A stretch of 31,922 bases of DNA from a virus: IMG/VR virus record IMGVR_UViG_3300044825_000722, positions 1-31,922 of that record; one strand, given 5' to 3'. Made by a program: the position numbers and the translations under genes. Positions 1 to 31,922 of this stretch are shown one piece after another. Under the pieces are notes generated by a model, which saw only the letters and a program-made list of their open reading frames with translations, did not search any database and had not been told where the DNA came from. How positions within the stretch are numbered: position 1 is the first letter of the stretch; each line of letters opens with the position of its first letter.

Positions 1-84
1 ATGAAACCGCCACCAGTGTTTGTAAAAGAATCGTGTACCGCCGTCACCTATCATGCCGCATTTATGGCAGCGCCACTTAGCCAA
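1..84 (-). CDS. Partial small CxxC zinc-ribbon-like protein, runs off left edge
   Basis: An open frame starts at a TTG at 84, overlapping the stop of the upstream membrane peptide by 8 nt, and is still open at base 1 (28 codons visible). The visible start contains C-H-K-C-G near residues 6-10 followed by an aromatic stretch (YKHWWRFH), which looks like the first half of a zinc knuckle. Small CxxC proteins are common in this phage's early block. The function is unknown. The TTG start lacks a clear ribosome binding site, so the call rests on the cysteine motif and the overlap with its neighbour. Confidence 0.4.
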   Translation of the reverse strand, partial: MAKWRCHKCGMIGDGGTRFFYKHWWRFH

Positions 85-166
85 GGGTTACCACCGCGTA
101 CCAAATAGCAATTACAGACGCGGCAACTCCGACGACTGCTAGGACCGTTTCGGTGTCTGCTTTCAC
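77..166 (-). CDS. 29-residue single-span membrane peptide
   Basis: A GTG-started reading frame of 29 codons follows the stop of the upstream gene by 4 nt. Residues from about 8 to 27 are hydrophobic (V, A, I, L with W and Y), giving one predicted membrane span after a short charged start (KADTE). An AGGG sits very close to the GTG, so initiation may depend on coupling to the upstream gene. No family is recognised. Tiny membrane peptides are frequent in actinophage early operons, but this one is supported only by packing and hydrophobicity. Confidence 0.4.
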   Translation of the reverse strand: MKADTETVLAVVGVAASVIAIWYAVVTLG

Positions 167-170
167 GTCC

Positions 171-398
171 CTAGTCTACGCTCGGGAAAAGGCTTAGGGT
201 TGAAAGGTAGAAATCCAGCATCGCGGTTCTCCCCTTCTCCGTCACACGCCACAGCATTTCCTCCGCGTTGAACACCATGAACCCGGCTGCGTAAAGATTC
301 CCTTTCAGAGCGACAGCGGAAATGTCAGGCTGCGGGAAAGTACCCGTTGCGCTCACCTCTATCAGCGCGTCGTAGCCTGCCTGAGTCAGTTCGGTCAT
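171..398 (-). CDS. Hypothetical protein, 75 aa
   Basis: The start ATG lies in an ATGA overlap with the stop of the upstream gene (395-398), the usual coupling signal in this genome. The protein has an N-terminal part resembling a short helix-turn-strand (LTQAGYDALIEVSATG) and a central VTEKGRTAM stretch of the sort seen at the end of small winged-helix domains. I would not assign DNA binding on that alone. It sits in the last visible early operon with other short unknown proteins. Function unknown. Confidence 0.65.
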   Translation of the reverse strand: MTELTQAGYDALIEVSATGTFPQPDISAVALKGNLYAAGFMVFNAEEMLWRVTEKGRTAMLDFYLSTLSLFPSVD

Positions 399-607
399 GA
401 CTCGTCCATAATGAACGCAGCCAGTTCCAGAGCCTTAATCAGTTCAAGCACGTCCTCCCGGCTCAGATATTCGTGAGTCCACTCATACTTGAATTCACCG
501 ATCCTCTTGAACCTTTTCATGCCAATGGAAGCGGTTTCGCCTTGTAACACGCTGACAATGATCGGCTCCGCAAACTCCCCGTTAACCGTGATCTCAACGT
601 CGTTCAT
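395..607 (-). CDS. Hypothetical protein, 70 aa, downstream of a hammerhead ribozyme
   Basis: The ATG follows a strong GGAGGAATC ribosome binding site. The N-terminal half reads as beta strands (VEITVNGEFAEPIIVSVLQG), the C-terminal half as a helix (SREDVLELIKALELAAFIM). No known family is recognised. Its 5' leader is the 3' strand of hammerhead ribozyme 1, so its mRNA 5' end is probably made by self-cleavage about 50 nt upstream of the start codon. It is translationally coupled to the next gene through an ATGA overlap. Confidence 0.75.
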   Translation of the reverse strand: MNDVEITVNGEFAEPIIVSVLQGETASIGMKRFKRIGEFKYEWTHEYLSREDVLELIKALELAAFIMDES

Positions 608-626
608 GATTCCTCCTTTGTGGTCT

Positions 627-681
627 GCCTCATCAGTGCCGGGAGACTATTCCCGACAGACCCGCCGAAGCGGGTTTCGGC
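627..681 (-). ncRNA. Hammerhead ribozyme 1, type II (self-cleaving RNA)
   Basis: Read on the minus strand, the gap folds as a complete hammerhead. Stem II is GCC (681-679) with GGC (629-627). GAAA lies at 678-675. Stem III is CCCGC-UUCG-GCGGG (674-661), closed by the A675-U660 pair. The cleavage site is after C659. Stem I is UGUCGGGA (658-651) with UCCCGGCA (644-637), 8 pairs including one G-U, with a 6-nt loop. CUGAUGA lies at 636-630. All conserved core strands of the family are present in the order that defines type II (open at stem II). The element begins at the base right after the TGA stop of the upstream gene (682-684) and ends about 20 nt before the next start codon. Self-cleavage itself is inferred from the fold. 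Confidence 0.93.
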
Positions 682-888
682 TCAAATCGCATTAGCCAGA
701 GCAGCCGCATAACCATCCGAAGGAACCAGACCGTAGCGGACCGCGATACGGTTCAGAGCCTTTGTAGCCTGATCGGCCTGAGCAGTGTTTTTCGTCGCTG
801 CGTGTTCGTGGCGCGCCAGCACGATGAGCGCGTTATCAATCGCAATCAGATCGTCGCGGGTCAATTCGTTCAGTTCGTTGATGTTCAT
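682..888 (-). CDS. Hypothetical helical protein, 68 aa, between two ribozymes
   Basis: The ATG is preceded by AGGGAGGAAC, spaced 4-6 nt. The sequence is mostly helical (INELNELTRDDLIAIDNALIVLAR, then a second helix ending in ALNRIAVRYGL). No family is recognised. It is flanked on both sides by hammerhead ribozymes: one ends upstream in its leader and the other starts at the base after its TGA stop. If both cleave, this gene is released as a separate monocistronic RNA. Confidence 0.75.
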   Translation of the reverse strand: MNINELNELTRDDLIAIDNALIVLARHEHAATKNTAQADQATKALNRIAVRYGLVPSDGYAAALANAI

Positions 889-909
889 TTCAGTTCCTCC
901 CTGTCGCCT

Positions 910-962
910 GTCTCATCAGGTGCGGTAGGCGATCTCCGCACGACCCCCGAAGGGGTTTCGAC
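910..962 (-). ncRNA. Hammerhead ribozyme 2, type II (self-cleaving RNA)
   Basis: The fold on the minus strand matches ribozyme 1 with different bases in the stems. Stem II is GUC (962-960) with GAC (912-910). GAAA lies at 959-956. Stem III is CCCC-UUCG-GGGG (955-944), closed by the A956-U943 pair. The cleavage site is after C942. Stem I is GUGCGG (941-936) with CCGCAC (925-920), six perfect pairs, with a 10-nt loop. CUGAUGA lies at 919-913. Compared with ribozyme 1, the middle pair of stem II changes from C-G to U-A and the first pair of stem I from U-A to G-C, so pairing is kept while sequence changes. It starts right after the TAA stop at 963-965. Confidence 0.93.
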
Positions 963-1280
963 TTAGAAATGAGGATCGAGGTAATCCTTCGCGTACCCGA
1001 CCACGAGAGCGCCGTACCACTGCTTACGTCCCTCCCGCACGAGCAGGTACTCAACTCTTCCATTATGGCAGGTTGCCGGACGGAAAATCGTCGGACCATT
1101 CCAGTCATTTGCGCGAATGTGGATTTCCTTGATCTGACCCTTGCGAGTTCCGGACTTGTATCGGATCACTGCACTGACAGTCTCAGCGTATGAATCGCTC
1201 CCGGTGTAGAAGGTACAGGGATCGCCAGCCTTGATTTCCGCATCCGTGTAAACGCGGCGGGTTTCGGTCATCGTATTCAT
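963..1280 (-). CDS. Hypothetical protein, 105 aa, first gene of an early operon
   Basis: The ATG follows the strong leader AGGGGAGGAACCGAA, a leader type repeated before several genes here. The central part (GDPCTFYTGSDSYAETVSAVIRYKSGTRKGQIKEI) reads as a small beta barrel, compatible with an SH3-like or KOW-like fold, but this is only secondary-structure reasoning. It is the first gene after promoter region A, so it probably leads the operon that continues through the two ribozymes to the left edge. No known family is recognised. Confidence 0.75.
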   Translation of the reverse strand: MNTMTETRRVYTDAEIKAGDPCTFYTGSDSYAETVSAVIRYKSGTRKGQIKEIHIRANDWNGPTIFRPATCHNGRVEYLLVREGRKQWYGALVVGYAKDYLDPHF

Positions 1281-1391
1281 TTCGGTTCCTCCCCTAGTCG
1301 GTTTGTCTTACAGGTCTAACAATACACACCCGTATGACAGACGCAAGAGGTTCCAGAAAAAAACTTTGGCGAGTCGTCCCAAATGTCCGAA
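1281..1391 (-). promoter_or_regulatory. Promoter region A with shared CCSGTATGACA / ATACACACCC motifs
   Basis: This 111-nt gap upstream of the 963-1280 gene holds, on the plus strand, CCCGTATGACA at 1329-1339 and ATACACACCC at 1322-1331. Read on the minus strand the latter gives a possible -10 of TATTGT with TTGCGT 16 nt upstream. The same two words recur in the gap at 7382-7602, and the first recurs near 8166. All three are 5' of gene blocks with a strong ribosome binding site, so I take this as a promoter with an operator-like word. Confidence 0.5.
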
Positions 1392-1601
1392 TTACACCCA
1401 ATTCTCCTCACGATGTGACCACATGTGAGCCGCGAAATCCGTCCCATCCCCAGCCACAACCACCCGCGCACGAGGACGCCGCCAACCCCCAAACTCAACC
1501 GAAACCTCAGCAAACGGCACCCGCACCCCACACACAGGACACGACGCGTAAATCATGTGAGGGTGAACCGTGTCCAACGGAACATCAAACTCACCCCTCA
1601 T
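1392..1601 (-). CDS. Small zinc-finger-like protein, 69 aa
   Basis: The ATG overlaps the end of the upstream gene by 11 nt. A CPVCG knuckle near residue 21 and a C-terminal HMWSH near residues 59-63 could form a Cys2His2-type zinc site. Between them is a strand-rich stretch (RVPFAEVSVEFGGW...RARVVVAG). Similar short proteins with one CxxC and a closing HxxxH occur in many actinophages without known function. It is the last gene of the replication block before promoter region A. Confidence 0.65.
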   Translation of the reverse strand: MRGEFDVPLDTVHPHMIYASCPVCGVRVPFAEVSVEFGGWRRPRARVVVAGDGTDFAAHMWSHREENWV

Positions 1602-2352
1602 CCGCTACAGCCTTCCGGATGCTGTGAACCTCATACCTTCCCCGTTCCCGGCGAATCAAGCCACGCTGCGACCATTTCCGCAGCGACCTAGCCGAAACCC
1701 CGCAATACTGCGCCGCAGCCTCAGGATCAAGCCACAACTCCGACAAGCGACTAGACGCCACCACATGAAGCAGACGCTCCACCGGCCAAACCGTCCCACA
1801 AACCCGGCACGTCACCTCACCCCCGAAATCCTCACCCGACACCATCAACACCCGGCCACACTCCCCATCAGCCGTGTCAGTCGGACACGTCACCCGCCAA
1901 GCAACCGGGGAACGCAAATTAGCGGCATCCTTCGCGTGCTGCCGCAAACCAGCCACCTCATGAAAAAACTCCCGATACGCCGGATGCTCCACCGCCGCGC
2001 GCTGATTCCATTGGCGCAGAAACCCGACGATCCCCGCCAGCGCGTGATGAGCCGCACTGCCTCTGTTCCGCGCAGCCGAAGCCACCCCATACGGCACCAG
2101 ATCGAAAAACCCCCGCCAATCCCTCTCCCACGACTCCAAAACCGTGACGTACTCGAACGCACCGATGGCATCCAGCGCGCCAATCCGGACACCTAGCGGC
2201 TGCTCCGTCGAACGGGTAACACCGGACTTCCCCGGAATCAGTTCAGCCTTATCCCGGAAATCCATAATGTCGGTCAGGTTCCTTGATGCGCGGAGAACGC
2301 ACTTAGGACACGTCGCGTCCTCGCAAGCGTATTTGCATATTTGGCAGTTCAC
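1591..2352 (-). CDS. Zinc-finger plus helix-turn-helix DNA-binding protein, 253 aa
   Basis: The GTG start forms a GTGA overlap with the replication initiator's stop, so I prefer it to upstream starts. Two zinc motifs are visible: CQICKYACEDATCPKC close to the N-terminus and a later C...C set ending in CRVCGTVW. The last 50 residues (LDPEAAAQYCGVSARSLRKWSQRGLI) are a winged helix of the MerR/excisionase type. The middle is helical with a WRGFFDLVP segment. Actinophages often carry such a protein next to the replication genes. A role in transcription or replication control is likely, but the target is unknown. Confidence 0.75.
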   Translation of the reverse strand: MNCQICKYACEDATCPKCVLRASRNLTDIMDFRDKAELIPGKSGVTRSTEQPLGVRIGALDAIGAFEYVTVLESWERDWRGFFDLVPYGVASAARNRGSAAHHALAGIVGFLRQWNQRAAVEHPAYREFFHEVAGLRQHAKDAANLRSPVAWRVTCPTDTADGECGRVLMVSGEDFGGEVTCRVCGTVWPVERLLHVVASSRLSELWLDPEAAAQYCGVSARSLRKWSQRGLIRRERGRYEVHSIRKAVADEG

Positions 2353-3113
2353 GATGACCGCCTGCAAAGAGCGCACGACCCGGAGCCGCGAGGGTCGCCA
2401 TGTTCGCAAGGCTCAGCAACCTGCTCCATGAAAGTCACTGGTCGGGATGGTGCCGGTTTCACTGCCGGTTCATCTAGCCACCGCTCCTGATTAAGCCAAG
2501 TCGTCGGATGCAGAGTGAACTCAGGCAATCGCTTAGGGTCATCACGATAAGACCTAGCGGCATTTATGAGCATCTGTGGATCATTCTCCTTCAATGCGAC
2601 TAGCCAGGACTGTAAAGCCTTCTTGCGTGCAACCCGTTTGGGATAGACAGACCAGAACTCATCAAATGATGATTCTTCTTTAAGTAAGTCTCTTTTGGTT
2701 AGTCTCTTTATGCTCATCACTGGTGGACCACCCTGGTCCACTGGCGTACTAGGGTGGTACACTGATGTACCACCTAGACCATCTGTGAACCACCTGCATT
2801 TATCGTTTTCGACCCAATGAATGTGATACTCATTAGACGAATAATCCCCGTATTCGGACATTCGCTGCTTGAAGCACAGAGCGCCGTGACCAGCCAACTC
2901 ATCCACTAGACGCGTGATCGTAGGTTTGCTGACTCCCAAAATCTCAGCCAGACGACCGCGACCGGGGAACGAAGTGCGAGACTCATCCCCGTGCTTCCGT
3001 AAGACAAGCCATAAATGGATTGCCTTACCGGATAAACCATGATCCAACATCCAATGCGGAATCATTTCGAAGGGTCCGCGCTCAACCGTCGCGGCATCAG
3101 ATATCCTGCTCAT
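2349..3113 (-). CDS. Phage replication initiator, winged-helix N-terminus
   Basis: 254 residues. The N-terminal 90 residues (LSGKAIHLWLVLRKHG...RLAEILGVSKPTITRLVDEL) form a helix-turn-helix like that of phage replication proteins. The segment starting FDEFWSVYPKRVARKKALQSW, with the later LHPTTWLNQERW, matches the C-terminal domain of many phage replisome organisers and DnaC-recruiting proteins. A CEHGD...CALC tail may bind zinc. It likely binds an origin and recruits the host helicase. SSB and recombination genes lie upstream in the same block. Its leader holds two hairpins, one with the ribosome binding site in the loop, suggesting translational control. Confidence 0.82.
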   Translation of the reverse strand: MSRISDAATVERGPFEMIPHWMLDHGLSGKAIHLWLVLRKHGDESRTSFPGRGRLAEILGVSKPTITRLVDELAGHGALCFKQRMSEYGDYSSNEYHIHWVENDKCRWFTDGLGGTSVYHPSTPVDQGGPPVMSIKRLTKRDLLKEESSFDEFWSVYPKRVARKKALQSWLVALKENDPQMLINAARSYRDDPKRLPEFTLHPTTWLNQERWLDEPAVKPAPSRPVTFMEQVAEPCEHGDPRGSGSCALCRRSS

Positions 3114-3115
3114 AG

Positions 3116-3132
3116 CCGATCTCCTATATCGG
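3116..3132 (-). promoter_or_regulatory. Hairpin presenting the replication initiator ribosome binding site
   Basis: On the minus strand CCGAT pairs with ATCGG around a 7-nt loop ATAGGAG. The loop contains the AGGAG ribosome binding site, and the ATG follows 2 nt after the stem. A 5-bp stem is modest, so it may tune rather than block initiation. Confidence 0.45.
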
Positions 3133-3135
3133 TCA

Positions 3136-3178
3136 GTCCCGGTGTTAGTCGTAAGTGACCCTTCGACTTCACCGGGAC
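3136..3178. promoter_or_regulatory. Long two-part inverted repeat upstream of replication initiator
   Basis: GTCCCGGTG (3136-3144) pairs perfectly with CACCGGGAC (3170-3178), and inside it AGTCG (3147-3151) pairs with CGACT (3164-3168), leaving a 12-nt loop. On the plus strand it is followed by GTTTTTAT, so it has the form of a terminator for rightward transcripts. On the minus strand it sits in the replication initiator's leader. It could also be part of the replication origin. Confidence 0.6.
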
Positions 3179-3211
3179 GTTTTTATTTCTTTGGCAGGAA
3201 ATCCCACAGTA

Positions 3212-3580
3212 TCACATCCGATGATTCTTCTGATTATGCGCGACCCTCACACCATGCAAGAAATCCGACAGCGTAACCTCAAACCCCATAGAGAAATTCG
3301 CAGGCTCCACCACCCGATAACCCGTAATACGTTCCGTGTCGTGGAAAACCAGCAACGCAACAGCACCACACTTCGCCGCCAACTTACGAACAATATTTGA
3401 AGGCTTATCCGGGTTCATTGTCGCCTCAATGAAATACAGCGGGTCACGGCAATAACCGAACTCGCAAACACCCACAAGGTCAACATCAATCGCCATAAAC
3501 GAACTAGGCAACTCCCGACGGTGCCAATCCTGCACCGTCCGATCCTGATACAACTCGTGATTACCGATATTCATAGGCAT
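3212..3580 (-). CDS. Conserved phage protein of unknown function, 122 aa
   Basis: The ATG shares a TGATG overlap with the stop of the ribbon-helix-helix gene, so the start is at 3580. The core reads W-x-R-R-E-L-P-S-S-F-M-A-I-D-V-D-L-V-G-V-C, then PLYFIEAT and KLAAKCGAVALLVFHD. Actinophage proteins with the same order (R..P..FMA.D.D, then C..C, then a strand with E, then a helix with LA) are common and uncharacterised. The D, E and strand pattern is reminiscent of a nuclease fold, but no catalytic set is clear. Confidence 0.7.
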   Translation of the reverse strand: MPMNIGNHELYQDRTVQDWHRRELPSSFMAIDVDLVGVCEFGYCRDPLYFIEATMNPDKPSNIVRKLAAKCGAVALLVFHDTERITGYRVVEPANFSMGFEVTLSDFLHGVRVAHNQKNHRM

Positions 3581-3708
3581 CAGACACGACCCACAATCCG
3601 CGCACGAATCCAATCAGACACAGACATCCCAGCCTGATCAGCAGCCTCCCTAATCATCTGCTCATCAACCTCAGACACCCGGAAACTCAACATCACACCC
3701 TTAGTCAC
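3580..3708 (-). CDS. Ribbon-helix-helix DNA-binding protein, 42 aa
   Basis: A GTG 4 nt after a GGGAGGAATT ribosome binding site opens a 42-codon frame. It reads as a short strand (MLSFRVS), then helix (EVDEQMIREAADQAG), turn (MS) and helix (VSDWIRARIV), which is the Arc/MetJ/CopG ribbon-helix-helix layout. Such proteins act as dimers on operator DNA. It lies between SSB and the 122-residue conserved gene, with a TGATG overlap to the latter. Its target is unknown; the repeated operator-like words in this window are candidates. Confidence 0.75.
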   Translation of the reverse strand: MTKGVMLSFRVSEVDEQMIREAADQAGMSVSDWIRARIVGRV

Positions 3709-3717
3709 AATTCCTCC

Positions 3718-4125
3718 CTAAAACGGATTTTCACTAATCCACGGGTCATCCCCCGCAGACTTCACACGCTCAACCTTACGGACCGTCACACACACCCGCG
3801 ACAAATCCACCGCGACCTTATCAGCGGTCACCTCAAACACAGTGCGATTATTGCCTTCCTTATCCGTGAACTCACGGGACTTCATCCGACCCGTCACAAT
3901 CACCGGGTCACCTTTCTTCAAAGACTCAACACAGTTATTCGCCAAGTCACGGAACGCCGCAACCTGCCAATAAGTAGTGTCAACATCAACCCACTTATTC
4001 GAGTCTTTATCGAACTTCCGTGCAGACGTGACAACACGCATATTCGCAACCGACGTACCACTCTGAGCAAACTTCAAATCAGGATCAGCCGTCAGCCGAC
4101 CCGTCAAAGTGACAGGAACACTCAT
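3718..4125 (-). CDS. ssb: Single-stranded DNA-binding protein
   Basis: 135 residues, starting in an ATGA overlap with the whiB-like gene. The N-terminal OB-fold is clear (VTLTGRLTADPDLKF, ANMRVVTSARKF, TTYWQVAAFRDLANNC, KGDPVIVTGRMKSREF). The C-terminal tip is the acidic DDPWISENPF, close to the usual DDxPF that recruits repair and replication partners. The linker is short compared with the roughly 170-residue bacterial proteins. It coats single-stranded DNA in replication and recombination, fitting its position beside the initiator, nucleases and Rad52-like protein. Confidence 0.95.
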   Translation of the reverse strand: MSVPVTLTGRLTADPDLKFAQSGTSVANMRVVTSARKFDKDSNKWVDVDTTYWQVAAFRDLANNCVESLKKGDPVIVTGRMKSREFTDKEGNNRTVFEVTADKVAVDLSRVCVTVRKVERVKSAGDDPWISENPF

Positions 4126-4361
4126 CTCCTACGCTTCCTTTCCTTCGCAATTTGAACCGCATACTTACCACCCCAAATACCATCCCTGATACTCGGGTTA
4201 TCAACCACATACTCGTAACACTCCCGACGAACCTCACACCCCTCACAAACCTTGATAGCCTCACGGAAAGCAAAATGGTTTTCCATCGGGTTAGTGAACT
4301 CCGGGAAAAACACTTGATGACCCACCTCCCGGCACGCCGCGCGATCCATCCACTCCGTCAC
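4122..4361 (-). CDS. WhiB-family iron-sulfur regulator
   Basis: 79 residues, GTG start in a GTGA overlap with the upstream nuclease gene. The four cysteine ligands of the [4Fe-4S] cluster are at C10, C39, C42 and C48, followed by the family's GIWGG turn (61-65) and a basic tail (KERKRRR) for DNA contact. WhiB proteins occur only in actinobacteria and their phages and bind the host sigma factor. The phage copy probably redirects or represses host transcription. This is the strongest single marker of the host phylum in the window. Confidence 0.93.
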   Translation of the reverse strand: MTEWMDRAACREVGHQVFFPEFTNPMENHFAFREAIKVCEGCEVRRECYEYVVDNPSIRDGIWGGKYAVQIAKERKRRR

Positions 4362-4690
4362 TGAAACCCACCACGCTTCAACAGATCAACAGCGACACTC
4401 AGCGGCATAACACACGGCCACGAAGCGATAGACGCCGGACCGTAGCCGTCAGGACGGATAACCGCGATAGGAACCACCCCATCAGCCATGCGCTCCTGCT
4501 GCTGCCGCAGCGTCCCCGTCAAATCCAAATTCCGGCGCGCCTTAACCTCCACATCCACACCGATAACGCCAGTCAAATCCGACCCCGGACGGCCAGCACC
4601 CACCGGCTCCGCGAACGGCCAACCATTCTCCCGGAAAAACTGCGCCACGACCCGCTGACTGTCATAACCACGCTGCTTACGGCTACTCAC
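4358..4690 (-). CDS. PD-(D/E)XK-type nuclease (resolvase-like), 110 aa
   Basis: The GTG start at 4690 gives a GTGA overlap with the HNH gene stop and has GGGAGGG upstream. The sequence GAGRPGSDLTG (D near 38) followed by VDVEVKAR (E near 48, K near 50) fits the D...ExK active site of small restriction-like nucleases. An N-terminal helix (YDSQRVVAQFFRENGW) precedes it, as in Holliday junction resolvases and VRR-type phage nucleases. It likely processes branched or replicating phage DNA with the SSB and annealing protein encoded nearby. Confidence 0.75.
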   Translation of the reverse strand: MSSRKQRGYDSQRVVAQFFRENGWPFAEPVGAGRPGSDLTGVIGVDVEVKARRNLDLTGTLRQQQERMADGVVPIAVIRPDGYGPASIASWPCVMPLSVAVDLLKRGGFQ

Positions 4691-4980
4691 GGCATACCCT
4701 CCCAATCAGTGCCGAACTTGTCCCACGAGTGACGCGACCAACCCTCATCCAACGCCACCTTAGGATTCTCCGTGATAAACGTGTGGCATTGACGGCACAG
4801 ACACGCCAAATTCACCGGGTCAAGAATCGAACCGCCACGCGCACGCGACTTGATCTCATGCACGTCAGTAGACCGCGCCGCGTTGCAACGCTGACACACC
4901 GGGTACTCGTCCAACAGTTGCGCCACGAGACTACGCCGCTGCCGATACAGTCGCTCAGTTTTCTTAGAACGGAACCGCAT
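4687..4980 (-). CDS. HNH endonuclease, 97 aa
   Basis: Two zinc knuckles (C29-x2-C32 and C62-x2-C65) bracket an HNH motif: DVHEIKSRARGG with H41, then N57 in PVNLACLCRQCH with H66. In many HK97-type phages the HNH protein lies beside the small terminase and assists packaging. Here it is in the replication block, so a role in replication or host DNA degradation is equally possible. The start chosen overlaps the Lsr2-like gene by 17 nt; an upstream frame would read through that whole gene. Confidence 0.88.
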   Translation of the reverse strand: MRFRSKKTERLYRQRRSLVAQLLDEYPVCQRCNAARSTDVHEIKSRARGGSILDPVNLACLCRQCHTFITENPKVALDEGWSRHSWDKFGTDWEGMP

Positions 4981-5164
4981 CCGGAGACACCTCAGGCGTG
5001 AACGTAGCGACGAACTGAGCCGCGTAAGCCTCATACACCTCACGCGGAATCCGGCCACGATCCCCAACCTTGAAACCGTTAGCCTTACCGAACTCCCGAA
5101 CCAACTTCCCCGACCGCTTATCAGCCGGAACATGCTGCATCACAACATCAGGCAGGACATACAT
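4964..5164 (-). CDS. Lsr2 C-terminal-domain-like DNA-binding protein, 66 aa
   Basis: Residues 20-50 (KLVREFGKANGFKVGDRGRIPREVYEAYAAQ) match the C-terminal DNA-binding domain of actinobacterial Lsr2, including the RGRIP hook (36-40) that enters the minor groove of AT-rich DNA and the flanking helices. The N-terminal Lsr2 dimerisation domain is missing. Lsr2 silences foreign DNA in actinobacteria, so a lone DNA-binding domain from a phage could compete with host Lsr2 or shield phage promoters. AAAGGA lies about 9 nt before the ATG. Confidence 0.8.
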   Translation of the reverse strand: MYVLPDVVMQHVPADKRSGKLVREFGKANGFKVGDRGRIPREVYEAYAAQFVATFTPEVSPDAVPF

Positions 5165-5178
5165 ACTGTTTTTCCTTT

Positions 5179-5532
5179 CTATGTAAACTGACCAACACCC
5201 TCAGCGGACCACTGCGCACGCAAAGCCGCCGAAACCGTTTGACCCGTACTCAACTGATTACGCAACGTGTTAATGCGCTCCCGGCAGGCACGATGCCTAG
5301 CCGAAGCGATCTCACACGCGAACCTTTCCCCATCCGTAGCCAGAGTCGCAAGATGCTTCCGCACCTCAACCGGACCCTCCGACCGTATAAACGCGTCAGC
5401 GTAGGCGACTTCGAAAGACTGCCGCGCCACAACCTGAGCCTCATCCAACTCCGCAAGTTCAGCAGTCGCAGCATCCAACATGCGCGACACCTCCCCAAGC
5501 CGCCGAATCACATCCATCTGCGTGACGTTCAC
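5179..5532 (-). CDS. Conserved coiled-coil early phage protein, 117 aa
   Basis: GTG start in a GTGA overlap with the 32-residue peptide gene upstream. The protein is almost wholly helical with heptad character (LGEVSRMLDAATAELAELDEAQVVARQSFEVAYADAF) and a second helix (SARHRACRERINTLRNQL). Proteins of the same size and layout occur widely in phage replication blocks near the recombination genes, without a proven role. No catalytic residues are visible. It could be a structural partner in a DNA-processing complex. Confidence 0.75.
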   Translation of the reverse strand: MNVTQMDVIRRLGEVSRMLDAATAELAELDEAQVVARQSFEVAYADAFIRSEGPVEVRKHLATLATDGERFACEIASARHRACRERINTLRNQLSTGQTVSAALRAQWSAEGVGQFT

Positions 5533-5627
5533 TTACGCCACCCGTGCGGAGTCGTACACTCACCAATCATCCACGCGCCACACAAACGGCAACGCTCCAC
5601 CGGACCCCTCAACTTATTTCGCGGCAT
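5529..5627 (-). CDS. 32-residue CxxC peptide
   Basis: An ATG at 5627, inside the end of the upstream zinc-ribbon gene, opens a 32-codon frame rich in basic residues with CRLCGAWMIGEC, a possible zinc knuckle. Its TGA forms a GTGA overlap with the next gene's start, the same coupling used by the confident genes around it, which is the main reason to accept so short a frame. Function unknown. Confidence 0.55.
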   Translation of the reverse strand: MPRNKLRGPVERCRLCGAWMIGECTTPHGWRK

Positions 5628-5757
5628 CAGGGGTACTCACATCCGGGTCAGACAAGTCAACCATCCGCGAACACACGCCGCAGAAAAACACCACCCCATC
5701 CGGGGAGTAGTGGCACTCCCGGCGCGCACACCGCAAGCAGTAAAACACCTCAGCCAC
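5614..5757 (-). CDS. Zinc-ribbon protein, 47 aa
   Basis: A GTG at 5757, overlapping the upstream gene by 8 nt, opens a 47-codon frame. Two CxxC pairs (C7-C10 and C26-C29) frame a small beta hairpin (HYSPDGVVFFCGVC), which is a zinc ribbon. It ends in an acidic tail (VDLSDPDVSTPDAAK). Such minimal ribbons bind nucleic acid or protein partners; none can be named here. It fills a gap that would otherwise be about 220 nt without a gene. Confidence 0.7.
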   Translation of the reverse strand: MAEVFYCLRCARRECHYSPDGVVFFCGVCSRMVDLSDPDVSTPDAAK

Positions 5758-6073
5758 GGCGCATCTTCTCCCGCAAAATGATCCCCATATTCGCCTTCAA
5801 AACGCGTTCCTCCGCATCCACACAAGCCTTCCGCTGCTCCTCCACCCAACGCGCATCCCCACGGGACTCCAAAACCTCAATTCCCCACGAAGCCGCATAA
5901 TCCGACAAGTCCTCCAAAACAGTGAACCCATCCCCATAAAGGTCAGCCGCCTCAATCTGCTCCTCCCGCAGCAAACCACGCAACCGAAACAGTTGATCAC
6001 CCGAAGCAGGCGACCGGTCACGGCCAACATGACGAACAAACTTGACCGGAGGAACATTCCCCGGATTCCTCAC
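5750..6073 (-). CDS. Hypothetical early protein, 107 aa
   Basis: GTG start in a GTGA overlap with the upstream gene. The protein has a basic start (KFVRHVGRDRSPASGDQLFRLRGLLREEQIEAADLYGDGF) and then helices (VEEQRKACVDAEERVLKANMGIILREKMRRG). A single tryptophan-containing turn (AASWGIEVLESRGDARW) separates them. No family is recognised. Its position between the annealing protein and the zinc-ribbon genes suggests a part in DNA metabolism or its control. Confidence 0.65.
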   Translation of the reverse strand: MRNPGNVPPVKFVRHVGRDRSPASGDQLFRLRGLLREEQIEAADLYGDGFTVLEDLSDYAASWGIEVLESRGDARWVEEQRKACVDAEERVLKANMGIILREKMRRG

Positions 6074-6249
6074 GCCTCCCCCTCATCCGAACCCGGAACA
6101 TAAGACTCACCAAACGTTGCGCGGTCATTACCCCGCGCGTCCGTGGCGTGCGCGTAACAAAAGACACGCTCAGCCATCCCATGATCAGTGCGGATAAACC
6201 AGTATTCCGTAGGTTTCTCACCACACCCAGACCACATGCACATGATCAC
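6070..6249 (-). CDS. Small zinc-knuckle protein, 59 aa
   Basis: The GTG at 6249 forms a GTGA overlap with the Rad52-like gene stop and has GGAGG 7 nt upstream, so I prefer it to the internal ATGs. The protein begins CMWSGCGEK and continues to FCYAH near the middle, giving a C-x4-C...C-x2-H zinc site. The rest is polar. It is coupled to the next gene through a second GTGA overlap. Unknown function; one of at least five small zinc proteins in this early block. Confidence 0.65.
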   Translation of the reverse strand: MIMCMWSGCGEKPTEYWFIRTDHGMAERVFCYAHATDARGNDRATFGESYVPGSDEGEA

Positions 6250-6803
6250 TTCAACTCCTCCCGCCGCGCGGTCCATACCTCAATCAACTCCTTCCGGTCA
6301 TCGTCAGCCATCGCATACCCGCCGATATCCTCCGCGACACCCATCAGCGCTTGGATCGTTTGCGCTTTCAGAATCTCAGCCGTCCACCGCGCCAACTCCG
6401 CATCACCCGCGACAGGCTTAGGATGCTCAAACGTTGTGTGTATATCTTCCTTAGACCACAAATCAAGAGCGACACCGAAACGCATAGCACTGTTCCGTAT
6501 CGCGTTCCCTATCGCGCCTTTTTTGCTATCAAACGTGTCTGACCCTTGCGGTTCACCGTAGCCGTACCGTGTGACACCGCACACCGTGAGTTTGATCCAC
6601 AACCCGCCATCATCATCAAACGCCGGTAAGCCGCGCTCATCAAACCCTGCCGGTTCCCACGTCCAATCCGGGTCAACCTGCAACAATCTGGCGGTCACCG
6701 CTGCGTGAGAAACGAAATCAAGCATCAACCCCGCTTTCGGCAGTTTCGATATAGCCGACGCCGGGAACGGTTCACGCAACTTCCGTGCCTGTTCCTCATT
6801 CAT
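6246..6803 (-). CDS. Rad52/DdrA-like single-strand annealing protein
   Basis: 185 residues. The segment FVSHAAVTARLLQVDPDWTWEP, followed by GLWIKLTVCGVTRYGYGEPQG and SKKGAIGNAIRNSAMRFGVALDLW, has the order typical of Rad52/22-type phage annealing proteins: a helix, then a beta meander with V-T-R-x-G-x-G, then a helix with K-x2-A...AxRFG. These proteins pair complementary single strands during phage recombination. SSB and nuclease genes in the same block fit. It overlaps the transglycosylase-like gene by 8 nt. Exact family cannot be fixed without a profile search. Confidence 0.7.
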   Translation of the reverse strand: MNEEQARKLREPFPASAISKLPKAGLMLDFVSHAAVTARLLQVDPDWTWEPAGFDERGLPAFDDDGGLWIKLTVCGVTRYGYGEPQGSDTFDSKKGAIGNAIRNSAMRFGVALDLWSKEDIHTTFEHPKPVAGDAELARWTAEILKAQTIQALMGVAEDIGGYAMADDDRKELIEVWTARREELK

Positions 6804-7191
6804 AACATTCCCCGATCTTCTTCCCGATGGTCAACGCGTGTGCCGCTTCCCAATGGTGGTAGCCGTGCAAAGCAGGCTTCTTCGGAAACGGGTTAATCAT
6901 GAACCAGAAAACTTCTTCCTGCACATACGATGGAACCTTGAACGGACGGACACCCACATACTCCGGGTAACCGGCTCGGTCCGCATACACGTCCCACGTT
7001 GATTGAATCCACTGCGCAATTCCTGAACCATACGGACCGTCAGCCTTGTAACGGCCAGACGACTCACGCCAGAAAATGCACTTACGAACAGGCTCCCACT
7101 TCTCCTCATAGTGGAAACCCCGATACGGGGAGTCCGGAATATCTTTCGGACCCGCCGCCGCCATCACCATAAACGCCACCGATTCAATCAC
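6796..7191 (-). CDS. Transglycosylase-like cell-wall enzyme, early region
   Basis: The GTG at 7191 has GAGAGG 8 nt upstream and overlaps the upstream gene by 8 nt. The 131-residue protein has a short hydrophobic start (VAFMVMAAAG) and then a lysozyme-fold core like resuscitation-promoting factors: RKCIFWRESSGRY with catalytic E43, GSGIAQWIQSTW, and a closing helix (HHWEAAHAL). C39 and C129 could pair. It is far from the lysis cassette and next to recombination genes, so it is probably not the main endolysin. The weak signal sequence means export is uncertain. Confidence 0.7.
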   Translation of the reverse strand: MIESVAFMVMAAAGPKDIPDSPYRGFHYEEKWEPVRKCIFWRESSGRYKADGPYGSGIAQWIQSTWDVYADRAGYPEYVGVRPFKVPSYVQEEVFWFMINPFPKKPALHGYHHWEAAHALTIGKKIGECYE

Positions 7192-7381
7192 GCCGCAACC
7201 TCTCCAACTCGTAATCAAGGTCAGACTCCACAAGTGCCTGAGTCTGCTGTTCAACCAACTTCCGCAACCACAAATTTTCACGACGGAGACGAAGCACAAA
7301 AGACCGCCGCGACGCCTTCCCCATGTGAAAAGACAAATACGCGAGCAGGACACTCCAAACAATGAACCCAGCAATATCCAT
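7184..7381 (-). CDS. Single-span membrane protein with coiled coil, 65 aa
   Basis: The ATG follows GGGAGGAAACCGAA. Residues 3-18 (IAGFIVWSVLLAYLSF) form one membrane span. The rest is a charged heptad helix (RSFVLRLRRENLWLRKLVEQQTQALVESDLDYELERLRRD). This is the layout of spanin-like or holin-accessory proteins, and it is coupled to the transglycosylase-like gene after it, hinting that the two work together at the envelope. No family can be named. It is the first gene after promoter region B. Confidence 0.7.
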   Translation of the reverse strand: MDIAGFIVWSVLLAYLSFHMGKASRRSFVLRLRRENLWLRKLVEQQTQALVESDLDYELERLRRD

Positions 7382-7409
7382 TTCGGTTTCCTCCCGAAGT
7401 TACGTCAGC

Positions 7410-7440
7410 CGGGGGAGAGTGACAGGAATCCTCTCCCCCG
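7410..7440. promoter_or_regulatory. 10-bp GC-rich hairpin in leader of the 7184-7381 gene
   Basis: CGGGGGAGAG (7410-7419) pairs perfectly with CTCTCCCCCG (7431-7440) around an 11-nt loop. It lies between promoter region B and the ribosome binding site. There is no T run after it in the direction of transcription, so it is more likely a leader or stability hairpin than a terminator. Confidence 0.55.
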
Positions 7441-7466
7441 ACTAACAGCCTCACCAGTGGGTAGCA

Positions 7467-7499
7467 CCGGTATGACACACGATACACACCCTGTCAGAC
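7467..7499. promoter_or_regulatory. Promoter/operator region B
   Basis: The plus strand carries CCGGTATGACA (7467-7477), ATACACACCC (7482-7491) and TGTCAGAC (7492-7499). On the minus strand this includes GGGTGTGTATCGT, which matches region A (GGGTGTGTATTGT) and may hold a -10. TGACA and TGTCA form an inverted pair 14 nt apart. The gene it would serve is at 7184-7381. Confidence 0.5.
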
Positions 7500-7517
7500 G
7501 AGACGCGGAGACACGCC

Positions 7518-7548
7518 GAAAAAGAAGATTCCCCCGGCGGACCGGGGG
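7518..7548 (-). terminator. Rho-independent terminator of the DUF6378 unit
   Basis: On the minus strand CCCCCGG (7548-7542) pairs with CCGGGGG (7537-7531) around a 4-nt loop and is followed by the pyrimidine-rich AATCTTCTTTTTC. It ends the short leftward unit 7603-8102 before promoter region B starts the next unit. Confidence 0.7.
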
Positions 7549-7602
7549 AGGTATCAACGCCGGGGGAACCAACGCGGGAGGAACCGCGCCGCAAACATAC
7601 CA

Positions 7603-7824
7603 CTAGGGAGCCTCCTCGAACCATTCACTCAAATCCTCAACCACCTCCGGCGCACGCTCCAAATGCGCCGCAAACCCCATAGGAGCCTTCTCCGGCTCCG
7701 GTTCAACATCACCCGACACCAGCACCGCAACCCCAGCAACCTGCCTCAGAAGGGACAAAATGGCGCGATTAGACCACTCAACGCCACGGACCTTAACCGT
7801 CACCTCCCCCACCGAAACCGTCAC
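7603..7824 (-). CDS. Hypothetical protein, 73 aa
   Basis: The GTG at 7824 makes a GTGA overlap with the DUF6378 gene stop. The N-terminal part is strand-rich with repeated V and T (VTVSVGEVTVKVRGVEW), followed by a helix (AILSLLRQVAGVAVLV) and an acidic proline-rich tail. No family is recognised. It is the last gene of its two-gene unit, 55 nt before a terminator. Nothing else confident is seen in the roughly 220-nt gap that follows except the terminator, promoter region B and a leader hairpin. Confidence 0.6.
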   Translation of the reverse strand: MTVSVGEVTVKVRGVEWSNRAILSLLRQVAGVAVLVSGDVEPEPEKAPMGFAAHLERAPEVVEDLSEWFEEAP

Positions 7825-8102
7825 GTCCACGGACGACCAAGCCTCTCCGCAAGAGCCAGATACCCGATGCCGTCCACGAAGTTATCCCGGTGCTGGCCGC
7901 CTTCCCGGTGCCTAGCGCGGCTGATCTTCACCAGAGCCATCATCACGGCCACGTCATGCGCCGATATCGGTCGGCCAGTGCCAAGCCAAGCCGTCCACAA
8001 CTGGCCAATCCTCCCAAGATTCTCCTCAGGGTCGCCGTACTGGTCGTGCCGGTCACCCATAACCGCTTTCGTTGCGTCAGCGAGAAGAGCAGGATCAATC
8101 AC
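7821..8102 (-). CDS. DUF6378-like phage protein, 93 aa
   Basis: The pattern R-x2-Q-Y-G-D-P-x2-N-L-G-R-I-G-Q-L-W, then DVAVMMALVKISRARH, then DNFVDGIGYLALAERLG is the signature of the phage family DUF6378. The two metal-binding-looking acidic helices give the family a resemblance to MazG-type nucleotide hydrolases, but activity is not established. I chose GTG 8102 because GGGGTGA lies 7 nt upstream; GTG 8111 is also possible. It is transcribed away from the rightward island, so the gap 8103-8222 is a divergent promoter region. Confidence 0.78.
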   Translation of the reverse strand: MIDPALLADATKAVMGDRHDQYGDPEENLGRIGQLWTAWLGTGRPISAHDVAVMMALVKISRARHREGGQHRDNFVDGIGYLALAERLGRPWT

Positions 8103-8158
8103 GCAAATCACCCCAAATCGGACATTACGGGAACTTTCAAGAAATCTAGCGGAGGTAC

Positions 8159-8201
8159 TTGACTCCCCGTATGACAGGCCATTAGCCTGAGACTGTCAGA
8201 C
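8159..8201 (+). promoter_or_regulatory. Promoter/operator region C for the rightward operon
   Basis: TTGACT (8159-8164) and TAGCCT (8183-8188) are separated by 18 nt, a plausible -35/-10 pair with the actinobacterial TAnnnT form. Overlying it are CCCGTATGACA (8166-8176) and TGTCAGAC (8194-8201), shared with region B. TGACAGGC...GCCT...CTGTCA is a split inverted repeat centred on the -10, as expected for a repressor site. Confidence 0.55.
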
Positions 8202-8222
8202 AAGCACTAGGGGAGGAGCGCG

Positions 8223-8447
8223 ATGAACATTCATCAGGCAACTGAACTGCTGAACGCTCTTGCCGCCAGCGAGAGCAAGGTTCAAATTTGGTTCCGCATA
8301 GATGGGATCAATGAGCCACAAGCACTAACTCGTGATGCTGCTCCACTCACCGCTGTTGACGCCTTGCAATCTGTCACGGCATGTCACAACGTCGCAGAAA
8401 ACTGCGGAAAGACTGTCACGTTCAGCATTTCCCGATTCGAAAACTAA
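8223..8447 (+). CDS. Hypothetical protein, 74 aa, rightward operon
   Basis: First of three genes on the plus strand, with a strong AGGGGAGGAGC ribosome binding site. It starts with a helix (IHQATELLNALAASES), then strands (VQIWFRIDG), and a second helix (AVDALQSVTACHNVAENCG). No family is recognised. Being divergent from the rest and behind its own promoter/operator suggests separate timing, for example immediate-early host takeover or control. The 15-base leader CACTAGGGGAGGAGC is repeated exactly before the next gene. Confidence 0.75.
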   Translation: MNIHQATELLNALAASESKVQIWFRIDGINEPQALTRDAAPLTAVDALQSVTACHNVAENCGKTVTFSISRFEN

Positions 8448-8474
8448 GCAGCAGGCACTAGGGGAGGAGCCGTG

Positions 8475-8654
8475 ATGAAAGCAACGATCATCAGCATCCG
8501 CAAGACCAAGGCTGCCGCTGAGCGCGAGTGCGCTTGGTACGCCTCAGCGGAACCGATGAACCAACGCGTCATCAAGCACAATGGCGTTTATCTCGTAGTT
8601 CGTGATTGGCACCCGTCTGATGCGGGACGTTCGTTCGATTCAATAGATCTATAA
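8475..8654 (+). CDS. Hypothetical protein, 59 aa, rightward operon
   Basis: The ATG at 8475 is 5-7 nt after GGGGAGGAG; the GTG just before it is too close. The protein begins with a strand (KATIISIRK), a helix (AAAERECAWYASAEP) and two strands (RVIKHNGVYLVVRDW), a compact alpha/beta layout. No family is known. It shares an identical 15-base leader with the gene upstream, which suggests either duplication of the leader or a conserved translation signal. Confidence 0.7.
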   Translation: MKATIISIRKTKAAAERECAWYASAEPMNQRVIKHNGVYLVVRDWHPSDAGRSFDSIDL

Positions 8655-8675
8655 AACACTGAGGAGGAACCCGAA

Positions 8676-8945
8676 ATGAACGCACGCGAATTCGTTTTAC
8701 AGCAAGCCAAGACGCTTCGTGAATACGGAAACGAAGTCACTATCAGAGACGAGGGAAATCGCATACACGTCTGGTCCGAATCAAAAGACACATGGGGAAC
8801 CAGTATCGGAATACGAGCATTTCGCAACGGCATTACTGGCCGCTGGAATTTCGCTGGCGCAAGTTTCTACACACGAGGTCAAAAAGATTTTGAGCGCAAA
8901 ACATACGCACGCGTTCGCACCGCCGTAATGATATACGGAAACTGA
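8676..8945 (+). CDS. Hypothetical protein, 89 aa, rightward operon
   Basis: Strong GAGGAGGAACCCGAA leader before the ATG. The sequence alternates charged helix (REFVLQQAKTLREYG) and strands (EVTIRDEGNRIHVWSES), then an arginine-rich second half (FERKTYARVRTAVMIYGN). No family is recognised; a small nucleic-acid-binding or inhibitory protein is possible. It is the last gene of the operon. An orphan GGAGGAAAC follows the stop without any start codon, just before the shared terminator. Confidence 0.72.
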   Translation: MNAREFVLQQAKTLREYGNEVTIRDEGNRIHVWSESKDTWGTSIGIRAFRNGITGRWNFAGASFYTRGQKDFERKTYARVRTAVMIYGN

Positions 8946-8977
8946 ACAACCACGACCGAAGGAGGAAACACAAAAGA

Positions 8978-9002
8978 CCCCCGGCAAACACCGGGGGTTT
9001 TT
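8978..9002. terminator. Bidirectional rho-independent terminator between convergent units
   Basis: CCCCCGG (8978-8984) pairs with CCGGGGG (8991-8997) around CAAACA, followed on the plus strand by TTTTT (8998-9002) and on the minus strand by TCTTTTG. It separates the rightward three-gene operon from the leftward structural/lysis unit. Confidence 0.9.
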
Positions 9003-9005
9003 CCT

Positions 9006-9740
9006 TTACGCCGGACGAGTCACACCCGACCGCAACAACTTAGACCACGCACCACAACCACACAACAACTTCGGATAACGCGCAACCCGCGAATAAACAA
9101 AACCAGCAGGCACAAGATCAGGCGAACCACACGAATGACACGCAGCCGGGTCACCCGCAAGCAAACCAAAATGCGGACCCTTAACCCAATTCTTCACCTG
9201 AATAAAAAGTTGCTCAGTGATAACAACATCATTCACGTTATAGCGTTTAAACTTCTGCCACGCCTTCTCATCCCCCGCAAGCACACGATTCCACAACTCC
9301 TGACCGCCAGTATCCAACTTCGAATCCAAGCCAAGAGACTCAGTAATAAAACCAAGTTTGTTACTCATGAACTTCGCGCGCGACCGAAACACCTTCAACA
9401 AATCCACATCAACCCACGGAGACGGAGGACCGAAACCAAGCAGCATCCACTCACGCTGCAAATGCGGAACATCAAACTTCACCCCGTTATAGGTGACCAC
9501 ACAATCTGCTTCATCAAACAGCCGCCACGCCAACTCCAAAAACTCCCGGCGACCATCATGAAACTCCGACCCAAACAGGACACGCCGCTCATGAAACCAC
9601 TTCGCCGCGAAACACAACACACGCGACGGCTCCACAATCTGACTAGGCGCAATATTCTGATCCCACAAACCCCACACCCGCGCCAACGCCGGAGCCGTCT
9701 CAATATCGACAGTCAAAATCCTAGGGACGCGGGGACTCAA
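9006..9740 (-). CDS. DnaQ-like 3'-5' exonuclease (RNase H fold)
   Basis: The three exonuclease motifs are visible: VDIETAP (D and E), TYNGVKFDVPHL, and YNVNDVVITEQLF. This matches the predicted RNase-H-like exonucleases found alone in phages without a polymerase domain fused. A C-terminal zinc ribbon (CHSCGSPDL ... CGCGAW) may add nucleic-acid binding. It likely trims DNA or RNA ends. The start is uncertain: TTG 9740 follows the upstream stop by 1 nt, while alternatives up to 9788 would overlap the HTH gene. It is the last gene before the shared terminator. Confidence 0.82.
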   Translation of the reverse strand: MSPRVPRILTVDIETAPALARVWGLWDQNIAPSQIVEPSRVLCFAAKWFHERRVLFGSEFHDGRREFLELAWRLFDEADCVVTYNGVKFDVPHLQREWMLLGFGPPSPWVDVDLLKVFRSRAKFMSNKLGFITESLGLDSKLDTGGQELWNRVLAGDEKAWQKFKRYNVNDVVITEQLFIQVKNWVKGPHFGLLAGDPAACHSCGSPDLVPAGFVYSRVARYPKLLCGCGAWSKLLRSGVTRPA

Positions 9741-9741
9741 C

Positions 9742-9999
9742 CTATCCGCTAACGGCACAACGGCACGCACCCTTACGGTGATTCTCAACAGACTTCGTAT
9801 GCACCGGAAAACCCTCCTCAGTCAGAGCAGCCGCAATAGTCGAATTCGACAACCGCGACCGGTCACCCTTCGGAACCGCCAACACATCCAACAAAACCCT
9901 ACGATCAGACACCGGCAATTCGCCAAGAATCACAGCCACCCGGCACGGCAACCCCGCACGAGACGGCACCGCAGAACCCAACCGGTCAGCAACACTCAA
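9742..9999 (-). CDS. Small helix-turn-helix-like protein, 85 aa
   Basis: The TTG start forms a TTGA overlap with the amidase stop. The C-terminal half reads LSNSTIAAALTEEGFPVHTKSVENHRKGACRC, which fits a helix-turn-helix followed by the HRxGxCxC ending common to small actinophage proteins of this size. It lies between the endolysin and the exonuclease. A regulatory role is likely from the fold, but no target is evident. An unusual TTG start and overlap suggest low, coupled expression. Confidence 0.7.
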   Translation of the reverse strand: MSVADRLGSAVPSRAGLPCRVAVILGELPVSDRRVLLDVLAVPKGDRSRLSNSTIAAALTEEGFPVHTKSVENHRKGACRCAVSG

Positions 10000-10649
10000 A
10001 GCGTCCCCCGGGGATGCTCCTCCACAAACTCACGAATACCCGCCGCAGCGAGCGCGTAATTCTTGCCAGCCTTCCGTGCGATACCAACCACCTGATGCCA
10101 CCACACCAAATCCTGACGAACATCCACCTTACGGTTCGTCCAATCCCGGTGACGAATAACCCGGTTAACAGGCAGCGACCCCGGACCCCGCTTCATCGCA
10201 TCCAACAGCGACGCACACAGCACACCCGTAGAAACAATCTGCTCCACAGTCATACCACCGCGAGAACCATTAACAGCCGGATGCTCCCCCAAAGACTCAA
10301 TCTCAATCCCGTAAAGGAACCGGTTCCCCTGATCCCTAGGCACAAACGGACCAGCAGGGAACTTCCACGGACCACCCGCACCAGCATGATACGCGCCAAC
10401 CCCCGACACAACCTCAACCAAACCAGAACGGTTCACCAAGAAATGACACGCACGAACCGGAGCATAAGGATTCGTGTAAACAATCCACCGCAGCGAATCA
10501 GTCCCGGCAGTGTGATGCAGCAGCACACCCACAAAATCCGACCGGCCATCAAACGGGTCAATACCCGGAGAATCCCACCCCGCCACAAACCCATGACGCA
10601 AACCATGAGCCTTCAAATGCCAAGCCAAACGCTTAGGCGAAACCCTCAC
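9996..10649 (-). CDS. Endolysin, N-acetylmuramoyl-L-alanine amidase
   Basis: 217 residues, GTG start in a GTGA overlap with the holin gene. It is a zinc amidase of the amidase_2/PGRP fold: LLHHTAG (H45/H46), YGIEIES (E116) and IRHRDWTNRKVD (H167, K174, D176). It cuts the bond between muramic acid and the stem peptide at lysis. There is no signal peptide and no clear separate wall-binding domain; the C-terminal 40 residues are helical. The holin directly upstream would release it across the membrane. Confidence 0.92.
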   Translation of the reverse strand: MRVSPKRLAWHLKAHGLRHGFVAGWDSPGIDPFDGRSDFVGVLLHHTAGTDSLRWIVYTNPYAPVRACHFLVNRSGLVEVVSGVGAYHAGAGGPWKFPAGPFVPRDQGNRFLYGIEIESLGEHPAVNGSRGGMTVEQIVSTGVLCASLLDAMKRGPGSLPVNRVIRHRDWTNRKVDVRQDLVWWHQVVGIARKAGKNYALAAAGIREFVEEHPRGTL

Positions 10650-10822
10650 GAGTCAGGATGCGTATTAGCGAACGCAAGACCGCCGATAAAAACAGCATTA
10701 GCCAAACCGATCAGAGCCACAGCCAAATCGTCACTAACCCACCCGGCAATCACCAGCACCGGGATAGTCGCAGCAGAAACCCCATACAGGTATTTACGCC
10801 ACTTAGTAGGAATATTAGGCAT
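10646..10822 (-). CDS. Holin-like two-span membrane protein, 58 aa
   Basis: An ATG after TTGGAG opens a 58-codon frame. A basic start (MPNIPTKWRKYLYG) is followed by two hydrophobic spans (VSAATIPVLVIAGWV and LAVALIGLANAVFIGGLAFA) with a short charged turn (SDD) between, then a polar tail. Size, topology and direct coupling to the amidase by a GTGA overlap make it the likely holin. The ribosome binding site and start codon sit in a small hairpin (10821-10834). Confidence 0.82.
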   Translation of the reverse strand: MPNIPTKWRKYLYGVSAATIPVLVIAGWVSDDLAVALIGLANAVFIGGLAFANTHPDS

Positions 10823-10834
10823 TGGTTCTCCAAT
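10821..10834 (-). promoter_or_regulatory. Hairpin over the holin ribosome binding site and start
   Basis: On the minus strand ATTGG pairs with CCAAT around the loop AGAA. The stem and loop contain the GGAG ribosome binding site, and the 3' arm includes the first two bases of the holin ATG. The 5-bp stem is weak but could delay holin translation. Confidence 0.4.
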
Positions 10835-10876
10835 CAGAAAGTACCGTCATACCCGTATTCTTCTTCAAGGTCCACG

Positions 10877-11098
10877 CTAGTTGTCCAAATGCCAAGCAAC
10901 ATGATCATCAATCTTGGCGCGCACGTCCCGCACGTCCTCCTCGATCCTGTTCAACTGATCCTTCACCGACGTTCCGCCATTCGGCTGAAACGACTTGTGC
11001 AACGCCACCTGTGCGCGGATCAGCCAGAGGATGCCGCCGAGCGCCGCTGTCAGTAGGACAACCACCGGCACAAGATCAGCCGGAGCGTCAAACGTCAT
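10877..11098 (-). CDS. DUF2746-like membrane protein, 73 aa, lysis region
   Basis: The ATG at 11098 makes an ATGA overlap with the upstream gene. One membrane span (LVPVVVLLTAALGGILWLI) is followed by a coiled coil with the stretch NGGTSVKDQLNRIEEDVRDVRAKIDDHVAWH, the layout of the DUF2746 family found in lysis cassettes of mycobacteriophages. The role is not settled; holin partner or antiholin-like functions have been considered for such proteins. It lies 54 nt before the holin. Confidence 0.72.
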   Translation of the reverse strand: MTFDAPADLVPVVVLLTAALGGILWLIRAQVALHKSFQPNGGTSVKDQLNRIEEDVRDVRAKIDDHVAWHLDN

Positions 11099-11274
11099 GG
11101 CTCGATCACCTCGGGGGTGTTGCCTTCCGCTACCCACGCAAGAAACGCAGCACGTTCAGGACCGTCATTCGACTCCACGTTAGGGAAACCCACCGCGCCT
11201 TGTTCAGTAATCAACTCAACATACTCAACTGGTTCGCCAGTAATAGAGTCTGCAATCTGCCGTATCCGATACAT
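11095..11274 (-). CDS. Hypothetical protein, 59 aa, after tail fibre gene
   Basis: The ATG is in a TGATG overlap with the tail fibre stop, with CGGAG 5 nt upstream; a GTG one codon earlier is the alternative. The short sequence starts YRIRQIADSITGEPVEYVEL and ends in a small helix (PERAAFLAWVAEGNTPEVIEP). Small proteins following fibre genes often help fibre assembly, and this would suit, but no family match is evident. It couples to the DUF2746-like gene by ATGA. Confidence 0.65.
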   Translation of the reverse strand: MYRIRQIADSITGEPVEYVELITEQGAVGFPNVESNDGPERAAFLAWVAEGNTPEVIEP

Positions 11275-12428
11275 CACAACTCCGCACTAAATCCGAGATA
11301 AGCCGACGTGGTGTTATTACCGATAAGGAGACTTGCTCCCCCAGCGGTAAGTCCAGATGCCACCGCGTAACCGACATTCACCCCGTCAGGTGTTGATCCG
11401 GCACCGTCAAGAGTAGGCAGCGCGTTTGTCGCGGTTACGCTGTTGCTTCCGTGATTCACCGCATAGTGAGACGCTGTCCCAGACGTGTCAATCGCGGTCG
11501 GAGTGACGCGCATAGTGACCGGGAAGTTCACGAGAACACCGCCTGTTGTGGTGCTTACGCTAAAGCCGCTGCCAAATCGCGCGTATGCGCCGTCACGCTT
11601 GCGGAAGTAGTACCGCTGGCACTCCCGCAACTCCTGACCATACGACTTGAACTCAAAATCCGTCGCCACATCACCAGTCTCCAACTGGACACCCGTGATC
11701 TGCCAGTAGTTGTTAGTGGCGGCAGCAAGATTTGTCTGACCGACAGCGTAGTTCGCTGCCGTATAGGCACCCCACGTTGTCGCAAGCGTCCCGCTAGTGA
11801 AGTTAGATCCAGCACCCAAGTACCACGCAACACCAAGCGAGGCAGCATTGTCGTTATCAAACGCGCCAGTTGTATCAGCGGGAAACGTGACGGTCTTCTT
11901 CTCCCACGTCGCACTCGCGCTAATCGTGTACGCAGCCGACACCGAACGAGTGTTGTCAACGTCATACAGATTGCAGGTGTACGTTCCCGTCACATTGCTC
12001 TTTACCCAAAACGACAACGTAAGTTGCTGCGCTGACGCAGTACCCTTAGCGATCCGCTGCACATCCTGACCCTCAAGCAACTGCTGAACGTAGGCTTGAT
12101 CTGAGGCAGCCGGTGAAGCGTCCGCAGTTGTCACAAGCATCTTGAGACTCTTGCGCAGGCCGCTGCCGGTTGGAGCATCGTTCTCAACGCTCTGCGTCCA
12201 AGTGCCAAGGCTTGAGGCGTTGAAGTACCAGCGATCAGCCGTGTAGTACCCGCCAGCCGTGATGCTCGCCGTAGACGTGCCACGCTGGGACACCTGCATA
12301 GCACCGTTATAAAGCAGATTACGGTTAGGTGAAGGCAAGCCACCCGTCACATTCCCAGACGAGTCAATCGCCAAACCACCAACAGAAGCAGCAGCATTAT
12401 TAACTGCACTGACACGTAAAGTGCTCAC
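11274..12428 (-). CDS. Tail fibre / receptor-binding protein with carbohydrate-binding module
   Basis: 384 residues. The segment NRNLLYNGAMQVSQRG followed by YYTADRWYF opens a jelly-roll carbohydrate-binding module (about residues 36-270) typical of phage and cyanophage fibres, ending in GVQLETGDVATDFEFKSYGQELRECQRYY, a very common closing motif. The last 110 residues are strand-rich and probably trimerise or contact the receptor. It starts with an ATGA overlap after the 77-residue gene. It is the last and largest fibre gene of the set, so likely the tip that binds host glycans. Confidence 0.85.
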   Translation of the reverse strand: MSTLRVSAVNNAAASVGGLAIDSSGNVTGGLPSPNRNLLYNGAMQVSQRGTSTASITAGGYYTADRWYFNASSLGTWTQSVENDAPTGSGLRKSLKMLVTTADASPAASDQAYVQQLLEGQDVQRIAKGTASAQQLTLSFWVKSNVTGTYTCNLYDVDNTRSVSAAYTISASATWEKKTVTFPADTTGAFDNDNAASLGVAWYLGAGSNFTSGTLATTWGAYTAANYAVGQTNLAAATNNYWQITGVQLETGDVATDFEFKSYGQELRECQRYYFRKRDGAYARFGSGFSVSTTTGGVLVNFPVTMRVTPTAIDTSGTASHYAVNHGSNSVTATNALPTLDGAGSTPDGVNVGYAVASGLTAGGASLLIGNNTTSAYLGFSAEL

Positions 12429-12658
12429 GACTGGCCTCCTAGCAGCGCCGCAACCTCAACCTCAGACAAGCCAAGCGATGCCAACTTGGCGATAGCAGAC
12501 TCACGCGCAGCAGCACGCTCCGCCTCAGCGGCAGCAGCAGCGGCCTCAGCGGCGGCGTAGGCGGCAGCGTCAGCGTCACGCTGCGCTTGTTCTTCCGGCG
12601 TGAAGTCACGTTCCGTTATCTCGCCTGTAGCGGCGTCAATAATTAGAATATCAGCCAT
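12425..12658 (-). CDS. Alanine-rich coiled-coil protein, probable tail fibre assembly factor
   Basis: 77 residues. The first 20 (ADILIIDAATGEITERDFTPEEQ) resemble the start of many small fibre-assembly proteins. The rest is an alanine-rich charged helix (DADAAAYAAAEAAAAAAEAERAAARE) that should coil. It lies between two fibre genes and is coupled to the larger by ATGA. By analogy with phage fibre chaperones it may fold or attach the downstream fibre, but this is inference. Confidence 0.68.
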   Translation of the reverse strand: MADILIIDAATGEITERDFTPEEQAQRDADAAAYAAAEAAAAAAEAERAAARESAIAKLASLGLSEVEVAALLGGQS

Positions 12659-12660
12659 AT

Positions 12661-13281
12661 CTAATTCCTAATTCCATATACGCGCAAATTTCCGGTAACG
12701 TTACCCGCAGAACACAAAAGCGTGAAACCTGTGTACGAGGTTGTAAGTGAATGGTTTCCGACATATTGACTAATGGTTGCTCCGGAAGATGCGTCATAAT
12801 TTACTCCGGTTGCAAAATTCGTTTCCGTCGCAATAAATGGTCGATATACGTACGCTCGAATATCACAACCTTGCGCGTCAGTTCTTGCGCTACCCAGTCT
12901 GCTTGATGTTTGCGACGAAGATCTTGAACCCGTTACAGTGGAACTTGAAACTTCCAAATATTGAAACGTGTAGTTCGCTGCCGTTGCGTCTGAGCCGGAT
13001 ACCCGCATCCTAATGGCTACGTCAAGTCCCTGACTGCCAACAAGATCATTTAGCAAAATCAAATAGTTATTGTAAGTTGCGGAAAAACAATTATCTACCG
13101 AAATGGTTGACTGCGCCGAAAACGTTGCGTCGGTGATCTTCACCAACCCGCCAGCCGTATTGATCTGCGTCTGGATAGCGGAAGTCACACCATCCAAATA
13201 TCCCAACTCCGTATCAGACACCGTCGTATTCAGCGACGTGACACCCGTCACGGGACCAGAACCATTCAACACGATAGGCAT
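12661..13281 (-). CDS. Tail fibre-like protein, 206 aa
   Basis: ATG in a TAATG overlap. The N-terminus (VLNGSGPVTGVTSLNTTVSDTELGYLDGVTSAIQTQINTAGG) is the repeated adhesin-style helix and turn found in many phage fibres (SDTELGYLDGVTSAIQTQ). After residue 45 comes a beta-rich domain with a F-S-A-T-Y-N-N-Y-L-I-L core and a strand-rich end (FTLLCSAGNVTGNLRVYGIRN). The local base composition is more AT-rich than its neighbours, suggesting the domain was acquired separately. Probably part of the host-binding apparatus. Confidence 0.78.
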   Translation of the reverse strand: MPIVLNGSGPVTGVTSLNTTVSDTELGYLDGVTSAIQTQINTAGGLVKITDATFSAQSTISVDNCFSATYNNYLILLNDLVGSQGLDVAIRMRVSGSDATAANYTFQYLEVSSSTVTGSRSSSQTSSRLGSARTDAQGCDIRAYVYRPFIATETNFATGVNYDASSGATISQYVGNHSLTTSYTGFTLLCSAGNVTGNLRVYGIRN

Positions 13282-13793
13282 TACGGACCCACCTCAATCA
13301 GAACTAGAGTAGAACGGCTGCTGTCATGCTGTACAAGAGCACCAGTCGCATTAGCACCATTACGAAACTGTGTCTTGTAGGTTGTTGCGGAAGTTGTCGC
13401 AGGTTCGTCAAGTATCGCTGCGCCAATCGTTCCAACGCTGTTCTCGTCCGTTGTTCCGGTATAACCACCGACACCAAGAAATATCTGGGTTGCGCCACGC
13501 AACATCTGGACATACACGGCGCTACCAACATTGGACCCAACCTTGTAGCAGCCATTCTGCGCTAACAAGACAAGAATCTTGCTAGACGTGGACGCGGGTG
13601 TAATCGTCGCCGTCAAGCCAGTATCAGCGTAGACGTTTGTATTGTTCTGGGTCTGTGTTGCCGTGCTGCCGTACACCACTTGCAGCACCTTGCCGAAGCC
13701 AAGCGTCGGCAGCGTCAGCGAAACATCGCTACCTGTAGCGGGTGCGTCTATAGAGACGCTGCCGCTAGTAGTGCCATTAAGTTTCAGCGTCAT
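13281..13793 (-). CDS. Tail fibre-like protein, 170 aa
   Basis: Begins TLKLNGTTSGSVSIDAPATGSDVSLTLPT and continues GFGKVLQVVYG, a start shared by many short phage fibre proteins of aquatic phages. The rest is a beta-sandwich-like domain with T- and S-rich strands (TATITPASTSSKILVLLAQNG) and ends in DSSRSTLVLIEVGP. It follows the 129-residue gene with no gap and shares a TAATG overlap with the next fibre. Its partner fibres have similar N-termini, which probably mediate attachment to the baseplate. Confidence 0.8.
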   Translation of the reverse strand: MTLKLNGTTSGSVSIDAPATGSDVSLTLPTLGFGKVLQVVYGSTATQTQNNTNVYADTGLTATITPASTSSKILVLLAQNGCYKVGSNVGSAVYVQMLRGATQIFLGVGGYTGTTDENSVGTIGAAILDEPATTSATTYKTQFRNGANATGALVQHDSSRSTLVLIEVGP

Positions 13794-14183
13794 TTAAACC
13801 ACCGTCCAAGTGCTGCCGGAAGGAATCGTGACAGTCGCGGCGGTGCCGATGGTGATAGGACCCGCGCTCATCGCGTTATTACCCGAAGTAATGGTGTATG
13901 ACGTGGTGACTGTTTGATCGTTCTCATAAAAGATTTGATCAGTCCCACCACCCTTAGCACCAGCAGCAAACGGCACCCATCCTATCGCCGTACCGCCATA
14001 ATATTCAAGGGAATCAGTATCCGAAAGATAAGTAAACATGCCTTCCGACGGAGCAGCAATAGCCGACCCGCGTGCGGCAGTTCCAGCGAAAACCATCACA
14101 GTTTGCTGCATCAGGAACGTATCAACATCATCAGCAGTCAGGATTTCGCCAGCCGTGAAATCCTTAAACCCGGCACCTGCCAT
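13794..14183 (-). CDS. Tail fibre-like protein, 129 aa
   Basis: Starts GAGFKDFTAGEILTADDVDTFLMQQTVMVFAG and runs through SEGMFTYLSDTDSLEYYGGTAIGWVPF, a recurring attachment module in phages of aquatic bacteria and actinobacteria. The C-terminal half (ENDQTVTTSYTITSGNNAMSAGPITI...TVTIPSGSTWTVV) is a repeated-strand shaft found in fibres. A strong AGGGAAGGAAG site precedes the ATG. It is the first fibre after the distal tail protein and may be the adaptor on which the others dock. Confidence 0.8.
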   Translation of the reverse strand: MAGAGFKDFTAGEILTADDVDTFLMQQTVMVFAGTAARGSAIAAPSEGMFTYLSDTDSLEYYGGTAIGWVPFAAGAKGGGTDQIFYENDQTVTTSYTITSGNNAMSAGPITIGTAATVTIPSGSTWTVV

Positions 14184-14195
14184 TATCTTCCTTCC

Positions 14196-15452
14196 CTAGA
14201 AACCCAACGTGTTCTGATCCAAGACACCGAAAGTAGAAGAATCAAGAATCAGCGCACTCAACGCAAATGATAAACCGAACTCGATCCGGTGAGACGCCGG
14301 ACCAATACTGTGATCAATGCTCTCAATCACAGCCGCCTGGCGGATTTGACCACCCACATTATTCGGGGTGTACCGGACAGTGACAAGATCACCCAACTCC
14401 AAGTTGAGAACCGTGTTCTGCTGCTCCGTTGTCAAGCCTTGAAGGTTCACGCCAAGTTGGTTAAACCTGAGCCGTGGCACCCCGTACAAGGTGAGCAGCC
14501 AGTCCGCCAGTGACTCAGCCTCAGCAACACCATTCAACATGCTGTTATTTAAACTGTATGTGATGATGCCGTAGTCGTCCTGACTTGCTGTGAAATCAAC
14601 CGTCACATTATCGCCGGACAGGAGATCAATGTTCACGGAGTTCCGGACAAGTTCCGTCCCGTAAGCAACCTCAATAGCGTCAAATGGGACACCAGTTCCG
14701 TCGTCAGCGAAAATGGTGGACGTGGATCGTTGTAGTTCGCTGCGGTCACGGAACGTTAAAACGCCGGTTTTAGAGATGAAAAGGAACCCGGCCTCATTAT
14801 CTTCAACAGAACGCAAATATTCTAAAGCGTTTACTGGCTGCGGGTTGACAGTGCCACCGATAGCCTCACCGATGAAGTCTGACACGCCAGTCCCGATGCT
14901 GCGGCGAGCAGGAGACCAGCCGATTTCTGGCCGGTCAAGAATAGCGGTGATCCGCTGGCCGGATGTTTGAGGAACAGCAGTATGCGCCGAGATCGTTTGA
15001 CGCGCCAAAGTCGCCAAACCGTCCGCACTCTTAGCGACAGCCTCACTCATACCATCAAGTGAGTAAAGTAAATCCCAATCCTCAACTTGACCATTAAACT
15101 GTGCAGCGCCGTTACACAGGATTTGAACCTGTTTACGGGGGACAATCTGGCCGCTGTATGGGGAGACCGATGTTCCAGCCGTAGGGTCGAATGTGCGTGC
15201 GCGGTTATCTAGAACAATGGTGGCCGCGCCTGCATCCACGTTTTCTAGTTCCTGTGAACGTCCACGAGATATAGAAACACTGCGCACATATTGGGTTATA
15301 TCTTCAAGGAATTCACCAGCAAGCGGGTAAATACTCGTAACTGTGCCGCCGCTGAGAACACCTTTCGTAGGGTGATTCAAAGTGAAGAAGTTACCGGAAC
15401 CGCCAGCGGCAAGATCGAAAGCAATCTTGACTTGTGTGAGTGGCGTGTTCAT
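14196..15452 (-). CDS. Distal tail / minor tail protein, 418 aa
   Basis: Starts in an ATGA overlap with the tape measure stop. The first 200 residues (ITQYVRSVSISRGRSQELENVDAGAATIVLDNRARTFDP and IVPRKQVQILCNGAAQFNGQVEDWDL) are those of actinophage minor tail proteins that form the ring at the tail tip. The C-terminal part contains LNLELGDLVTVRYTP and a closing strand pattern. It probably plays the combined Dit/Tal-like role at the tip, holding the fibres encoded after it. Confidence 0.85.
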   Translation of the reverse strand: MNTPLTQVKIAFDLAAGGSGNFFTLNHPTKGVLSGGTVTSIYPLAGEFLEDITQYVRSVSISRGRSQELENVDAGAATIVLDNRARTFDPTAGTSVSPYSGQIVPRKQVQILCNGAAQFNGQVEDWDLLYSLDGMSEAVAKSADGLATLARQTISAHTAVPQTSGQRITAILDRPEIGWSPARRSIGTGVSDFIGEAIGGTVNPQPVNALEYLRSVEDNEAGFLFISKTGVLTFRDRSELQRSTSTIFADDGTGVPFDAIEVAYGTELVRNSVNIDLLSGDNVTVDFTASQDDYGIITYSLNNSMLNGVAEAESLADWLLTLYGVPRLRFNQLGVNLQGLTTEQQNTVLNLELGDLVTVRYTPNNVGGQIRQAAVIESIDHSIGPASHRIEFGLSFALSALILDSSTFGVLDQNTLGF

Positions 15453-18136
15453 GACCGGACCGTGATCGGGATTGCACCATTCCTACGCTCATACTGCTTC
15501 AACACGTCCACTACCTGACGGCCAACTTCCGCACCATCAGTACCCATACCGGCATTGACAGTCACATTTATCATGCTGCGTCCACCACTAGCCAGACGAT
15601 CAAGAGGAATAACGACCTCCGGACCAGCCTCACCTACCAGACCGATAGTAGGCTTAGTGACTAGACCGCCATCAGCGAACGGGTACGGTCCAAACATCAC
15701 ATCCAGATTCCGGCGCAAAGCGTCAATGTCTGGCATATCCTGAACCTGAGTCACCGGGATACCGCCACCGCCGACAGTGACAAAGAAACCATCACCGCCG
15801 GGAACCGACGGAGCAGCCGGAGCAGAAACAGCGGGACCTGATGGACGCGATGGGGTAGACACGTTCACGCGGCCATTGATGATGAATGAAAGTTCTGCCT
15901 CTAGTTCGTTAATAAGGTCGCGCATTTCCTTACGCGCCTTCGAACCCTTAGCCAGCGTCAACATGAACCCGCGAGCCATAGCAATAGCCGACCGGATACC
16001 AGCAGCCTCAAACGTCAACGCCGCTTCACGCGCAATCTCATTAGCGACATTGTTGTAATCCTCAACAGCCTTATTAGTGCTGTCAATCAACTCCTGCGTC
16101 TGACCACGGAAGTAGGCATCCACAACCTCAGTGCCACGCTCATAACCCAAATCCATAATCTGCTTCAACGTGGTCTTATTCAAACCACGCCGCATCAGGT
16201 CAAGCAGTTTCGCACCGAATTCCTTAAACCGGTCAGCCTGAGAAACGAATTCCTCCACGATCCCCTGAGCGCCAGTACGCGCAGCATCACGCGCCTTATT
16301 GTGAGCAGCCTGCAACTCGCCAAGAGTACGAATCTGCTCCTCAGTCGCCTCCTCCGTCAGATCACGCCGGTAATTCTCCAACTCAGTAAGCGTGTCAGTG
16401 ACAGCCTTCTGGCGCGCAGCGTAAGCCTCAGCAGCATTACCAATATTCAAGTAACCCGCGATGGTTGACTTGAAACTTTCCATCGTGTCACGCGATGCTT
16501 GCAGTGCTTCCGTGGCACGCTGACGCACATTATCGAATCGCTTTTGTTCTGATTCGGTGAGTTTGTCAATCTCCTCTTTTGCCTTCTTCGCGCCGCTACG
16601 CGTCTTTTCGTTTTCTTCCCTGATCCTCTTCAACGCGGCAGCAGTAAGATCAGCACCCTGCTCTAGACCCTGAGTGATAGCCGACGTGACAGTTCCGGAA
16701 GTTGTCCGCATGTCACTGAGAAGCCGACGAGATTCAACCGCCGCCATGAGAAGTTGCATGACGCTTTGCGCCGCAATCTCAGATTCCTCACCGATTTCCT
16801 GCGTAAGATCACGAACCGTTGGAAGAGTGTTTCCATATTCGATAGCCGCAGAAACCGTACCAGAAATGGCTGTGCTGAGACGCTCCTGAGCCATGTGGGA
16901 AAAACGATTGGTCGCAAGTAGGTAACGCGCCTCTGCCGTATATTGACCCGTGGAATCGCGCAGTTTATCTATAGACCTGCGGGTTCCCTCAGTCTCGTCA
17001 CGGAATCTCTCTTGCGCTGTGGCTGCCTGCTCCAAGTAGTAGATGAGAGCAGTAACACCAGCGATGGCCGCAGCGAATACCAGCAGCCGGGTAGACGCGG
17101 CGAGACGCGTCATCGCAGCAGACGCAAGATCAATAGCGCGAACCAAACCAAGCACAACGGTTTGATAAACACCCATCGTTGCGATGTTGATAAAAAGTGC
17201 TGTGCGCTTCAGCAGTAGCGCGGCAGTAAATGTGCCGACCGCGACAGCAGCAAACTTCAACGCCTCAGCATTATCACGAACGAACTGCGAGAATTCACGA
17301 ACCGTAGTGCTTAGATTCTTAAACGCCGGAGTCAGCATGTTAACCAGAGCCTCGATGAGAGGCATCAGCGCAAGACCGATATCCTCTTTAAGGTTGTCAA
17401 ACATGACAGAGAAACGCGCTGTGGCTGTCGTGGTCGCGGCAGCGACACCACCGACCTGCGACTCAACCTCTTGAAGGATCAACTGCTGAGCGCGGAGAAC
17501 CTCGCCACCCTCCATGAGGGTACGAATCTGATCCTTCTGCTGCTCACTGAAAGTCACGCCAGCACGCGACAAAGCCGTCATCCCACGGATGGGATCATTC
17601 AAAGCCTTGCCAAGCATCTTCGCCGCAGATTCAGCATCACCGAAACCGGCAGCCGCCAAATCCTGAGCAGCCATAACCGTGCGGTCAAAGATCGCCGCGA
17701 CACCCTCACCGACGTTCCGAATATTCTTAAACGTCAAAATCAGGTTAGCCGACTGTTGGATTAACTCGTCATCAACAGCAATCTGGTTACTGATCTTCTC
17801 CGACAAGTTAGCGACCTGATCGGCAGTGACCTGCGCCGCGCCACCAGTAGACTTGATAATCTGCGCCGTAGCCGCGTTAACCTTAATCGCTTCGTTAGCC
17901 TCAGCGACAGAATCCCGCAGCACATTCCCAAGAGCCTGAATCCCTTGGAAGCCGACACCGAAAGCGGCACCCAAAGCGATAGCACTTTTACCGATGTTCC
18001 GGAACGAAGTAGCGAAACCCCTATCAGCATCAGCAGCAACACCGGCCATCTGACCGATCTGCTTCTGCGCCTGCAAAAGTTTCTTATTATCCCAATCCGC
18101 AAGCAGCGAAACTAGGACAGCCGGGTTTCTAGCCAA
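15449..18136 (-). CDS. Tail tape measure protein
   Basis: 895 residues, TTG start with AGGAG 6 nt upstream, overlapping the gp10-like gene by 8 nt. Long helical protein with hydrophobic stretches near 293-333 and 350-367 and a helical middle (roughly 520-760). The end FADGGLVTKPTIGLVGEAGPEVVIPLDRL is a recurring motif of phage tape measures. At about 1.5 angstrom per residue it would set a tail of roughly 130 nm. It is made with the assembly chaperones encoded upstream and passes through the tail tube at injection. Confidence 0.95.
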   Translation of the reverse strand: MARNPAVLVSLLADWDNKKLLQAQKQIGQMAGVAADADRGFATSFRNIGKSAIALGAAFGVGFQGIQALGNVLRDSVAEANEAIKVNAATAQIIKSTGGAAQVTADQVANLSEKISNQIAVDDELIQQSANLILTFKNIRNVGEGVAAIFDRTVMAAQDLAAAGFGDAESAAKMLGKALNDPIRGMTALSRAGVTFSEQQKDQIRTLMEGGEVLRAQQLILQEVESQVGGVAAATTTATARFSVMFDNLKEDIGLALMPLIEALVNMLTPAFKNLSTTVREFSQFVRDNAEALKFAAVAVGTFTAALLLKRTALFINIATMGVYQTVVLGLVRAIDLASAAMTRLAASTRLLVFAAAIAGVTALIYYLEQAATAQERFRDETEGTRRSIDKLRDSTGQYTAEARYLLATNRFSHMAQERLSTAISGTVSAAIEYGNTLPTVRDLTQEIGEESEIAAQSVMQLLMAAVESRRLLSDMRTTSGTVTSAITQGLEQGADLTAAALKRIREENEKTRSGAKKAKEEIDKLTESEQKRFDNVRQRATEALQASRDTMESFKSTIAGYLNIGNAAEAYAARQKAVTDTLTELENYRRDLTEEATEEQIRTLGELQAAHNKARDAARTGAQGIVEEFVSQADRFKEFGAKLLDLMRRGLNKTTLKQIMDLGYERGTEVVDAYFRGQTQELIDSTNKAVEDYNNVANEIAREAALTFEAAGIRSAIAMARGFMLTLAKGSKARKEMRDLINELEAELSFIINGRVNVSTPSRPSGPAVSAPAAPSVPGGDGFFVTVGGGGIPVTQVQDMPDIDALRRNLDVMFGPYPFADGGLVTKPTIGLVGEAGPEVVIPLDRLASGGRSMINVTVNAGMGTDGAEVGRQVVDVLKQYERRNGAIPITVRS

Positions 18137-18683
18137 GTCCTGCTCCTAACCTTGCTTGCGCCACCTTCGCGGCATGATGAGCGACAGTCTCAATAGTTGT
18201 ACGCGCGTCACTAATGTTGAAATCCTCCGGCGAATCGTAGGCACCCCACACCAGACGAGACGCGCGACGGCCAGACTTAGAACGAATATTGTTCACGAAG
18301 CCGACACCGTTACCGTAAGTCCAACCCGTCTTAGGGTTGATCCCCGGACGAGGTGGCGCGCCATTTGTTTTACGGCCAGCCAACTCCCAAATGACACCCG
18401 CAGCCGTAGTGTTCTCCACACCCGCCACGTTCACGATGATGCCGCCACGCTTACGCCGCTTAGCCGTAGTCGTCTTGATACCGCCGCGAATAGTGCCGGG
18501 GTTGTAGCCGCCGCGCCAGCCACCCCAACCGGACAACCCTTCAGGGTCCACCATGCCGCGCGCCTCATTACGCAGCCGGTCAGCCTGACCCCTCAGCACC
18601 TTCAAAACGTCAAGCCGTAAATCGTTATCAAGGTCTTTCAACACGTCAAGCGTGTTACGGATACCCTTGATTTGGATTCCCAC
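18129..18683 (-). CDS. HK97 gp10-like protein (neck/tail component), 184 aa
   Basis: GTG start at 18683 with AGGGAG 4 nt upstream, 1 nt after the chaperone frameshift product's stop. The first 45 residues (IKGIRNTLDVLKDLDNDLRLDVLKVLRGQADRLRNEARGMVD) match the helical N-terminus of the HK97 gp10 family, and the rest is glycine-rich beta (GGIIVNVAGV). In most phages this gene lies between connector and tail terminator; here it sits between chaperones and tape measure. Assignment is moderate because the rest diverges. Confidence 0.6.
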   Translation of the reverse strand: MGIQIKGIRNTLDVLKDLDNDLRLDVLKVLRGQADRLRNEARGMVDPEGLSGWGGWRGGYNPGTIRGGIKTTTAKRRKRGGIIVNVAGVENTTAAGVIWELAGRKTNGAPPRPGINPKTGWTYGNGVGFVNNIRSKSGRRASRLVWGAYDSPEDFNISDARTTIETVAHHAAKVAQARLGAGLG

Positions 18684-18684
18684 G

Positions 18685-19100
18685 CTACTCCCTAGAAGCC
18701 TTCCGGTGCTGATAGGCACGCCACCGCAAATACCGTTGCATAGTGACAATCATTCGGTCTGACTCCGCGAGGACTGCACTAGGTGGAATGTGAAACTCGT
18801 AAGCGAGATGCACAATGTTCCACGTTACTGATTGCTCTCCAAAGGGACAATCTGCTCATCCTCGCCAAACTCCACCGTAGGATCAGTGGCGTCTAGCCAT
18901 TCCTCGAACGTGCCGACATTCTTGTCACGCCGCTTAACACTGTGCCACGCAAGCCAATAAACATCCGTCAACATGAACTGCTCTTGGAACTTTGCGACAG
19001 ACTTATTAAATTGCGCTTCGAACGCGACGAGATCAGCGGCAGAAATCTTAGCCTCTGCCGCTGACCCGTCAGCGTACTTAATGCGTAGGTTCATTTTCAT
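18685..19100 (-). CDS. Tail assembly chaperone GT, made by -1 frameshift (138 aa)
   Basis: The frame -1 to gene G is open after the slippery site and encodes 51 more residues (GEQSVTWNIVHLAYEFHIPPSA to RKASRE) before TAG at 18685-18687. This frame has no start of its own, and its LAYEFHIPPS start is typical of the second chaperone of actinophages. Slippage at CCCTTTG would fuse it to residues 1-87 of G. In long-tailed phages such G/GT pairs, in a fixed ratio, guide tail tube assembly around the tape measure protein. The coordinates cover both parts. Confidence 0.82.
18825..19100 (-). CDS. Tail assembly chaperone G, 91 aa
   Basis: Located between major tail protein and tape measure, as in nearly all long-tailed phages. 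It starts KMNLRIKYADGSAAEAKISAADLVAFEAQFNKSVAKF, with a strand-rich start and a long helix, and continues YWLAWHSVKRRDKNVGTFEEWLD, the classical tryptophan pattern of these chaperones (AWHSxKR). The last residues PLESNQ include the slippery heptamer for the GT fusion. The shorter product is the major form. Confidence 0.9.
   Translation of the reverse strand: MKMNLRIKYADGSAAEAKISAADLVAFEAQFNKSVAKFQEQFMLTDVYWLAWHSVKRRDKNVGTFEEWLDATDPTVEFGEDEQIVPLESNQ
18840..18846 (-). promoter_or_regulatory. Programmed -1 frameshift slippery heptamer CCCTTTG
   Basis: In gene G's frame the bases read C-CCT-TTG, an X-XXY-YYZ heptamer that allows both tRNAs to re-pair one base back. The -1 frame is closed upstream and open for 51 codons downstream, exactly filling the gap to the next gene. 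Confidence 0.8.
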
Positions 19101-19132
19101 GGCAGGAACTCCCTAACTAGCAGGAATGAAAG

Positions 19133-19546
19133 TTAAGCGGTAGCGCGAGTAACAGCGCCAGTGATCGGAAGCGAAACGCTCACGGTTGCGAGATCGCCAA
19201 CCGCGCCAGCAATCGGAGTGTATTCCGTCACCAGCACGTCAAAGCGGTATTCGGGAGAGGTGGACGATGGTGCAGCGGTTCCACCCGGACGGACAGCAAC
19301 AGCGACAGTTCCACCGAGGTTCGGGAAGAACAGTGAATCAATGCTGCCAGCCGCGAAATCCTGATGAAGTTCGAAGTCAACCGTACCCGACTTCAAACCA
19401 CCCACACGAGTCCGGTAACCACTGGTTCCGAAAGCGGTGGTTTCCACATCGTCAGCCGAAACGCTGATGGTAACGCTCGCACACGACGACGTGATGGTCG
19501 AACCGGCAAACACAATAACCGGATCAGTCAACACATACTTAGCCAT
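19133..19546 (-). CDS. Major tail tube protein, 137 aa
   Basis: The order of genes (after tail terminator, before chaperones) and the sequence (VIVFAGSTITSSCASVTISVSADDVETTAFGTSGYRTRVGGLKSGTVDFELHQDF) fit the beta-barrel tail tube proteins, whose DDVETTAFG...R..GLK.GTV motif is common among actinophages. It polymerises around the tape measure into the tail tube. AAGGAG lies 8 nt before the ATG, one of the strongest sites in the structural operon, as expected for a highly made protein. Confidence 0.88.
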   Translation of the reverse strand: MAKYVLTDPVIVFAGSTITSSCASVTISVSADDVETTAFGTSGYRTRVGGLKSGTVDFELHQDFAAGSIDSLFFPNLGGTVAVAVRPGGTAAPSSTSPEYRFDVLVTEYTPIAGAVGDLATVSVSLPITGAVTRATA

Positions 19547-19557
19547 TCAAATGCTCC

Positions 19558-19962
19558 TTACGCATAAACCGAAACAACAAATTCGGCTGATAGATAGGTG
19601 TTCTCACTTACGGTAATGCTTGTATAGTTCCGCATTTCCGTCACTCGCAAGTCGTCTATTTTGCCTGCGAGAGTCCTGTCACTTTCAATAGCCTTCTTAA
19701 CGCTGGTCGCGCTGAGAGGATCACAGTAAGCGTCTAGTGCGTTCTGCGCGTTCCGGTCAGACACCCGACCGACAATCACCAGCACAGTGAAAGTCATCGT
19801 GTCCAAGCCGCGCGCAAACGAAGTATCGAAAAGAATTCCTTGCGGCATCACGACCGCTATCGGAGGTTTCGGGTCATCCGGTACATACGCGCTAGTCCGA
19901 AGTCCGGTGATCGTTGCAAGGTTCGTTGCGATACCGGAACGAATCTCACTGATCGTAGCCAT
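19558..19962 (-). CDS. Tail terminator / tail completion protein, 134 aa
   Basis: Starts in a TAATG overlap with the connector stop. Begins ATISEIRSGIATNLATITGLRTSAYVPDDPKPPIAVVMP, the usual helix then proline-rich strand of tail terminator proteins (gpU/gp10-like in siphophages), and continues with a strand (DTMTFTVLVIVGRVSDRNAQNALDAY). It caps the finished tail for joining to the head. The position between connector and tail tube protein supports it. Confidence 0.82.
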   Translation of the reverse strand: MATISEIRSGIATNLATITGLRTSAYVPDDPKPPIAVVMPQGILFDTSFARGLDTMTFTVLVIVGRVSDRNAQNALDAYCDPLSATSVKKAIESDRTLAGKIDDLRVTEMRNYTSITVSENTYLSAEFVVSVYA

Positions 19963-20573
19963 TAGGCAACGCCGGGAGTTGTCTTACGGAACGGCATCAG
20001 CATAGCCTTAATGTCGGGGTCAATCATGCCGACCCTGACGGCACCCATCTCCCCAAACCCAGCGACACCTAGCGGACTGGCGTAGCGGGAATACTGCCGG
20101 AGACTCTGCAAAATGCACGCCTGCTTCACGGCTGCCGGAACGGCAGTACCGAAACCGAAAACGCCAGTGATCTTAACCCCGACTTCCCCAACCGGGTCGT
20201 AAGGGAAAAGGTAGTCACCGACAGCGCGGAGCCGCGTCACCGGGAAAGACAAGCCAGAAGCGGTACGGTTCAAAGGCTCCAACTGGTAGTCGGCAGCGGT
20301 CCACGTCTCATCGTAAATACCGTCAAGACCGGCAGACGTTTCAACCGTGATAGCGGTCCCCGCCAGATCATCCACCTCAACCACATACGCGTTCGACGCG
20401 GTGAAGTAGCGGACCTCAGTACCGGCAGTGAAAAACCTGCGTTCACAATATCCGTCAATCGCGCGAGACGAAGAATCAATAGCGATCTCTAGAAGGGAAT
20501 CATCCACACTATCCGAGATGCGCGCCGCCGCTTTCACTTCCTGCAAAGACGCGTAAGGATTCGTTAACGCCAT
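19962..20573 (-). CDS. Head-tail connector (adaptor) protein, 203 aa
   Basis: The ATG at 20573 is in a TAATG overlap with the third glycosyltransferase. The N-terminus NPYASLQEVKAAARISDSVDDSLLEIAIDSSSRAIDGYCERRFF is the helical hallmark of gp6/gp15-like adaptors that attach below the portal ring. The remaining part is an elongated beta domain (AGTEVRYFTAS, VDDLAGTAITVETS). It normally follows the major capsid gene directly; here three glycosyltransferase genes separate them. Confidence 0.88.
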   Translation of the reverse strand: MALTNPYASLQEVKAAARISDSVDDSLLEIAIDSSSRAIDGYCERRFFTAGTEVRYFTASNAYVVEVDDLAGTAITVETSAGLDGIYDETWTAADYQLEPLNRTASGLSFPVTRLRAVGDYLFPYDPVGEVGVKITGVFGFGTAVPAAVKQACILQSLRQYSRYASPLGVAGFGEMGAVRVGMIDPDIKAMLMPFRKTTPGVA

Positions 20574-21208
20574 TAATTCGCTCCCAAACTTTGAACCCAA
20601 TCGAAAATGATTGATCTCGTCGGTTCCGTAGGTGGCTGAATCTGTGACGGATGCTGACCATAATTGTAGTCAACACGGCCAGTCACAGAGAACCGCGCAC
20701 CCTGCCACGCGCAGCCAACCCAAAAACCCCAATCCTCAAACGGAGACAAAGACTCCTGAAACGGAATCGCCTCCCATAAAGACCGGCGAAACAGGGAGCC
20801 GCACGGAACCGGGTTACCGGAAACTTCAAGAATCTTCTCACGCGACTCCACCGAAGGAATCCACGCACCGCCGTACTGCCACTGCATCCCGAACCCGATA
20901 ACATCCGCGCCATAATCCACGGATAAAGCGTGAGGCAAGTAGCGGTCATCCGCGCCGATCCACGCCACAAACTCAGAATCCGTGGCCGATACAGCCGCGT
21001 TAACGTACTTTGCCAGCGAAAACGGCTCCTGCATCGGCACAAGCCGAACATTTATCAGCGTGTCGGAAATCGCCTCAGACACGGTATCCGGGTTAGTGCA
21101 GGCAATAACCACCTCGTCAGGCTGCCGAACCAACCCCTCAACCGACTCAACCCAACCCGGCAAAAACGCCTCATAAGTATGACAAGTTGTGATGACCGCG
21201 ACAGTCAC
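20573..21208 (-). CDS. Family 2-type glycosyltransferase (GT-A fold), 211 aa
   Basis: GTG start at 21208 in a GTGA overlap with the second glycosyltransferase. VAVITTCHTYEAFLPGWVESVEGLVRQPDEVVIACTNP is a GT2 N-terminus, and FVAWIGADDRYLP holds the DxD-type metal site (ADD). Later SPFEDWGFWVGCAWQG carries the ED helix typical of the acceptor side. It probably transfers sugar from a nucleotide donor to a phage protein or glycan. It lies in a cluster of three within the virion gene operon. Confidence 0.86.
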   Translation of the reverse strand: MTVAVITTCHTYEAFLPGWVESVEGLVRQPDEVVIACTNPDTVSEAISDTLINVRLVPMQEPFSLAKYVNAAVSATDSEFVAWIGADDRYLPHALSVDYGADVIGFGMQWQYGGAWIPSVESREKILEVSGNPVPCGSLFRRSLWEAIPFQESLSPFEDWGFWVGCAWQGARFSVTGRVDYNYGQHPSQIQPPTEPTRSIIFDWVQSLGAN

Positions 21209-21945
21209 AGCCAACCCCAAAACTTCCCAGCCTGCGCCGCCAACACCTCACCTAGCGGACCATCATCCCTACGGCCAGCGTTCCCATTCGTCGCAATCTG
21301 GCAACCAGCAGCCTCAGCCTCAATCAGCGTCCGGGGACACGAATCGAAAGCCTGCGGAAGGAACACAAACCACTCGTGCGCAGCCATAGCATCCAACACC
21401 GTCCGGCGCGGAACACCTGACAACTCAGTCAGCGACAGTCCGCGAGAATGACACCACAGCCGCGCAGCCATCAAACCCTTCTGTGGATGATTACGCGCCG
21501 ACCATAAAGCCGCGCTCATCCTATCCACTTCAGGGAAAACCAAATCATCAATATGGCCGTGACACCATTGGGACACCACCCCGCACCACTTAGCCTCAAC
21601 CGCGCTATGCGCCTGAGACATAGTGACAAACGGGTCGGCCAACTGAAACAGACGCGCACGCTCCGGATGCGGATACTGCTGATGGTGAACCCACACAATC
21701 GGTTTCAACTCAGCAAGCCGACCCATAGCCTCCGGAGAAAGCAGATCAGTACCCGTGATAATCACGCGGTCATGATCAAGAGCCTGCTCCCAATCGTCAG
21801 GAGCGAACACGTCAACAGTGACAGACGTGGGAGCCTGACCAATCATAGCGGCATCAGTCAACTCCGCGCCGCCAACACCACCCGGAAGCAGCCAATCAGC
21901 ATCATCCGTGCGCGGCAAATGGTGAGTAACCCACGCCACCTTCAC
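21205..21945 (-). CDS. GT-B-type glycosyltransferase, 246 aa
   Basis: GTG at 21945 in a GTGA overlap with the first glycosyltransferase. The start VAWVTHHLPRTDDADWLLPGGVGGAELTDAAM has the GGVGGAE turn of family 4 enzymes, and the second half (VFLPQAFDSCPRTLIEAEAAGCQIATNGNAGR) has the Pro-Arg...E-A-E-A-x-G-C donor-site helix. It is shorter than the usual 350-400 residues, so one domain is trimmed. It acts within the same cluster on an unknown acceptor. Confidence 0.83.
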   Translation of the reverse strand: MKVAWVTHHLPRTDDADWLLPGGVGGAELTDAAMIGQAPTSVTVDVFAPDDWEQALDHDRVIITGTDLLSPEAMGRLAELKPIVWVHHQQYPHPERARLFQLADPFVTMSQAHSAVEAKWCGVVSQWCHGHIDDLVFPEVDRMSAALWSARNHPQKGLMAARLWCHSRGLSLTELSGVPRRTVLDAMAAHEWFVFLPQAFDSCPRTLIEAEAAGCQIATNGNAGRRDDGPLGEVLAAQAGKFWGWL

Positions 21946-23153
21946 GGAAGCATTTCCAGATACGGACGCCAATACTTGTCATAAACCAAGTCAGCGTCAT
22001 AGTTCTCAACAATGAACTTACGCGCCTGCGCAGACTTCTCACCCTTACGCTCATACGCCTGCTCTAACGCGTTAACAATGTCCTCCACAGCGGGAGTGTT
22101 AAACCACGCGTTTTGAGCCGCGTCCCACAGCGGTTGACCGCGAACCTTCCAGCCATCCCCAACTAACTCCGGCTGCGCGGAGAAGTCAGAAACTATCACG
22201 GGAACTTCGCAAGCCTGAGCATCCGCGACCGTGATCCCGAACCCCTCGCCTAGCGTGGGAGCCAAAAGAACATCAAGGCCAGTCAGGATACAAGCCAAAA
22301 CATCGTCACCGATACCTATACGGTTCTGGTACTGGTTCACGAACTTCACCCGCGAAGCATCCAAACCACACGCCGCAATCAGCGGGTCAAGCGGAATCCC
22401 ACCCATCCCACCGAAACGCTCAGTATGCATATACAGAACAGCATCCTCATGCCGTTCCGCGAAAATAGCGAACGCAAGCAACTGCTCCGGAAACGCCTTG
22501 CGGATAGGTGACGTACCCTTATTAGCGTTAACGATCCCCACCACGAACTGATCAGGGTCAACCCCCATCAACTCACGGCCAGTCCGCGTATTACCTACGT
22601 CATCCGTAACCGAAACCGTAGGTTTCATAACCGAAGTGTCAATGGCGTGCGGAATATAGAAATGATCCACACCAGCGTCAGTCATCATCTTCGAACCGAA
22701 CTGAGACATAGCAACAGGATTCACGTTCGGTTTACTGATGAACTCCAAAACCTTTGGAGGAATCGGCAAATGATCCACCGGCACCCACGAGACAACCGGC
22801 ATCTCATCCCAGCGGGGATGCGTATAAACCCACACGTCGTACAAGGTGAATACATACGGTCGGTGGTCAGGATGCTGACGTGACCAGTCCACAAAATACG
22901 GGTGAGCCATATCGTTTGAATACGCATCAAACCCGCGCGGGAAATGTTCAATCCCCTCCCAATCGGAGGAGATCGCTTCTAACCCGTAGTTAGCGGCGAC
23001 GACCATAGCGTGACCGTCAGCCACCATACGTTTAACCACTTGCTTCGTTTGCGTGCCGTAACCGGTAGGCGCAAACGCCGCATTAGAACACCACACACCA
23101 GCAATCGGCGGGACACCATTACGCGCACGCCTACGCTTTTCAGCGCGGTTCAA
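21942..23153 (-). CDS. Family 4-type glycosyltransferase, 403 aa
   Basis: The TTG at 23153 has a very strong AAGGGGAGGAAAA site; upstream in-frame codons lie in a hairpin region, so I reject them. The GT-B protein begins GVWCSNAAFAPTGYGTQTKQVVKRM, and its donor-binding end is LLAPTLGEGFGITVADAQACEVPVIVSDFSAQPEL, with the E-x7-D/E pattern of family 4. It is full length. Together with the next two genes it could decorate the capsid or tail of the virion or change host surface glycans. Confidence 0.88.
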   Translation of the reverse strand: MNRAEKRRRARNGVPPIAGVWCSNAAFAPTGYGTQTKQVVKRMVADGHAMVVAANYGLEAISSDWEGIEHFPRGFDAYSNDMAHPYFVDWSRQHPDHRPYVFTLYDVWVYTHPRWDEMPVVSWVPVDHLPIPPKVLEFISKPNVNPVAMSQFGSKMMTDAGVDHFYIPHAIDTSVMKPTVSVTDDVGNTRTGRELMGVDPDQFVVGIVNANKGTSPIRKAFPEQLLAFAIFAERHEDAVLYMHTERFGGMGGIPLDPLIAACGLDASRVKFVNQYQNRIGIGDDVLACILTGLDVLLAPTLGEGFGITVADAQACEVPVIVSDFSAQPELVGDGWKVRGQPLWDAAQNAWFNTPAVEDIVNALEQAYERKGEKSAQARKFIVENYDADLVYDKYWRPYLEMLP

Positions 23154-23184
23154 TTTTCCTCCCCTTGGCAGGATTTGGCAGGAA

Positions 23185-23218
23185 GGGGTGCGGTCGGTCC
23201 TGCCTCCGACCGCACCCC
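23185..23218 (-). terminator. 13-bp hairpin between major capsid gene and glycosyltransferases
   Basis: GGGGTGCGGTCGG (23185-23197) pairs perfectly with CCGACCGCACCCC (23206-23218) around 8 nt. It starts 19 nt after the capsid gene stop in the direction of transcription. The following sequence is pyrimidine-rich but has no clear T run, so it may act as a leaky terminator or as a 3' stabilising hairpin for the capsid mRNA. Confidence 0.65.
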
Positions 23219-23237
23219 AGATCATTACATCAGACGA

Positions 23238-24419
23238 CTAGGAAGCCGCGCCGATGTAATACTTGACCGCATCGGACTGACCGAGGTCACCCCAGATACG
23301 GATGGTCAGACGGAAGCCGATCTGATCGGATGCGAAGTACGCATCGTCAGAGCGCGCAACCTCAATGCCGCCAACCTGACGGACATGGTAGGAACCGAAC
23401 CAACCGAAGAGAACCGACTTAGCGGAAGTCGCAGTTGCAGCGATATCCGGATTCTCAACGATCTCAATTCCCATGAACGAGTCAGCCATCCCAGCAGTAG
23501 CAGCCGGAACGTAAAGGTACTGACCAGCAGAATCCTTCAACTTCCGGACAGTACCCATTGTGGAGCGACGCATCATGAAACGCGCACCCTGACGGACATA
23601 CGCACCATCAACGCTGTGTGCGAGATCAATCAGGTTATCCGCAGTCGGAGCGCCAGCAACACCAGTTCCACCAGTGACACCCGAACCAGCAGCAACCGAA
23701 ACCCCGTTGGGTTCGGTCGTACCCGTTCCAAGAGTCAAAAGGTTATTCACCTTAATACCGATGGACGTACCGAGAGTACGACCGAGGTAGGAAACAATGT
23801 CGATCCCTGAATCTTGAAGCAACTCACGGCTCACCTTCGTCAGAACCGCCACCTTCTCAGACTTCAGGGTCAGAGAAGTGAACGTCGGATCAAGAGCAGT
23901 GATCGTGGTTCCCTCAGCAATCGCGGTAGCCAGCGGACGAGACGACTCCACCGGAACCTTGATATCCTCGCCACTCGCGGTATTCAGGAGCGTAACAATC
24001 CCACCGTCCAGCATCGGACCGACAGTGACCAACTTCTCCTGAATAACATCGTAGAACGACTGAGGCACGACGGACGAATCATCCGAAGTATTCAGGTCAC
24101 GACGCTCGAACGTGTAGGAACGAACCTCACCCGACACGAGTTTGCGAATCATCTCATTGTCAGACGAACGGAAAGCAGCCTGCGCGCGAACCTCAGGAGC
24201 ATCCACCAGAGATGCCTCAATGTCCTTAGCGCGAGCCTCAGCCGCCTGAAGGTCACTAATCCGCTGCGAACGCGAATCAATATCCTCATTAATACGCGCG
24301 TACTGCGCCTCTTCCTCAGCGGTCAGGTCACGACCCTCAGCCGCCGCATGATCAAGGAGAGCCTTAGCAGCGTGCCACGCCTGCTGCCGCGCCTCTACCT
24401 GACGCTTCAAATACTCCAT
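23238..24419 (-). CDS. HK97-fold major capsid protein, 393 aa
   Basis: The first 75 residues are helical and charged (ARQQAWHAAKALLDHAAAEGRDLTAEEEAQYARINEDIDSRSQRISDLQ), the delta domain that acts as a built-in scaffold and is normally removed by the prohead protease. The fold follows (VVPQSFYDVIQEKLVTVGPMLDGGIVTLL, LTLKSEKVAVLTKVSRELLQDSGIDIVSYLG, GARFMMRRSTMGTVRKLKDSAGQYLY, VLFGWFGSYHVRQVGGIEVARSDDAYFASDQIGFRLTIRIWGDL), matching the phage_capsid family. AAAGGA lies 8-9 nt before the ATG. Confidence 0.96.
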   Translation of the reverse strand: MEYLKRQVEARQQAWHAAKALLDHAAAEGRDLTAEEEAQYARINEDIDSRSQRISDLQAAEARAKDIEASLVDAPEVRAQAAFRSSDNEMIRKLVSGEVRSYTFERRDLNTSDDSSVVPQSFYDVIQEKLVTVGPMLDGGIVTLLNTASGEDIKVPVESSRPLATAIAEGTTITALDPTFTSLTLKSEKVAVLTKVSRELLQDSGIDIVSYLGRTLGTSIGIKVNNLLTLGTGTTEPNGVSVAAGSGVTGGTGVAGAPTADNLIDLAHSVDGAYVRQGARFMMRRSTMGTVRKLKDSAGQYLYVPAATAGMADSFMGIEIVENPDIAATATSAKSVLFGWFGSYHVRQVGGIEVARSDDAYFASDQIGFRLTIRIWGDLGQSDAVKYYIGAAS

Positions 24420-24452
24420 TTGAGTATTCCTTTCGAGTAGGTTTGATTTATT

Positions 24453-24502
24453 ACGGGTCCGCAGCGGCTCCGCTTGCGGGGATCAAGTCGCGGCTCCGCG
24501 AC
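24453..24502 (-). promoter_or_regulatory. Two hairpins between prohead protease and capsid genes
   Basis: GTCGCG-GCTC-CGCGAC (24487-24502) is a perfect 6-bp stem, and 24458-24479 forms an 8-bp stem with one bulge; both share GGCTCCGC. They lie just after the protease stop and before the capsid leader. No T run follows, so processing or mRNA stability is more likely than termination. Confidence 0.5.
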
Positions 24503-24509
24503 AAGAAAA

Positions 24510-25205
24510 CTAGAAAGCCTTCGCCAAAAGTTCCATCTGCTTCTGTAGAACGCTCAGCGGAATCTGAGGCTCAGCGTCAACCGTCTTACCGGTCATCCGG
24601 TCCACCACGGTCCTAAGCACGTTCGCCTGATCGTCGGTCAGTTCCCCAGCCTGTAGAGCGTTCATCGCGTCCGTGAGTTCCTGCACATCCATGTCGGTAC
24701 GGTGTGCGATAGTTTTCAGGTTCCGCACTGATGCTGTAGTTGAAGGGTACGCGGGAACGCCGCTGACCACAGAGACCTCATGCAGACGCACTTCCTTCAA
24801 TGTGCGCTCATTACCGTCAGCACTCCACTCATCCTTAACAGTGGAGAAACCGAAACTCATCCCGGTAATATCGCCACGACGAATGTGATACGCGACCGAC
24901 CTTCCGAGTTCGGTATCAGGTAGATCAATCTCCACATACCCACCCTCCGGACGGTCCTCAATCCGCAGAGTCTTAGCGCGAGACGAACCAAGAAGCAGTT
25001 CATCGTTATGGTTGTAATAGGCACGCACGTCATTCCGTGACTTCAAAGTCCGGGTGAAGGCTCCGGGAGCGATACGCTCCGTAAACGGCAGCGGCAAACT
25101 CGGCTCCATGTACCGCCAAGCGAAACCACCGAAACGCATCCCATCCGGCGCGTCACCAACCGCGCGGATTTCAGCGTCAATAGTGCGAACCTCAACCGAA
25201 CCCAT
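24510..25205 (-). CDS. Internal-start product: prohead protease alone, 231 aa
   Basis: Inside the polyprotein gene, codon 392 is an ATG preceded by GAAAGGAAAGAA, a ribosome binding site as strong as that of the major capsid gene (GAAAGGAATACTCAA). Initiation here gives a 231-residue protein starting MGSVEVRTIDAEIRAV that contains the whole protease domain and helical tail, the normal length for free HK97-type proteases. The long and short products would share the same C-terminus, as in other nested protease/scaffold genes. It is inferred from the site strength and domain border. Confidence 0.65.
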   Translation of the reverse strand: MGSVEVRTIDAEIRAVGDAPDGMRFGGFAWRYMEPSLPLPFTERIAPGAFTRTLKSRNDVRAYYNHNDELLLGSSRAKTLRIEDRPEGGYVEIDLPDTELGRSVAYHIRRGDITGMSFGFSTVKDEWSADGNERTLKEVRLHEVSVVSGVPAYPSTTASVRNLKTIAHRTDMDVQELTDAMNALQAGELTDDQANVLRTVVDRMTGKTVDAEPQIPLSVLQKQMELLAKAF

Positions 25206-26378
25206 TTCTTTCCTTTCGTCGCGGATACGCGCAACTTCAGACTCCAACCAGCGGCGAGCCGGACCGGGGTCCAAAGGGTTTATCCCCCATAAATAGTGAG
25301 CCACAGCACCCGCACCCGGCCACTCCGGATGATCGGGGTCAGAATTCTTACCAGCCTCTAAGTCAACAGCGTGACGCGCACCCCACGCGTTAGCGCGCAC
25401 AACCTTGTCATCACTCATGGTTCCGTCAGCCATCAGACGCGCCTCACGCACAGTCTGATCAGTTAACCCGTCACCGCCGAAACCCTCACGCCGCAACTCC
25501 AAACCACGCGCGGCAGCGTCACGAATGTATTCCGGGATATTGTCAACACGCTCAGCAGTAGGCTCCGGCAGTGGGTCAATCTTCGTCAGGGTAGAAAACC
25601 GGTGACCAACCAGAGTTTCCGTCGCCATCCACCCGTCATCCATCTCACGGAAAATACGGATCAGCGCGGCAGGATCATCCTCGCTCGCGTTAATAGAAAA
25701 CTCGCTGTCAGGAATCCCTAACGTACCTTCGCGCATAATGTGTTCAATGCGACCGCGAGCAGTGCCACCGCTAGAATCCCAGCGGACGAAATCGCCAAGT
25801 TCAAGTTCTCCCGGCTCAGCACGATCCTCATCATCCTCAATGTCCTCCATGTCCTCATAAAGGTCATCAGGGTCAAGGGTCAGGAAACCAGCAGCCTCAT
25901 ACGCGTCCCGCGTGTCATCGTCATTCTCGAAAACATGCGTGACCCGGTAGTCCTCCGCGATGCGCTCCGCTTCACCGATCTTAAAACTGATCGTATCCAC
26001 AGACTCTTCAGGACGCATGAACATGATGAACGGACGCAAACCGGCGTTACGGAGAGTAGTCATCGTGGTTTCACGCTGCGACTCAACACGGCCAGTAACA
26101 ATGAACAGGTCACCCGGCAGACCATTCACAACATCAATCACCGCGCGGATAGGACGCGTCCCGTTAAAAACCAGCGTGTCATCAATGTCAGAGATAACCG
26201 CGACAGCAGCGTTAGCGACCCGCTCACCACCCGGCTCCATACCCTCAGCGATACTCACCGCCACCATCTGATCAATCGCCGCCTGCTTAGTCGCATGGCA
26301 GCCGATAACCTCACCGTCCTGCTTCTCAACACTCCACCCGTTACAGTTCGGGTTTTCGTCTGAAATGAAGTACGGCAC
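24510..26378 (-). CDS. Capsid-maturation polyprotein: HAD phosphatase + prohead protease, 622 aa
   Basis: GTG start in a TAGTG overlap. Residues 11-45 hold an NCNGW...GCHATK motif seen in phage maturation proteins. Residues 58-165 are a HAD phosphatase fold: DIDDT (64-68), FIVTGR (92-97), K133 and ENDDD (151-155). An acidic linker follows, then a TUDOR/DUF2945-like barrel (191-270). Residues 280-380 form a conserved phage domain (IPEYIRDAAARGLELRREG...HAVDL...GAVAHYLWG). Residues 398-553 are the HK97-family prohead protease with YYNHND (H457) and GMSFGFS (S508). A helical tail (560-622) may act as scaffold. A strong internal start at 25205 would give the protease alone. Confidence 0.88.
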   Translation of the reverse strand: MPYFISDENPNCNGWSVEKQDGEVIGCHATKQAAIDQMVAVSIAEGMEPGGERVANAAVAVISDIDDTLVFNGTRPIRAVIDVVNGLPGDLFIVTGRVESQRETTMTTLRNAGLRPFIMFMRPEESVDTISFKIGEAERIAEDYRVTHVFENDDDTRDAYEAAGFLTLDPDDLYEDMEDIEDDEDRAEPGELELGDFVRWDSSGGTARGRIEHIMREGTLGIPDSEFSINASEDDPAALIRIFREMDDGWMATETLVGHRFSTLTKIDPLPEPTAERVDNIPEYIRDAAARGLELRREGFGGDGLTDQTVREARLMADGTMSDDKVVRANAWGARHAVDLEAGKNSDPDHPEWPGAGAVAHYLWGINPLDPGPARRWLESEVARIRDERKEMGSVEVRTIDAEIRAVGDAPDGMRFGGFAWRYMEPSLPLPFTERIAPGAFTRTLKSRNDVRAYYNHNDELLLGSSRAKTLRIEDRPEGGYVEIDLPDTELGRSVAYHIRRGDITGMSFGFSTVKDEWSADGNERTLKEVRLHEVSVVSGVPAYPSTTASVRNLKTIAHRTDMDVQELTDAMNALQAGELTDDQANVLRTVVDRMTGKTVDAEPQIPLSVLQKQMELLAKAF

Positions 26379-27100
26379 TAGGTCACCACCTGACGCATAA
26401 CGCTGAGTTTTGTTGGCTGACTTGAAATAGCAAGCAAATTATCTAGCGGGTCAACTTGCAGAGTAATAGTCTGTTGCGGTCGCAGACACAAAGCAGACCC
26501 GATAGTTACGGTTCCGTAGTTAACCCAAATATCGTGACCGCCATTGAACTGCTCCGCGAAAGCCAGTTGAAATGCAACCTCAGTACCTTGACCGCCGTAA
26601 TCGCTGAACTTCATCACATACTGCGTATTAGGCGCGAGGGTGTGAATCTTCACCGAAGAAAACACGCCGCCACCCTGATTACTTGCCGGAACATATTCCG
26701 TGCTAATAACAGTGCCGCCAGTAGGACTAGTCGCGCCAGTCAAAACGGATTCATAAACATCCGACTTAGTGCGGTCAAGATTGTAGGCGAGAACAGTCCC
26801 ACCCGTGCCATACGTTGCACCTTGAATCAACTCGGCAAAAACCGTAGAAGTTTCCGCATCAATCTCGTAAAACTGAAACTGTGCGCCATGCGAGCCGGTA
26901 CGGATAGCAAACGCTGTCGAGCCACTATTAGTCAGCGTGAAAGTTGAGTGCGCAAGAAACACATAACCGCTACGCGTGTAATCCTCCGGATTCGGTTCCG
27001 GTTGCAGATTCGTTAAAGTGATGTGCTGACTATGCACGCTCGGGGGATGCACTTGCGTAGAAGGTGAACCAATACTGAGGACGTTCGCACTAATCGCCAT
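26378..27100 (-). CDS. Probable virion structural protein, 240 aa
   Basis: ATG in a TAATG overlap with the repeat protein. The protein is beta-rich (HSTFTLTNSGSTAFAIRTGSHGAQFQFYEID, LAPNTQYVMKFSDYGGQGTEVAFQLAFAEQF) with a jelly-roll-like rhythm and no catalytic residues. It lies between the portal and the maturation polyprotein with two other such genes. In several phages this place is held by head fibre or decoration proteins. No family could be named with confidence. Confidence 0.7.
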   Translation of the reverse strand: MAISANVLSIGSPSTQVHPPSVHSQHITLTNLQPEPNPEDYTRSGYVFLAHSTFTLTNSGSTAFAIRTGSHGAQFQFYEIDAETSTVFAELIQGATYGTGGTVLAYNLDRTKSDVYESVLTGATSPTGGTVISTEYVPASNQGGGVFSSVKIHTLAPNTQYVMKFSDYGGQGTEVAFQLAFAEQFNGGHDIWVNYGTVTIGSALCLRPQQTITLQVDPLDNLLAISSQPTKLSVMRQVVT

Positions 27101-27810
27101 TACAACCCCATAAGCGTCAAAATCTCCTCCTCAGCAGCCTGACGCTCAGCCACCGAATCCCGAACCGGGATGACAACAGGAATAACGATCTCAGCGAAAC
27201 CAGTAACGAAACCATCCGAACGCGAAACCGTCACAACCGACGATGACGCTTCAAACGATCCCGCGACAGTAGAACCAGATGACCGGGACAAGCCGCGAAC
27301 GAAACCAACAAACCGGAGCAGAGGAGCCGCAGGGAGATACCAGCGGCCACCACCCTCAGACGGAGTAGGAGCCGGAGGTTGCGGACCTGAGCCGGAAACC
27401 GAACCGGAAGAAACAGACCCGCCAATAACAGAACCCGTTAAAGCGGGAGAACCAGAAACCGAACCGGTATCAGTAGTGATACCAGTCACGACACCAGCGA
27501 ATCCGACCGCACCAGAAACGGACCCCGCCGAAGTCACCGAACCAGCGACAGTACCGGTGTTCCCCTCAGCACCGGTCACGCTGCCGCTAGAAACCCCAAC
27601 ACCCGACACAGAGCCGACAAACCCAGCCGCGCCAGACACAGAACCGGCAGACGTTACCGAACCAGAAACCGAACCAGAGAAACCCTGAACACCCGCGACC
27701 GTCCCAGATGAGACAACGGAACCAGAAACAAAACCAGTACCGAACCCACCTAGAACATCTTCATTTAACCTGCCAAGATCGGAACTGTTAAGAGTGAACA
27801 GACCCGGCAT
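27100..27810 (-). CDS. Surface protein with six 20-residue SGSV repeats, 236 aa
   Basis: After a 22-residue start the protein carries six tandem 20-residue repeats (23-142), each close to GFxGSVSGSVxSxGSVSGAx, rich in G, S, V and T. Then follow a proline-rich hinge (PQPPAPTPSEGGG), a middle domain (RWYLPAAPLLRFVGFVRG), and a strand-rich end with a charged helix (DSVAERQAAEEEILTLMGL). Regular G/S/V repeats suggest a beta-solenoid rod like a fibre. It is encoded between portal and maturation genes, so a head fibre or decoration role is likely. Confidence 0.72.
   Translation of the reverse strand: MPGLFTLNSSDLGRLNEDVLGGFGTGFVSGSVVSSGTVAGVQGFSGSVSGSVTSAGSVSGAAGFVGSVSGVGVSSGSVTGAEGNTGTVAGSVTSAGSVSGAVGFAGVVTGITTDTGSVSGSPALTGSVIGGSVSSGSVSGSGPQPPAPTPSEGGGRWYLPAAPLLRFVGFVRGLSRSSGSTVAGSFEASSSVVTVSRSDGFVTGFAEIVIPVVIPVRDSVAERQAAEEEILTLMGL
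27385..27744 (-). repeat. Six tandem 60-bp coding repeats
   Basis: The repeats encode residues 23-142 of the surface protein, in frame. They diverge in sequence at the DNA level but keep the GSV spacing, so expansion or loss of units by recombination would keep the frame and change the rod length. Confidence 0.8.
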
Positions 27811-27811
27811 G

Positions 27812-28168
27812 TCACGTCACAGATTCGGACAGATTCCCCGCACTAATCTTGTAAGTGCCGTTAGTGGCATAGGTCTGCGAAGTGTCAAGCGCACGCGACC
27901 CGTAGAACGTTCCAGACGTGGCAGCCGACCAGTACCCAAGATGAGTGATCGTCGTGCCACCCGGCACGTTAAACGTGATATCAGCAGACGATGTAGCCGT
28001 TCCGTTACTCGCGGCGTTCCACGAAATCCCCTGACGCGCATACGTCCCGCCAGTCACCTCACTCGTGCCACCCGTCGAAGGGTCAGCAGTATGAAGCGAC
28101 GCGTAAACAGCGACAGCCGTCAACCCCGAAACCTGAGCATTTTTACCCGCCGCGACAAGTCCGGCCAT
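27812..28168 (-). CDS. Structural (tail-fibre/decoration-like) protein, 118 aa
   Basis: ATG in a TAATG overlap with the portal stop. The sequence GLVAAGKNAQVSGLTAVAVYASLHTADPSTGGTSEVTGGTYARQGISWNAAS and ADITFNVPGGTTITHLGYWSAATSGTFYG matches a widespread phage family annotated as tail fibre or virion protein, with the LHTADP...EVTGG.YARQ signature. In such phages it often accompanies head genes, so decoration is equally likely. It ends 1 nt before the repeat protein's start. Confidence 0.8.
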   Translation of the reverse strand: MAGLVAAGKNAQVSGLTAVAVYASLHTADPSTGGTSEVTGGTYARQGISWNAASNGTATSSADITFNVPGGTTITHLGYWSAATSGTFYGSRALDTSQTYATNGTYKISAGNLSESVT

Positions 28169-29676
28169 TACTCCTCCACAATCCTAGAAATATTGCCGTG
28201 CTTATCGCGCTCGATCCTGCGAGCCTTATTCTCAGGAAGTGTCACGTTAACCACCGGAGACGGCATCGCGCGAATAGCATCCGACACTGCCTCCGCGAAC
28301 TCAGCCGGGTCCATGCTCCGGGGATACACCTCGTCAATATCCACCGGAGACTGAGCAGCCTGAACAGCGTTCTGCAACTGCACAGACGGCAAACCGGTAT
28401 GCGGAATGTTCGGCAGACCCATAGCCGCCAGAGATTCGGCAGGATCGAAACCGGCAACGATAAGACGCTGCGCCATGAGAACCCGCTTATCCAACTCAAC
28501 GACGTTCGCCGCGCCAAGATTCACATTCGCCAAAGACACCCGGTACTCGTCGCCACCCTCCACGCGGTCCAAGTCCTCCAACCGGTGAATATCGTTAATG
28601 GACAGCCAGCCGCCTTGCATCGCCTGAGAATAAGCCGTGTAACGGTCCTGCAAGTTAGCACGCAGCAAACCATCCACATTAAACTTCAGGAACGCATCAC
28701 CAGTCAAAAGCGGCGAGTACGCGCCTTCAATCTTCGAAATCATAGGCAGCAGCGTGTAAGTAACGAACTGCCGCGACGACTCCTCAACAGACGCGTAAGA
28801 CATGGCACCCTGTTGCGTGGATTGCAGCATGTGAATTGGGATACGGAAAATCCGTGCCACCGACTCCACCGCGAACTGCTGTTCCTCAATCAGTTGAGAA
28901 TCATTCGGCGGGATCGTAGTTGCGTTGAACTTCGCGCCACCAGAAAGAATCCCCGGCCTGTGAGCCTTCGACAAACCCTTATGACCGCGCTCCCATGCGT
29001 CCTGCAAACCCTTAGCCTGCTCAGCAGTCAACTCACCGGGATACTCAATAACGCCACCGACGGAACTACCGTTACCGAAGAAAGCCGCAGAAAACTGCTC
29101 CAAAGCCTTAGCAAGTCCTAGAGTTTCCTTCAACTCCGTGATGCGTGAAGTCCCATGCAGCGCACCGGGAAGCCTAAGGTCAGTTATATGGACAACCTCG
29201 TCCTCACTGAGAATCGTCTTACCGTGATCCACCTGATACTCAATCCGGCCATCAGGATTACGCACGACACGGAAACGGCGCGGGTCCATAATGTGCAGCG
29301 CGATCACGTCACCGCGAGCGTCAAACAGTTTCCGCGTGAAAGACTCGCCATAAATCAGCAGCGAATAAATCATCATCTGGTAGTGGTCTGCGCGCTGAAT
29401 ACTGCGGTCAGGTTCCGGCTGATCAACCCAAATAGGCTTAGGACGAAGAGCGCGACGCTCCGAACCGGCACGGTAAAACGCGTCAAGCGGCAGCGTAGAA
29501 ATGCTGTCAGCAATCAGACGCACAGCAGCAAAAACCGGAGCGATCTTAATAGCGTTCTCTTGCGACACCACAACGCCTGCCTTAGTAGCGGCAAGCAAAG
29601 CCGGGTCACCGATCTCAAACAGTTTTTGGAAAGTGATAGCGCGCGACTCCGGAGGAGTAAACAGATTATTCAGCAC
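28168..29676 (-). CDS. Portal protein (HK97 gp3-like), 502 aa
   Basis: The GTG at 29676, 5 nt after GGAG, is preferred to a TTG seven codons earlier; it overlaps the membrane peptide by 11 nt. KIAPVFAAVRLIADSISTLPLDAFYR, YSLLIYGESFTRKLFD, VVHITDLRLPGALHGTSRI and QQGAMSYASVEESSRQFVTYTLLPMI are the standard portal core signatures. The last 130 residues become proline-rich and end in a basic helix, and may contact the connector or maturation proteins. The dodecamer ring is the DNA gate and the docking site for terminase. Confidence 0.94.
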   Translation of the reverse strand: MLNNLFTPPESRAITFQKLFEIGDPALLAATKAGVVVSQENAIKIAPVFAAVRLIADSISTLPLDAFYRAGSERRALRPKPIWVDQPEPDRSIQRADHYQMMIYSLLIYGESFTRKLFDARGDVIALHIMDPRRFRVVRNPDGRIEYQVDHGKTILSEDEVVHITDLRLPGALHGTSRITELKETLGLAKALEQFSAAFFGNGSSVGGVIEYPGELTAEQAKGLQDAWERGHKGLSKAHRPGILSGGAKFNATTIPPNDSQLIEEQQFAVESVARIFRIPIHMLQSTQQGAMSYASVEESSRQFVTYTLLPMISKIEGAYSPLLTGDAFLKFNVDGLLRANLQDRYTAYSQAMQGGWLSINDIHRLEDLDRVEGGDEYRVSLANVNLGAANVVELDKRVLMAQRLIVAGFDPAESLAAMGLPNIPHTGLPSVQLQNAVQAAQSPVDIDEVYPRSMDPAEFAEAVSDAIRAMPSPVVNVTLPENKARRIERDKHGNISRIVEE

Positions 29677-29809
29677 GCTTACTCCGTTCCAAAGCAATTC
29701 CCGTCATCATCAGAAAAACCCCGGCAGTTATCAACCCTGCGGGAATGTAAATCATGAAAACCCCGGCAGCCGCCGCGACCATGCCAGCGACCTGCAAAAC
29801 AGCGACCAT
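29666..29809 (-). CDS. 47-residue membrane peptide between terminase and portal
   Basis: The ATG follows GAGGGGAATC, 9 nt after the terminase stop. The peptide is VAVLQVAGMVAAAAGVFMIY, then IPAGLITAGVFLMMTGIALE and a basic end (RSKRAE): two membrane spans with a short turn. Its stop overlaps the portal start region by 11 nt. Small membrane proteins at this position are seen in several actinophages without known role; a superinfection or membrane-docking function would be guesswork. Confidence 0.78.
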   Translation of the reverse strand: MVAVLQVAGMVAAAAGVFMIYIPAGLITAGVFLMMTGIALERSKRAE

Positions 29810-29817
29810 GATTCCCC

Positions 29818-31368
29818 TCACGCGAAAAACTGTGGCACCGGTTGAATAGTTTCCGGGACCTGATTAACGGCACGCTCCACCGCCATAATAGAAGCAACAG
29901 CCAAGTCGATGCGCCGCGCAGAATGTTTGGTTTCCTTAACAATCCTCGTGCCGCGAGAATCATTCTTTAAATACGCGTTAGACACATGGCGCGTTAAAGC
30001 AGGGTTCCCGTCATGCGTTAACCGGCGCGTCAACACCATGTCAGTGAAACGCTTCGTCGCCGGAGTCATGCGAGCAGGAGACTGCGGGAACTCCGTCACA
30101 GGAAGATTCTCGTCAGCCAAAACTTCTAGCGACCGTGACCACAAGTGTGGGTCCGCAGTGATCTCACGGACACGCCACCTGAGGCAAGCCGTCCGTATTG
30201 CTTCCTCAACGTCAAGAATCGGGACACGCCAGTCAGCCGAAGTCGGAGGTTTCTCCCAGTGACCCGCAACAGTCACATGCGGAAACTCCCCAATTTGCAC
30301 CGCAACCAGCGCGGTACTATCACCAGAAAATGACCCATCCAAGCCAAGCACCACATCAGAACCGTCAGGGATTGAACGCGAATCGTGGCACTCGTCCCAC
30401 GCCGCCTGAGGCAACCACTGACCCTGCAACGAAACCGGACGATTAAACCAGTACCGTTCCCATTCCGCGTGCGAAGTTTGCGGGTCCTCATATGACGCGG
30501 CGATGGCATCCAAGTCCATCCAATCCGCAGCCGGACCGTAAACCTCGCGCAGTCCCTCTAGCCGGTCACGTTTCTTCGAAGCGTCATACTTCGCGGATGC
30601 TTGCTTGTGGTCAAACAGCAAACCAGCATCAGACAAGCGACCCTCACTAATCGCCTGCGCGTAACTGTGAGTGGACTCCGCTACCGAATTTTCACCCGGC
30701 GCGTACATCGTAGAAGTTTCGAGCATCCACCCCGAAGCAATCTTACGTTTCAGCAGGTTACGCAAAGTCACCTGATGAAGCCGCTGCAACCTCGGCAAAA
30801 CCCACAAATGCGTTTCGTCCGCGACAATAAACGTAGACTTGCCGCCATCCTTTGAAGAATCAGCAGCAGACTCCGGAGTAATCATCCCGCCACCCGGCAG
30901 AAGAATCCGCGTCAACCCCGCATCAATCCCCGGATAATCAGACTTCAACCGGTCAGACGAATTACATATAAACCGGATAGCGTCATATGTATTACCGGCC
31001 TGACCATACTCCGTAGCGAAACACAAAACCTCAGGATGCTGAACCGGACGACCCACCGGCTCACCCTCATCAAACCGGTAACCCCACGCAGACACCTCGC
31101 CAGCCTCAGCGAAATGCGAAAACCGGCACGGACCCACAGCCTCAACCAAAGCAATAAACGCCGCTAGTTCAGACTTAGCGCGACCCTTCGGACGAGACAA
31201 AACAGACCGGCGAACCCGACGCTTACCCGCGTCATCAACCTCGTAACACTTCACCAGAAACGCGGCAAACTCATCATCCAACCGGACCGGCTCACCCTCA
31301 ACATCACCCGGACCATGCACCAGATAATGCTCAACCCAATCAAGCAACTGATACCCAAGGCTAATCAC
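29818..31368 (-). CDS. Terminase large subunit
   Basis: 516 residues, GTG in a GTGA overlap with the small terminase. The ATPase part has a Walker A-like SRPKGRAKSELAA (about 58-70) and Walker B IVADETHLW (about 181-189). The RNase-H-type nuclease has VVLGLDGSFSGDS (D about 344), ITADPHLW (D about 405) and RRIDLAVASI (last acidic residue). It translocates and cuts concatemeric DNA into the prohead through the portal encoded after it. Confidence 0.95.
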   Translation of the reverse strand: MISLGYQLLDWVEHYLVHGPGDVEGEPVRLDDEFAAFLVKCYEVDDAGKRRVRRSVLSRPKGRAKSELAAFIALVEAVGPCRFSHFAEAGEVSAWGYRFDEGEPVGRPVQHPEVLCFATEYGQAGNTYDAIRFICNSSDRLKSDYPGIDAGLTRILLPGGGMITPESAADSSKDGGKSTFIVADETHLWVLPRLQRLHQVTLRNLLKRKIASGWMLETSTMYAPGENSVAESTHSYAQAISEGRLSDAGLLFDHKQASAKYDASKKRDRLEGLREVYGPAADWMDLDAIAASYEDPQTSHAEWERYWFNRPVSLQGQWLPQAAWDECHDSRSIPDGSDVVLGLDGSFSGDSTALVAVQIGEFPHVTVAGHWEKPPTSADWRVPILDVEEAIRTACLRWRVREITADPHLWSRSLEVLADENLPVTEFPQSPARMTPATKRFTDMVLTRRLTHDGNPALTRHVSNAYLKNDSRGTRIVKETKHSARRIDLAVASIMAVERAVNQVPETIQPVPQFFA

Positions 31369-31790
31369 TCAGACACAACCGCCATGAGTCGCGCCTTACG
31401 GTCAGAATCCACGCGCGCCGGTTCCGGCACAGAATCCGAAACCTCATCAACCGCAAGTTTCAGACGCATCCGATCCTCAGGAGTCGCACCGAACTTCGCC
31501 ACCCGAATACGAACCTCAGCCGCCAGCGACGTATCACCCTTAGCAAGCGAGTCATACAGGAAAGCAGTGTCCTCCAAAAAATCCCAATCCGTCTCACAAA
31601 ACGTTCGCGCCTGAGCCGACCCCCGCCACGTCAACCACCAGCGAACCGTGCGCGGATGCCAATCATGATCAGGCAACTCCCGGCCACGCAAAACACCATC
31701 AGGCACAACACGCGTTAACTCAGCGTCACGACGCTTCGTATCAGTCTCACGCGCACGCACCGGACGCGGAGCAGGACCACGGCCAGCCAT
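31365..31790 (-). CDS. Terminase small subunit, 141 aa
   Basis: The ATG at 31790 starts MAGRGPAPRPVRARETDTKRRDAELTRVVPDG, the proline- and arginine-rich opening shared by actinophage small terminases (GRGPAPKP type). A central helical part (TVRWWLTWRGSAQARTFCETDWDFLEDTAFLYDSL) and an acidic-basic C-terminus follow. It recognises the packaging site and loads the large subunit. An upstream in-frame start gives a cysteine-rich extension that I reject. GGGGG lies 4 nt before the ATG. It is the first gene of the structural operon seen here. Confidence 0.87.
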   Translation of the reverse strand: MAGRGPAPRPVRARETDTKRRDAELTRVVPDGVLRGRELPDHDWHPRTVRWWLTWRGSAQARTFCETDWDFLEDTAFLYDSLAKGDTSLAAEVRIRVAKFGATPEDRMRLKLAVDEVSDSVPEPARVDSDRKARLMAVVSE

Positions 31791-31856
31791 AAAACCCCCA
31801 AACGCAACGAAATCCGAAGCACACAAAAAATGTTCAAAACAACAAAAAACCAAAAC

Positions 31857-31901
31857 GGACATAACAGGACAAACTAGGACGACAAACCGGACAAACCAGA
31901 C
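31857..31901. repeat. Roughly 10-bp-phased GGACAAAC repeats upstream of small terminase
   Basis: On the plus strand GGAC recurs at 31857, 31867, 31877 and 31889, with GAC at 31881 and 31899, giving units like GGACATAACA, GGACAAACTA and GGACAAACC. The spacing of 9-12 bp puts the units on one face of the helix. Position next to the small terminase gene suggests a packaging (cos/pac) recognition site or an operator for the late promoter. Confidence 0.5.
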
Positions 31902-31922
31902 TTATGCATCGTGAAAACAGGT

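Follow-up and report, generated by a model that had tools for sequence, protein, structure and literature searches.

The stretch of DNA analyzed here, called the window below, is the full length (31,922 nucleotides) of IMG/VR virus record IMGVR_UViG_3300044825_000722, a linear 31.9-kb virus contig that may extend past position 1. Three small genes encoding proteins of 105, 68, and 70 amino acids follow one another on its minus strand, and each of the two gaps between them holds a sequence with the conserved core of a type II hammerhead ribozyme (Table 1). One of these elements, HHR-1, precedes the 70-aa gene, and HHR-2 occupies the next gap upstream, which separates the end of the 105-aa gene (963) from the start of the 68-aa gene (888). 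Both ribozymes start right after the preceding stop codon, and the next ribosome-binding site lies within ~10 bases. Position 682, which falls inside the Rfam match to HHR-1, is the final base of the upstream stop codon.

Table 1. Positions of the two hammerheads, their parts, and the adjoining genes in the window.
Feature	Position	Strand	Basis or remark
105-aa gene upstream of HHR-2	963..1280	minus	stop TAA 965-963 abuts stem II
HHR-2, second type II hammerhead	902..963	minus	RF02276 34.9 bits, E 0.0013, just under gathering cutoff 37
HHR-2 predicted cleavage site C942/G941	941..942	minus	from core
HHR-2 pseudoknot tail AGGCGA	904..909	minus	complementary to UCGCCU 932-927, 6 bp
Shine-Dalgarno GGGAGG of gene 888-682	896..901	minus	sequence
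Predicted 283-nt RNA freed by both cuts	659..941	minus	arithmetic from the two predicted cleavage sites
68-aa gene between HHR-1 and HHR-2	682..888	minus	stop TGA 684-682
HHR-1, type II hammerhead ribozyme	619..682	minus	RF02276 full match, 59.6 bits; MFE fold
HHR-1 stem II, GCC pairing with GGC	681-679, 629-627	minus	sequence
HHR-1 core GAAA	678-675	minus	sequence, MFE fold
HHR-1 core GAA(A) and stem III	660..678	minus	A675-U660 plus CCCGC(UUCG)GCGGG; sequence, MFE fold
HHR-1 predicted cleavage site 659/658	658..659	minus	C659 (position 17) / U658; inferred from hammerhead core
HHR-1 stem I	637..658	minus	658-651/644-637, 8 pairs including one U-G, loop AUAGUC; sequence, MFE
HHR-1 CUGAUGA and stem II 3′ strand GGC	627..636	minus	CUGAUGA 636-630, GGC 629-627; sequence
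HHR-1 pseudoknot tail AGAC	623..626	minus	complementary to GUCU 647-644, stem I loop; sequence
Shine-Dalgarno GGAGG of gene 607-395	612..616	minus	sequence
70-aa gene downstream of HHR-1	395..607	minus	

The 68-aa protein and its neighbors have no PHROG match at E ≤ 0.01, the proteins encoded at 682-888 and 963-1280 have no relatives among viral contigs, and the first 3.2 kb of the window has no blastn match to named phages. Genes for replication initiation, SSB, and WhiB are located farther upstream on the same strand, which makes it plausible that the hammerheads belong to an early or middle operon of an actinobacterial phage. The initial annotation, which spoke of an actinophage early operon, is credible to this extent, although the host is not proven; a capsid search for a host genome matched one uncultured bin. 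Elsewhere in the window, three small plus-strand open frames (8223-8945), each preceded by a sequence resembling a ribosome-binding site, depart from the minus-strand orientation of the other genes inspected, and one of these frames (8472-8654) matches DNA of contig L049 at 75% identity.

The initial annotation had placed a complete type II hammerhead in the gap occupied by HHR-1 and proposed that it be scored with the corresponding Rfam covariance model. HHR-1 scores 59.6 bits with that model (RF02276, Hammerhead_II; gathering cutoff 37; E = 4.2e-10 for the whole window), and every hammerhead element that had been listed is found in the sequence where it was placed, in type II order on the minus strand. 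The gap was likewise described correctly, with the TGA at 684-682 immediately 5′ and the Shine-Dalgarno sequence GGAGG at 616-612 downstream. Stem III consists of the A675-U660 closing pair and five base pairs capped by UUCG at 669-666. Minimum-energy folding yields precisely the three-stem hammerhead, in the order II(open)-III-I, with stems I and III closed by loops. The position of hammerhead cleavage relative to the core is established biochemistry, and the core of HHR-1 places the predicted cut after base 659, as had been suggested. Both the loop I/3′-tail pseudoknot and the second hammerhead at 963-902 had been overlooked. The pseudoknot helix of HHR-1 is short (4 bp) and has one base in common with the last stem I pair.

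HHR-2 lies just below the Rfam gathering cutoff, and of its close relatives, the copy on contig L006 scores 37.7 bits, above that cutoff, and the copy on L049 scores 35.0. Its score with model R1 is higher (68.2 bits), partly in a circular manner because HHR-2 belongs to the training set of that model. The core is perfect, with all core nucleotides present. The stem order is again II(open)-III-I, though the nested minimum-energy fold draws in the pseudoknot tail and thereby departs from this arrangement. The pseudoknot sequences differ between the two copies while the pairing is kept (GUCU:AGAC in HHR-1, UCGCCU:AGGCGA in HHR-2), and CUGAUGA, GAAA, the A-U closing pair, and C17 occur in both. 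A descriptor of this core is found twice in the window, versus 0.01 occurrences expected from dinucleotide shuffles. No further ribozymes were detected in the window by Rfam at E ≤ 10 or by model R1.

A pattern scan of IMG/VR DNA returned at least 119 stretches, and a covariance model was built from 69 of them. Among these 69 relatives, 89.7% of cells are paired (65.8% when shuffled, at most 44% when slid), and the covariation score is 0.528 (0.124 shuffled, at most 0.10 slid). Stem I is paired in 97% of cells and stem II in 96%, with changes on both sides of all six stem I pairs and of two of the three stem II pairs. The pseudoknot helix also covaries across relatives, but only 59% of its aligned cells pair. 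Because the invariance of the core stems in part from the fixed search pattern, only the stems count as evidence here. A covariance-model search then yielded at least 231 distinct hammerhead copies in ~80 selected loci. Although related genomes are not independent samples in these counts, 221 of 228 evaluable copies have an open frame of 35 aa or more no farther than 80 nt upstream, an upstream stop codon lies at -10 to +4 nt of the ribozyme in 163 of the 228 (null 6%), and a start codon with a Shine-Dalgarno sequence follows in 215 of 226 (null 32%). Where a locus has two or more copies (41 loci, 198 copies), every copy is on the same strand as the others of its locus, at a median spacing of 658 nt. 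Thus, the presence of a type II hammerhead in a phage operon is supported by Rfam score, fold, covariation in relatives, and placement.

It could be argued that such elements are not catalytic but serve as hairpin spacers, transcription terminators, or protectors of mRNA 3′ ends. Stem III does form a hairpin, rich in GC and capped by UUCG, just past the stop codon, in keeping with this explanation. However, all core nucleotides are intact in both HHR-1 and HHR-2, no U-tract follows stem III, and terminators placed in the majority of gaps would shut off an operon's distal genes, which together make a non-catalytic role highly improbable. A regulated switch, in which cleavage, or a ligand controlling cleavage, unmasks the downstream ribosome-binding site, is also very unlikely. 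The predicted probability that the Shine-Dalgarno sequence is unpaired does rise from 0.29 to 0.65 after cleavage of HHR-1, but it is constant for HHR-2 (0.45 before and after), and the median change over 190 copies is 0.001 (Wilcoxon P = 0.19), such that unmasking as a general outcome of cleavage is not supported. Furthermore, no extra conserved domain resembling an aptamer was seen, and the minimal ribozyme fills the gaps.

Hammerheads of this type also reside in cultured phages. Salutena and Triumph, two Streptomyces phages, emerged from a blastn query with HHR-2, and searches of whole genomes found 12 hammerheads in Salutena, 10 each in Triumph, Alvy, and Thestral, nine each in Omar, Caelum, and Diane, and seven or eight in the classic phage R4. 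The same whole-genome search found none in phiCAM, Joe, Endor1, Sujidade, phiC31, or Arthrobacter phage SilentRX. Every copy in Salutena is located in the leftward early operon and none in the structural operon, and of the 14 gaps in this early operon that reach 50 nt, 11 are ribozymes. The announcement of the Salutena genome makes no mention of ribozymes. In R4, three tiny annotated genes, gp60.1, gp67.1, and gp75.1 (L154 11763-11846, 14126-14218, and 17074-17175), overlie hammerheads on the same strand and are probably mis-annotations. A link between the hammerheads and the inhibition of phages by aminoglycosides was considered and dropped; all S. coelicolor phages tested in the relevant study were reported to be insensitive (PMC9239200).

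The early-operon gaps of phage Endor1 (Camvirus), which lacks hammerheads, are similarly wide and contain a different repeated element. This tRNA-like minihelix consists of an acceptor-like stem of 5 bp, a linker of 11 nt, and a T-arm of 6 bp whose loop is of the TTCGAGT type, and the linker carries an invariant GG flanked by a covarying pair, which mimics a D-loop. When 29 copies from Joe, Endor1, phiCAM, and Sujidade are aligned, pairing is seen in 99.4% of cells, compared with 75% when shuffled and at most 55% when slid. No Rfam match to the element was found when the Endor1 region was searched. Model R2 detects nine copies in Endor1, 10 in phiCAM, eight in Joe, and seven in Sujidade, and none in eight hammerhead-bearing relatives. 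These loci are intergenic on the minus strand of early operons (13475-18614 in Endor1, locus L155; L183 in Joe, L185 in phiCAM, and L184 in Sujidade), and at least 120 IMG/VR stretches match the minihelix pattern. A recurring TGTGACAGTGTGAG-like sequence is present at 13770-13831 and 16031-16087 of Endor1 and in neighboring gaps, including some that have no minihelix. In phiCAM, a tRNA-Arg called by ARAGORN at L185 8922-9004 overlaps a minihelix and is likely a false call.

The sets of genomes with hammerheads and with minihelices do not overlap among 12 Arquatrovirinae (Fisher P = 0.002; these genomes are related and not independent). Neither element is found in phiC31 or SilentRX. At orthologous junctions, one element can stand in place of the other. 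A family of ~48-aa genes has a hammerhead on its 5′ side in Salutena, Triumph, and R4 and a minihelix there in Endor1, Joe, and Sujidade; in the family of an OCR-like antirestriction gene, the same three hammerhead phages again carry the ribozyme, and Sujidade carries a minihelix; and in a third family, the ribozyme is found in Salutena and the minihelix in Endor1, Joe, and Sujidade. A weak minihelix (39.5 bits) 5′ of the Endor1 acetyltransferase gene was included manually, since the annotation lists no gene upstream of it. Among 19 shared families, four have both elements, one has only the hammerhead, three have only the minihelix, and 11 have neither (Fisher P = 0.04, with the hand-added Endor1 case included). 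Mixed arrays occur as well: on the plus strand of phage contig L248 (7438-10517), a single type II hammerhead precedes six minihelices of the same orientation, and in L198, one minihelix accompanies two hammerheads.

An alternative is that the ribozymes matter mainly as DNA. Conserved linkers at gene boundaries could offer homology for recombination of gene cassettes, with RNA cleavage being secondary, or the blocks could spread selfishly. HHR-2 is 96.9% identical to a copy on contig L049 (locus L169) whose two flanking genes are both unrelated, and this is far above the identity of unrelated hammerhead pairs (median 64.5%, 99th percentile 79%). It is also 81.5% identical to a copy on contig L006 (L170), which lies between homologs of the window's protease and capsid genes. 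Thus, the ribozyme-bearing gap occurs in different gene contexts. That copy (L006 3951-4012, plus strand) is part of a structural operon, and the corresponding gap of the window (24419-24510) has no ribozyme. Furthermore, identity of at least 80% is found for 33% of hammerhead pairs when only the downstream gene is shared versus 8% when only the upstream gene is shared. This bias is strong for pairs but is not significant at the level of gene families (seven versus six families, P = 0.18), and we therefore keep it only as a hint. Moreover, compensatory changes preserve the RNA fold while altering the DNA, which is needless for a pure linker, and an unrelated RNA element occupies orthologous junctions in sister phages. 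A role primarily as DNA linkers consequently seems unlikely.

The reading we prefer, and hold to be very probable, is that two self-cleaving type II hammerheads divide one polycistronic phage transcript between small genes. From their sequence, structure, covariation, placement, and recurrence, which are directly observed, we infer cleavage in vivo and a benefit from it. Hammerhead cleavage requires only RNA and Mg2+. Each hammerhead would fold during transcription, with the loop I/3′-tail pseudoknot holding the active shape, and would cut once, at 659/658 or 942/941, such that the transcript is divided at gene boundaries. Each upstream mRNA would then end in a UUCG-capped hairpin, and each downstream mRNA would start with a 5′-OH at the stem I hairpin, followed by its own ribosome-binding site. 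For the predicted RNA spanning 941-659, which contains only the 68-aa gene (888-682), the ends would be the 5′-OH stem I hairpin and the stem III UUCG hairpin with a 2′,3′-cyclic phosphate. The likely benefit would be separate control, for each gene, over mRNA ends, stability, and translation context, comparable to that provided by the engineered RiboJ insulator. On the other hand, 5′-OH ends may destabilize rather than protect mRNAs, as reported for glmS in B. subtilis. RiboJ hammerheads show ~90% cleavage in E. coli, and the uncleaved mRNA has been modeled as decaying faster (PMC7536230). By analogy, protection of ends and insulation of each gene's leader are likely roles for the phage elements. 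Hammerheads arranged in tandem in bacterial genomes have been tested in vitro, and a set from A. tumefaciens self-cleaves in E. coli (PMC3088659).

The interchange with the minihelix extends this proposal. RNase P processes polycistronic mRNAs and phage RNAs (review PMC11143913), and the resemblance of the minihelix to acceptor/T-arm substrates makes it a putative RNase P site. Unrelated elements such as these would share the ability to give a cut, and therefore the swap favors cleavage over ligand sensing, DNA recombination, or spacing and suggests that the shared function is the cutting of mRNA at gene boundaries. We consider it somewhat probable that hammerheads and minihelices (as putative sites for host RNase P) are interchangeable mRNA-cutting modules, either of which may stand at given gene boundaries in related phages, with up to a dozen per operon dividing the early transcript into mRNAs of one or a few genes. 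The pair in the window would be one instance. Because phiC31 and SilentRX have neither element, such cutting is not essential to phages.

The reason for phage hammerheads has been an open question since 2011 (PMC3088659), and a later paper still describes their association with particular genes as unexplained (PMC10085705). The arrays in cultured R4, Triumph, and Salutena, with seven to 12 early-operon copies in phages that grow on cultured Streptomyces, form a natural comparison with phages of the hammerhead-free sister genera Camvirus and Likavirus, which carry minihelices at some of the same junctions, and this comparison makes the 2011 question of purpose experimentally testable. If confirmed, the proposal would mean that certain phages divide their own transcripts one gene at a time and that a ribozyme and a signal for a host enzyme can replace each other in this process.

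Several known systems resemble the elements described here. The glmS ribozyme is likewise a self-cleaving RNA in a bacterial mRNA leader, but it has an unrelated fold, depends on a ligand, and serves a single gene. RiboJ insulators (Lou et al. 2012, as cited in PMC7536230) also place a hammerhead just 5′ of the ribosome-binding site and define the mRNA 5′ end, but they are engineered, whereas the hammerheads of the window occur naturally, belong to type II, and number more than one per transcript. The minihelix of Camvirus and Likavirus phages shares its acceptor stem, T-arm, and GG-containing D-loop mimic with tRNA-like RNase P substrates (PMC11143913), although it has no anticodon arm and recurs seven to 10 times per genome in the phages counted. 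Unlike the elements of the window, it is not a ribozyme, and it is absent from the window. Among open-license PMC papers, we found none on hammerheads in cultured Streptomyces phages, and within the openly licensed literature, the dense arrays in these phages and the tRNA-like element in their place seem to be new.

The closest precedent is that of Perreault et al. 2011 (PMC3088659), who reported prophages in which single genes or short runs of genes are flanked by multiple hammerheads, which may cut long transcripts into single-gene mRNAs. The initial annotation's view that hammerheads were undescribed as spacers between small actinophage genes thus does not hold as a general claim. The same study described the pseudoknot class of type II hammerheads, in which the pseudoknot is common but not universal, and two copies with 283 nt between their predicted cleavage sites around gene 888-682 constitute a gene-flanking cluster as defined there. 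The pair in the window matches the type II hammerheads of phages and prophages (RF02276) in core, permutation, pseudoknot, tandem placement around single genes, and proposed transcript cutting. What differs is the setting, in that the window holds two copies in a contig with actinophage-type genes (WhiB, SSB, Rep), and the arrays of its relatives reach seven to 12 copies that fill most early-operon gaps of cultured Streptomyces phages.
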